Part shown: one piece after another, positions 1 through 45,148 of the stretch | Numbering within the stretch: position 1 is the stretch's first letter | How the letters are laid out: every line of letters starts with the position of its first letter | Origin: Akkermansiaceae bacterium | Lineage (GTDB): Bacteria > Verrucomicrobiota > Verrucomicrobiia > Verrucomicrobiales > Akkermansiaceae | Assembly (NCBI GenBank): GCA_022510805.1 | Contig: JAFLSS010000001.1 | Coordinates: 59,143 to 104,290 of the forward strand | Length of the DNA: 45,148 nt | Reading direction: 5' to 3' | Made by a program: the position numbers and the translations under genes | The notes under the pieces: generated by a model | Told to the model about the DNA's origin: nothing | Database searches by the model: none | The model's input: the letters and a program-made list of their open reading frames with translations, nothing else

Positions 1-1555
1 CCTGCTTGTCCTTGTTGTTCTGATCCTTGGAGGAGTCCTTGTCGTCCTGCTTGTCTTGCTGCTGCTGTTGTTGTTGCTGCTGCTGCTCTTGCTTCATGCG
101 CTCTATTTCATCTTCGAGCACGCGGATGAGCTGTTCAATTTTGTGGATGTTCGTTTGTGCCGCAGAGAGGGAGGGATTGGCTGCGAGGGCATCGCGATAG
201 TAGGTGAGGTCTTTTCGGAGTTCATCGACAATGCCTTGCAGCGCATCAATGCCGGGAGGCGTGGCGGCAGCCTCCGCCGGCGCCACACTATCGGCGGCGG
301 GGGAGGACTCGCCATAGAGGCTGCGGAGTTTGTCGAAAGTAGCTCGGGCGGCTCGGTTGCCGAGGGCCAGGTGGGCCGCGGCTTGTAGCTCAGAATCTTG
401 GGAGAGGAGCGCTTGGGAGAGCTGCTCCAGGTGCTCAGAATCTCGGCCGGCTTGCCGGGCTTCGAGGGCGCGGGCATAGGCCTGCGCGGCGGAGGCTTCA
501 GCAGCCTGTGCCGCCGGGGTGAGCACCAGCAGGAGCAGCAGGAGAGCGGCGGCTTTGCGGCGGGGGCGGCGCCACTCTGTGCTCAGCAGGATGGCGGCCA
601 AAAGGGCGAGCAGCGATGGCACGGCAAACCAGACAAAGAGGTCCTGCGGGGTGCTGCCGGCGGCGTAGCTTTCTTCATGGCGCTCCAGCTTGTCAGCCGC
701 ATCGCGCGCAAAGGCCGCGAGGTCGGTGCCGGAGTTCATGAGAATGAAGTCACCGCCGGTCGCTTCTGAAAATTGGCGGAGGCTCTGAACATCGAGCTTG
801 CTGACGACATGGCTCCCGGAGGCGTTCTGCCACAGGCCGTTTTCTCCGTCGGGGTCAGGGATGGTGTCACCGGTGGTGGTGCCGATGCCGACGGTGATGA
901 CGAGCAGGTGTTTTTTGCGCGCTTCTTCTGCGATGCTGGAGGAGGAGCCCACGGTGTCTTCACCATCGCTCAAGATGATCAGGGCATTGGCGCCCTCGGG
1001 GGCGCTGCGGGCGAAGCTCTGCATGGCTGTGCGGAGCAGCAGGCCGAAATTGGTGCCGCCGTAGCCGGCCCAGTCGCGGTTCACTTGCTCGAGCGCATCG
1101 CGCAGGGCGGTGTGGTCATAAGTGAGGGGCACCACAACATCTGCCTCACCGGAGAAGACAATGAGGCCGATCTTGTCACCCGGGAGCGCCTCGATGAGCT
1201 CGTAGGCGGCGGCGCGTGCTTCCTCGAGCCGGGAGGGCTTCACATCCTTCGTTTCCATGGAGCGTGAGATATCCAGCGCGATGAGCAGATTGCGGCCGGA
1301 GGAAGAGGCCTCGCTCTGGGTGTAGCCGTTGATGGGGCGCGCGGCGGCGCAGATGAGGCCGGCCAGGGCGAGCAGCGCCAGCACGGGCGGCAGCACCAGC
1401 TGCCACTGCGGGCGGCGGTGCACCAGCTCCGGGTGCTCTGCTGAGACCAGCAGCCGCCAGGCGGACCCGGTGCGGCGGTGGAGTATCAGCAGGGCGCCTG
1501 CCAGCAGAAGCGGCACAGCCAAACCAAGCAGAACGTAGGGGTGGAGAAAACTCAT
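1..1555 (-). CDS. BatB-like VWA membrane protein fused to a BatC-like TPR tail (3' end outside window)
   Basis: The frame is open from the ATG at 1555 to the left edge, giving 518 residues with no stop, so the C-terminus is missing. Two N-terminal membrane segments (about 5-25 and 52-72) precede a von Willebrand A domain with an intact MIDAS motif, DISRS at about 95-99. A third membrane segment lies near 305-323. It is followed by a second hydrophobic stretch ending in an AQA-like site that resembles a signal peptide, then an Ala/Leu-rich TPR-like region, a helical region and a run of about ten glutamines (plus-strand 56-87). The order is that of BatB followed by BatC in one chain. It starts 24 nt after batA and is the last gene visible in the MoxR/Bat operon. 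Such proteins are thought to act in envelope stress or chaperone-like roles; the precise function is unknown. Confidence 0.8.
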   Translation of the reverse strand, partial: MSFLHPYVLLGLAVPLLLAGALLILHRRTGSAWRLLVSAEHPELVHRRPQWQLVLPPVLALLALAGLICAAARPINGYTQSEASSSGRNLLIALDISRSMETKDVKPSRLEEARAAAYELIEALPGDKIGLIVFSGEADVVVPLTYDHTALRDALEQVNRDWAGYGGTNFGLLLRTAMQSFARSAPEGANALIILSDGEDTVGSSSSIAEEARKKHLLVITVGIGTTTGDTIPDPDGENGLWQNASGSHVVSKLDVQSLRQFSEATGGDFILMNSGTDLAAFARDAADKLERHEESYAAGSTPQDLFVWFAVPSLLALLAAILLSTEWRRPRRKAAALLLLLLVLTPAAQAAEASAAQAYARALEARQAGRDSEHLEQLSQALLSQDSELQAAAHLALGNRAARATFDKLRSLYGESSPAADSVAPAEAAATPPGIDALQGIVDELRKDLTYYRDALAANPSLSAAQTNIHKIEQLIRVLEDEIERMKQEQQQQQQQQQQDKQDDKDSSKDQNNKDKQ

Positions 1556-1579
1556 GGGTGCGTGATGAAGGAGCGGAAT

Positions 1580-2671
1580 TTAAGGCGCCGGGCGGGGGAG
1601 CAGGAAGCTCAGGCCGGTGCCTGCCAGCAGCAGGAGCAGTGCCAGCGTCAGGGGGTAGAGGAACAGGGGCTCGTGGTGCACGAGGCGGCGGCGGGTGGCA
1701 TCAGTCTTCTCCATGCGGTCAATGGAGGCAAAGGCCTGCTGGAGCTGGGCGCCGCTGTCGGCTCGGAAGAAGCGCCCGCCGGTGAGTTTGGCGATTTCGC
1801 GGAGGGTCTTTTCATCGAAGGTGTCCACATCGGCCGTGTAGCGGGAGATGCGTTCATCTCGGCCGATGGCGATGGGGAAAATCTTGATGCCGAGCTGGGC
1901 GGCTTGCTTGGCGGCGTCGGTGGGGGAGAGGCTGCCCATGTTGTTCACGCCGTCGGTGACGAGGATGATGACCTTGGATTTTGTTTCCTTGCGCTCGTGG
2001 AGTCGCGTGGCGGCGGCGGCGATGGCGGTGCCGATGGCGGTGCCGTCTTCGGAGATGTAGCCGGCATGCGCCTCGCGGCCGAAGCTGGCGCCCTCTGCCA
2101 GGTAGAATTGGTCGATGATGTAGCTGACGATGGAGTGGTCGAGCGTGAGCGGGCTGCAGAGTTTGGCCTTGCCGGCGAAGGCCACGAGGCCGATGCGGTC
2201 ATTGGGGCGGCCGGCGATGAAAGCGTTGATGACGTGTTTGGCGGCGCGGAGGCGGTCAACCGTGGCGCGCACCGGGCGGCCGTTGTCATCTTGCCCGGCA
2301 AAAACCATGTCGCGGATGCTCATGGAGCCCGAGAGGTCGCAGGCGATCATGATGTCGATGCCGCTGACTTTTTGCTCTTCATACTCAGTGCGCCAGCAGG
2401 GCTGAGCCAGCGCGAGGATGAGAGCTGCCGCCGCCAGGGCGAGAAAGATGGGGCCGAGCCGGCCGGCGCGCTCGCGAGGGGGGCGCAGGGTGGCGCTCAG
2501 GAAGCGCAGCGTGGGGTGGTCGATGCCGGCGGCCGTGCCTGTTTTGCGGCGCAGCAACAGCAGGGGGAGTACCACCAGCAGGGCCCAGAGCCAAGCCGGA
2601 GCCGCCCACATGAGCTCACGGCTGGAGCTGGTGGCGGCGGCAAAACTCGGGGAGAGAAGGTGCGGGATCAT
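1580..2671 (-). CDS. batA: BatA-like VWA domain membrane protein
   Basis: A 363-residue protein of the aerotolerance-operon BatA type. Membrane segments lie near residues 23-41, 74-90 and 338-357, and the VWA domain lies between the last two. The MIDAS motif DLSGS begins at D112, and a conserved TDG lies further on, so metal-dependent ligand binding looks possible. The ATG overlaps the stop of the upstream DUF4381 gene in an ATGA (2668-2671), which supports this start over the internal Met21 and suggests translational coupling. It is the fourth gene of a MoxR / DUF58 / DUF4381 / BatA / BatB operon. The family is linked to MoxR ATPase chaperone systems of the envelope; the substrate cannot be read from sequence. 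Confidence 0.88.
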   Translation of the reverse strand: MIPHLLSPSFAAATSSSRELMWAAPAWLWALLVVLPLLLLRRKTGTAAGIDHPTLRFLSATLRPPRERAGRLGPIFLALAAAALILALAQPCWRTEYEEQKVSGIDIMIACDLSGSMSIRDMVFAGQDDNGRPVRATVDRLRAAKHVINAFIAGRPNDRIGLVAFAGKAKLCSPLTLDHSIVSYIIDQFYLAEGASFGREAHAGYISEDGTAIGTAIAAAATRLHERKETKSKVIILVTDGVNNMGSLSPTDAAKQAAQLGIKIFPIAIGRDERISRYTADVDTFDEKTLREIAKLTGGRFFRADSGAQLQQAFASIDRMEKTDATRRRLVHHEPLFLYPLTLALLLLLAGTGLSFLLPRPAP

Positions 2672-3234
2672 GGCTGTGGGGTGGTGGCGGCGGGGTGTTG
2701 CGCGGCAAGCTGCACCTCGTGGATGCGGCGCAGCAGCGCGGCGGCTTGCTCGATGATTTCGCGCGCCTGCGTGGGGTCATTGTCGCGCAAGTCGGCGTAT
2801 TTGAGATCTGCAAGCTTTTCGAGGAGGCGGCGCGTGTCATTGCGGCATTCCTCCGGCACGGTGGCCAGGGAGTCGAGGCGGCGGCTGAACTCCTCATGCG
2901 TTTCAAAAAGCGCCGGGTCTTGCACGCTCTGGCGGAGGAACTCCCGCACGATGAGTGAGACTTGCAGGCTGCATTCGCGCAGGGGCGGCAGGTGAGACTC
3001 GAGCTGCTGCAGGCCATCGAGCGCTTGGTGGAGGGGGGAGGGCGGTGGCGGCAGGGTGCGGCGCACGCGGCGTATCCACCAGAGGACGCCGATGAGGGCG
3101 AGGACGACAAGCGCGATCACGCCCCAGGCGATGAAGTCGAAGATGCTGCCTTGCGAAAACTCATCGGGCGAGACCTCGGCTTCCAGTTGGGGGATGGCTT
3201 GTATGACGTGGTGGGGTGGGGTGGGGTCAGGCAT
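2668..3234 (-). CDS. DUF4381 domain membrane protein of the MoxR/Bat operon
   Basis: 188 residues with one clear membrane segment at about 33-54 followed by a basic stretch (RRVRR), which places the C-terminal domain in the cytoplasm by the positive-inside rule. The soluble part is helical and charged and ends in a low-complexity tail. Position between DUF58 and BatA, size and single N-terminal anchor are typical of DUF4381 proteins. The start overlaps the preceding stop by one base (TAATG at 3232-3236) and the end overlaps batA by four bases, so the three genes are translationally coupled. The role is unknown; it may tether the DUF58/VWA partners to the membrane. Confidence 0.78.
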   Translation of the reverse strand: MPDPTPPHHVIQAIPQLEAEVSPDEFSQGSIFDFIAWGVIALVVLALIGVLWWIRRVRRTLPPPPSPLHQALDGLQQLESHLPPLRECSLQVSLIVREFLRQSVQDPALFETHEEFSRRLDSLATVPEECRNDTRRLLEKLADLKYADLRDNDPTQAREIIEQAAALLRRIHEVQLAAQHPAATTPQP

Positions 3235-4124
3235 TAGCGGATGATGAATCTGCTGCGGCGCTGGAAGAGTCTGCGCAGCGAGGGCATGAAGTCCTGGTTA
3301 GTAAGAAGTTGGATTCCGTCGATCCCCTGGTGCGTGAGCAGGGAGTTCCACTCGTTGAAGTGGCCCTGCAGCGCTTGCGCGTGAGCATTGCGCAGGGCGG
3401 GGTCTGCGAGATTCACGCGCAGCTGGGCGCCGGTCTCAGGGTCTTGCGCGTAGATGCGTCCGGCCTGGGGAAGGCGGAGCTCGGTGGGGTCATTGACCCG
3501 CACGGGGATGAGCTCGTGGCGGAAATTGAGCTTGCCGATGGCTTGCTTATCAGGCGCAAAGAGGTAATCGCTGATCAGGAAGAGCAGGGTGCGCTTGCGC
3601 TGGGTGCGCAGTACCTCATCTACCACGGCGGAGACGGGTATATCTTCCCCGCCGCGCGGGGCGCTGAGGATTTCGCGCACGATGCGCAGGCACTGCTGCA
3701 CTCCCTTGACGGGCGGCAAGTAGAAATGCGGCCGGCCGCCAAAGAGGAGCAGCCCCACTTTGTCACCATTGAGCGCGGCGCTGTAGGCGAGCACGGCCGC
3801 GATCCGCGCGGCATACTCCAGCTTGGTGTCCGGGGAGTTTGCCCCGGCGTAGTGCATGGAGCCGCTGGCATCTACCGCCAGCAGGAGCACTTGCTCGCGC
3901 TCCTCGCGGAATTTGCGCACATAGGGCGTGCCGGTGCGCGCCGTGACTTTCCAGTCGATAATGCGCGGCTCATCGCCGGGGGTGTATTCGCGGAAATCAT
4001 CAAAATCTAAGCCCTGGCCGCGAAAGCCGGAGCGGTACTGCCCGACAAAGGTGGCTGTGGAGAGGCGGCGCGCCTGCATTTCGATGCGGCGCACGTGTTG
4101 CATGATTTCCTGCGTTTGATCCAT
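3234..4124 (-). CDS. DUF58 domain protein (VWA-like)
   Basis: 296 residues without membrane segments. The DUF58 signature is plain at residues 41-63: FDDFREYTPGDEPR, then IDWKVTAR. A VWA-like core follows, with the MIDAS-like motif DASGSM at D85. In many bacteria this protein is encoded directly after a MoxR AAA+ ATPase and before DUF4381/Bat genes, exactly the order here (21 nt after moxR). The function is not established; by family it is a presumed partner of the MoxR chaperone in assembling or activating VWA proteins at the envelope. The reading frame and length are normal. Confidence 0.88.
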   Translation of the reverse strand: MDQTQEIMQHVRRIEMQARRLSTATFVGQYRSGFRGQGLDFDDFREYTPGDEPRIIDWKVTARTGTPYVRKFREEREQVLLLAVDASGSMHYAGANSPDTKLEYAARIAAVLAYSAALNGDKVGLLLFGGRPHFYLPPVKGVQQCLRIVREILSAPRGGEDIPVSAVVDEVLRTQRKRTLLFLISDYLFAPDKQAIGKLNFRHELIPVRVNDPTELRLPQAGRIYAQDPETGAQLRVNLADPALRNAHAQALQGHFNEWNSLLTHQGIDGIQLLTNQDFMPSLRRLFQRRSRFIIR

Positions 4125-4145
4125 GGCGGCGGGTGAGGGCGGGGA

Positions 4146-5129
4146 TTACGGCACGGGGACTTTGGAGAGGATGCGGTCGATAACGTCATCGGCGCTGAGA
4201 TTGGCGGCCTCTGCCTCATAGGAGAGCAGGATGCGGTGGCGCAGGATGTCATGCGCCAAGTCCTTGATGTCCTGCGGGGTCACGTAGCCGCGCAGGCGGG
4301 TGAATGCCAGCGCCTTGGCCGCGAGGGCGATGTTGATCGTGGCGCGGGGAGAAGCGCCGGCGCGCACCATGCCCGCCAGTGAGAAGTCCACCTTTTCCGG
4401 GGCGCGCGTGGTGCGCACGATGTCCACGATGTAGCGCTGCACCGAATCGTCGAGGTACACCTTGTTCATCAGCGCGCGCGCGGCGTCGATCTCTTGCACA
4501 CTCACCACCGGCTGCGTGGTGGGAGTTGCTTCTGTGCTGCCCATCCGCACCAGCACCTGCATCTCTTCATCGTGGCTGGGGTAGTCGACAATCACCTTGA
4601 AGAGGAAGCGGTCCAGCTGCGCTTCGGGCAGGGGGTAGGTACCCTCTTGCTCAATGGGGTTTTGCGTGGCCAGCACAAGGAAGGGATTGGGGAGGGGGTG
4701 GCTGGTTTCGCCGAGGGTGACTTGGCGCTCTTGCATGGCCTCCAGCAGCGCGCTCTGCACCTTGGCCGGAGCGCGGTTGATCTCATCTGCCAAGATCAGG
4801 TTGGCAAACACAGGGCCTTTTTTGGCGGAGAATTGCCGCTCCTCGGGGTTGTACACCATGGTGCCCAGCAGGTCTGCCGGCAGCAGATCCGGCGTGAACT
4901 GAATGCGCGAGAAAGCGGCGTGCATGGTGCCTGCCAGCGCCTTGACCGAGAGGGTCTTGGCGAGTCCCGGCACACCCTCGAGCAGCACGTGCCCTTTGCA
5001 AAGAAGACTCAGGATCAGCCGGTTGATGAGTTTTTGCTGCCCCACCACCACCTTCCGCATCTCCTCCTGCACCGCTCTGATCCAGGCGGATTTCTGCGCG
5101 ATTTCTTCGGTTAAGTCTTGTGTGTTCAT
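4146..5129 (-). CDS. MoxR family AAA+ ATPase
   Basis: 327 residues, the usual size. The Walker A motif GVPGLAKT is at 52-59, Walker B with ADEINR is near 114-119, and a sensor-like NPIEQEGTYPLPEAQLDRF stretch follows, all diagnostic of the MoxR subfamily. It should be a cytoplasmic hexameric ATPase that remodels or inserts cofactor into VWA-domain clients, and the next four genes encode VWA or VWA-linked proteins. It is first in the operon. A promoter (5139-5166) ends nine nt before the ATG, so little or no leader is expected. It is divergent from the ppx-like gene, with 150 bp between the starts. Confidence 0.93.
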   Translation of the reverse strand: MNTQDLTEEIAQKSAWIRAVQEEMRKVVVGQQKLINRLILSLLCKGHVLLEGVPGLAKTLSVKALAGTMHAAFSRIQFTPDLLPADLLGTMVYNPEERQFSAKKGPVFANLILADEINRAPAKVQSALLEAMQERQVTLGETSHPLPNPFLVLATQNPIEQEGTYPLPEAQLDRFLFKVIVDYPSHDEEMQVLVRMGSTEATPTTQPVVSVQEIDAARALMNKVYLDDSVQRYIVDIVRTTRAPEKVDFSLAGMVRAGASPRATINIALAAKALAFTRLRGYVTPQDIKDLAHDILRHRILLSYEAEAANLSADDVIDRILSKVPVP

Positions 5130-5138
5130 TTCTGCATA

Positions 5139-5166
5139 AGAATAGCACGTTGGTGCGCCATTTCAA
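5139..5166 (-). promoter_or_regulatory. promoter of the MoxR/Bat operon
   Basis: On the minus strand, TTGAAA (5161-5166) and TATTCT (5139-5144) are 16 bp apart, and the -10 box is 9 nt from the ATG of moxR. Transcription should begin within about 2 nt of the start codon. Confidence 0.6.
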
Positions 5167-5242
5167 GTCGCATCTTGTGCTCTGACACACATTGCGCTCA
5201 TCTTCTTCAATAGCGGGTGGAAAGTGGAGCGGGAAAATTGGC

Positions 5243-5271
5243 TTGATTTAGCGCCTGCGGCGGTGTAGGAT
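5243..5271 (+). promoter_or_regulatory. promoter of the ppx-like gene
   Basis: TTGATT (5243-5248) and TAGGAT (5266-5271) are separated by 17 bp, with 8 nt to the ATG at 5280. The expected transcript has almost no leader. Confidence 0.55.
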
Positions 5272-5279
5272 GCGAGAAA

Positions 5280-6845
5280 ATGGGTGCTATGGATGATACT
5301 TTGGTAAGCAAGCTGCCGCAGGCCGCCGGGTCGTGCGTGCAGGCGGTCATATTTATCGGCGCCAATGCGGTGTCCATGATGGTGGCGGAAGCGGGGGAGA
5401 GCGGGCTGCGCGTGCTGGATGTGCTCAGCCAGCCCATCGAGCTGGGGAAGGATGTCTTTGCCGGGGGTGTGCTGCGGCGTGAGACGATGGACCGCTGCGT
5501 GAGCATCATCTCCGGCTATAAGAACCTGCTGCCGGAGTATGGGGAGGAGGTGAGTGTGCGGCTTTTGGCGAGCAATGTGCTGGTGCGCCTGCGCTACATG
5601 GATACTGTGGTGAACCGCCTGCTCAACTCCTGTGGGCTACAGATGGAGGTGATGGATAATGGTGAGATGACGCGCCTGCTCTACCTCAATATGAAAGAGT
5701 TGCTTCAGCAGCAGCCGGAGCTGAGCGGCAAGCGGGTGCTGGTGCTGCATGTGGGGCCGGGCAATACGCGCCTGCTGCTCTTTGACAAGGGGCGCATCAC
5801 CTACTACGCGAGCTACCGCATGGGCGCCTGCCGCACGGGGGTGTCCATCGGGGATGCCTCATTCGGCGGGCCGGAGCATGAGTGTGCGCTCATCCGCGAG
5901 CATATCCGCGGTGTGGTGGAGCAGCTGCGCCACGATGCGGAGGAGGCTTTGCCCGATGCCCCGGATGCGATGGTGGTGTTCGGCCCGGATTTCCGGCGCA
6001 TCCATGCCGAGGCGCTCGAGCGGCGCGATGTCGGCACGGCTGACCTCAGCGAGCTGGTGCACGAGATTGCGGCTCTGTCCCCGGCGCAGCGCATGGAGCG
6101 CTATGGCGAGGACTACGCAGGGGTGGGTTCACTGCTGCCATCTGTCATCACCTTTCTTGCTGTGGCGCAGGAGTTTGCGCCGCAGAGTCTGCTTTTCCCG
6201 CGCGAGGCGTTCAGCGGCGCCTTCCTGCGCAACCTGCTTCCCGCGCACAAGGATGATTTTGCGCTGGAGCAGGAGGTCATCCACTTCTCGCTTCTCTTGG
6301 CCAATCGCTACCGCGTGGACCGCGCGCACGCGCAGCAGGTGCGCAAGCTGGCGATCTCTCTCTTTGACCAGCTCAAAGAGCTTCATGGTTTGCAGCGGCA
6401 TGACCGCTTGCTGCTCAAGGTGGCGGCTATCTTGCACGAGGTGGGTACTTTCATCAGCCCGCGCGCGCACCACCGGCACGGGCAGTATATCATCCTCAAT
6501 TCTGAGATTTTCGGCCTCTCGCGCAAGGATGTCGAGATCATCGGCATGCTGGCGCGTTATCACCGCCACGGCGCGCCGACTACGGATGACCACTCCTATG
6601 CAGAGCTGGAGCAGCCGGACCGCCTCCGCGTGCAGAAGCTGGCGGCTCTGCTGCGCGTGGCAGATGCCATGGAGCGGGCGCACTCTCACCGCATCGCGCA
6701 CTTCACCGTGCGCTTCAACAACCGCCGCCTCGAGCTCCTTGTCAGCGGGGTGCATGACCTCACGATCGAAAACCTGGCGCTGCGCTCCAAGGCTGATTTG
6801 TTCACCAGCATTTTCGGCTATGATGTACAGGTCGTGCAAGCCTGA
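5280..6845 (+). CDS. Ppx/GppA-family protein with HD domain; degenerate ASKHA site
   Basis: 521 residues: two ASKHA-fold lobes (about 20-320) and a C-terminal HD-like domain (about 330-520), the layout of exopolyphosphatase / pppGpp phosphatase. The HD region keeps the family pattern, including LHEVG followed by HRHGQYII. The N-terminal phosphate loop, normally DLGSNS, reads FIGANA here (25-30). The second loop, normally DIGGGSTE, reads HVGPGNTR (157-164). The Glu of the SGEEEARL-like motif may remain as E129. Loss of both loop acids and the serines suggests a catalytically weak or regulatory paralogue. The ATG at 5280 is supported by the promoter just upstream; Met4 is an alternative. It is not in an operon with ppk. 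Confidence 0.82.
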   Translation: MGAMDDTLVSKLPQAAGSCVQAVIFIGANAVSMMVAEAGESGLRVLDVLSQPIELGKDVFAGGVLRRETMDRCVSIISGYKNLLPEYGEEVSVRLLASNVLVRLRYMDTVVNRLLNSCGLQMEVMDNGEMTRLLYLNMKELLQQQPELSGKRVLVLHVGPGNTRLLLFDKGRITYYASYRMGACRTGVSIGDASFGGPEHECALIREHIRGVVEQLRHDAEEALPDAPDAMVVFGPDFRRIHAEALERRDVGTADLSELVHEIAALSPAQRMERYGEDYAGVGSLLPSVITFLAVAQEFAPQSLLFPREAFSGAFLRNLLPAHKDDFALEQEVIHFSLLLANRYRVDRAHAQQVRKLAISLFDQLKELHGLQRHDRLLLKVAAILHEVGTFISPRAHHRHGQYIILNSEIFGLSRKDVEIIGMLARYHRHGAPTTDDHSYAELEQPDRLRVQKLAALLRVADAMERAHSHRIAHFTVRFNNRRLELLVSGVHDLTIENLALRSKADLFTSIFGYDVQVVQA

Positions 6846-6884
6846 TGTGGCGGTGGAGGGGTGATAGCGGGAGGCCGCAGTTGC

Positions 6885-6890
6885 TATAAT
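6885..6890 (+). promoter_or_regulatory. consensus -10 box upstream of a candidate RNA
   Basis: A perfect TATAAT at 6885-6890 in the 219-bp gap after the ppx-like gene. No good -35 hexamer is seen at 16-18 bp, so the call rests on the -10 alone. Transcription would start near 6897. Confidence 0.4.
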
Positions 6891-6896
6891 GCTCCA

Positions 6897-7037
6897 ATCC
6901 GCCGGGCTCAGGCTGTGCCTGCGCTCCGCAGAGGCGTGCAGGCCGGGGAAACCTATGCCGGGATATGAAAATTTTTCAACAAAGTTGCCACCGAAAGCAT
7001 CTAACGGAACGAAAACCTGCTTCGGCGGAGTTTTTTT
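6897..7037 (+). ncRNA. candidate structured RNA or attenuator leader
   Basis: The gap between the ppx-like gene and the secreted protein gene has features of a self-contained RNA. TATAAT precedes it. A 7-bp stem can close the whole element: UCCGCCG near 6898-6904 pairs with CGGCGGA at 7023-7029. An internal 8-bp stem GCCUGCGC/GUGCAGGC has one G-U pair, and CAAC-AAA-GUUG forms a small hairpin. Seven T residues (7031-7037) follow the closing stem, as in an intrinsic terminator. It matches no riboswitch, 6S, SRP or tmRNA consensus I can recall. It could be a free sRNA or a leader controlling the gene at 7065, which has no clear promoter of its own. Confidence 0.4.
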
Positions 7038-7064
7038 CTCGCGACTCAATACCCGCATAACCAT

Positions 7065-8312
7065 ATGAAAGAAAAGACGATGAATACGAGACTGACACAT
7101 CTCGGAATGGCGGCTCTGGTGGGTGCCGCAGTGTGGGCGGCCCTTGCTCCGGCTCAGGAGGCTGCCGCAGATCAGGCGGCGGAGCAAAAGGCGATGCTGG
7201 ATCGCATGGCGGCGCGTGTGCCGGGGCTGTTTCAAACGATGCTCACGGATATGGTGACCAGCCTTCGCGAGGTGCATGATAAGGAGAGTGCAGATCAAGC
7301 CGCGTTGCTCGTCATGGTGAATTTGCATGCGATAATGGGTATAGCTGAGTACCTGGGTGCCATGGGGGTGGATACAGAGGGCTGTGTGACGCCGGAGGTG
7401 ATGAAGCTGTTGGAGGAGACGAATCAGCAGGAGAGCCGCTTCCAGCGGGAAGCGTACTACGGCTCAGCGCTGATGGCGTGTGCCTGGGATCATGGGCGCT
7501 CGGAGGTGCTGCCGGAGCCGACTCCTGCGGAGAAAGAAGCGGCGGGCAAGCTGCTTGATGAGATGGATGCCCGCAAGGTGGAAGATATCTTGGCTTCGGT
7601 GAAGGATGTGGAAACGGCTGATGCTGCCGCTCGCGCTATCATAGAAAAATTGGCGTATGCCGTGCTGGTGGTGAAGGCTGGCTTTGCGCCGAAGGAGCGG
7701 CAGTATGTGCAGCTGAGCGAGAAGGAGCTGGAGCTGCTGGACAAGCTCACGGCGGTGCATTTTTACGACTCTCCGCTGCTGGTGATCGCCGCGTGCGAGA
7801 TCATCAAATCATCCGAACTGCACCGGAGCCAAGCCACCCCGCAGGCTCAGGGACAGCAGGTGAATGATATCATGCGGTGCCGACAGCGGGACTTGGACGA
7901 ATTTCTCTCCTGCGTGCAACAGGCGGAGAAGGTGCGCCTGTACGCAGACCATATGAATATGGCGAATGGCGAGGTGCGTGAGAAAGAGTGGGAGCTGCCT
8001 GCCGAGGAGTGGCAGGCGTTGAAGGGTATCCTCAGCCGCACGAAGCTCATCCCCGTGAGCAAAATCGAAATCCCGGAGCATATACAGCTTGTGAATGGAG
8101 ATTTTATTGAGTTTCGGTTCCTAAATGCGAAGGGTGAGCAGGTGAAATCGCACAGCGTTTATGCATGGGAGAGCGAGTCACGAGTGAAGAGCCGCCCGGC
8201 GGACTACGTCGAGAAGCGCGATGACAATATCTGGTTCTTGTCGGATGAGGATTACGCAACCCTGCATCAGATTCCCACTGTGAGGGCCGCCAAGGAATGG
8301 CAGGACTCTTGA
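7065..8312 (+). CDS. secreted protein of unknown function
   Basis: 415 residues with a Sec-type signal peptide: basic start, hydrophobic core around residues 13-28, then an APAQEAAADQ cleavage region. The mature part is helical, Glu/Ala-rich and without a family I recognise. The last ~60 residues are less charged and contain several aromatic positions. An in-frame ATG at 7080 (Met6) would give a more typical signal peptide and is an equally good start. It is followed after 19 nt by a membrane protein gene, so the two are probably co-transcribed. The nearest upstream promoter-like element is that of the candidate RNA at 6885. No enzyme motif is visible. Confidence 0.75.
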   Translation: MKEKTMNTRLTHLGMAALVGAAVWAALAPAQEAAADQAAEQKAMLDRMAARVPGLFQTMLTDMVTSLREVHDKESADQAALLVMVNLHAIMGIAEYLGAMGVDTEGCVTPEVMKLLEETNQQESRFQREAYYGSALMACAWDHGRSEVLPEPTPAEKEAAGKLLDEMDARKVEDILASVKDVETADAAARAIIEKLAYAVLVVKAGFAPKERQYVQLSEKELELLDKLTAVHFYDSPLLVIAACEIIKSSELHRSQATPQAQGQQVNDIMRCRQRDLDEFLSCVQQAEKVRLYADHMNMANGEVREKEWELPAEEWQALKGILSRTKLIPVSKIEIPEHIQLVNGDFIEFRFLNAKGEQVKSHSVYAWESESRVKSRPADYVEKRDDNIWFLSDEDYATLHQIPTVRAAKEWQDS

Positions 8313-8331
8313 GCGCTTATATATGTAGAGT

Positions 8332-9165
8332 ATGAAACGACCTTATATCATCATCTGTGCGATTCTGGGATTCATTGCTACCATCGGACTCTCAGTGCTT
8401 TTGGAGACTTACGGGACGCATCTTTTGTTTGCGCATGTGGTGGCGCCCCGGATTGCGGAGCCCATCGCGCGCGTGAGCGCAGAGCGCATCGACCCGGCGC
8501 AGGAGGGGCGCTTGGTGTATGTGCAGGGCGAGCTCCGCGCTGAGGAGGAAGCGGGGGTGCCTCCCCGGCTCCGACTGGGCGCATACACGCTGCAGGTGGA
8601 GGGCATGAAGGACGGATGGCTGCCGACTGTGGTGAACGAGCCGGTCGAGGTGGTCGGCAGGCAGCGCGGGCACACTCTTGTGCCGTTGGCGGAAGATGTC
8701 GAGGCTCTCATGAAGCTGCGGGAGGCGCTGAGCACTCCTGTCAGCGCGAAGGAGTGGGCGCTGATCCTGGCGGCTTTCGGGCTGGGGATAGGGCTGATCG
8801 CGTTTCTGTTTGCCACACTTTTCGGCTATGCGTGGTACCATTATGTGGCCAAGGGAAAGGGGTGGCCGCCGATGAAGCGTTCACTCCTCATCATGAGCGG
8901 GCTGTGTTTCTCTCTGTTCATGATGGTCTATATCGTCATCTCAACATGTGGCTCGTATAATCGCCACGGCGCCTATGCGCTGCAAGAAGTCTACGGCATA
9001 CGCCTGGCAGATGCGGGCTGTATCTTGAACCCGGACTTCTTTGCGTTTTGTCAGCGTGTGATATCCGACGCTGCGTCCTATGGCTGGGGCATCCTCATAG
9101 CGCTCTTTTTGTTCAGCTGCATTCATAGCTGCATACGCCGCTTCCGAGCGAAGCACAACGGCTGA
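8332..9165 (+). CDS. membrane protein with four predicted segments, unknown function
   Basis: 277 residues. Membrane segments are seen at about 5-24, 140-167, 186-208 and 248-270. The loop between the first two (about 115 residues) contains a GRLVYVQGEL stretch that is faintly like TMEM43-type proteins, but I would not assign that family. It lies 19 nt after the secreted protein gene and ahead of a strong bidirectional terminator, so the pair forms an operon end. The C-terminal tail is basic (RRFRAKHNG), which suggests a cytoplasmic C-terminus. Confidence 0.72.
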   Translation: MKRPYIIICAILGFIATIGLSVLLETYGTHLLFAHVVAPRIAEPIARVSAERIDPAQEGRLVYVQGELRAEEEAGVPPRLRLGAYTLQVEGMKDGWLPTVVNEPVEVVGRQRGHTLVPLAEDVEALMKLREALSTPVSAKEWALILAAFGLGIGLIAFLFATLFGYAWYHYVAKGKGWPPMKRSLLIMSGLCFSLFMMVYIVISTCGSYNRHGAYALQEVYGIRLADAGCILNPDFFAFCQRVISDAASYGWGILIALFLFSCIHSCIRRFRAKHNG

Positions 9166-9197
9166 TCCCGGCGTGCAACCGCGGTATCAGAGTACGA

Positions 9198-9225
9198 AAA
9201 AAGGGGAGCGGCTGCTCCCCTTTTT
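9198..9225. terminator. bidirectional intrinsic terminator
   Basis: A perfect 12-bp stem, AAAAAGGGGAGC / GCTCCCCTTTTT, with a 4-nt loop (9210-9213). The A and T runs at its ends give a U tract in both directions. It lies between the stop of the membrane protein gene (plus) and the stop of gcvP (minus) and serves both. Confidence 0.9.
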
Positions 9226-9248
9226 GAGTGTACGGTTAGCCCGGAGCT

Positions 9249-12083
<2,835 letters not shown>

Positions 12084-12346
12084 AGGGTGGGTGGGTTAGG
12101 GTGGTGGCTGATGCGCAGGGCGAAAAAGTCGGCGCGCCGTGTGGCGCGCAGAGCTGTGTGCGGGAAGAGCGGCCGGAAGGCCGAGGCGCATGCACCGGGA
12201 GGCCGCTGCTCATGGCCGGGAAGCGAGAATCGCTCGGGCAGCTCCTCCGCTGCGGCGGAGAATGGCATGAGGGCGGGCGCCCCGGTGGGCGGCCTGGCTA
12301 GGGCTCAGCCGCGCGTGGCCGGTTGCGGCATCAACCGGGGGTGTTC
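12084..12346 (-). other. gcvH-gcvP spacer rich in short inverted repeats
   Basis: 263 bp with no supported gene. Just after the gcvH stop is a hairpin, CCGGTTG / CAACCGG with a 6-nt loop (12319-12338), without a U tract. Further perfect short palindromes follow, such as CTCCGC-TGCG-GCGGAG and AGCGA-GAA-TCGCT. It could stabilise or separate the gcvH and gcvP transcripts. I see no glycine riboswitch consensus. Confidence 0.35.
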
Positions 12347-12730
12347 TTATTTGCAGAAATCGGCGTATGCAGCGGCGTCCATGAGGCCGTCGATCTCACT
12401 GGGAGCAGAGAGCTTGATCTTGCAGATCCAGCCTTCGCCGCAGGCATCGGCATTCACGGTGCCGGGCTCAGCATCCAGCGCTTCATTCACTTCCACGATC
12501 TCGCCGGAGACGGGGGTGTAGATGTCGGAAGCGGCTTTCACGGATTCCACCGCGCCGATGGAGTCGCCGGCGGCGTAGGTATTGCCCACCTCGGGGAGAT
12601 CCACGTAGACCACATCGCCCAGCTCCGACTGGGCAAAGTCTGTGATGCCGAGCGTCACCACGCCATCTACGGCGGGGCTCACCCATTCGTGCTCGGAGGA
12701 ATATTTGTAATCAGCGGGAATAGTGCTCAT
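12347..12730 (-). CDS. gcvH: glycine cleavage system H protein
   Basis: 127 residues, normal length. The lipoylation site is K65 in [18 protein letters not shown], and the EHEWV and [13 protein letters not shown] stretches are family hallmarks. The lipoyl arm carries the aminomethyl intermediate from GcvP to GcvT. It lies 89 bp after gcvT on the same strand. No lipoate ligase or lipoamide dehydrogenase gene is present in this window. Confidence 0.97.
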
Positions 12731-12819
12731 AATATGGTGTAGGGTTGTATTTTGGGAAAGTGTTGAGGGGAAAAGATCAACGCCGGGAGCGGAGGAACCG
12801 CGCCCGGCGAGAAAGCTGC

Positions 12820-13902
12820 TTATTTCTTGAGGAAGGGTTTCTTCACGATGACGGCCGGCACAGCCTTGCCGCGCACGACTACCTGTACCTCGGTGCCGAT
12901 CTTGGCATGAGCTGCCGGCACATAGGCCATGGCGATGCCCTTTCCGAGGCTCGGGGAGAGCACGCCGCTGCAGAGCTCACCGAGCGGGGTGCCGTCCGGC
13001 AGCTGCACTTCGTAGCCGTGGCGGGGAGGTGCGCCCTTGCCGGTGTATTCGATGGCCACGAGCGCCGTGGGGCGGCCATTGGCCTTTTGCTCGCGCAGCG
13101 TCTCCACGCCGATGAAGTCCTTGCTGAGGTCACAGCACCACGAGAGTCCCGCCTCGAGGGGAGTCTTCTCCGGAGAGAGGTCCGACCCGTTGAGCGAGTA
13201 GCACATCTCCAGGCGCAGACTATCGCGCGCACCCAGGCCGCAGGGCTTGGCTCCGGCTTCGATCACGCGCTCAAACCACGCGACACCATGCTCCGCCGGG
13301 CAGAAGAACTCAAAGCCGTTCTCGCCGGTGTAGCCTGTGCGGCAGACAACCAGGTCATCCCCCTGAGCTTGGAAGCGCAGGATGCCATTGCGCACGGGCA
13401 GCTCTACCCCCGGGCAGAGTTTGGCAAACACTTCCTCACAGGCGGGGCCTTGGATGGCGAGCCCCACGTAGGCATCGCTCTTGTTTTCGAGGGTGATGCC
13501 CTCCGGCTTGTGTGCCATGAGCCAAGCGTAGTCTTCGTCAATCATCGAGGCGTTCACGACGATGAAGAAGTCATCCTCACCGAGGCGGTAGATGATGAGG
13601 TCATCAATGACGCCGCCCTTTTCGTTGAGCATCATCGAGTACTGCCCCATGCCGTCCACGAGCTTGTCCAGATTGTTGGTAAACATCGAGTTCAGCCAGG
13701 CTGCCGTGCCCGCCCCATGAGCCAGAAACTGCCCCATGTGGGAGATGTCGAACACGCCGCAAGCTTGGCGTACCGTGTGGTGCTCATCCAAAATGCCGGT
13801 GTATTGCACAGGCATATTCCAACCGGCAAAGGGCACCATCTTGGCGCCGAGGGCTACATGCTTATCGCACAGAGGTGTGCATTTAATAGAATCGTCGTTC
13901 AC
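12820..13902 (-). CDS. gcvT: aminomethyltransferase, glycine cleavage T protein
   Basis: About 360 residues. The N-terminal [18 protein letters not shown] and later DISHMGQF patterns identify GcvT. The enzyme transfers the one-carbon unit from the H-protein to tetrahydrofolate and releases ammonia. An upstream in-frame GTG at 13917 would add five residues (MYHAR), but it overlaps the -10 box of a good promoter. The GTG at 13902, six nt after that -10, is the better start and implies a leaderless mRNA. It is first gene of the gcv operon. The promoter region is shared back-to-back with the small membrane protein gene at 13999. Confidence 0.93.
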
Positions 13903-13908
13903 GCGCGC

Positions 13909-13937
13909 ATGGTACACTTAACATGACTGATTGTCAA
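13909..13937 (-). promoter_or_regulatory. promoter of the gcv operon
   Basis: On the minus strand, a perfect TTGACA (13932-13937) lies 17 bp from TACCAT (13909-13914), with six nt (GCGCGC) before the GTG start of gcvT. Confidence 0.7.
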
Positions 13938-13957
13938 GCTCGGAAATTAGTTTTATC

Positions 13958-13986
13958 TTGCGGTGGGCAATTGCCTGTGTTATCCT
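13958..13986 (+). promoter_or_regulatory. possible promoter of the small membrane protein gene
   Basis: TTGCGG (13958-13963), 17 bp, TATCCT (13981-13986); the ATG at 13999 is 12 nt further on. An alternative pair is TTGCCT/TGGATA, 13 bp downstream. Confidence 0.35.
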
Positions 13987-13998
13987 CGTTCTGTGGAT

Positions 13999-14325
13999 AT
14001 GTTCATGCGTATTTGCGGTGTGGCGCTCACGGGGGTCGGTTGTATAGCCATTTTGCAGAATATTGCTATCGCCCTGCATGGCGTCCGCGACCTGTTTCGC
14101 CCTCCTGAGCAGAGAAGGTTTGTTTCTTTTGTGCCTTTCGTTGGCGGTTTGTCGGTGTTTTTGGGCTTGAGGATGGCCGGCTGTGGGAATGTCGGATTGC
14201 TCGGCTTTCTTTTTGATCCCTTCTGGATTCCTCAATTTGTGTGTGCCTTGATTAAGGCGCTTTACCTTGGACTGCGTTTTCTTCTCAAAAAGTTGATGAG
14301 ATTGGTGGGCGCTGGTGAAAAATAA
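13999..14325 (+). CDS. small membrane protein, unknown function
   Basis: 108 residues from the ATG at 13999; an earlier in-frame start at 13963 would add 12 poorly hydrophobic residues over the promoter. Hydrophobic segments lie near residues 5-27, 45-62 and 70-95. The C-terminus is basic (KKLMRLVG). No family is recognised. The sequence is less GC-rich than the core genes and begins a small island with the palindrome array and hipBA. Its stop codon overlaps the first palindrome of the array (14324), so that hairpin may also end its transcript. Confidence 0.55.
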   Translation: MFMRICGVALTGVGCIAILQNIAIALHGVRDLFRPPEQRRFVSFVPFVGGLSVFLGLRMAGCGNVGLLGFLFDPFWIPQFVCALIKALYLGLRFLLKKLMRLVGAGEK

Positions 14326-14699
14326 ATCTTATCGTATAGTAAGATTTTGGCTGTTTTAGGGTCAAAAAGGCCAAAATCTTACAGAGCGGTAAGAAATGGG
14401 CTGTTTTGGGGTCAAAAAGGCCAAAATCTTACAGAGCGGTAAGAAATGGGGTGTTTTGGGGTCAAAAAGGCTGAAATCTTACAGAACGGTAAGAAATGAG
14501 CTGTTTTAGGGTCAAAAAGGCCAAAATCTTACAGAGCGGTAAGAAATGGGCCATTTTAGGGTCAAAAAGGCTGAAATCTTACAGAGCGGTAAGAAATGAG
14601 CTGTTTTAGGGTCAAAAAGGCCGAAATCTTACAGAACGGTAAGAAATGGGCTGTTATGGGGTCAAAAAGGCCAAAATCTTACAAAGCGGTAAGATTTTG
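14324..14699. repeat. array of eight palindromes with a 50-bp period
   Basis: The core box GTCAAAAAGG recurs at 14361, 14411, 14461, 14511, 14561, 14611 and 14661, exactly every 50 bp. Between and around the boxes are eight palindromes with arms TCTTAC / GTAAGA and a 6-nt loop. The unit is almost unchanged between copies and has no variable spacer. The outer palindromes have longer arms: AAATCTTA/TAAGATTT at 14324-14347 and CAAAATCTTAC/GTAAGATTTTG at 14672-14699. Within the first unit, AAGATTTTGGC (14341-14351) also pairs with GCCAAAATCTT (14370-14380). Fifty is not a multiple of three, so it is not coding. The array ends one base before the hipB -35 box. Confidence 0.95.
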
Positions 14700-14700
14700 C

Positions 14701-14743
14701 TTGTAAACAGTGAAAAAATAGGATATTCTTCCCGAAAGGGAAG
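14701..14743 (+). promoter_or_regulatory. hipBA promoter with a palindromic operator
   Basis: TTGTAA (14701-14706), 17 bp, TATTCT (14724-14729). A perfect inverted repeat, CTTCCC-GAAA-GGGAAG (14728-14743), overlaps the -10 and the expected start site. This is where a HipB repressor would be expected to bind. The leader is about 15 nt. Confidence 0.6.
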
Positions 14744-14750
14744 ATAAAAT

Positions 14751-14969
14751 ATGATCATAAACGAAGTACAAAACTTTGGCGCAACAATTCGCAAATATCG
14801 TAAGAGTCAAGGAGTAACACAGTGCCAACTGGCAGCGTTGGCAGGAGTGAGCCCACGATTTGTAGGAGAATTGGAGCGAGGAAAACCCACAACCGAGATA
14901 GGACGTGCATTCCGCGTCGCGTGGGTGCTTGGGTTGACGATTGAAATTAAAGGAGAAGAAGGGATATGA
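14751..14969 (+). CDS. hipB: HipB-like antitoxin, helix-turn-helix repressor
   Basis: 72 residues made almost entirely of a Cro/C1-type helix-turn-helix: TQCQLAALAGVSPRFVGELE covers both helices (about 23-42), followed by ERGKPT. In HipBA systems HipB represses the operon and neutralises the HipA kinase. The stop overlaps the start of hipA in an ATGA (14966-14969), the usual coupling. The promoter and a perfect palindrome lie directly upstream, and beyond them the 50-bp array. Composition is more AT-rich than the neighbouring gcv and tpiA genes, which suggests acquisition. Confidence 0.9.
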   Translation: MIINEVQNFGATIRKYRKSQGVTQCQLAALAGVSPRFVGELERGKPTTEIGRAFRVAWVLGLTIEIKGEEGI

Positions 14970-16204
14970 ATCGCGCTCTTAACGTCTATTTGTATGGGGC
15001 TAGAGTAGGCCTCATGAGCGAAAATGAACAGGGGCATCTCACGTTCGAATACAACGGAGAGCCTTATCCTCTTTCCGTGAGGATGCCTGTGAGAAATGAG
15101 CCATACGAATCCACATATGCAGAGCCGTTTTTTGAGAACCTGACACCTGAGGGCGATGTGTTGAGCCTTCTTGCACAGAAGTATCGAATGTCGCGGAAGA
15201 ACGTATTTTCAATACTCCGGCTCATTGGTGGTGAGTGCGCGGGGGCAGTATCGCTGTATCCGGGGGAGCCGGTCGGGCAGTTAGACACCCCACGCATCGA
15301 GCTGGAGCCTCGCGACATAGCTAAAATCATCGACACATTGCCTATCAATCCCCTCTTGACAGGCATGGAGCGCGCGCCGCGTCTCTCTCTGGCCGGAGCT
15401 CAGTCGAAATTTGCCGTATGCAAACGAGCGGATGGTTGCTACTATCGCTCCGATGATGAAAATCCGACCACTCACATCATCAAAATAGCCAATGCAAGAT
15501 TTGCAGAATTGCTTGAAAATGAGTTCTTCTGCATGAGTTTGGCGCGTTCTGTTTTCGATGATGCCGTGGAGGTGCAGATGCATGCAGCCGAGGGCCGAAA
15601 GTATCTGGAGATACAGCGCTACGACCGCCGGGAGGTGGGTGGAAAAATCGAGCGAATCCACCAAGAGGATTTTTGCCAAGTTCTTGGTTATCTGAGCCAG
15701 AACAAGTATCAGTCTGACTACGGCCCCAGCATTCGGCAAATATACAGCGCGCTCATGACCCACTCGCGGCGCCGCGCCGTGGATGCCTACAAATTCATTA
15801 AGATGCTCATCTATAATTACTTGATAGGTAATACAGATACGCATGCCAAAAACTTCTCCGTCATCCATATCAATCGAAATAACGGGGTCGCATTGGCGCC
15901 GGCATATGATTTGGTGGCCATAGATATATATCCCGCCAAGCTCGTGAGCCACGAGATGGCAATGATTGTCAATGGCAAAGCAAAATACTCCTCTTTGCGC
16001 CGCAAAGACTGGGTAGCGCTTTTTACGCAGATGGAGCTCAACCCGACGGTTTTGATGAAAGAAATAGAGAAAAGCTTTGCTCGCATCATCGAGAATGGCC
16101 AGCAACTGGCGGAGCGTTTCAATGATGATCCTCTTACAAAGTCCGGCGTTTATGCGAAGATAATGAACAATATCCGGCGGCGCAGCGAAACCTTATTCGG
16201 TTGA
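14966..16204 (+). CDS. hipA: HipA-like serine/threonine kinase toxin
   Basis: 412 residues, close to the family length. The phosphate-loop region LSLAGAQSKFAV (140-151) carries the serine (S141) that is autophosphorylated in the E. coli protein. THIIK supplies the ATP lysine near K173. The catalytic loop LIGNTDTHAKNF (286-297) has the Asp at 291, and a DFG-like YDL has D315, so the kinase appears intact. HipA kinases arrest growth by phosphorylating tRNA synthetases such as GltX; the target here is unknown. It is coupled to hipB by a 4-bp overlap. It lies in a less GC-rich island between gcvT and tpiA. Confidence 0.92.
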   Translation: MNRALNVYLYGARVGLMSENEQGHLTFEYNGEPYPLSVRMPVRNEPYESTYAEPFFENLTPEGDVLSLLAQKYRMSRKNVFSILRLIGGECAGAVSLYPGEPVGQLDTPRIELEPRDIAKIIDTLPINPLLTGMERAPRLSLAGAQSKFAVCKRADGCYYRSDDENPTTHIIKIANARFAELLENEFFCMSLARSVFDDAVEVQMHAAEGRKYLEIQRYDRREVGGKIERIHQEDFCQVLGYLSQNKYQSDYGPSIRQIYSALMTHSRRRAVDAYKFIKMLIYNYLIGNTDTHAKNFSVIHINRNNGVALAPAYDLVAIDIYPAKLVSHEMAMIVNGKAKYSSLRRKDWVALFTQMELNPTVLMKEIEKSFARIIENGQQLAERFNDDPLTKSGVYAKIMNNIRRRSETLFG

Positions 16205-16290
16205 CGCATCGGCAGCCTGAGTCAGGCATATCCGCTGGGGGACTTCGGGGGGGAAGCGCAAAAATTAAACGGAGAGAAAAGCGTTTCGGC

Positions 16291-16318
16291 TTGACTTTGG
16301 GGGAGATATAGGTACACT
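16291..16318 (+). promoter_or_regulatory. tpiA promoter
   Basis: TTGACT (16291-16296), 16 bp, TACACT (16313-16318). The ATG is 28 nt beyond the -10, so unlike most promoters in this window it leaves a leader of about 20 nt, which has no visible Shine-Dalgarno sequence. Confidence 0.6.
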
Positions 16319-16346
16319 AACTGCACTTCAACTTTTTGATACAACT

Positions 16347-17111
16347 ATGTCTCGTACACCTATCATTGCCGCTAACTGGAAAATGAACATCGGGCCCAAG
16401 GAGGCTCGCGAATTTCTTGCTAACTTCAAAGCCGAGCAGCTTTGCGACTGCAAGTGCGTGGAGAAAGTGATCGTGCCCCCCTTTGTGACAATCCCCGCTG
16501 TGATGGATGTGCTGGGTGACTGCACGTGCCTTGGCGTGGGCGCTCAGGATGTGAGCGATCGTGACAATGGCGCTTTCACCGGTGAGATCTCCACCGCCAT
16601 GCTCTGCGAGCTGGGTTGCAAGTATGTGGTGCTCGGCCACAGCGAGCGCCGCCAGTACCACGGCGAGACGAACGCCTACATCAACAAGAAGATCAAGAAA
16701 GCCTTGGCAGCGGGGCTGGTGCCCATCTACTGCATCGGCGAGACGCTTGAGCAGCGTGAGGCCGGCAAGCTGGAGGAAGTGCTGGGCAGCCAAGTGGTGG
16801 AGGGCCTGGAGGGCCTCACCCCGGAGCAGGTGGCGGGCGTGGTGATCGCCTACGAGCCTGTGTGGGCCATCGGCACCGGCAAGACTGCCTCTGCGGCTGA
16901 TGCTCAGTCCGCTCATGCTTACATACGCGGCGTGGTGGCCTCCACGTTCGGCGCGGCTGCGGCGGATGCGGTGCGCATCCAATACGGCGGCTCCGTGAAG
17001 CCCGCTAATGCGGAGGAGCTCATGGCTCAGCCGGACATCGACGGCGCGCTTGTGGGCGGCGCTGCGCTGAAGGCTGATTCCTTTGCCGCCATCATCCGCG
17101 CGGCCAAGTAA
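16347..17111 (+). CDS. tpiA: triosephosphate isomerase
   Basis: 254 residues, standard length. N10 and K12 sit in AANWKMN, the catalytic histidine is H98 in GHSERR, and the catalytic glutamate is E170 in AYEPVWAIGTG. The phosphate-binding QYGGSV and GGAALK are present near the C-terminus. It interconverts dihydroxyacetone phosphate and glyceraldehyde 3-phosphate in glycolysis. It stands alone on the plus strand with its own promoter and a strong terminator. Confidence 0.98.
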   Translation: MSRTPIIAANWKMNIGPKEAREFLANFKAEQLCDCKCVEKVIVPPFVTIPAVMDVLGDCTCLGVGAQDVSDRDNGAFTGEISTAMLCELGCKYVVLGHSERRQYHGETNAYINKKIKKALAAGLVPIYCIGETLEQREAGKLEEVLGSQVVEGLEGLTPEQVAGVVIAYEPVWAIGTGKTASAADAQSAHAYIRGVVASTFGAAAADAVRIQYGGSVKPANAEELMAQPDIDGALVGGAALKADSFAAIIRAAK

Positions 17112-17136
17112 GGCAAGCTGATTTTGACGATAGAAA

Positions 17137-17166
17137 AAGCCTCCCATTTTTCGGAATGGGAGGCTT
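17137..17166. terminator. intrinsic terminator between tpiA and the facing operon
   Basis: A perfect 12-bp stem, AAGCCTCCCATT / AATGGGAGGCTT, with a 6-nt loop. It is preceded by an A run and followed by TATTT. It serves tpiA and probably also the minus-strand operon ending at 17206. Confidence 0.85.
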
Positions 17167-17205
17167 ATTTCATCTACCCGAGCCCCGCAGCATGCAGGGG
17201 TGGGA

Positions 17206-18138
17206 TCAGCGGCGAGTGGGGAGGTAGATCAGCGCGCCGGGGATGGCAAAGAGCACGAGCGCTGCTGCATAGAGCCCGAGGTAGAGCAGGGAATCGCTCT
17301 CGCTGAATGGGGCGGCGCTGCGCACTCCCACCCACGCTGCGGCGGCGAGCAGAGCCAGCGCTGCCGTGAGCCGGCGCCCGGCGAGTGTGCGCCTCAGCGG
17401 CGGCAGGCAGATGATGCTCAGCGCCAGCACCACCATGCCCACTGCCACGCCTGCGCTGCCCTCCGGGGGGGTGGGGCTGAGCTCATGGGGCGGGTAGCTT
17501 GCCAGCAGGTGGCCGAATGCCGCGCAGTAGGCGCACAGGGCGAGTCCTGCCGGCACGAGCCACACGGCCTGCGGGGCGGGGCTGCGCTGCGTGAGCAGGT
17601 AGAGCGCGGCAGAGCCGGCGAGCCCGAGAGAAAGGATGCCCAAGGGAGTGTCCGGCCAGAGCTGCTGCCCACAGATGGCACAGGCTGCCGCCGCGATGAG
17701 GGTGATGAGCAGGCGCCCGGCGAAAAAGGTGCTGAGGGGCAGGTGGCTCAGGATGCGGCAAAGGAGCAGCGCGAGAAAAGCGCCGATGAGCCAGCGGGAG
17801 GGGGTGTCTGCTTCATCCCCCATGGCGAGAGAGCAAAAGGGCAAGGCGCAGAGCAGCGGGAGCCAGCCGCACCACAAACCGCAGAGCGTCATGGCGCTCC
17901 AGCTGCGCTGCGGGGACCACTCACCCGCGCCGCAGAGGGGGAGTGCTCCCCGCCATACTTGAGCTCCCGCCCCCAGTGCTGCTGCCAGTAGTCCCGCCGC
18001 CGCGACTCCGGCCGGTAGAGTGTGGCGCAGGAGCGCGAGCTCGGAGGCGTAGAAGGGGTTGGCATCTGCCGCCCGGCGCATGAGGATGTTGATGATGAGC
18101 AGGAAAAAGACAAGAATGACAAGGGAGTAGCGTTTCAT
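17206..18138 (-). CDS. polytopic membrane protein after an NrfD/cytochrome c pair
   Basis: 310 residues from the ATG at 18138, whose ATGA overlaps the cytochrome c stop. A longer frame upstream only reads antisense-like Pro/Arg-rich sequence. Eight to nine hydrophobic segments cover nearly the whole chain, with almost no soluble domain. I recognise no family. From its place after an NrfD-like and a cytochrome c gene it could be a further membrane subunit (in ActF position) of a quinol-oxidising complex, but it lacks the ActF/NrfD patterns I would expect. It ends the glgB-mutL-nrfD-cytC cluster. Confidence 0.7.
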   Translation of the reverse strand: MKRYSLVILVFFLLIINILMRRAADANPFYASELALLRHTLPAGVAAAGLLAAALGAGAQVWRGALPLCGAGEWSPQRSWSAMTLCGLWCGWLPLLCALPFCSLAMGDEADTPSRWLIGAFLALLLCRILSHLPLSTFFAGRLLITLIAAAACAICGQQLWPDTPLGILSLGLAGSAALYLLTQRSPAPQAVWLVPAGLALCAYCAAFGHLLASYPPHELSPTPPEGSAGVAVGMVVLALSIICLPPLRRTLAGRRLTAALALLAAAAWVGVRSAAPFSESDSLLYLGLYAAALVLFAIPGALIYLPTRR

Positions 18139-18575
18139 GGCCGGTGAAGAGTGGGAATGAAGCGGAGGATTTGCCGCCTCTGGTTTTCGGTGAGGCGGGG
18201 GGCAAAGGCAGGCATGGCGCCGCGCCCTTGGGCGAGGATGCGCGCTTGCTCCTCGGGGGTGGTGTCGGTGGTCACCAGGTTGCCTACCTCGGGCATGCCG
18301 GGCTGCTGCGCCACAAAGCTGGCGCCGTCTCCGCGCGCACCATGGCACGCTGCGCAGTAGAGGATAAAGAGGGTTTCCCCTGCTTCGGAGGGGGTGTCCG
18401 GCTCACCGCCAAAGGGCACGCTGCCCGGCGGCGGTGGCAGGTGTGGCCGCTGCGGCCGGGTGGTCATGTCCTGCACCACGCTCGGCAGGGGCTCGGCTGT
18501 TTCGCTCATGATTTTCCACAGCCAGAGCGCCAGCACGCCCAGCAGCAGGGTGGCGCAGGTGAGGTAGCTTTTCAT
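18135..18575 (-). CDS. membrane-anchored monohaem class I cytochrome c
   Basis: 146 residues. An N-terminal hydrophobic segment (about 4-20) acts as signal or anchor, followed by a Pro-rich linker. The haem-binding motif CAACH lies at 74-78. M121 in GRGAMPAFAP is the likely distal ligand, as in ActE-like and cbb3-type small cytochromes. The ATG lies in an ATGA overlap with the NrfD-like gene, and the stop overlaps the next start in the same way, so the three are translationally coupled. It should receive electrons from the NrfD-like partner in the periplasm. No cytochrome c maturation or oxidase genes are in the window. Confidence 0.88.
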   Translation of the reverse strand: MKSYLTCATLLLGVLALWLWKIMSETAEPLPSVVQDMTTRPQRPHLPPPPGSVPFGGEPDTPSEAGETLFILYCAACHGARGDGASFVAQQPGMPEVGNLVTTDTTPEEQARILAQGRGAMPAFAPRLTENQRRQILRFIPTLHRP

Positions 18576-19915
18576 GGGTGGAGGCGGTGGCGGAGGTGGA
18601 AGAAAAGGGCGAGACCTGCGCCCAGCAGGCCTGCCACGGTGATGATGGGGAAGGCGATAAAAAGCCCCTCCGGCCGGTGGCCGGCAGCGCCTGCGGTGTC
18701 GGCCCCGCCGGTGAGGAGCAGCCACGCGAGGGCGAGAAGCAGCCCGCCCGCGGCTCCGGCAAGGGCTGCGCGCCCCGGCGCAGCGGGCGGAGCGGTGTCC
18801 GGGTTCAGCCGCGGAGCAGGGGCGGCACTGTGGCGCCGCAGGTAGAGGGCGCCGGCTGCAAAGAGGGCGAAGAAAAGCCCGACGCTGCCCACCAGCATGG
18901 CGGTGTCCACGCCGGTGGGGGCATAGGCGCCGCCGGTCTCTACGATGGAGCGGGAGATGATGATGAGGCTGCGCTCTACCCACATGCCTGCCAAGATGCC
19001 CACCGCGACGAGTGCCAGGAGCGGTTTGCAGGTGCGGGCGGCGGGGATGAGGAAAAGGCAGGGGAGGCCGACATTGAGCCCGAGCATGAGGGCGTATTCC
19101 CCGGACCACATGGCGGGGGAGTCCTGCAGCTCGAGTGCGTAGAAAATGCCGATGATGAGGGCCAGCGCGAGAGTGAGGCGCGCGAGGCAGTCGTGCACGC
19201 GTGCTTCACAGCGGCGCCACAGGGCGATGAGGATGATGGCGGCCATGCCGCTGAGCAGGGCGCCGCACACGAAGAATGGCGGCATGAGCGGCCAATGCCA
19301 GCGCAGGGTGGTGGCAAAATCACACGCTACCACGCTGTGCACCAACACGACGGTGGGGGTGAGCACGCCTGCCATGAGGACGCAGCTGCGCTCCCACAGC
19401 GGCCGGAGTCCGGCGCTCCGGGCGCGCGCACCCTGCATCCCCATGTGCAGAAAGAGGAGCGAGAGCAGCGCGTAGGCGGAGATGGCGGCGGCATCCCACA
19501 TGAGCGCGGAGCCCGGGTGCGGCCACACGCCGCTGGCCACGGGGAGCGGCGTGACTTGCCAGATCATCCACGCGCGCCCCACATGCACCAGGGGGAAGAC
19601 GGCCGCCGTGCCCACGGCGCAGAGTGTCATCCACTCGGCATAGTGCGCTATGGGCTCGCGCCAGCGCTGGCGGGTGAGCAGCAGCACGGCTGAGATGAGT
19701 GTGCCGGCGTGGCCGAGGCCGATCCAGTAGACAAAGAGCACGATGTCCCACCCCCAGGGCACGTCATTATTGACCCCGAGAACGCCCGGTCCCTCGGTGG
19801 CGATGCGCAGGGCGCTCAGCCCCAATCCCCAAGCAGCCACGAGCCCGCCGAGGATGACCACCCACCACCCGGAGGAGGCGGGGCAGGCTGCTGCGGGTGA
19901 GGGGGTGGGGGACAT
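18572..19915 (-). CDS. NrfD/PsrC-family quinol-binding membrane subunit (ActC-like)
   Basis: 447 residues with about ten membrane segments. The N-terminal part contains NNDVPWGWDIVLFVYWIGLG followed by HAGTLISA, characteristic of ActC, the NrfD-like subunit of alternative complex III. Such subunits bind quinol and hand electrons to an iron-sulfur or haem partner. Here a cytochrome c follows with a 4-bp overlap. No ActA (multihaem) or ActB (iron-sulfur) gene is adjacent; the upstream neighbour is mutL, 15 bp away. It may be a reduced module or may depend on subunits encoded elsewhere. Confidence 0.85.
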   Translation of the reverse strand: MSPTPSPAAACPASSGWWVVILGGLVAAWGLGLSALRIATEGPGVLGVNNDVPWGWDIVLFVYWIGLGHAGTLISAVLLLTRQRWREPIAHYAEWMTLCAVGTAAVFPLVHVGRAWMIWQVTPLPVASGVWPHPGSALMWDAAAISAYALLSLLFLHMGMQGARARSAGLRPLWERSCVLMAGVLTPTVVLVHSVVACDFATTLRWHWPLMPPFFVCGALLSGMAAIILIALWRRCEARVHDCLARLTLALALIIGIFYALELQDSPAMWSGEYALMLGLNVGLPCLFLIPAARTCKPLLALVAVGILAGMWVERSLIIISRSIVETGGAYAPTGVDTAMLVGSVGLFFALFAAGALYLRRHSAAPAPRLNPDTAPPAAPGRAALAGAAGGLLLALAWLLLTGGADTAGAAGHRPEGLFIAFPIITVAGLLGAGLALFFHLRHRLHP

Positions 19916-19930
19916 GGGGCGGGCGTGGGG

Positions 19931-21808
19931 TTACTGGGCTTGGAATTTGCGCTGGATCTCGCTCATGGAGAACGGGAGCATGGTGGGCTTGCCCCGGGCG
20001 GTGCAGTAGGGGTTCTCACAGCGCAGCAGGTCGGTGAGCAGGGGAAGCGGGCTGCGCAGCCAGGGCTGCAGGTTTTCCTGCTTGGCGTATTGGTGCGCCA
20101 GGCGCACGGCGAAGATGCGGTAGGGGGACTCATGCCGCTTGACGCGGGTTTCTCCCGCGCTGTAGGTGAGGAGGAGCTCAGCGACGAAGTCCTCTATCTT
20201 GGACAGGGCGAGGTAGGGCGGGATGGCCTCGATGCGCAGCGTTTTGTCCCCAAAGGCGGAGATGTGGAATCCCGCTTGCTCGAAGAGGGGTTGCAGCTCG
20301 CGCGCCAGCCCCATATCCCGCGTGTCCAGCTCCACAAGTGCGGGCGTGAGCAGCGCTTGCGAGACTGTGTGCCGCCGGTGGGTGTCCATGAGCCGCTCAA
20401 AGAGAATACGCTCGCGCGCGGCGCGCACGGAGAGCAGCACCAGCCCATCGGCATTCTCAAATAAGGCATACTGCCCGCGCACAGTACCCAGCAGGACAAA
20501 GGGCGGCGTGTCATCCGCCGGCTCAGGTTCAGGCTGTGGTGGCGCCGTGCGCCGGGGCGGCAGAGAAGCCGGCAGGGGGAGGACTGCCTGCTGCGGCTCG
20601 CTGACAAGCCGCAGGTGCGTGCGCGTGGTCGGGGGGAGCTCCGGCGTGCGCGGAGGCGTGGGTGCCGGCCGGGTGGGCAGGGAGGCCGGGTTTGCCGAGG
20701 CGGGGCGGGGAGCCGCTGCGGCGGGAGCAGGGGCGGCTGCTTGAGAAGCCGGCGGCACCGGGGCGGCGGGCGGCGGAGAAGCCGGCTCAGCGGCGGCGCC
20801 GCGCGCGTGGTTCGAGAGGGTTTCAGAGATGGCGCAGATGATGGCCGTGGTCACATCTGCCGGGCGCTGGAAGCGCACCTCCCGCTTGGCCGGGTGCACA
20901 TTCACATCCACCAGAGCGGGCTCGATGGTGAGGTAGAGAAAGAGCCCCGGGTGGAGCCCGGTGGGGAAGCCGCCGTAGCCATCGCGCACGGCACGCGTCA
21001 CAATCTTGTCCTCAATGGGGCGGCCATTTAAGAAAACAAACTGCATGCGCTTGTTGCGCCGCGCCTCGGTGAGCGGCGTGAGAAAGCCCTCCACATGCAC
21101 CCCCATGTGAGTAGTCGGGCGGATGCGCAGCAGGCTCAGCGCGGTATCCCGCCCGGTGAAGTCAGCAATGCGCTGGCGGGTGTCATGCGTGGCGGGGGAG
21201 TCAAACACGAGCTGCCCATCCCGCAAAAAAGTGAAACGGATATCCGGGAACGCGAGCGCGTGCAGCTTGAGCTGGTGTTCAATGTGGCCGCTTTCCGTCT
21301 CTGCGCTTTTGAGGAATTTGCGGCGCACGGGGGTGTTGTAGAAAAGATCCCGCACCTCGATCTCAGTGCCGGGGGGGCAGCCCGTGGCGCAGATCTCCTC
21401 TTCCTGGCCGCCGTGAGCCACCAGCAGGGAGCCCTCCACATCTTGCGCGCGGCGGGTAGAGATGCGCAGGTGGGAGACTGAGGCGATGCTGGGGAGCGCC
21501 TCACCGCGGAATCCCATCTGGCTGATGCAGTAGAGATCCGCAAAGTTTTTCAGCTTGCTGGTGGCGTGGCGCTGAAGGCATACGCGCAGGTCTGCCCGGC
21601 TCATGCCGCGGCCATTGTCCGCGACTTTGATGCAGGCGATGCCGCCGCGCAGGATCTCGACCCGCAGGGCTTTGGCGCCGGCGTCGATGCTGTTTTCGAC
21701 GAGCTCCTTGATGACAGAAGCCGGGCGCTCCACCACCTCGCCGGCAGCCACTTGGCTGGCGAGTATGTCATCCATCTTGCGGATGGTCTGTTCATCTGGC
21801 TGCTCCAT
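19931..21808 (-). CDS. mutL: DNA mismatch repair protein MutL
   Basis: 625 residues from the ATG at 21808, seven nt after glgB; a longer frame runs back into glgB and is rejected. The GHKL ATPase motifs are intact: ELVENSIDAGA, DNGRGM and GFRGEALPSIASVS. A Pro/Ala-rich linker (about 340-440) separates the ATPase from the C-terminal dimerisation domain. In that domain the endonuclease motif DQHAxxE reads SVRAARE, and the CPHGRP-like motif reads CTARGKP, so metal-dependent nicking activity is doubtful. It acts with MutS in post-replicative repair. It is transcribed with glgB. Confidence 0.95.
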   Translation of the reverse strand: MEQPDEQTIRKMDDILASQVAAGEVVERPASVIKELVENSIDAGAKALRVEILRGGIACIKVADNGRGMSRADLRVCLQRHATSKLKNFADLYCISQMGFRGEALPSIASVSHLRISTRRAQDVEGSLLVAHGGQEEEICATGCPPGTEIEVRDLFYNTPVRRKFLKSAETESGHIEHQLKLHALAFPDIRFTFLRDGQLVFDSPATHDTRQRIADFTGRDTALSLLRIRPTTHMGVHVEGFLTPLTEARRNKRMQFVFLNGRPIEDKIVTRAVRDGYGGFPTGLHPGLFLYLTIEPALVDVNVHPAKREVRFQRPADVTTAIICAISETLSNHARGAAAEPASPPPAAPVPPASQAAAPAPAAAAPRPASANPASLPTRPAPTPPRTPELPPTTRTHLRLVSEPQQAVLPLPASLPPRRTAPPQPEPEPADDTPPFVLLGTVRGQYALFENADGLVLLSVRAARERILFERLMDTHRRHTVSQALLTPALVELDTRDMGLARELQPLFEQAGFHISAFGDKTLRIEAIPPYLALSKIEDFVAELLLTYSAGETRVKRHESPYRIFAVRLAHQYAKQENLQPWLRSPLPLLTDLLRCENPYCTARGKPTMLPFSMSEIQRKFQAQ

Positions 21809-21815
21809 GGGGCGC

Positions 21816-23837
21816 TTAAGAGAGGGGGGCTCCGAACTCAGCCCGGCGCAGCACGACAACCGTGCGCGGCAGGAGGTAGAGGGAGAGCTGTTGTTTTTTG
21901 TTGGTGAAGTGGTTGATGGAGGTATCCTGCCGCGCAAGACCGCCGAAGCAGGCGGCATCGGAGTCCAGCGCCACGCGCCATTGGCCGTGCGCCGGGGCGG
22001 GCAGCAGGTAATCCGGCAGCGCCTGCTCGCCGTGCCAGTTGAACACAAAGACAAGGCCGCCTCGCTCAAACGCCATCACCCGGTTGGCCTCGTCCATATT
22101 CAGCGGGCGCGCCGGGGCGGAGGAGAGCAGATCCACCTCCTGCACGAGGCGGAGCATGGCTTTGTCGAACGCGAGCAGCTGGTGGTAGCGCAGCAGCTTG
22201 TTGTCCACCAGGCTCCACTGGCGGCGGCAGTGGAGGAAGGAGTTGTCATTGCCCTCGCGGGGGAAGTCGATCCACTCCGGGTGGCCGAACTCATTGCCCA
22301 TGAAGTTCAGCCAGCCCTCGCCACCCGCCGCGAGAGTGACCAGGCGTATCATCTTGTGCAGCGCCATGCCGCGGTCGATGATGAGGCTGGGCATGCCGCA
22401 GGCCATGTGGGTGTACATCTCGGCATCCATGAGGCGGAAGGCGATGGTCTTGTCACCCACCAGTGCCTGGTCATGGCTTTCGGCATAGGCGATATTGGGC
22501 TCGCCGTAGCGGCGGTTGATGAGGGTGTACCACATGTCGCCCATGCTCCATTCCTCATCTTTGCGGTCCTTGATCATCTTGATCCAGTAATCCGGCAGCC
22601 CCATGGCGAGCCTGTGGGTGAAGCCGATGCCTCCCTCAGCGATGGGGCGGCAGAGGCCGGGCATGCCGCTCATATCCTCCGCCACCAGGAAAGCGCCCGG
22701 CTGCACTTGCTGCACCAGGGTGGTGGCGAGCTGAAGGTAGGTGATGGCATCGCCATCCACCTGCGAGTTGAAGTAGCAATCGAGGCTGGAGAAGGGCTCA
22801 TGCCCGTGGTGGTGGTAGAGCATGCTGGTGACGCCGTCGAATCGGAAGCCGTCGAATCGGTACTCCTCGAGCCACCAGCGCAGGTTGCTCAGCAGGAACT
22901 CCAGCACCTCGGCGCGGCCGTAGTCAAAGAGGCAGCTATCCCAGTCCGGGTGGCGGCTGTCGCGCTCGCCGGCGTGGAAATACTGGCCACCCGAGCCGTC
23001 AAAGTCATTCAGCCCCTCGGCCATGTTTTTCACCGCGTGGGAGTGCACCACATCCAGCAGCACCGCCAGCCCCAAGCCATGTGCGGTGTCGATGAGGTAC
23101 TTGAGATCCTCCGGTGTGCCGAAGCGGTTGCAGGGCGCGAAGTAGGACGACACGTGGTAGCCGAATGAGCCGTAGTACGGGTGCTCTTGGATGGCCATGA
23201 GCTGCACGGTGTTGTAGCCCGTGTCAGCGATGCGGGGCAGCACCTGATCCGCAAACTCGCGGTAGGTGTGCAGGCGCTGCTCCTCGCCGCTCATGCCTAC
23301 ATGGGCTTCGTAGATGAGCGGCACTTTGATACGCGCCGGTGTCCAGCGCGTGTTTTTCCAAGCGTAGGGCTGCTCCGGCTCCCAGATGACGCCGGAGTAG
23401 TCATAGGTCTCAGGGTTCTGCTCCGTGTAGCGGATCCAGGCCGGGATGCGATCCCGCGCCTCGCGGTCGGCCCCCACCACATGCACCTTCACCCGCTGGC
23501 CGTGCTGCAGGGCATCCGCCGGCAGGCGCACCTGCCAGTTGCCCTCTTTGTCCGGCTGCATGGGGGTGGCTGAGCGGTCCCAGCCATTAAAATCACCGAT
23601 GAGGAAGAGCTCTCTTGCGCCCGGCGCCCACTCGCGGTAGATCCACTCGCCGGTGGCGGCATCGCGGTTGAAGCCGAGTCGGGCGTAGCCGCGCGCCGCT
23701 TCGGCCAGCGAACCATACTTGCGCGTCAGGCGCTCCACCTGGCTGTCGTACAGCTTCAAACGCGCCTTAATTTCTCGTTCATAGGGCGCAAGCCAGCCGT
23801 CTGCCAGCACCAGGCCCGGTATGGGGGGACGTCTCAT
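21816..23837 (-). CDS. glgB: 1,4-alpha-glucan branching enzyme, eukaryotic-like GH13
   Basis: 673 residues from the ATG at 23837; a frame starting 15 codons earlier overlaps the promoter. An N-terminal CBM48-like region (about 60-150) precedes the GH13 barrel. LDVVHSHAVKN carries region I, GFRFDGVTSM has the nucleophile D334, VAEDMSG has the acid E387, and YAESHDQALVGDKT has D456. The long stretches around 450-530 resemble animal and plant GBE1 more than E. coli GlgB. It forms alpha-1,6 branches in glycogen. It is first in a run with mutL and the NrfD cluster, and no other glycogen genes are adjacent. Confidence 0.95.
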   Translation of the reverse strand: MRRPPIPGLVLADGWLAPYEREIKARLKLYDSQVERLTRKYGSLAEAARGYARLGFNRDAATGEWIYREWAPGARELFLIGDFNGWDRSATPMQPDKEGNWQVRLPADALQHGQRVKVHVVGADREARDRIPAWIRYTEQNPETYDYSGVIWEPEQPYAWKNTRWTPARIKVPLIYEAHVGMSGEEQRLHTYREFADQVLPRIADTGYNTVQLMAIQEHPYYGSFGYHVSSYFAPCNRFGTPEDLKYLIDTAHGLGLAVLLDVVHSHAVKNMAEGLNDFDGSGGQYFHAGERDSRHPDWDSCLFDYGRAEVLEFLLSNLRWWLEEYRFDGFRFDGVTSMLYHHHGHEPFSSLDCYFNSQVDGDAITYLQLATTLVQQVQPGAFLVAEDMSGMPGLCRPIAEGGIGFTHRLAMGLPDYWIKMIKDRKDEEWSMGDMWYTLINRRYGEPNIAYAESHDQALVGDKTIAFRLMDAEMYTHMACGMPSLIIDRGMALHKMIRLVTLAAGGEGWLNFMGNEFGHPEWIDFPREGNDNSFLHCRRQWSLVDNKLLRYHQLLAFDKAMLRLVQEVDLLSSAPARPLNMDEANRVMAFERGGLVFVFNWHGEQALPDYLLPAPAHGQWRVALDSDAACFGGLARQDTSINHFTNKKQQLSLYLLPRTVVVLRRAEFGAPLS

Positions 23838-23843
23838 AAGAGT

Positions 23844-23872
23844 ATTGTACTCTAACCGAGTGAGCAAAGCAA
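23844..23872 (-). promoter_or_regulatory. glgB-mutL promoter
   Basis: On the minus strand, TTGCTT (23867-23872), 17 bp, TACAAT (23844-23849), then six nt to the ATG. Predicted leaderless. Confidence 0.65.
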
Positions 23873-23948
23873 ATGAATTCACGAATTGACAGCGGCGAAT
23901 TCGGCGGGCGGGGGTGGGGAAGCGCGGCGGGGTGGACTCAAATCGGGC

Positions 23949-23977
23949 TTTTCATGCCGGCGCGTGCGTGCTACAAT
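23949..23977 (+). promoter_or_regulatory. squalene/phytoene synthase promoter
   Basis: TACAAT at 23972-23977 lies seven nt (GCCGGCC) before the ATG. The best -35 at 17 bp is TTTTCA (23949-23954), which is weak. Confidence 0.5.
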
Positions 23978-23984
23978 GCCGGCC

Positions 23985-24869
23985 ATGCAAGGAGAACTCA
24001 CAGGGGAGCTGCTGCGCGCGGTGTCGAGATCATTTTACCTGACCATCTCATGGCTGCCGCGCGAGATGCGGCAGGGGGTGGGAGTGGCCTATTTGCTGGC
24101 GCGCGCCACTGATACTGTGTCCGATGCTTCCGGCGCGCCGGTGGCGCAGCGGGTGCAGGCGCTGCGGCAGATGGCGGCAGCGGTGGAAAACCCGGCGGGA
24201 GATGCCGCAGCAGAGGCTGAGCTCGCGGCGGCTCTGCGGGGGCGGCTGGCGCCGGAGCACCCGCGCGAGGCGGAGCTGCTGGCCAGATTCCACGAGGCCT
24301 TGGCCGCCCTGCGCGCCCTGCCGCCGGAGCAGGCGGAGCCGGTGCGCGCCGTGCTCGCTGTCATCACCCAAGGCCAGCTCTGGGATCTCTCTTTTTTTGA
24401 GGAGCACAACTGCGTGCTCTCCGATGAGCAGACCCGTGAGTATACCTACCGAGTGGCGGGCTGTGTGGGCCGCTTTTGGACGCGCCTCGGCTTGGCTGCC
24501 ATGGGCGCGCGCTTTTGTGACCCTGCCCAGGCGGAGGCCATGGAGGAAGCCGGTGTGCGCTATGGCTGCGGCCTGCAGTTGGTCAATATCTTGCGCGATG
24601 TGGCAGAAGATGCCGCGCGCGGCCGCAGCTACTTGTGCAGTGATCCCGGCGTGTGGCATGAGCGCGCTGAGCGCTACCTGCGCGACGGGGTGGACTACAG
24701 CCGCCGCCTGCGCGCGTTTCGCCTGAGGTTTGCCAGCATGTTGCCGGCGCTGCTGGGGCTCAAGACACTGGCCGCGCTGCGCCGCGCCAGACCCGGTGCG
24801 GCGCGGGTGAAGATACCGCGCCGTGCGGTGTATGCCAGCATGCTGCGCGCCTTTGTGGCCGCGCTTTAG
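23985..24869 (+). CDS. squalene/phytoene synthase family protein
   Basis: 294 residues from the ATG at 23985, chosen because the two earlier in-frame starts overlap or precede the -10 box. Two Asp-rich motifs bind Mg-diphosphate: ATDTVSD (D43, D47) and LRDVAED (D205, D209), and RSFYLTISWLP matches the family N-terminus. It should condense two prenyl diphosphates head to head, giving squalene or phytoene (C30 or C40). Substrate cannot be told by eye, and no desaturase or hopene cyclase gene is nearby. It runs convergently with def and their 3' ends overlap by four bases. Confidence 0.88.
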   Translation: MQGELTGELLRAVSRSFYLTISWLPREMRQGVGVAYLLARATDTVSDASGAPVAQRVQALRQMAAAVENPAGDAAAEAELAAALRGRLAPEHPREAELLARFHEALAALRALPPEQAEPVRAVLAVITQGQLWDLSFFEEHNCVLSDEQTREYTYRVAGCVGRFWTRLGLAAMGARFCDPAQAEAMEEAGVRYGCGLQLVNILRDVAEDAARGRSYLCSDPGVWHERAERYLRDGVDYSRRLRAFRLRFASMLPALLGLKTLAALRRARPGAARVKIPRRAVYASMLRAFVAAL

Positions 24870-25441
24870 TCCTCTTGCTGGGAATTGAAGTGCAGCAGGT
24901 TTTTGAGCCTCTTGGCCAGCGTCACCTTGGCCGCGGAGGAGACGCGATCCGTGAACAAAAAGCCGTCCAAGTGGTCACACTCGTGCTGCAGGCAGCGGGC
25001 CAGCAGGCCGCCGCAGTCGAGCTCCAGCACCTTGCCGTCCAGCTGCGGCAGCGTGGCGCGCACGCGGCTGGGGCGGGAAACATTGGCGCGGATGTTGCGC
25101 ACGCTCAGGCAGCCCTCTTGGCAGAGCGTCTGCTTGCCGTAGGGCTCGAGCACGGGGTTGATAAAGACAAGGGGCATGATGCTGCGCATGGGCACCTCCT
25201 TGCCATTGGCGATCACGAGCTCCTGCTCCTCCTCATCGTCTTCTTCACTCTCGGGGATGTCGATGACCACCATGCGGATACCCAGCCCTACCTGCGGTGC
25301 GGCCAGGCCGATGCCCTCTGCGGCGTACATGGTCTCCAGCATGTTCACCGCCAGGGTGTTGAGCTCTAAATCCACCTTTTCCACCGGGGCGCAAGGTGTT
25401 CTCAGGACCGCATCGCCGAATTGTTTGATTGAAAGCAGCAT
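24866..25441 (-). CDS. def: peptide deformylase
   Basis: 191 residues from the ATG at 25441, which follows a clear GGAGG; an in-frame ATG 17 codons upstream lies over the promoter. The three family motifs are present: GIGLAAPQVG (44-52), EGCLSV with C111 as metal ligand, and QHECDHLDG with H153, E154 and H157. It removes the formyl group from nascent proteins. An acidic insert (ESEEDDEEEQEL, about 64-75) is unusual but lies between core strands. No fmt gene is adjacent. Confidence 0.96.
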   Translation of the reverse strand: MLLSIKQFGDAVLRTPCAPVEKVDLELNTLAVNMLETMYAAEGIGLAAPQVGLGIRMVVIDIPESEEDDEEEQELVIANGKEVPMRSIMPLVFINPVLEPYGKQTLCQEGCLSVRNIRANVSRPSRVRATLPQLDGKVLELDCGGLLARCLQHECDHLDGFLFTDRVSSAAKVTLAKRLKNLLHFNSQQED

Positions 25442-25451
25442 GACTCCCTCC

Positions 25452-25479
25452 ATTCTGCCACCCGGCGCATATTTGTCAA
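25452..25479 (-). promoter_or_regulatory. def promoter
   Basis: On the minus strand, TTGACA (25474-25479), 16 bp, CAGAAT (25452-25457), ten nt before the ATG. The expected start site falls just after the GGAGG, so the Shine-Dalgarno-like sequence may not be transcribed. Confidence 0.55.
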
Positions 25480-25561
25480 GCGAAATCGCCAACCGGCCGG
25501 GGCTTGCTGTGTTAGAGGCCGGCGCGGGGTGGGGTGTGGCGCGTGCGCTGTGGGGCAGGTG

Positions 25562-26833
25562 TTACTTGGCTGATTTTTTGGGTTTGAGGACAGATTCGCG
25601 CCCCAGCTCCTTGGCCAGTTGCAGCGGTGACTGCCCGGCTTGGTTTTTGGCCTTGGGGTCAGCCCCGGCCTTGATGAGCGCTTGGGCGGCTGCGGCGGCG
25701 TGGGGTTGGGCGGCGGTGTTGCGCAGCAGGAGGTGCAGCAGGGTGTTGCCCTCAGCATCAGTCACCGCGGCATCTGCCCCGGCGGCGAGCAGGGCGCGCA
25801 CCATGCGCGGCTCAGCGGTGCCTCGGCCGCACAGGTCGGCCAGGGCGTTCTCCGGCAAGGCGGCTCCGGCCTTGAGCAGCGCTTGCGCGACCTCGGCATC
25901 CGGGCGCCCTTCAGCGCGGGCGATGACGAGGCGGAGCAGGCCTTCCTCCTTGGCATCTGCCCCGGCGGCGATGAGCTGCGCCACCGCCTCGGCAGATTGC
26001 GCCAGCGCCAGCAGGGAGTGGTCATCCGCAGTGCGGGAGGTAGCGAGGGCGGGATCCTTCTTGAGTAGTTTTTTGAGCTCTTTCCCATCATTGGCTACCA
26101 GGCAGGCCACCAGCAGGGCGTGAGGATCGGCCTCATCCGGTTGAAACCCAAGCGCGAGCAGTAGCCGCGCCGTGGGGAGAGGGGTGGTGTCCCGCAGCAG
26201 GGAGGAGCCATCTTTGCTTTTGAGTTGCAAATTGTAGCCGCGGCGCACAAAAAAGGCGAGGTACTCCGGCGGCACGCCTCCCGGCACATCCAGCAGCACG
26301 CGGTCATTGGGACCGAGCCCATGTGTCTCAACCTCAAGGCGCAGCAGATCCGCCATCTCGCGCAGCCGGCCGGGCTGCGTGACCAGCTCCCACAGCTTGG
26401 CGCGCCGCGCCTCGGGATCACTGAGCCCCTGGGCCTGCGCCTGCTGCTCCTGCAACTCGCGGGAGAGAGTCACCCCGCCGGCAGAGCCGCCGGAGCAGGC
26501 CTCGAGCAGCTCACGCAGAGCGGCGGAGGAGGCGTGCTGCGCTGCCGTCTTGCCCTGCTTGTCGCGCAGCGTCACATCCGCCCCCTGGGCCACCAGATAA
26601 CAGGCCACGAGCCGGTTCCCCTGCTCAGCCGCCAGCATGAGCGCAGACTTGCCCTGCCTGTCCTGCGCGTTGAGCCCTTTGTCGAGAGATTTTAACTTGG
26701 TGAAGAGCTCCGATTTGGCCTCTTTGGCGGATTTGACATCAGGGAAAAGGAGCTCAGCCGCCCCGGGAGCTTGCCAAGCTCCAGCCCATTGAGCGGCTGC
26801 ACACAGCGCGAGCAATGCACCTGCGTAGTTCAT
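25562..26833 (-). CDS. secreted ankyrin-repeat protein
   Basis: 423 residues with a signal peptide (hydrophobic 4-19, cleavage likely near AWQ-AP). Ankyrin repeats are clear near 50-112, with NAQDRQGKSALMLAAEQGN and DKQGKTAAQHA. Further degenerate repeats run from about 190 to the end, including TDAEGNTLLHLLLRN and KNQAGQSPLQLAKELG. Between them is a helical region with an oligo-Gln/Ala stretch. The ATG at 26833 lies seven nt after a good -10. The ligand is unknown. A second and much larger exported ankyrin protein is encoded at 39499-43311. Confidence 0.85.
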   Translation of the reverse strand: MNYAGALLALCAAAQWAGAWQAPGAAELLFPDVKSAKEAKSELFTKLKSLDKGLNAQDRQGKSALMLAAEQGNRLVACYLVAQGADVTLRDKQGKTAAQHASSAALRELLEACSGGSAGGVTLSRELQEQQAQAQGLSDPEARRAKLWELVTQPGRLREMADLLRLEVETHGLGPNDRVLLDVPGGVPPEYLAFFVRRGYNLQLKSKDGSSLLRDTTPLPTARLLLALGFQPDEADPHALLVACLVANDGKELKKLLKKDPALATSRTADDHSLLALAQSAEAVAQLIAAGADAKEEGLLRLVIARAEGRPDAEVAQALLKAGAALPENALADLCGRGTAEPRMVRALLAAGADAAVTDAEGNTLLHLLLRNTAAQPHAAAAAQALIKAGADPKAKNQAGQSPLQLAKELGRESVLKPKKSAK

Positions 26834-26840
26834 GCGGCCG

Positions 26841-26869
26841 ATGGTAGCAAAGATCAGGTGGCGCGTCAA
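26841..26869 (-). promoter_or_regulatory. promoter of the secreted ankyrin gene
   Basis: On the minus strand, TTGACG (26864-26869), 17 bp, TACCAT (26841-26846), then seven nt (CGGCCGC, minus strand) to the ATG. Confidence 0.65.
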
Positions 26870-26914
26870 GACAGCATCCGGATATGAGTGCGCGCAAGGT
26901 GTAGAATTTGAGGC

Positions 26915-26943
26915 TTGCGGTGCGTTCGCATAGGGTGTATATG
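26915..26943 (+). promoter_or_regulatory. possible promoter of the UGSC-like gene
   Basis: TTGCGG (26915-26920), 17 bp, TATATG (26938-26943), six nt before the ATG at 26950. An upstream TAGAAT (26902-26907) is an alternative -10 that would give a leader of about 36 nt. Confidence 0.3.
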
Positions 26944-26949
26944 TATCAA

Positions 26950-28833
26950 ATGAGCATGCTGAAACGAATGATGGTGGTGCTGGCGCTGGCGCTGGTGCCG
27001 GCCGGGGCAGCGGCAGAGTTGTGCCCGGGGGATGTGTGTGCCGTGCCGGCGGCGGCGGGAGGGGAGGTGGCGCTGTGTCCGGTGGGGGAGAGCACGGCGG
27101 CGCCGCGGGTGCAGGCGGCGCGGCTGGACACGCTGCGCGGGAAGACAATCGCGCTGGTGGGTGGCAGCTTTATGGCGCATGTGACGCACCCGGAGCTCAA
27201 GCGCTTGATTTTGGCAGAGTATCCTGATGCGCGGGTGCTGCTGCTCAGTGAGATAGGTTCTGCCGGGCCCTGGCCGGGCGAGGGTGTGCACAGCGCGCGC
27301 CAAGAGGCATTTGCGGCAGCGCTGCGCGAGAAGGGAGTGCAGGCTGTCGTGTCCGGCAATGGCGGCTGCGGCCTGTGCACCCCCAAGGAGATGGGCTCGT
27401 GCATCGCGGCAGAGCGGCTGGGGATCCCGAGTGTGATGATCGCCGGCCCCGGTTTTGCGGTGCAGGCGCGTCAGGTGGGACTGGCGGCAGGGCTGGCGGC
27501 CCCGCGCGTGGCACAGTACCCCGGCGCCTTCTCCGGCGATACGCGCGAGCAGCTCTTGGAGCACACGCGCCGCACCCTTTGGCCGCAGATCAAAAAAGCA
27601 CTCACGCAGCCCGTCTCAGCCGCTGAGAAAGAGGAGAATGCCCGCCTGGTGAGCAAGGCCGGCGCGGCAGAGCAGATCCGCGGCTCGTATGCTGATATCA
27701 ACCGCGAGTTTGCCGCGCGCGGGTGGACGGATGGCCTCCCCATCATCCCGCCCACGGAGGAGCGTGTGCAGGAGTTCTTGCGCTTCACACCGCTGGCGCC
27801 GGAGGAGTCGCTGGGGGTGCTGCCGGTGGGGCAGAGGCGAGTGACCGTGCGGCATGTGGCGATCAATGGCGTGATGGCGGGCTGCCCGCCGGAGTACATG
27901 CCGCTGCTGGTGGCTTTTGTGCAGAGCATGCGCAACGGCTATTTCCGCCGCACGCTGCCGAGCACTCACGCGTGGAATCCCTACTGCTGGGTGAATGGCC
28001 CCGTGGCGCGTCAGCTGGGGATCTCTCATGAGCAGGGTGCCATCTCCGCCCAGGCCAATGCCCTCATCGGCCGCTTCATCAACTTGGCCATGCTCAACCT
28101 GGGCGGCTACTACCCGGGGGAGACCCGCATGGGGACATTCGGCTACCTGATGCCCTGGTGCCTGGGGGAGGATGAGAAGGCCGCGCGCGACATGGGCTGG
28201 CAGCCCTACCATGTGCAGCTCGGCTACGGGCTCAATGAGAATACTCTCACCGCGGCCTCAGCTCTCTGCTGGGGGAATAATATGGCGCCCGCCACCACGG
28301 ATGGCCGGCAGATCCTGCAGCTGCTCGCATGGGAGGCCACGGAGAAGCAGCAGTTTGCCCTCGGCTCGGGCACGCCGTTCGTGTACCGCACCTTCGTGGT
28401 GACCCCGCCCGTGGCGCGCTGTCTGGCGGCAAGTTTCCGCTCCAAGGAGGCTCTGGAGGAGGCGCTGGTGGCGGCGGCGCGGGTGCCGCTGGATCAGCGG
28501 GCTTATGCTCATTATTATGCCAATCCCGGCAGTGTGGTGCGCGATTCGCTGGCGCAGCACACTGCCAAGCTGGCCTCGGCTGAGCATGCGGCAGACGCGC
28601 CCACGCCGCCGTGGCTTGCGTGGAGCGGTAAAAAGACGCTGCGCAGTGTGCCGGTGATGCAGCGCGGCAAGACGGCGATTCTCGTCACGGGAGACGCCGC
28701 GCGCAACAAAGCCATGTGCCTGCCCGGCGGCGGCACTGCCACGGTGCGGATTCTCCTGCCGGATCAATGGGATGCCCTGGTGGCGCCTCTCGGTTATGCG
28801 CCGCTGCGCTCCTTTTACCTGCCGGTGAAGTAG
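26950..28833 (+). CDS. exported two-domain protein with a UGSC-like N-terminal domain
   Basis: 627 residues from the ATG at 26950; earlier in-frame starts add a non-hydrophobic stretch. A signal peptide (hydrophobic 7-19) ends near AAAEL. The N-terminal domain (about 60-235) contains VVSGNGGCGLCTP, with CGLC (140-143) where UGSC selenocysteine/cysteine proteins have UGSC. A second cysteine-bearing helix, MGSCIAAERLG, follows. The C-terminal domain (about 255-620) opens with RGWTDGLPIIPPTEERV and contains NGVMAGCPPEYMPLLVAF, a pattern I associate with the partner gene of UGSC proteins. A redox or reductive-enzyme role is inferred; the substrate is unknown. Cys replaces Sec and no SECIS element is needed. 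Confidence 0.62.
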   Translation: MSMLKRMMVVLALALVPAGAAAELCPGDVCAVPAAAGGEVALCPVGESTAAPRVQAARLDTLRGKTIALVGGSFMAHVTHPELKRLILAEYPDARVLLLSEIGSAGPWPGEGVHSARQEAFAAALREKGVQAVVSGNGGCGLCTPKEMGSCIAAERLGIPSVMIAGPGFAVQARQVGLAAGLAAPRVAQYPGAFSGDTREQLLEHTRRTLWPQIKKALTQPVSAAEKEENARLVSKAGAAEQIRGSYADINREFAARGWTDGLPIIPPTEERVQEFLRFTPLAPEESLGVLPVGQRRVTVRHVAINGVMAGCPPEYMPLLVAFVQSMRNGYFRRTLPSTHAWNPYCWVNGPVARQLGISHEQGAISAQANALIGRFINLAMLNLGGYYPGETRMGTFGYLMPWCLGEDEKAARDMGWQPYHVQLGYGLNENTLTAASALCWGNNMAPATTDGRQILQLLAWEATEKQQFALGSGTPFVYRTFVVTPPVARCLAASFRSKEALEEALVAAARVPLDQRAYAHYYANPGSVVRDSLAQHTAKLASAEHAADAPTPPWLAWSGKKTLRSVPVMQRGKTAILVTGDAARNKAMCLPGGGTATVRILLPDQWDALVAPLGYAPLRSFYLPVK

Positions 28834-28844
28834 GAGGAAGCGCC

Positions 28845-29681
28845 TCAGCCCTGACCGGGGAAGAGGCTCTGGTAGGTTGCCCACTGCGGCATGCCCTTCG
28901 CCCATACCAACGTGTCGGGCGAGATCTGGCCGTTGCCGACCATTTCCGCCAGTTGCTCAGCAGTGTAGGGTCCCATGTTTTCGCCGTTGATGTGGATCAC
29001 GTAACGCGAATGGGCTGCCGGGGTGCCTTGCGGCGCCTGCTTCCTCACTTGTACTTTCGTGGCTTGGGGCTGTTTTGTGCGGATGCCGGCTTTTGCTGCC
29101 ACACCTTTGCCATTGCATTCCGGGCAGATGTAGCCGGCTGCATTGCGCCCTTTGCCTTGGCAGATGGGGCAGAGCGCGGCAGATGCTGCATGCGCTGGGC
29201 CGGCCAGGCCGCGGGGTGATGAAGGGTAGGAGTTGGAAAGTCCGCGGGCCCCTTTCGGGTTCGGTCCCCATTGGTTGTCACCGGGCTGGCTGTCGAAGCA
29301 GCACATGACAAACACAATCAAGCAGCCGACGTAGGGAATGAAGTTGAGCAAGGCGAGCGCGCCATGCCGCCCGGTGTCTTGCAGGCGTCTCCATGTCAGC
29401 GAATATGAGTAAATGCACGAGTAGATGCCTAAAATGACGATGATTACGATAGAAATGATATTCACGATTTCTATGTATCGTTTGCTTGCAAAATTTGCGT
29501 TGATAGCGAAGATGAGAGCTATAACAGCAAAAACAAAAAGAGACCAGAGGATGGAGGAGCAAAAATAGACAGAGCGGCGCATGCGCCCTGAGAAGGAGAT
29601 GAAGAAGCAGAGGGATTTCGCATTGTTGCGCTGCGTTGCCTGCTGCATGCGTGCAAAGTTGTAATCGTAAGCGGGATCCAT
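28845..29681 (-). CDS. DUF805 membrane protein with zinc-ribbon and GYF_2 domain
   Basis: 278 residues from the ATG at 29681; an earlier start would add 16 residues within the leader. Residues about 25-130 form a DUF805 membrane domain with helices near 43-60, 72-94 and 108-128 and the typical RRLQDTGRHG (98-107). Then come two CxxCxGxG motifs like those of DnaJ, CPICQGKG (171) and CPECNGKG (187), likely binding one zinc. The C-terminus (226-275) is a GYF_2 domain with GPYTAEQLAEMV and WAKGMPQW. GYF_2 domains usually bind short peptides. It is tail to tail with the UGSC-like gene, 11 bp apart. Confidence 0.85.
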   Translation of the reverse strand: MDPAYDYNFARMQQATQRNNAKSLCFFISFSGRMRRSVYFCSSILWSLFVFAVIALIFAINANFASKRYIEIVNIISIVIIVILGIYSCIYSYSLTWRRLQDTGRHGALALLNFIPYVGCLIVFVMCCFDSQPGDNQWGPNPKGARGLSNSYPSSPRGLAGPAHAASAALCPICQGKGRNAAGYICPECNGKGVAAKAGIRTKQPQATKVQVRKQAPQGTPAAHSRYVIHINGENMGPYTAEQLAEMVGNGQISPDTLVWAKGMPQWATYQSLFPGQG

Positions 29682-29700
29682 AGTGTAAGAAGTTGACAGA

Positions 29701-29729
29701 CTTATATGAAAAATGGAGTGGCTTGTCAA
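29701..29729 (-). promoter_or_regulatory. promoter of the DUF805/GYF_2 gene
   Basis: On the minus strand, a perfect TTGACA (29724-29729), 17 bp, TATAAG (29701-29706); the ATG is 19 nt beyond the -10. Confidence 0.55.
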
Positions 29730-29813
29730 TATTAAAAAGAATGGGAGCCGAGCGGCGGCGGGGGCGGCATGAAGACAGAAGGTGCCGATGTGTGCCGGCA
29801 GGGGTAGGCCGCA

Positions 29814-31034
29814 TTAGTGGTAGCGCAGAGTCGAGAGCTTGAAACTGAGTAGCGCCGCGAGCACCAGCATCATGGCCGGGAGCAGCAGGAGCGCGCCCTG
29901 TAGGGTGAGCGCGTGTGCCAGGCTGCCCGCTAATAGAGTGGATAAGGCCGTGGGTGCAAAATAGGCGAGTGTGTTGAGGCTCATCACGCGGCCGCGCTTC
30001 TCATCTGCCACGACTGATTGCAGTAGCATGTTCTCCGGTGTCAGGAAGGTGGTGGAGCCAAGCCCCAGCAAGAAACTGAGCGTCAGGGCAGCCGGCACGG
30101 ATTGGGTGCAGGCGAGCCCTCCCAGCGAGAGGCAGGCGAGAAGTGCCCCGCCCAAGATGATCCACCGCAGGTGTGACACGCCGGACTTCATGGCCATGAG
30201 CAGCGAGGCCACCAGGGAGCCCACCCCGGTGGCGCCCAATAGGTAGCCCAGCACATCTGCCTCTGCGTGCAGGACTTCGGCTGTGTAGATGGGCATGAGC
30301 ATGGGGTAGGACATGATCAGAAAGCAAAAGAGGCTCAGGTAGATCAGCAGGTAGCGAATCTGCCGGGTGCCCCAGGCGTAGCGGATCCCGGCGCGCATGC
30401 TCTCCGCGAAGCTCTCGCGTTGCGCGGCCGGGGTGCGTGTGTCGCGCATGCGCATCATTCCCACCAAGATGATGGCCGGCGCCAGGCAGAGAAAATTGAT
30501 CAGAAAGCACATGCTGATAGGAGCGTGCGCGAGGAGAAGCCCGCCGAGGGCCGGCCCCACAAAGCGCGCCAGGTTGAAGCAGGAGGAGTTGAGCGAGATG
30601 GCATTGCCCAGGTCGCGCTTGTCATCCACCAGGCACACAAAGCTGGATTGGCGCAGCGGCGCATCGAGGGCGGCGATGGCGTTGAGCAGCACCCCCAGGG
30701 CGATGATGTTCCACACCGCCTCCAGCCCTGCCGCCGTGATGAGTGTCATGAGCAGCGCCTGCACCGCAAATAAAATCTGCACCGCCATGAGGAGTGTGTG
30801 GCGGTTGAATTTATCAATCAGGAAACCGGCAAATGGGGTGATCAGGAAGAAGGGGAGGGAGTTGCAGAACATCACAGTCCCCATGGTCAGCGGGGATTGG
30901 GTGAGGTTATACACCAGCCAGCTGATGGCGATATTCTGCACCCATATCCCCACCTGCGATACGGCCAACCCCGGGAAAAAGAGTCTGAAATTTCTGTATT
31001 TCAGAGCCCGAAACATGCTGTATATCTTCTTCAT
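29814..31034 (-). CDS. MFS transporter, EntS/MFS_3-like
   Basis: 406 residues with about twelve membrane segments. The opening FRALKYRNFRLFFPGLAVSQ, then WLVYNLTQSP, is characteristic of the MFS_3 group, which includes enterobactin exporter EntS and many drug or macrolide exporters. The loop DKFNRHTLL after helix 2 corresponds to the MFS signature. The substrate cannot be read from sequence. It is a single gene with its own promoter and a leader of about 40 nt containing a short GC hairpin. Confidence 0.9.
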   Translation of the reverse strand: MKKIYSMFRALKYRNFRLFFPGLAVSQVGIWVQNIAISWLVYNLTQSPLTMGTVMFCNSLPFFLITPFAGFLIDKFNRHTLLMAVQILFAVQALLMTLITAAGLEAVWNIIALGVLLNAIAALDAPLRQSSFVCLVDDKRDLGNAISLNSSCFNLARFVGPALGGLLLAHAPISMCFLINFLCLAPAIILVGMMRMRDTRTPAAQRESFAESMRAGIRYAWGTRQIRYLLIYLSLFCFLIMSYPMLMPIYTAEVLHAEADVLGYLLGATGVGSLVASLLMAMKSGVSHLRWIILGGALLACLSLGGLACTQSVPAALTLSFLLGLGSTTFLTPENMLLQSVVADEKRGRVMSLNTLAYFAPTALSTLLAGSLAHALTLQGALLLLPAMMLVLAALLSFKLSTLRYH

Positions 31035-31081
31035 GGCACCGCAGGACCTAGCCTCCTCCCCCCTCGGGGGCGCGCGCCCTC

Positions 31082-31110
31082 ATCATACACCCGGCTCGCG
31101 CGTCGGTCAA
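31082..31110 (-). promoter_or_regulatory. MFS transporter promoter
   Basis: On the minus strand, TTGACC (31105-31110), 17 bp, TATGAT (31082-31087). The ATG is 47 nt beyond the -10; CCCCC-GAG-GGGGG in the leader can form a hairpin before a GGAGGAGG. Confidence 0.6.
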
Positions 31111-31177
31111 TCCCTCTTTTCTACCGGGTGGGGCAGCTCTTCCCCGGGCCTTGTGAGGGAAGGGCAGAGGCGGGAGA

Positions 31178-32602
31178 TCAGGGTACAATGGGTAGAGGAG
31201 GGGTGGTTTTCCAATCCCCGCGGGTGAAATCCGGGAAGTCCTGCGGCATGCCCCCCTCGTGCACCGATTTTTCTGAGAGCGGCGCCACGGCGGACCACAG
31301 CGCGCCCTCGTACACATTTTGATCAAGCGGGTCGCCCCGGTGGAGGCACTCGATGATGCGCCAGAGCAGGATGAAGTCCATCGCCTTGCGGCCGGCGTGC
31401 TCCTGTGCCGCCTGACCCAGGCGCTTGTAGAGCGGGTGCTCGTAGCGGGCGTAGAGCTCGCGCTCTGCCTCCTCGCCCTGCAGCCACTCGCGCCAGCCCT
31501 CTGTGTGCGCGGTGGAGGCAGCGGCATCCGGCGCCGGGCTGAGCTTCTCCCCCGCCACGCGCAGGGGGTAGCCGGCCAGCGTGCCCTCCGTGCCGCGGAT
31601 CAGGTTGCGGCGGTCATAGGGTGAGGGCGTGGTCTCATCCCACTGCACGAGCAGCGTGCGGCCTGCTTTGGTGCGGATGAGGGAGGTGTTGATATCCGCG
31701 CATCGGAACTCCAGCTGATTCCACGGGTGGTCAGCGGGGAAGTGCCGCTTGGCGTAGGCGGCGCGCCCCAGCGCGGGAGAGCCGAAGGAGACAAGGCGGT
31801 CAAAGGTGTCCTCCCCGCGGCCGATGCTCATATACTGCGCCACAGGGCCGAGGCCGTGCGTGGGGTAGAGGTTGCCGTTGCGCGCGGCGTAGTGGTAGGT
31901 GCGCCATGAGCCGCAGCCGCGCTCGGCGCTGAGCATTTGCTGGCGCAGGTCGTGCAGGTAGGCTGCTTCACCATGCAGCAGCTCGCCGATGAGGCCTTGG
32001 CGTACCATGTTGAGAAACAGGAGCTCCTCTCGCCCGTAATTCACATTTTCCAGCATCATGCAGTGCTTCTGCGTGCGCTCGGCGGCATCCACCACCCGCC
32101 ACAAATCCGCCAGCGTGGTTGCCAGCGGCACCTCCACCAGGGCGTGCGCACCGTGCTCCATCACCTCGATGGCCGTCTGCGCGTGCGTCTCCCAAGGCGT
32201 GTTCACAAAGACAGCATCCGGCCGCTGCTCATCGAGCATGCGCACATACGCCGCCGGGTCGGTGTGGTACTCCACCGGGCGCTTGCCTGTGGCCTGCTCC
32301 AGATAATCGGCCAACTCTTTGGTGGCGTCAGCAAAGGTATCACACACGGCCACGACCTCACAATGCGGGATATGCGCCAGGAGTTTCATCTGCGGCAGCC
32401 CGCGGAATTGGCCGAGCCCGATGGCCGCCACGCGCACCACCTCCAGCGGCGGTGCGCTAAAATGCCCCATGTAGACAGAGCCCTCCGGCCGGGGAGGGCA
32501 GGCGCCTGTGTCCCCCGGGGCCACATTGGCCGCGTGGATCTGCGCCGCCGTTGCAGAGGCGGCTTCATCGCCCCGCTGGCTCTGATCATGTTTCCCCATC
32601 AT
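31178..32602 (-). CDS. Gfo/Idh/MocA-fold enzyme, GH109-like (NAD-dependent N-acetylgalactosaminidase family)
   Basis: 474 residues from the ATG at 32602 (Met2 is equivalent). The Rossmann motif AIGLGQFRG is at 60-68, and VEVPLATT and NVNYGREEL follow. GNLYPTHGLGPVAQYMSIGR and TPSPYDRRNLIRGTEG are close to family GH109, whose members cleave terminal alpha-GalNAc, as on mucins and blood group A, using bound NAD. GH109 proteins usually have a Tat signal peptide; this frame has none. A typical Tat signal lies just upstream in another frame (32753-32586). A promoter at 32613-32641 could drive a cytoplasmic form. Another sugar oxidoreductase activity of the superfamily is possible. Confidence 0.85.
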   Translation of the reverse strand: MMGKHDQSQRGDEAASATAAQIHAANVAPGDTGACPPRPEGSVYMGHFSAPPLEVVRVAAIGLGQFRGLPQMKLLAHIPHCEVVAVCDTFADATKELADYLEQATGKRPVEYHTDPAAYVRMLDEQRPDAVFVNTPWETHAQTAIEVMEHGAHALVEVPLATTLADLWRVVDAAERTQKHCMMLENVNYGREELLFLNMVRQGLIGELLHGEAAYLHDLRQQMLSAERGCGSWRTYHYAARNGNLYPTHGLGPVAQYMSIGRGEDTFDRLVSFGSPALGRAAYAKRHFPADHPWNQLEFRCADINTSLIRTKAGRTLLVQWDETTPSPYDRRNLIRGTEGTLAGYPLRVAGEKLSPAPDAAASTAHTEGWREWLQGEEAERELYARYEHPLYKRLGQAAQEHAGRKAMDFILLWRIIECLHRGDPLDQNVYEGALWSAVAPLSEKSVHEGGMPQDFPDFTRGDWKTTPPLPIVP

Positions 32603-32753
32603 GTGCGGCTCCATTGTTGCCGAAAACGCGCCGGAGTGCAAGCGCAAACATGTGCCGCCCGCGCAAAAACCACGCCCGGCGCCTGAGCGGCCGCTCCGGC
32701 GTGCCGAGTGGGGCGGCGGCTGCGGCTCGGGTGAGGAAGTGGCGGCGGTTCAT
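32586..32753 (-). pseudogene. stranded Tat signal peptide, probable former N-terminus of the GH109-like gene
   Basis: A 55-codon frame starting at 32753 in an ATGA overlap with the tetR stop. It begins MNRRHFLTRAAAAAPLG, a standard twin-arginine signal start (RRxFL followed by an alanine stretch). After that the frame turns Arg-rich and ends at 32586, inside the GH109-like gene but one frame off. The simplest reading is a frameshift that separated the signal from the enzyme. A short independent peptide or a sequencing error are alternatives. Confidence 0.5.
32613..32641 (-). promoter_or_regulatory. internal promoter before the GH109-like gene
   Basis: On the minus strand, TTGCAC (32636-32641), 17 bp, AACAAT (32613-32618), ten nt before the ATG at 32602. 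Confidence 0.45.
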
Positions 32754-33376
32754 ATGCCTGCGAGGAGTGCGCGGATGCCGGTGCGGGCGAGGTGGCGGAG
32801 GCTGTGGTAGCGGAAGGGCACGCCGGCTTGCTCCATGGCGGCGCGCTGTTTGTCCGGCACCACTGCGTAGGCGTGCAGCCCGTACACGAAGGGGAAGAAG
32901 GCATACACAAACGCCTCGCGCCGCGCGGGGCTCATGCCGGGGAATGCGGCCTCCAGACACGCCTCCACCGCGCGCAGGGAGGCGCCAAAGGCGGCTTTCA
33001 TCACAGCCAGCTTCTCCGGGCGACTGTTGGTCTCCATGTCGTAGATGTTCATGGTCATGATCTTCAGCAGGCGGTGGCGCGCCTCCAGTGTGGCGGCCAG
33101 AGCTTCTGCAAACTCCCGTGGCGCCATGCCCGCCGCGCGGCTGCGCAGGGTGTTCAGGTCTGCCACCCACAGCTCGTATTCCCGCTGCAGGAGGGCGAGG
33201 AATATCTCCTCTTTGGTCACGAAATAATTGTAGATCGAGGTGCGGGTGAATGAGGTTTCACGCGCGATGTCCTTGAGGGAAATATCGCGGAAGCTCATGG
33301 TTTCGTACAGCTTGGCGCAAGCGGTGATGATTTCTTCTTGCCGCGCCTGGGTTAATTCTTGGGATCCTTTGGGCAT
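32750..33376 (-). CDS. TetR family transcriptional regulator
   Basis: 208 residues. The N-terminal helix-turn-helix is typical: FRDISLKDIARETSFTRTSI, then YNYFVTKEEIFLALL. The C-terminal part is a helical ligand domain with no familiar subgroup signature. It lies 46 bp after the DMT transporter gene in the SDR-DMT-TetR run, and two tandem inverted repeats sit on the promoter of that run (35128-35180). It therefore probably represses its own operon and responds to a compound handled by the SDR or the transporter. The stop overlaps a Tat-signal start codon. Confidence 0.93.
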   Translation of the reverse strand: MPKGSQELTQARQEEIITACAKLYETMSFRDISLKDIARETSFTRTSIYNYFVTKEEIFLALLQREYELWVADLNTLRSRAAGMAPREFAEALAATLEARHRLLKIMTMNIYDMETNSRPEKLAVMKAAFGASLRAVEACLEAAFPGMSPARREAFVYAFFPFVYGLHAYAVVPDKQRAAMEQAGVPFRYHSLRHLARTGIRALLAGI

Positions 33377-33422
33377 AAACAGATATGTGTACAGAAGTTT
33401 CGGCTGAGCGGTGGTGCAGGTG

Positions 33423-34346
33423 TCATAACCTGATCATGGCTATGCTGATGAGCATGAGCAGGGCTCCGGCGCCCTGAGCGGGCTTGAGGCTGCGGCGCTC
33501 TGCCCCGAGCCAGCCTCTCCACTCGATGCACAGGCTCAGCAGCATCTGCCCCATGAGCAGCAGCATGAAAAATGCCCCGGCGCCCAGCTGCGGGAGCAAC
33601 CACGCCGTGCCGAACACGGACACCGCGCCCACGATGCCGCCCAGCCACATCCACCACGGCTGCCCGCCGACAAAGGCGCGCCGCACGCGCCCTATCAGCC
33701 CTGCCGCCACACAGCACAGCAGCATGGCTGCCGTGGCGATGATAAAGGAGCATGCCGAGGCTTGCGCGGCTGAGCCCAAGGCCCGCCCCAGCGCGCCGTA
33801 GATGGCGCCCATCGAGGCCAGCAGGCACCCACTCCCCACTCCCAGCGCTTGCAGCACATGGGTGCGGAGCTTGTGCTCGGGCGCAGCTTTGCTCTGCCCG
33901 GGGCGTGCGATTGCCAGCGCGGTGCCGACCAGGAGCAGCAGCGCGGCCAGCGCCCGCAGTGGCGTGAGCCCTATCTGCGCCGCTCGGAACAGCCCGAGGT
34001 GGTCGATGACCAAGCTGAACACAAGCTGCCCGGCGATGGGCAGAATGGTGGCTTGCAGCATGCCTAACTCGCGAAACAGGTACATGTACGCCGTGATGGT
34101 GAGTAAGGCGATGAGTCCTCCGCACCAGCACCACCACGGCGCCTCCTCTACCCGGGGCTCCGTGGGCAGCAGCGGCATGCCCGCCGCGGCCCCTGCCACC
34201 GCCAGCACCAGAGACGACACGCTGAATGAGATGAGCGTGGTCACCCAGGCGGACTGCACGAGCCCGCGCAGGCGGCCGTTTGCTGCCGTCTGCACAGGCA
34301 CCAGCGCCCCCAGGCCGATGACGAGAAGGTAGTAGAGACCTGTCAT
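33423..34346 (-). CDS. DMT-superfamily transporter with two DUF606 (YdcZ-like) halves
   Basis: 307 residues with about ten membrane segments in two similar halves (about 3-145 and 165-305). Each half has a central WWxW loop: APWWCWCGGLIALLT in the first and PWWMWLGGIVGA in the second. This is the pattern of DUF606/YdcZ proteins, which are often single five-helix units. It is a putative small-molecule exporter or importer in the inner membrane. The start overlaps the SDR stop in an ATGA (34343-34346). It is part of the TetR-controlled run. Confidence 0.85.
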   Translation of the reverse strand: MTGLYYLLVIGLGALVPVQTAANGRLRGLVQSAWVTTLISFSVSSLVLAVAGAAAGMPLLPTEPRVEEAPWWCWCGGLIALLTITAYMYLFRELGMLQATILPIAGQLVFSLVIDHLGLFRAAQIGLTPLRALAALLLLVGTALAIARPGQSKAAPEHKLRTHVLQALGVGSGCLLASMGAIYGALGRALGSAAQASACSFIIATAAMLLCCVAAGLIGRVRRAFVGGQPWWMWLGGIVGAVSVFGTAWLLPQLGAGAFFMLLLMGQMLLSLCIEWRGWLGAERRSLKPAQGAGALLMLISIAMIRL

Positions 34347-35119
34347 GAGCGTGTGAATTCAGCATTGCGCCCCCAGAAGGCCTGCGCGCTGCACTCAGTG
34401 GCCGTGGCGGGGTTCTGCCCGGCGGCGGCAAAGGGGCCATCTGCCGAGAAGAGAAGCTCTGCGGCCTGCTCCGGGTAGGTGTACACCACCTCGCATGCGC
34501 GGCGCTCAGCATACAGCTGCCAGTAGGCTTCTGCGATGCGCTCCGGCGCGAAAAACGCATCTCCGCCGATCATGCCGCTCACCGTGACAGTGCCTACAAA
34601 AATACCGCGCGGCGCCAGCTGCTCATGCAGCGTGTAGGCCAGAGCGCGCAGCGCCGCTTTGTCGATGGAGAGCGGCGTGAAAAATGACACGGGATAGAGA
34701 GCCAGCCCGCCGCCGGTGAACAGGATGGCGCCTTTCTTTGCCGCCATCTCATCGGTGGCCACCAGCCGCGCGCAGTCGTAAGCCCCGGCCACATCTGCCC
34801 TGAAATGGCGCACCAGATCCTCCCCCGTCAGATCGGCCGGATCCGGGGCTGTGATCCCCACATTGTACACCAGCACATCCGGCGCGCCGAACTCCTGCTG
34901 CACCCAGTCCAGCGCCGCGCGCAGAGAATCACCCTCTGCCGCATCTGCCACATGCGTGTGCACCTCCATGCCTTCTGCGCCGAATTCGACCTCATATCCC
35001 CGCAGCGCCTCCTCGCGCCGCGCGAGCAATACGACGCGAAAACCATTCTTCCCGAACTGCCTGCCCACGGCGTTTCCCAATCCTTTCCCGGCTCCTACAA
35101 TGACAATGGTCTTTTTCAT
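34343..35119 (-). CDS. short-chain dehydrogenase/reductase lacking the usual catalytic tyrosine
   Basis: 258 residues with a Rossmann fold. The cofactor motif GAGKGLG lies at 8-14 and ARREE suggests NADP(H). The NNAG motif reads YNVG. The YxxxK active site reads LSIDK, with the lysine kept and leucine in place of tyrosine, while the upstream TGGGLALYP stands where the serine strand should be. This variant is known to me from an atypical SDR group, so it may be a family property and not decay. It is first gene of the TetR-controlled run, with operators overlapping its promoter. The substrate is unknown. Confidence 0.85.
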   Translation of the reverse strand: MKKTIVIVGAGKGLGNAVGRQFGKNGFRVVLLARREEALRGYEVEFGAEGMEVHTHVADAAEGDSLRAALDWVQQEFGAPDVLVYNVGITAPDPADLTGEDLVRHFRADVAGAYDCARLVATDEMAAKKGAILFTGGGLALYPVSFFTPLSIDKAALRALAYTLHEQLAPRGIFVGTVTVSGMIGGDAFFAPERIAEAYWQLYAERRACEVVYTYPEQAAELLFSADGPFAAAGQNPATATECSAQAFWGRNAEFTRS

Positions 35120-35127
35120 GCTATCAT

Positions 35128-35180
35128 CTATTCTGACGTTGTGTCAGCGTTAGTGTACGCCTATTCTGACGCGGTGTCAA
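35128..35180 (-). promoter_or_regulatory. promoter with two tandem operators, SDR-DMT-TetR run
   Basis: On the minus strand, TTGACA (35175-35180), 17 bp, TACACT (35152-35157). Two 19-bp copies differing at two bases lie at 35161-35179 (over the -35 and spacer) and 35128-35146 (over the start site), 33 bp apart. Each contains an inverted repeat, CTGAC-N5-GTCAG or TTGAC-N5-GTCAG. This is a strong candidate for the binding site of the TetR protein at 32750-33376. Confidence 0.8.
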
Positions 35181-35214
35181 TCATAATTTCCAACATGCGC
35201 CAACAGGGAGCGGC

Positions 35215-35814
35215 TTACTCGACATACCAGTACATACGGTGGTAGAGCGCCACCTCCGTCGAGGAGGAGAAATCGCCGTGGTAGGGGACGGAGCGCACCT
35301 GGCGGTATTTACTGCTGTGGCAGTGGCCCATCACCCATTCCACGCGTTTGATCGCCTGGTCGAGTGTCTCATCATGGAAACGGCTGACCGGCATCATCTC
35401 ATAGCGGATATTGGCTATGCACTTGGGGAGAATGTGGCAGCATCCGTCTCTGTATACCCGGTCGTATGCTGCATAGGCGTCCTCGCAGATATAGAGCAGA
35501 GAGAACTCACGCTGATCCGGCGCCTTCCAGCGCGAGAGCACGGCATTTCGGCTCGGGTAGTCCTCAGCGGAAAGCAGCGTGAAGCCGTGTTTTTCAAGCC
35601 GCCGGCAGATCATCTCAGCCTCTGCGGGCAGAGAGCTATGCCCGTAGTCGCCGATATCCGCATAGATATAGAGCGGGTAATCTGCGCCGAAGGCGACCAC
35701 GGGCGTGGTGTCCCGGCCGCAGCAGTAATAGAAGAGGCTCTGCGCCAGGAGCTCGCGCTGCTCATTTGCCTGAACTCCTTCAAGTAGAATTTTTTTGATC
35801 CACGTCTGTGTCAT
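35215..35814 (-). CDS. protein of unknown function, 199 residues
   Basis: The start at 35814 follows a -10 box by six nt; a much longer frame upstream reads antisense to the Old Yellow Enzyme gene and is rejected. The protein is soluble, Tyr- and Cys-rich (YYCCGRD near 29-35, DGCCH near 123-127) and rich in His and acidic residues. No membrane segment or signal peptide is visible. I recognise no family. It stands alone, head to head with the flavin oxidoreductase gene. The start is 135 bp from that neighbour's ATG. Confidence 0.72.
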   Translation of the reverse strand: MTQTWIKKILLEGVQANEQRELLAQSLFYYCCGRDTTPVVAFGADYPLYIYADIGDYGHSSLPAEAEMICRRLEKHGFTLLSAEDYPSRNAVLSRWKAPDQREFSLLYICEDAYAAYDRVYRDGCCHILPKCIANIRYEMMPVSRFHDETLDQAIKRVEWVMGHCHSSKYRQVRSVPYHGDFSSSTEVALYHRMYWYVE

Positions 35815-35820
35815 GTTCTT

Positions 35821-35849
35821 ATCATATAGACATGCAAATGCACATGCAA
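35821..35849 (-). promoter_or_regulatory. promoter of the 199-residue protein
   Basis: On the minus strand, TTGCAT (35844-35849), 17 bp, TATGAT (35821-35826), then six nt to the ATG. The spacer contains two ATGCAAAT/ATTTGCAT-like elements. Confidence 0.6.
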
Positions 35850-35911
35850 GAAGAAAAGTGCAGGGAACACGCCGCCGGCGGCGGGGCGCGGCGAACTGTT
35901 TTTCTATCTCC

Positions 35912-35940
35912 TTGAGCAAGGTCGCCGCCCGGAGTAGAGT
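35912..35940 (+). promoter_or_regulatory. promoter of the Old Yellow Enzyme gene
   Basis: TTGAGC (35912-35917), 17 bp, TAGAGT (35935-35940), nine nt before the ATG. The AGGAGG between -10 and ATG would lie upstream of, or at, the expected start site. Confidence 0.5.
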
Positions 35941-35949
35941 AGGAGGCGT

Positions 35950-37083
35950 ATGCAACACCAACTCCCACGACTGCGCGATATCGAGACACTCTTTCGCCCC
36001 TTTGTCACTCGGAAACTGGAGCTGCCGACGCGGCTTGTCATGGCGCCCATGACCCGCTCTTTTGCGCCGGGCGGCATCCCCACGCCGGAGATGGCGGCAT
36101 ACTATTGGCGCCGCGCTGTGCATGAGCTGGGGCTCATCATCACCGAGGGGGTGATCATCAATGACCCCGCCGCCTCGGCAGACAGCCATTGCCCCCACTT
36201 TTTCGGCGGCGCTGCCCTGCGCGCGTGGAAGCACATCTGCCGCGCCGTGCACACCACCCCTTGCAGGATAGCCCCGCAGCTGTGGCATGTGGGCATGGCG
36301 CGCCCCGTGCTCGGGGATATCCCTTTCCCGCAGTATGGCCCCATCGGCCCCTCGGGCATCGACCCCGTCACCCTGCAGCGCCGGGGCGAGACCATGAGCC
36401 GCAGCCGCATTGCCTCCGTCATCGAGGCCTACGCCACCGCAGCGGCCGATGCGCGCCGCCTCGGGTTCGACGCGGTGGAAATTCACGGTGCGCACGGCTA
36501 CCTCATCGACCAATTTCTCTGGGAGGCCACCAATCACCGCAGCGATGAATACGGGGGGGATCTCGTGGGGCGCACCCGCTTTGCGCGCGAGGTTGTGCAA
36601 GCTGTGCGCAAAGCCGTGGGGAGCCGCTTTCCCATCATTTTTCGCATCTCGCAGTGGAAGGTCGGGCATTATGACGCCAAGCTGGCGCAGGATCCGCGCG
36701 AGCTCGCGGAGCTGCTTGCACCCCTGTGCGAAGCGGGGGTGGATCTCTTTCACTGCTCCACGCGGCGCTTCGACCGCCCGGAATTCGCCGGCAGCAGCTT
36801 GAGCTTCGCCGGGTGGGTGAAAAAACTCACCGGGCGACCCACCATCGCCGTCGGCTCCGTGGGCCTGAACCGCGAATTCAGCGCCGAGGACCTGCGCACC
36901 CCTGCCGGCGCCGCGCCGGCCACCCTCACGCGCCTCACGGAGATGCTCAGCGCGGGTGAGTTTGATCTCATCGCCATCGGCCGTGCCCTCCTAGCAGACC
37001 CCGCCTGGGCAACAAAGGTCCACCGAGCCGCCGAATCCGCCATCATCCCCTTCACCAAAACCTCCCTCTCCCGCCTGTACTGA
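35950..37083 (+). CDS. Old Yellow Enzyme family NADH:flavin oxidoreductase
   Basis: 377 residues forming the FMN-binding barrel. MAPMTRS holds the N-terminal FMN contacts, QLWHVG is the OYE motif, and HGAHGYLIDQFLW followed by NHRSDEYGG is diagnostic. The C-terminal phosphate loop AIGRALLADPAW is intact. The enzyme should reduce activated alkenes or related electrophiles with NAD(P)H. It lacks the C-terminal iron-sulfur/pyridine nucleotide half of the 2,4-dienoyl-CoA reductase type. It has its own promoter and faces menA, with only a small GC hairpin (37097-37113) between them. Confidence 0.93.
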   Translation: MQHQLPRLRDIETLFRPFVTRKLELPTRLVMAPMTRSFAPGGIPTPEMAAYYWRRAVHELGLIITEGVIINDPAASADSHCPHFFGGAALRAWKHICRAVHTTPCRIAPQLWHVGMARPVLGDIPFPQYGPIGPSGIDPVTLQRRGETMSRSRIASVIEAYATAAADARRLGFDAVEIHGAHGYLIDQFLWEATNHRSDEYGGDLVGRTRFAREVVQAVRKAVGSRFPIIFRISQWKVGHYDAKLAQDPRELAELLAPLCEAGVDLFHCSTRRFDRPEFAGSSLSFAGWVKKLTGRPTIAVGSVGLNREFSAEDLRTPAGAAPATLTRLTEMLSAGEFDLIAIGRALLADPAWATKVHRAAESAIIPFTKTSLSRLY

Positions 37084-37124
37084 CCCCGCCGCCGCCCTCG
37101 CGCGCACCGCGAGCAGGGGGGGAA

Positions 37125-38033
37125 TCAGAGGCTCAGGGAGAGCATGTAGAGAATCATGTGCAGGGAGGCGAGCCCGAGCAGGAGATTCATCCGCTTGTCG
37201 GCCGGGGTGCGGATGATTTTGTGCAGCAAGATGCCGGCGATGAGGACGGCAAATGGCCAGGCCATGTTCCAATGCACGCCCGGCAGCACCTCGGACAAGT
37301 GGTGCAGCACGGCGTAGGGCGCGATGAGGAAGGCCATGGCGAGCCCGCGGGCACGGTGGTCGCCGAGCCGCACAGCGAGGGTGCGCTTGCCTGTGGTGGC
37401 GTCTTCCCGGCGGTCGCGGATGTTGTTGACTTCGATGAGAACGCAGGAGAGGAGGCCGCAGATGGTGCCGACCATGAAGGCCGCTGCGTAGACGGAGGCG
37501 AGTTCCGGCTGCCAGCCGAGCTGGACATAGACCGTGCCTACGACGGCGACAAGCCCGTAGAACAGGAGGACGAAGAGTTCTCCAAGGGCGTGGTAGGAGA
37601 GCGGGTAGGGCCCGCCTGTGTAGGCGTAGGCGCAGAGCATGCTCGGGATGCCGATGGCGATGACCGCCCAGCCCTGCGCTTGGATGAGGGGCACGGCGAA
37701 GAGCGCGGCGGCGCCGAGGAAGAACGCGCCCCACAGCTGCACGGCCAGCGGGCTCATGTGGCCGCTGGCGGTGATGCGCATGGGGCCTTGGCGCGCGGGA
37801 GTGTCGGCATTGCGCCGGGCATCGAGGGCATCATTGAAGAAGTTGCTGGCGATTTGGAGGCACATGGCGCTCAGGGCGGTGAAGACCGCCAGCAGGTAGT
37901 CCAGCCGGATGCCGCTCTGCGGGAAATGCTGCTCAAATTTGGAGACGACGACGCACCCGGCCCACACGGCGACGAGGCTGGCGGGGAGAGTCTTGGGACG
38001 GGCGGCGAGGATGATGGTGCGGATGCTGGTCAT
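37125..38033 (-). CDS. menA: 1,4-dihydroxy-2-naphthoate prenyltransferase
   Basis: 302 residues with about nine membrane segments. The first Asp-rich motif is NFFNDALD (64-71) and the second is NNIRDRREDATTGKRTLAVR, both typical of MenA within the UbiA family, as is the opening ILAARPKTLPAS. It attaches the polyprenyl chain in menaquinone synthesis at the inner membrane, consistent with a menaquinol-using NrfD protein elsewhere in the window. The ATG overlaps the DUF3820 stop in an ATGA (38030-38033). It is last gene of pyrC-DUF3820-menA. Confidence 0.93.
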   Translation of the reverse strand: MTSIRTIILAARPKTLPASLVAVWAGCVVVSKFEQHFPQSGIRLDYLLAVFTALSAMCLQIASNFFNDALDARRNADTPARQGPMRITASGHMSPLAVQLWGAFFLGAAALFAVPLIQAQGWAVIAIGIPSMLCAYAYTGGPYPLSYHALGELFVLLFYGLVAVVGTVYVQLGWQPELASVYAAAFMVGTICGLLSCVLIEVNNIRDRREDATTGKRTLAVRLGDHRARGLAMAFLIAPYAVLHHLSEVLPGVHWNMAWPFAVLIAGILLHKIIRTPADKRMNLLLGLASLHMILYMLSLSL

Positions 38034-38326
38034 TTTTTGCGGGGGAAGTGGCGGAAGCCTCCACGCGCGGTGCGAATGGGGGTGAAGAGGGTATCGAGTC
38101 CGGCGTTTTTGATGAGGAAGGTCTGCTCCATGAGCCGGCCCAGCTTACCTTTGGGCCAGCCGCGGTGGGAGAACCATTCGAGGTATTCGGAGGGGAGGTC
38201 GGTGATGGGACAGCCCTTGGGTGGGTAGTTGTCCGGCCCATACATGCCAAACGGCATATACGCTTCCCCGATTTCGGCCAGCAGGGCGCGCAGGTCATCA
38301 GCAGTGGGGATGGGGGCGTCTTCCAT
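38030..38326 (-). CDS. DUF3820 family small protein
   Basis: 98 residues. The pattern MPFGMYGPDN, CPITDLPSEYLEWF, then GWPKGKLGRLM matches DUF3820, small proteins often described near nucleases or as putative virulence-linked regulators; the function is not established. The start at 38326 is the only one that keeps the family N-terminus. It lies 31 bp after pyrC and is coupled to menA by a 4-bp overlap, so the three genes form an operon with unrelated roles. Confidence 0.82.
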   Translation of the reverse strand: MEDAPIPTADDLRALLAEIGEAYMPFGMYGPDNYPPKGCPITDLPSEYLEWFSHRGWPKGKLGRLMEQTFLIKNAGLDTLFTPIRTARGGFRHFPRKK

Positions 38327-38357
38327 GGTGGGGAGCCGGGGGGTGAGTGAGGGTGGG

Positions 38358-39377
38358 TTAGCCTGCGGCAGTGGGGACGATGCTCCAGCTGAGGGTTTCT
38401 CCGGCGTGCATGGGGACAACTCTCTGCCCGTAGCTGCGGTAGGCCGCGGGGATGCGCATGGGGGTGTCCCGCAGGGTGATGCGGCGCGGCACGGGGTGCA
38501 GGTGGTAGAGGCGGCAGGCGTTGCCGGAGACAAAGTCCTGCAATTTGTCCGCGGCGCCGTGCTCCGCAAAGAGAGCCGCCAGGCGGGGTAGCGCCAGCGG
38601 TGCGGTGAAAACCCCGGCGGCGCAGCCGCAGCATTCTTTTTTGTGCTGCGGGTGGGGGGCGGAGTCACTGCCGAACATGAGGCGCGGGTGGCCGCTCAGG
38701 GCGGCGCGCAGCAGGGCGGCGCGGTCTTCTTCACGCTTGGCGATGGGCTTGCAGAACAGGTGGGGCTGCATGCTGCCGCCCACAACATCATCCAGCGTGA
38801 TGAGCAGGTGCTGCAGGGTGACGGTGGCGCACAGGTTCTCATGCTCCTCAAGCAGGTGCAGCGCGGCGGTGGTGGTGATGTGCTCCATGCAGATGCGCAG
38901 CTTGGGAAAGCGCTGCGCCAGGCGGCGGTAGATGGGCAGGAACTCGGCTTCGCGGTCCATCACAAAGCCGTGGCTCTCCCCGTGCACGAGGAGGGGGATG
39001 CCCATATCCTCCATGAGGTGCAGGGTGGGGGCGGCAGCGGCCATGTCAGCCAGCCCGCCCTCGCTATTGGTGGTGATGCCTGCGGGGTAGAGCTTGATGC
39101 CGAAAAACTCCGGCAGGGCGCGGGCGGACTCCAGCTCAGCAGCGCTATACGACTTGAAAAAGAGTGTCATGAGCCGGGTGAACGGGATCCCGCCCATGGC
39201 GGTGTCGATGCGTTCGCTGTAGGCTTGCAGCGCGGCGGCTCCGGTGACCGGGGGCACGAGGTTGGGCATGATGACGGCCCCGGCAAAGTCTGCCGACAGC
39301 GGCGCCACCAGACGCAGCATGTCGCCATCCCGCAGGTGCAGGTGCATATCCAGCGGAGAGTCCAGCGTGATTTCCAT
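38358..39377 (-). CDS. pyrC: dihydroorotase
   Basis: 339 residues of the E. coli PyrC type. Zinc ligands H12 and H14 lie in DMHLHLRDG, the carboxylated lysine is K95 in GIKLYPAG, followed by H132, H166 and the catalytic D238 in GSDSAPHP. It closes the dihydroorotate ring in pyrimidine synthesis. The ATG at 39377 is seven nt after a TACCAT box; an ATG three codons earlier lies inside that box. No other pyr gene is adjacent. Confidence 0.96.
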
Positions 39378-39384
39378 GCGCGGC

Positions 39385-39413
39385 ATGGTAGCACAAGCCG
39401 GCGCCGATGACAA
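39385..39413 (-). promoter_or_regulatory. pyrC operon promoter
   Basis: On the minus strand, TTGTCA (39408-39413), 17 bp, TACCAT (39385-39390), then seven nt (GCCGCGC) to the ATG. Confidence 0.65.
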
Positions 39414-39498
39414 GCCAAAGTGTGTGTTGGTTTGCCGTGTGGCGTGCGCTAAGTGAGCCGCTTGCGTGGGCGGCCGGGTTTCCGGGAGAGGGGGCTTA

Positions 39499-42400
39499 TT
39501 AGGGGGTGTCGAGCTCCTTGTAAAGGGGGAAGACGAGGTGCAGAGCCTTGAGTGCTTTTTTGCATGCATGCGCAATCTCCTCTTCTCTACTCATCATTCC
39601 CTCATAGGAGAGGGCTTCTTCCTCCTCCTTCTTCTCCTCCTTCTCCTCTTTCTCCTCTTCTCTCATTTCTTTATCCTCTATGGAGGAGGGCATGTGGAAG
39701 ATGAACGCAAAGGGCTTGCCGTCATATTGAGTCAGGCCGATGATGTTGGTACCATGGACACGCCCCTCCTCATCGCAGTCGGCGTGGTAGAGAAGCTGTG
39801 CCCGCTCACCGTATCCCTCATACACGGGAAGCGCTTCCCTGAGTGTGGCGGCGGCTTGAGGCGTCAGTTGAGAGTCTTTCCCCAGGATATGCATGATCAT
39901 GCGGATTTCGTCTGATAAGGGGACCCACAGCGAGGAACCCAGCCAAAAGCCGCGCAGGGCAGCAGGCAGCGAGCTCACATTCAGATCTCCGTTCCAGTCC
40001 GACACATTGGCGTTGCCGAAGTTGAGCTCGCGCAGTTCTTCTTGCATGGCCTGCTCACCTATCTCATCAGCCAAGCGTCGGAAATACCATGTGCAGGAGC
40101 TGCGCATGGCCTGCGCGAGATCCATGTCCTCGTTCCATGCTGCGACGCTGAATGGCTCTGTTCTGCTCCGGCGGCGCGTGGTGTTCTCCGGGGTGATGAT
40201 GCCCCGCTTGAGCGCGATGTAGGCCAGCACGAGCTGTATAGAGGCCTGCGGACTGTCGTAGCCGGTGTCCCGGCCGCGCAGCGTCACGGGGTCGTAAACT
40301 GTACATTCCACTCTTTGGCAGGCGAGGACATGCTTGGCGGCCTCGTTAAATGTGTGGTCTAAGTCAATCTGCTGTACGGCAAACGAACCATAGCTTTCAT
40401 GTTCTTTGTGCTCTGCATTGTAGATAAGGCGGTGGTCGAAATCTATGCGAGGAGGGAATTGATTTAGCCTGGCTTGTACGCGAGCGACTGCCTGTTTATG
40501 CTCAGCTAATTCTTCCAGTTCAGCCGGTGAGGGAGCGGGGATTCCTTTTTTCTTGTCCTCCATTTCTGCCTTGGCGTAGAGGGGGATGCTCCGGCGCAGC
40601 TGGTGGAAGGCAATGCTGCGCGCCTTGTTGCCCTCGCTTTCGAGCGTGGCGTCTCTATCATACTCATCATTACCATAGTACCGACACAAGAAGGCGTAGG
40701 ACTTGCCCTCTGCCTCTGTTATGCCCACGATGAGGGTATTTCTCGGGATGTTATTGATGATATACGTATGGTGGAGCATGCGCGCGCTCAGCCCGCCTTC
40801 CTCATACACGGGGAGCGAATTGCGGAGCAGGGCATTAGCTTGAGGCGAGAGTGCGGAATCACTGCCTAAGATGAGCCTGAGTACGCGCAGCTCATCTGCG
40901 ATGGACGCGCGCAGCCCGGAGTGCAACCAGAAAGATTTTTCACAGGATGGGATGATAGTGCCTCGCCAATCACCATACCAGTCCGACAAATCGGCGTTGC
41001 TGAAGCGGAGCGCACGCAGCTCTTCTTTCATGGCAGTTTTGCCGATCTCATTTGCCAGCATGCGGAAATACCAGGTGCAGGACTTGCGCAAGGCCTGCTC
41101 AAGATCCATGTCCATATTCCATTCCTTGACACCGATATGCCTCTCGGGTTGTCTGCGCATGGTGTTTTCCGGGGTGATGATGCCCCGTTTGAGCGCGATA
41201 TAGGCGATGACGAGCGGCATGGAGGCTCCGGGGTTGTAATCATCTGCGGTAAACTCGATATCGCTGATGCCTGTTTCATTTGTTTGCGAGCAGCAGGCAA
41301 TGCCGTGTGCGGACTCGTCGGCAGAGGAATCCCAGTCAATTTGCTGCAAAGCAAAGTCATACAATTCCTCAGCCATCTCTTTATCTCTCTCGAGGGGTAG
41401 TCTGAACATGCGGGTGGGGTGGGTGGTGGTGGCATCTAGCCAGCGCCGGAGGAAAAGCGCGCTGTTGCGCTTGCCTGTATCGGATGCCAGACGTAATGCG
41501 GTCTTGCCCCTTGCATCGGTCAGATGGACATCAGCGCCGGCGTCTCTCAAGATCCGCCATGCGGTCAGATCATCTCTATCGACCAGTTCGTGTATGATAT
41601 AATTCCCGATGTTGTTATGGCAGTTGGGAGCTGCACCCGCACCGAGCAGCAGGCGCATGATATTGCGGTCATTTGCGGCGAAAATCTTGTCTCTTAATCG
41701 TGTCAGGAAGCTCTTTTTCAGCCATGGTAAGTCTTCATATGTGGTTGGGAGCTTATCCAGAACAGAGTGCAGAATAGTTTGGTCCCAGCGGTTGCCGGAA
41801 GTAGCTTCTGATCCGGCAGCAATGAGAAGGCGGCATGTTTCGTAATGCTTCGCCACTGCGGCGTCATGAAGGGCGGTATATGCGAATCTTGTATAATGAA
41901 ACGGAGATGCACCATAACTAAGGAGTAATCGCGTTAGCTCGGGGTCTCCATTGCTCGCGGCTATTTGGAGCGGACAAGTTTCGTCCATTCTATCAGCCAA
42001 TTCAGGATTTGCGCCGTTTTCCAGCAAGAATTGGCATAATTTATAATCTCCACATTCTGTTGCGAATGCGATCGCTGTGCTGAAAATATATGGCGAGTCA
42101 ACCATCTCGCTATCGATATCTGCACCGGCCTCAAGAAGTTCGAGGATGATTTTTTTCCCTTGTTCTATAGATGCATCATCCTCCCAATCCAACATCAGCC
42201 AGACGAAGGAGGGGATGAAATCCATGAATTTGATGTCTTTTTTATCTAAAACATAATCCTCATATAGTTCGTTGAGGTGTTGAAGTTGGACGTCTTTCGG
42301 ATTTGCAGCCAGAAAGGCACTAAGCTCACGGAGCTCGGTAACCTGCCTCTCCTCTTCCTCTGTCTCATCTTCCTGAGGGCTGCTCTGAGCCTTTTTTCCG

Positions 42401-43311
42401 CCTTTCGTGTAAGATTCGGCGCCGTATGACAGCAGATAGTTTAAATCATTCTGGACGACATCCTTGATAAAAGTTTCCACACTCCTGTTTACCTTGTCTC
42501 TGATGCGGAGGACGAAAATATAGGTATCATCGCAGTATCTAAAACCCCCGGATATGCAGAGTGTTTTTTCTGTATCATTGGTGTTGGGGAGGTAGAACAA
42601 AGGCCGCCATCTGAAAGAAAGGGATGACGAAAAGTAGGGTATAGCTTTCTTGAGTGTGGCGGCAGCTTGGGGGGAGAGCTCGGGGGTCTCCCACAGAATC
42701 CGGTGAATCACGCGCAATTCCTCAGCCACTGTGAAGCGCAGCAATGCGTGCGCCCGGGCGCCGCTTTGCTCTCCGGGCGTGGGCGCCTCCTGCGCAGCCT
42801 CAGTCCCGGCAGCCCCGGCTGACTCCTCAGTATGGCTTAAGCCGAGCGCGCGCAGCTCTTCTTCCATGGCAGGTTTGCCGATCTCCTCCGCCAAGCAGCG
42901 GAAATACCAGTCGCAAGCGCTTTGCATAGCCTGCGCGAGATCCATGTCCTTGTTCCACTCCGGATGGGTGGATAAGTCACCATTCGGGTGGCGCGTGGTG
43001 TTCTCCGGGGAGAGGATCCCCCGCTTGAGCGCAATATAAGCTATGACAAGCTGGGATGTGCCCGATGGGGATACATGGGGAATACAAGAATCCTGCCCGG
43101 CACGCCGGATATCCCGGATAAGGTTGATGCCGGTTTCCGAGTAGGGGCTGTTGTCATCAACTTTCTGAAGATATAACTCTAAATGATAGCGCAAGAGATC
43201 CACCTCTCTCACCGCGCTGATGCGCATCTTATTGCATGCTTGGCTCTCCTGTGCCGAAAAGAGACAAGAAGAAACAGCCAGAAAAAGGAAGAGAAAAACG
43301 CGAAAAATCAT
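39499..43311 (-). CDS. secreted protein with three inactive class D beta-lactamase-like domains and an ankyrin block
   Basis: 1270 residues from the ATG at 43311, seven nt after a -10 box. A signal peptide covers about 1-20. Three related domains follow at about 80-300, 690-912 and 1015-1262, with ankyrin repeats at about 375-625 between the first and second. Each domain has AYIALKRGI, WNxDMDLxQA, then WYFRxLAxEIG; the last two add an FGN/FSN and FWL, the order seen in OXA-type class D enzymes. The SxxK motif is replaced in all three (at 1023-1026 it reads ASIQ) and KTG is absent, so hydrolysis is unlikely. A Glu/Lys-rich run lies at 1217-1232. A binding or sensing role in the envelope is inferred. 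Confidence 0.8.
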
Positions 43312-43318
43312 GCGCCCC

Positions 43319-43347
43319 ATTATGTGACGAGACCAAGCTGGTGTCAA
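43319..43347 (-). promoter_or_regulatory. promoter of the pseudo-beta-lactamase/ankyrin gene
   Basis: On the minus strand, a perfect TTGACA (43342-43347), 17 bp, CATAAT (43319-43324), then seven nt to the ATG at 43311. Confidence 0.7.
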
Positions 43348-43397
43348 TGGCAAAGAAGAAGGATTGAGCGCCTTTTTCGTGAAATGGAGAATCCCGG

Positions 43398-43432
43398 AAA
43401 AAAACGCCCGCAGGATTTCTCCCGCGGGCGTT
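43398..43432 (-). terminator. intrinsic terminator downstream of the AGCS symporter gene
   Basis: A 9-bp stem, AACGCCCGC / GCGGGCGTT, with a 12-nt loop, followed on the minus strand by a run of seven T (43398-43404). It ends leftward transcription about 155 nt after the symporter stop. The stretch between (43433-43588) has no convincing gene; it is AT-rich at its start and contains ACCGCCCGCGGGTGAG. Confidence 0.85.
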
Positions 43433-43588
43433 CCAACTTACTACCTATGAAACTCGGTCTCCGTGGTTGACTCAGGGCGCTCTCTCCTTCACCCGTCATC
43501 AGGAGTTCCGATATAGGGAGTACACCGCCCGCGGGTGAGTTGTTCAAAATTTTTTTAAAAAAATGCAGAGGGGGTAAAAAAAGAGGAA

Positions 43589-44980
43589 TTAATGAGGGTT
43601 TTCCTCCGCCGGAGTGATGGAGGAATCCTCCTCATCCAGCCTGCGCTGCCAGAGAAAATGGCGTGTCTGCGACACCAGGACACCGGAGAGCCCCACGAGA
43701 CAGATCAGATTCGGCAGCGCCATGAGCCCGTTGGCACAGTCTGCAAAATTCCACACGATGCTGCTCTTGGGAATCACACAGCCGACAAAGACCATCCCCA
43801 CCCAGAGCACGCGATAGGGCGTGATAAAGCGCTCACCGCCCAGATACTCCAGCGCGCGCTCGCCGAAATATGACCAGCCGAGCAGAGTGGAGATCACGAA
43901 CGTAGCGAGACTGATGGTGAGCAACCACGACCCCGGAGCGCCCACTGTGCCGAACGCGTGGTAGGTGAGCAGATTCCCCTCATGCGAGCTGATGCCGGGA
44001 TCCGCCAGCAGGGAGATGGTGAGGGCAAAGCCGGTGAGAGTGCAGAGGACAACGGTGTCCCAGAATGGCCCGGTGGAGGATACAAGCGCCTGCTGCACAG
44101 CATTGGGAGTGCGCACAGGAGCAGAGACAATGGGCGAGGAACCCATGCCCGCTTCATTGGAGAACAGCCCGCGGCGCACACCCGTCTGCAGTGCCAAAAT
44201 AAAGGTGGAGCCGATAAAGCCCCCGCCGGCCGCCTGCTCAGTAAAAGCGGAGGTGCAGATGAGTTTGAGCGCCGGCCAGATGAGGTCTATATGACAGCCG
44301 ATGAGGATGAAGCAGCCAATCATGTAGAGCAGGGCCATGGTGGGCACACAAGCCGTGCACACGCGCGAAATGCCCTGCAGACCGAACAAGAGCACCACGG
44401 CCACAAGCACAACAAGGAAGAGCCCGGTCACCCAGCTCGGAATACTGAGGGAAGACTCAGCCAGCACCCCCGCCACAGCATTGGCCTGGGTGATGTTGCC
44501 GATACCGAAAGCCGCTACCGCAGTAAAGACAGCAAAGAGAACAGCCAGCCATTTGCACCCCAGGCCGCGCTCAATGGCATACATGGGGCCGCCTACAGTA
44601 TGCCCGCGGGGATCGCGGGTGCGGTAGCGGATAGCGAGAAGACTCTCCGCATAACGGGTCGACATGCCGAGCAAACCTGTGAGCATGCACCAGAACACAG
44701 CGCCCGGCCCGCCCACGGCCACAGCCGTGGCCACGCCGACAATATTGCCCGTGCCGACATTGGCCGCGAGCGACACCATGAGCGATGAAAAGTGCGAGAT
44801 CTCGCCCTTACCCTTCTTCCCGCGCGAGACATAGTAACGCATAGCGGTGAAGAGGTAGCGCTGAGGGAAGCGCAGCCGTATAGTGAGGTACAAGTGTGTG
44901 CCCAGCAAACAAAACAGCAGTACATACCCCCACAAATATTCGGAGGCATTTGCCAAAAACGTATCAATCAGCTCCACCAT
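43589..44980 (-). CDS. sodium:alanine/glycine symporter, AGCS family
   Basis: 463 residues from the ATG at 44980, nine nt after a -10 box; an upstream in-frame ATG at 44998 lies in the promoter. About eleven membrane segments. AANVGTGNIVGVATA, GGPMYAIERGLGCKW and GVRRGLFSNEAGMGSSP are diagnostic of AGCS carriers, which bring in alanine or glycine with sodium. Glycine uptake would feed the glycine cleavage operon at 9249-13902, but the substrate is inferred from the family only. It is a single gene with its own promoter and terminator. Confidence 0.95.
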   Translation of the reverse strand: MVELIDTFLANASEYLWGYVLLFCLLGTHLYLTIRLRFPQRYLFTAMRYYVSRGKKGKGEISHFSSLMVSLAANVGTGNIVGVATAVAVGGPGAVFWCMLTGLLGMSTRYAESLLAIRYRTRDPRGHTVGGPMYAIERGLGCKWLAVLFAVFTAVAAFGIGNITQANAVAGVLAESSLSIPSWVTGLFLVVLVAVVLLFGLQGISRVCTACVPTMALLYMIGCFILIGCHIDLIWPALKLICTSAFTEQAAGGGFIGSTFILALQTGVRRGLFSNEAGMGSSPIVSAPVRTPNAVQQALVSSTGPFWDTVVLCTLTGFALTISLLADPGISSHEGNLLTYHAFGTVGAPGSWLLTISLATFVISTLLGWSYFGERALEYLGGERFITPYRVLWVGMVFVGCVIPKSSIVWNFADCANGLMALPNLICLVGLSGVLVSQTRHFLWQRRLDEEDSSITPAEENPH

Positions 44981-44989
44981 GCGCGCGCC

Positions 44990-45018
44990 ATCATACACGC
45001 CTTATACCCATGCGTCAA
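44990..45018 (-). promoter_or_regulatory. AGCS symporter promoter
   Basis: On the minus strand, TTGACG (45013-45018), 17 bp, TATGAT (44990-44995), then nine nt (GGCGCGCGC) to the ATG. Confidence 0.65.
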
Positions 45019-45058
45019 GCGGTGTTTTCACATCCATGCCCGCTTTTTTCAAGGCGCA

Positions 45059-45136
45059 ATGCCTCAAAATTACAGTCACCGAACTGACACAAGGAAGGCA
45101 TTTCTTTGGGTAAAGAAATGCTGGATGCCTCAAAAT
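45059..45136. repeat. 12-bp direct repeats around a 10-bp hairpin
   Basis: ATGCCTCAAAAT occurs at 45059-45070 and 45125-45136. Between them is a perfect hairpin, GCATTTCTTT-GGGT-AAAGAAATGC (45098-45121). AATGCCT and AGGCATT form a further inverted pair. The element may continue beyond the window edge; its nature is unclear. Confidence 0.6.
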
Positions 45137-45148
45137 GCGAGCACTATA

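Follow-up and report, generated by a model that had tools for sequence, protein, structure and literature searches.

A candidate nine-site HipB operator array in 50-bp register at a hipBA locus of an Akkermansiaceae bacterium

Introduction

HipB dimers of Escherichia coli have been described as binding cooperatively to four operators with HipA as a co-repressor, and DNA-bound HipB as keeping HipA inactive (PMC3920265). The four hipBA operators of strain MG1655 are located at -134, -106, -67 and -39, at spacings of 28, 39 and 28 bp. The Legionella HipBST system is reported to have evenly spaced 18-nt inverted repeats, each of which was bound by HipB in EMSA (PMC10653801). For RptR, a repressor of an E. 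coli defence island, two sites are reported to suffice, and a third was proposed by the authors to raise sensitivity (PMC12255303). Here we describe a hipBA locus with nine palindromes in constant register, found in a stretch of 45,148 nucleotides from an Akkermansiaceae bacterium, which we refer to in its full length as the window.

Results

Structure of the locus

The window contains a HipBA module in which a gene for an HTH antitoxin is directly followed by the gene for a HipA kinase. Upstream of hipB are nine palindromes of 18 bp, with starts from 14327 to 14727 and a step of exactly 50 bp at all eight intervals. The features, with the palindromes numbered as candidate operators, are the following (window coordinates).

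14327..14344, no strand: operator 1 (most distal), TCTTAT-CGTATA-GTAAGA, one arm mismatch
14377..14394, no strand: operator 2, TCTTAC-AGAGCG-GTAAGA
14427..14444, no strand: operator 3, TCTTAC-AGAGCG-GTAAGA
14477..14494, no strand: operator 4, TCTTAC-AGAACG-GTAAGA
14527..14544, no strand: operator 5, TCTTAC-AGAGCG-GTAAGA
14577..14594, no strand: operator 6, TCTTAC-AGAGCG-GTAAGA
14627..14644, no strand: operator 7, TCTTAC-AGAACG-GTAAGA
14677..14694, no strand: operator 8, TCTTAC-AAAGCG-GTAAGA, directly 5' of the likely -35 box
14727..14744, no strand: operator 9, promoter-proximal (O1 in relatives), TCTTCC-CGAAAG-GGAAGA, overlaps the -10 box
14701..14729, plus strand: putative hipBA promoter, TTGTAA (14701-14706), 17 bp, TATTCT (14724-14729)
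14751..14969, plus strand: hipB, 72-aa HTH antitoxin/repressor, PF01381 above cut-off
14966..16204, plus strand: hipA, 412-aa Ser/Thr kinase toxin, PF07804 and PF13657 above cut-offs

The HipB protein also matched TIGR03070 (E = 3e-18) with a score of 65.5 bits, which is under the curated cut-off of 71.65, and HipA matched the structures of E. coli HipA (E = 7.5e-36) in an alignment that includes the LIG.TD.HAKNFSV stretch. An AlphaFold model of HipB alone had a pLDDT of 58 and was left out of the conclusions. The genes flanking hipBA and the array are gcvP/gcvH/gcvT and tpiA. In a search for an array-free version of the site, gcvT was found at most 1.5 kb upstream of tpiA at none of 29 additional loci of relatives, and it lies beyond that distance at the window's own locus as well. 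On its upstream side the array adjoins a membrane-like ORF of 120 aa (13963-14325), for which we found no match in Pfam or NCBIfam and no homologue in any of the 75 other genomes of the genus.

A first-pass annotation of this DNA had reported eight TCTTAC-N6-GTAAGA palindromes in an exact 50-bp tandem array, starting on the stop codon of the small ORF and ending before the hipB promoter. The start was confirmed, with the TAA at 14323-14325 and the first palindrome from 14327. All eight palindromes were recovered, with starts at 14327+50k, seven of them perfect (palindromes 2-8), while palindrome 1 (TCTTAT..GTAAGA) has a single mismatch in its arms. The series continues past the likely promoter, where a further palindrome, TCTTCCCGAAAGGGAAGA (TCTTCC-N6-GGAAGA), had been overlooked in exact 50-bp register at 14727-14744; this ninth one overlaps the presumed -10 box, and 6 bp separate its end from the hipB start. 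A pattern covering all nine, TCTTMY-N6-GKAAGA, gave 17 strand-wise matches against 0.00 expected from 100 dinucleotide shuffles.

The exactness of the array lies in its register and not in its sequence, since inner units have 43-48 of 50 bases in common while Tandem Repeats Finder (TRF) reported a period of 50, 6.9 copies, 90% matches and 0% indels. Variable columns among the inner units were 0 of 12 in the arms and 9 of 38 elsewhere, a difference that was not significant (p = 0.09). As previously noted, the outer arms are longer in the first and the eighth palindrome only, with A-T pairs at positions +-9.5 and +-10.5. The interval between palindromes 8 and 9 is unlike the other units and contains the likely promoter of hipBA. 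Exact internal repeats reach at most 52 bp, so that assemblies with longer k-mers resolve the array, the copy number of which is based on a single draft genome.

The seven boxes described earlier are GTCAAAAAGG, with exactly seven occurrences at 14361+50k between palindromes 1 and 8. This box (14361-14670) shows no more variation than the palindrome arms and adjoins a second, weak dyad midway between operators (TTTT-N6-AAAA). We found no role for it from unit variation, symmetry or the window sequence. All six reading frames are interrupted, with a longest open stretch of 43 codons, and the array can be ruled out as coding sequence, in line with the earlier call.

Uniqueness of the array

The perfect palindrome occurs seven times in the genome, always within the array, and the nearest outsider has one mismatch. 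When two mismatches were allowed, the real pattern gave 24 matches and a reversed-pattern control 55. A DNA search recovered the array from 1 of 59 genomes and a search for pairs of the TCTTAC pattern from 1 of 387 genomes of the phylum, in both cases the window's own, and a BLAST search with the array against plasmids and phages gave no match. The first-pass annotation had named a generic minisatellite as the outcome if the array were missing from orthologous hipBA loci and many unrelated copies turned up in the genome as well; no such copy was found, and since the array is single-copy this explanation can be ruled out.

Operators at homologous hipBA loci

HipA homologues were present in 40 of 76 genomes of the genus. 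For the comparison of promoters we used 36 full-type Akkermansia hipA loci, leaving out two truncated ones (L010 and L037) from a set of 38. Operators were called upstream of hipB at >=9 of 12 matches to TATTCC-N6-GGAATA, a consensus that was picked after inspection of the same loci. We obtained 84 sites, compared with a shuffle mean of 7.7, and neighbouring operators were 49-52 bp apart in 45 of 48 pairs, exactly 50 bp in 29 of them. As a control, 12 loci of a second hip type yielded 6 unphased sites.

The nearest homologues (L008, L009 and L011, HipA identity 57-58%) have two operators around the promoter, a proximal one on the -10 box and a distal one exactly 50 bp upstream, just before the -35 box. 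The nine-fold array is absent from homologous loci, yet an operator pair in the same 50-bp phase is present there, and the spacing of about 50 bp recurs at all eight intervals of the window array. Operator 8 corresponds to the distal operator (O2) of these two-operator homologues. The window promoter was placed by register with the TTGACG-17-TAATAT promoter of these three loci; the candidate TTGTAA-17-TATTCT has 8 of 12 consensus matches, with its -10 box at -3 relative to the proximal operator, and was not called by a promoter scanner run on the window. A candidate promoter with 9 or more of 12 matches was present at 26 of the 36 Akkermansia loci, and its -10 box starts 2-5 bp before the proximal operator at 25 of the 26.

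Operator 9 matches the genus consensus at 10 of 12 positions and operators 2-8 at 8 of 12. Operators 1-8 fall below the survey threshold because they reach at most 8 of 12. At its positions 2 and 5 the half-site TCTTAC has the letters that are the most frequent alternatives there in 162 half-sites from 81 operators; as an exact half-site it occurs in none of these other 81, in which each of the letters occurs separately. The unit spacers were marginally similar to the promoter spacers of homologues (p = 0.06-0.11) and also to the window's own promoter spacer (p = 0.02); the idea that they derive from the promoter spacer has marginal support.

The longest operator chain was at most three in the other 35 genus loci (>=9/12 threshold), 0-4 in 59 hipA promoters of the phylum and 1-4 in 92 loci on GTDB contigs. 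The 59 phylum promoters represent the best full-length HipA matches among the matches listed, with two near a contig start and a 100-base filler region (L223) left out. Since the chains were counted with the TATTCC motif, an array whose motif has diverged could have escaped notice. The natural HipB promoters surveyed have one to four operators, and the window has nine in perfect phase. No operator array of this size was found in the literature on hipB operators and Akkermansia hipA, as judged from titles and the openings of abstracts.

Distribution of phased operator pairs across phyla

As an independent test, all GTDB contigs were scanned for pairs of TATTMC-N6-GKAATA with a start-to-start distance of 38-68 bp, which gave 92 stretches. 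The first pair was spaced by 48-52 bp in 74 of these, of which 68 were located beside hipA or hipB, 4 at contig edges and 2 at neither, while only 1 of the 18 stretches with other spacings was beside hip. The difference between 68/74 and 1/18 indicates that the motif at 48-52 bp marks hipBA promoters in many phyla.

TATTMC-N6-GKAATA pairs were also seen on 11 virus contigs (L153-L163; for example 2876-2942 in L155 and 9572-9638 in L160), with a spacing of 49 bp in nine, 50 bp in one and 52 bp in one (45-55 bp allowed). Several of these come from related phages, in which two genes flank the pair. None of the 11 records, some of which may be fragments, had a match to the HipB or HipA families. 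Such pairs could possibly serve as decoys for host HipBA, or place phage genes under the control of host HipB. Another virus contig of 54.9 kb has TCTTACATATCGGTAAGATTTTGG and TCTTACCGAGCGGTAAGA 50 bp apart (L149:12804-12871), a pair very like the window array that sits between a 90-aa ORF and an ORF of HNH-like look; the record contains no matches to HTH_3, HipB or HipA. A bacterial contig has an operator pair at 50 bp without hipBA (L141:1938-2005), adjoining a 324-aa ORF that we take to resemble an AbiEii-type nucleotidyltransferase.

Discussion

Interpretation of the array

We conclude that the array is very probably a HipB operator array, an assignment made from sequence comparisons: multiple 18-bp palindromes stand 5' of hipB, with operator 9 over a putative promoter of 8/12 matches. 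The observations behind it are the sequence, register and uniqueness of the array, the motif and spacing at homologous loci and the association with hipBA across phyla. Only slightly less firmly, we take it for the operator set of the hipBA promoter, tandem-duplicated to nine sites with the phase kept. By analogy with the systems described, the nine sites would bind HipB or HipBA, and sites 9 and 8 would repress. A cooperative binding platform was one of the readings offered by the first-pass annotation; a binding platform is what we favour, with HipB as the likely binder, while its cooperativity is something we infer.

The array would have started from an ancestral pair, with one operator over the -10 box and a second one 50 bp upstream as in the closest homologues, after which the upstream operator and its 32-bp spacer would have multiplied, presumably by slippage or unequal exchange. 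Each 18-bp palindrome would be bound by a HipB dimer, either by itself or within HipB2HipA2. Occupation of operator 9 would block the promoter and that of operator 8 would stabilise the complex. The seven extra operators would be dispensable for repression; most likely they serve as a built-in store and decoy, with up to 18 HipA molecules parked on the DNA.

It is possible, although we hold it tentatively, that the extra operators raise the threshold for repression. If complexes fill the row cooperatively, about nine rather than two would be needed before the promoter closes. In a toy lattice model with assumed affinities and copy numbers, the threshold moved from about 2 complexes with two sites to about 9 with nine sites when cooperativity was strong and binding tight.

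To about the same degree possible is that the expansion is neutral, a single HipB operator having been copied by slippage or unequal exchange, with the proximal pair working alone and the distal copies inert. This competes with the threshold effect and not with the identity of the sites. It agrees with the two to three operators that are enough elsewhere, with the restriction of the array to one genome in both searches, with the lack of significant arm conservation and with the toy model itself, which behaved alike at N = 2 and N = 9 when complexes were in excess. The units are near-identical, and so the array is probably young. The absence of indels from the 50-bp spacing over nine sites and the perfection of palindromes 2-8 speak against neutrality, but they are also expected of a recent array.

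Alternatively, another DNA-binding protein might occupy the array, its position next to hipBA being fortuitous. This is improbable. Two positions of the array half-sites do deviate from the genus consensus, and the virus contig L149 has a TCTTAC pair 50 bp apart with no HTH_3 protein detected. However, operator 9 has a sequence partway between the array operators and the genus consensus and stands in exact register, homologous loci have a pair in the same phase, and the genome contains no further perfect sites.

Still less credible is a transcribed array forming a chain of hairpins as a structured or decoy RNA, a suggestion of the first-pass annotation that now appears weak. In type III toxin-antitoxin systems, the gene for an endoribonuclease toxin is preceded by transcribed repeats; the toxin here is the HipA kinase, and the array does not belong to that class. 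The RNA of two units has a folding energy of -30.3 kcal/mol, better than that of shuffles (z = -3.98), as any palindrome must. The unit is quasi-palindromic far past the operator, a symmetry of which other HipB operators show little beyond about +-11.5, and of the seven operators paired at +-13.5, two have T-A in place of C-G, both bases having changed together. However, the symmetric pairs at +-15.5, +-20.5 and +-22.5 break, so that base pairs are not consistently preserved, and the array lies upstream of the putative promoter. Matches to Rfam were all sub-threshold, with no family reaching its gathering score.

Finally, a partition, iteron or CRISPR-like element, of which the first two had also been raised, is very improbable: the repeats are direct and regular with dyads, but the neighbours are gcvP/H/T, hipBA and tpiA, the array is single-copy, in relatives, sites of this kind and phase are plain elements of hipBA promoters, and the near-identical spacers, correctly described before as not variable, set it apart from a CRISPR array.

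Implications of operator number

If the array is a HipB operator array, the nine-operator promoter represents a natural experiment on operator number in toxin-antitoxin feedback, in which the extra operators may reset the toxin level tolerated before hipBA is shut down. On a speculative and rather unlikely extension, the tandem repeat would be a dial on a persistence switch, the number of operators counting the HipBA complexes needed before repression; being a near-identical 50-bp repeat, it could gain and lose units by recombination, and lineages could then inherit different toxin set-points with unchanged proteins. The survey suggests a more general rule, which we did not find stated in the hipB-operator literature searched, that hipBA operators of the window's family are placed 49-51 bp apart across several phyla. 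Such a constant distance would suggest that HipBA bridges adjacent sites in a conserved manner.

Comparison with known systems

The locus resembles that of E. coli K-12 in its hipB-hipA operon with several 18-bp palindromic operators upstream. It differs in having nine sites at 50 bp with another half-site, whereas E. coli K-12 has four, TATCC-N8-GGATA, at 28, 39 and 28 bp. Operators of the E. coli type, in motif and 28/39-bp spacing, are not seen in the window, and the two HipB proteins are 18% identical. The even 18-nt inverted repeats described for Legionella HipBST, with the proximal one over the promoter, are alike in layout, but that account gives three operators, separated by gaps of 53 bp, in a tripartite system with another motif (PMC10653801). 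The hipBA1 and hipBA2 promoters of Caulobacter are likewise reported to have multiple palindromic operators, but three sites each (PMC8545095). RptR is similar as a repressor that acts at its own promoter, on palindromic repeats in tandem; these are described as 9-bp repeats in three copies, and the regulator is unrelated (PMC12255303). A raised sensitivity, as proposed there for the extra site, would be the reverse of the decoy effect that the additional operators may exert at the hipBA promoter of the window.

Follow-up and report, generated by a model that had tools for sequence, protein, structure and literature searches.

What role can be filled by a protein that carries three domains resembling class D β-lactamases, each predicted to be catalytically dead, together with a block of ankyrin repeats? 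The question is raised by a 1270-codon gene in the window, by which we mean the whole 45,148-nucleotide stretch of DNA that was analyzed. The source genome is a 2.2-Mb draft in 112 contigs whose genus is most likely Akkermansia. The explanation we propose, to which we give an even chance of being correct, is that the gene encodes a non-catalytic, exported pseudo-β-lactamase scaffold, derived from a clostridial class D gene that was fused to ankyrin repeats and whose product then became catalytically dead and was triplicated.

Domain organization, modeled fold, and export signal

The NCBIfam model for class D β-lactamases (NF012161) matches the protein in three stretches with a whole-protein E value of 8e-50, at a score of 169 bits that lies under the curated cut-off of 250 bits. 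Pfam PF00905 (transpeptidase domain) likewise matches three stretches, over its cut-off, and each copy is significant alone in a genome-wide search (Table 1). Pairwise identities of 44% (copies 2 and 3), 35% (copies 1 and 2), and 31% (copies 1 and 3) are far above chance. All three copies are homologous to class D β-lactamases and BlaR1 sensors. Ankyrin models match approximately residues 390 to 615, with Ank_2 reaching 72.7 bits against a cut-off of 27.3. An earlier note on this DNA had described three class D-like domains with an ankyrin block between the first and the second, an arrangement that these profile matches bear out. Copy 3 additionally bears a Glu/Lys-rich insert near residues 1213 to 1232.

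Table 1. Features of the triple class D gene (window coordinates) and the evidence for each
Feature	Residues	Coordinates	Strand	Evidence
Whole gene	1270 aa	39499..43311	(-)	ORF call, ATG 43311
Apparent N-terminal export signal	1-26	43234..43311	(-)	judged by eye; possible lipobox VSSC
Copy 1, class D-like	27-312	42376..43233	(-)	E 1.6e-11 (genome-wide search), AlphaFold model, PDB matches; most degenerate copy
Ankyrin block	~380-632	41416..42174	(-)	ankyrin model matches; comparison with the genome's ankyrin proteins
Copy 2, class D-like	641-925	40537..41391	(-)	E 8.4e-18 (genome-wide search), alignment
Copy 3, class D-like	966-1270	39502..40416	(-)	E 2.5e-19 (genome-wide search), AlphaFold model, PDB matches

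Structural modeling covered copies 1 and 3, and copy 2 was placed by its sequence identity to copy 3. The AlphaFold2 model of copy 3, which spans residues 966 to 1247 and so stops short of the last helix, has a pLDDT of 75.8 and a pTM of 0.76, with much of the core above 90, and the model of copy 1 has corresponding values of 72.1 and 0.76. For both models the best PDB matches are class D β-lactamases and the sensor domains of BlaR1 and MecR1 (for copy 3, a Foldseek E value of 5e-15 and a Z score of 22.1, with 219 residues aligned at an rmsd of 3.1; for copy 1, 6e-10 and 20.3, with 225 residues at 3.2), and among the PDB matches listed there are class D enzymes and sensors only. The class D fold is favored because every row in the alignments of both models is a class D protein. 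As modeled, then, copies 1 and 3 adopt the class D β-lactamase fold, as the earlier note had supposed.

The open reading frame extends over 39499-43353 (-), where a TTG at 43353 offers an alternative start. We consider the ATG at 43311 to be the most likely translation start because a promoter-like site (TTGACA-17-CATAAT, 43319..43347 (-)), recognized by its match to the consensus, ends 7 nt before it. The 1270 codons that follow are uninterrupted and contain no frameshift. By hydropathy, residues 1 to 26 form the only strongly hydrophobic stretch of the protein, from which we infer that it is apparently exported, either to the periplasm or as a lipid-anchored protein.

Other promoter-like sites in the window, also identified as consensus matches, lie at 39385-39413 (-) and upstream of 44980 (-) and 26833 (-). 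The same promoter-near-start arrangement is seen at a pyrC-like gene in the source genome and in several species of the genus (L088, L091, L092, L094, L095). At the sites noticed, the −10 hexamer is separated from the start codon by 6 to 10 nt, and many genes of the genus may thus be expressed from leaderless mRNAs.

Catalytic residues and constraint among the copies

The catalytic motifs, as defined in PMC12389319, were compared in an alignment of 41 class D domains. At the PxSTFK site, copies 1, 2, and 3 read PSGTSQ, PGASMP, and PQASIQ, such that the active-site Ser/Lys pair is replaced by G/Q, A/P, and A/Q, respectively. The K(S/T)G of strand β5 is also absent, with LPN, HTY, and HAD at the place of KTG. 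The alignment thus confirms the earlier observation that SxxK and KTG are lost from every copy. The serine of motif 3 (SxV) is kept in copies 2 and 3 and gone from copy 1, and the valine of this motif has become D, T, and T in copies 1, 2, and 3. Two further landmarks named in the earlier note, FGN and FWL, hold in part. The YGN of motif 4 reads LSH, FSN, and FGN in copies 1, 2, and 3, such that the Asn stays in copies 2 and 3 but FGN itself occurs in copy 3 only, and the FWL of motif 5 is present in copies 2 and 3 but is replaced by ARA in copy 1.

This loss is concentrated at the catalytic positions. Among 22 active relatives (21 clostridial domains and the source genome's own), conservation reaches 90% or more in 65 columns. 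The dead copies retain 1 of 15 positions at the catalytic S, K, K, T, and G, compared with 78 of 165 at the non-catalytic conserved columns (Fisher p 0.002, with copies that are not independent). SxxK is present in all 42 ORFs of the genome-collection scan. The three copies lack the residues of the known class D mechanism, so they are predicted to be catalytically dead. As judged from its motifs and modeled fold, a catalytically impaired class D homologue is the fitting category for the protein.

The gene is known from one draft genome, and selection was measured between its copies. Between copies 2 and 3, dN is 0.58 and dS is 1.49, the latter near saturation, giving a dN/dS of ~0.39. As these substitutions would follow the presumed loss of catalysis, the low dN relative to dS suggests that constraint persisted without catalysis. 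Catalysis was probably lost before triplication because all three copies are without the nucleophile and the lysine, an argument that rests on shared states.

A total of 66 residues are identical across all three copies, and their distribution is uneven. In a 78-residue stretch forming helices α3 to α6, 42 of 77 aligned positions are identical, compared with 24 of 170 elsewhere (p 1e-10), and the omega-loop part has 5 positions common to the dead copies versus ~19 conserved columns in active enzymes. Because the identical residues cluster in α3 to α6 and are few in the omega loop, we read this pattern as selection on the helical part of the dead copies rather than on the cleft. Folding constraint alone could explain the conservation of the helices.

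Distribution, origin, and an active paralogue

Searches with the family model and with the 41-row alignment place class D parts in one of 76 species of the genus, and the other 75 species yielded no class D-like domain with either query. The alignment did produce three marginal matches of ~30 residues in long ORFs of the genus, which may be ordinary penicillin-binding proteins. At the thresholds used, searches of the order (387 genomes) and of the phylum (388 genomes) yielded no further dead copy, and the viral contigs scanned contained no relative. Plasmid sequences gave BlaR1 as the best matches, with no match spanning most of the 1270-residue protein.

Closer sequences are found in Clostridia. 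A scan of 84,980 species' genomes, made with narrow peptide patterns that distant dead copies could escape, recovered 23 loci, 21 of them clostridial and mostly from Lachnospiraceae, all with SxxK and KTG. In 397 genomes of one Lachnospiraceae family, the matching ORFs are mostly ~300 to 385 or ~600 residues long, which are the lengths of single-domain enzymes and of BlaR1. Among the best 30 of these loci, all full-length matches have SxxK and KTG, the exceptions being matches truncated at the end of the locus or divided between reading frames (L134, L144, and parts of L121 and L130). A second class D-like ORF on the opposite strand adjoins the clostridial class D gene at L034:6731-7897 (-), L045:6710-7831 (-), and L050:6663-7715 (-), and such a second ORF also adjoins the gene at L122, L126, L134, and L139. 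This opposite-strand ORF may encode a BlaR1-type sensor, and its counterpart in G739 has 642 residues.

The source genome contains a second class D protein, encoded on another contig (C96, L013:2956-5229 (+)). It has 757 residues with an apparent export signal, and its single class D domain, flanked on both sides by ankyrin repeats, has an intact active site (STFK, SCV, YGN, FWL, KTGTGG). A 475-residue ankyrin gene (L013:1532-2959 (+)) overlaps the start of this gene by 4 nt, which suggests translational coupling. Contamination of the contigs was considered and judged unlikely. On C96, a thymidylate-kinase-like gene is matched in 70 of 76 genus genomes, and the triple class D gene adjoins the pyrC-like gene, matched in 73 of 76; because these neighbors are common across the genus, both loci appear to belong to it.

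A tree computed with the catalytic SxxK and KTG columns removed unites the dead copies in one clade (support 100/100). These copies, the active paralogue, and ten Lachnospiraceae-type enzymes make up a 14-row group (94/99). Trees that instead place the dead copies (p 0.0057) or the active paralogue (p 2e-5) with class D enzymes from the bacterium's order are rejected. The position of the active paralogue beside the dead copies, which form long branches, has low support (29/43). Among the ankyrin proteins of the source genome that were compared, the closest to the ankyrin block of the dead protein is again the active paralogue, which agrees with a shared ancestor in which ankyrins and a class D domain were already joined. 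The simplest reading of these comparisons is that a class D gene was transferred from gut Clostridia, which we regard as likely. The GC3 of the triple class D gene is 0.62, and that of its ankyrin part 0.51, against 0.73 to 0.85 for the other window genes measured, values that fit foreign or fast-evolving sequence.

Other ankyrin genes were noted in this genome. On contig C13 (L014:3523-13099 (-)), four long ankyrin-repeat genes are arranged in tandem, and several of them encode apparent export signals. The window encodes an ankyrin protein at 25562-26833 (-) (423 residues from ATG 26833) that likewise has an apparent export signal, and a promoter-like site lies at its ATG. Also in the window is a GH109 gene whose product is close to PDB 6t2b.

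Possible functions and comparison with known systems

The order of events that we infer begins with the entry of a class D β-lactamase gene of gut Clostridia into this Akkermansia lineage, where it would have been joined to ankyrin repeats. One derivative would have retained its active site and become the present C96 protein, and the other would have lost the catalytic Ser, Lys, and KTG before its class D domain was triplicated. Ankyrin repeats are protein-binding modules. In the scaffold that we propose, the ankyrin block would offer a protein-docking surface and the three dead domains would serve as binding modules, such that the protein may tether envelope proteins to one another (perhaps the active paralogue or penicillin-binding proteins) or may bind a ligand without turnover. 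The active protein is possibly a binding partner, and an attractive candidate for one; what links it to the dead protein is kinship and presence in one genome, and nothing else. A more specific version, in which the protein is a multivalent envelope adaptor that works with, and perhaps controls, the active ANK-class D enzyme, is decidedly tentative. If true, it would describe a new kind of cell-envelope adaptor.

The earlier note had drawn an analogy with the sensors BlaR1 and MecR1, and several PDB titles matched by the copy 3 model are indeed acylated BlaR1 and MecR1. The sensor domains of these proteins act through acylation of the SxxK serine. The analogy did not survive closer comparison, in that no copy has the Ser or Lys of SxxK, the 1270-residue protein gave no Pfam match to an M56 peptidase up to an E value of 1, and hydropathy revealed no strongly hydrophobic stretch after the signal that could be a transmembrane helix. 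A BlaR1-like mechanism is unavailable because the acylatable serine, the transmembrane signaling part, and the peptidase are all absent, and a BlaR1-type sensor was rejected. Binding of peptides or of peptidoglycan, which the earlier note had raised, is possible. A sensor or sink of another kind, whose dead domains bind peptidoglycan stem peptides or β-lactams without acylation and relay or buffer a signal, we regard as unlikely. It would make use of a penicillin-recognizing fold in which motif-3 Ser and FWL remain in copies 2 and 3, and tandem copies would increase avidity, but the KTG strand, which forms one side of the cleft, has been replaced in every copy, the residues common to the copies cluster away from that strand, and the protein has neither a transmembrane nor an output domain.

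Secreted ankyrin proteins have been proposed for Akkermansia and suggested to act on the host (PMC10540074). The triple class D protein could accordingly be a secreted member of a set of exported ankyrin proteins that has expanded in this lineage, facing the host or competing bacteria, with class D domains as stable filler or interaction units. The several ankyrin genes of the source genome, some with apparent export signals, are in keeping with this, as are the occurrence of class D parts in one species of 76 and the site upstream of the pyrC-like gene, which varies across the genus. The possible lipobox, which argues for retention in the envelope, weighs on the other side, and we hold this explanation to be improbable as well.

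Still less probable is a decaying gene, in which a duplicated β-lactamase fusion has lost its function and is being eliminated. Decay would account for the loss of every catalytic motif, the long branches in the tree, and a GC3 below that of the neighbors; it is difficult to reconcile with 1270 open codons free of frameshifts, the dN/dS of copies 2 and 3, conserved runs of identical residues, and a promoter-like site at the start. An unusual enzyme using other residues of the same fold is very improbable, since despite the motif-3 Ser and omega-loop FWL that persist in copies 2 and 3, the 66 common residues are mostly structural and include no apparent conserved new nucleophile-base pair.

The exported scaffold thus remains our preferred reading, and it can be set against known systems. 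BlaR1 and MecR1 have fold and detectable sequence similarity in common with the dead copies but retain the acylated Ser and Lys, transmembrane helices, and the M56 peptidase, of which the 1270-residue protein has none. Clostridial class D enzymes (CDD-1 and CDD-2 of C. difficile, and Lachnospiraceae enzymes with PCSTFK...KTGM) resemble the dead copies in fold, kinship, tree placement, and apparent export signal. These enzymes are single domains with SxxK, SxV, YGN, and KTG, whereas here three copies without SxxK and KTG are combined with ankyrins.

Across ~25,000 class D-family sequences, SxxK, SxV, and KTG are near-perfectly conserved, with several small clusters showing impaired motifs (PMC9045261). 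These pseudo-DBLs and impaired homologues (clusters 12, 13, 29, 35, 36, 45, and 54; YbxI, BAC-1) combine the class D fold with impaired motifs or low activity and in this respect resemble the dead copies. The sequences of that survey are, however, very homogeneous in size, and it lists no ankyrin fusion or multi-copy class D protein (PMC9045261). Above 350 residues, the survey lists only class C fusions, sequences with N-terminal extensions, and a single crotonase fusion. The earlier statement that no protein of this architecture had been described is therefore fair. Dead class D domains as such are no novelty, inactive single-domain homologues having been described already; what is new is the combination of three dead copies with ankyrins, an architecture not found in the literature or genomes searched and made from known ingredients.

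A gut bacterium has seemingly acquired an antibiotic-resistance fold and converted it into a component that is non-enzymatic and present in several copies, and loose profile matching in resistance-gene annotation would label the dead protein a β-lactamase. A further comparison lies in the same genome. The C96 protein has an apparent export signal, ankyrins, and class D sequence as the dead protein does, but in place of three dead class D copies it has a single one whose active site is intact, and with this pairing of active and dead forms the route from enzyme to pseudoenzyme can be tested.
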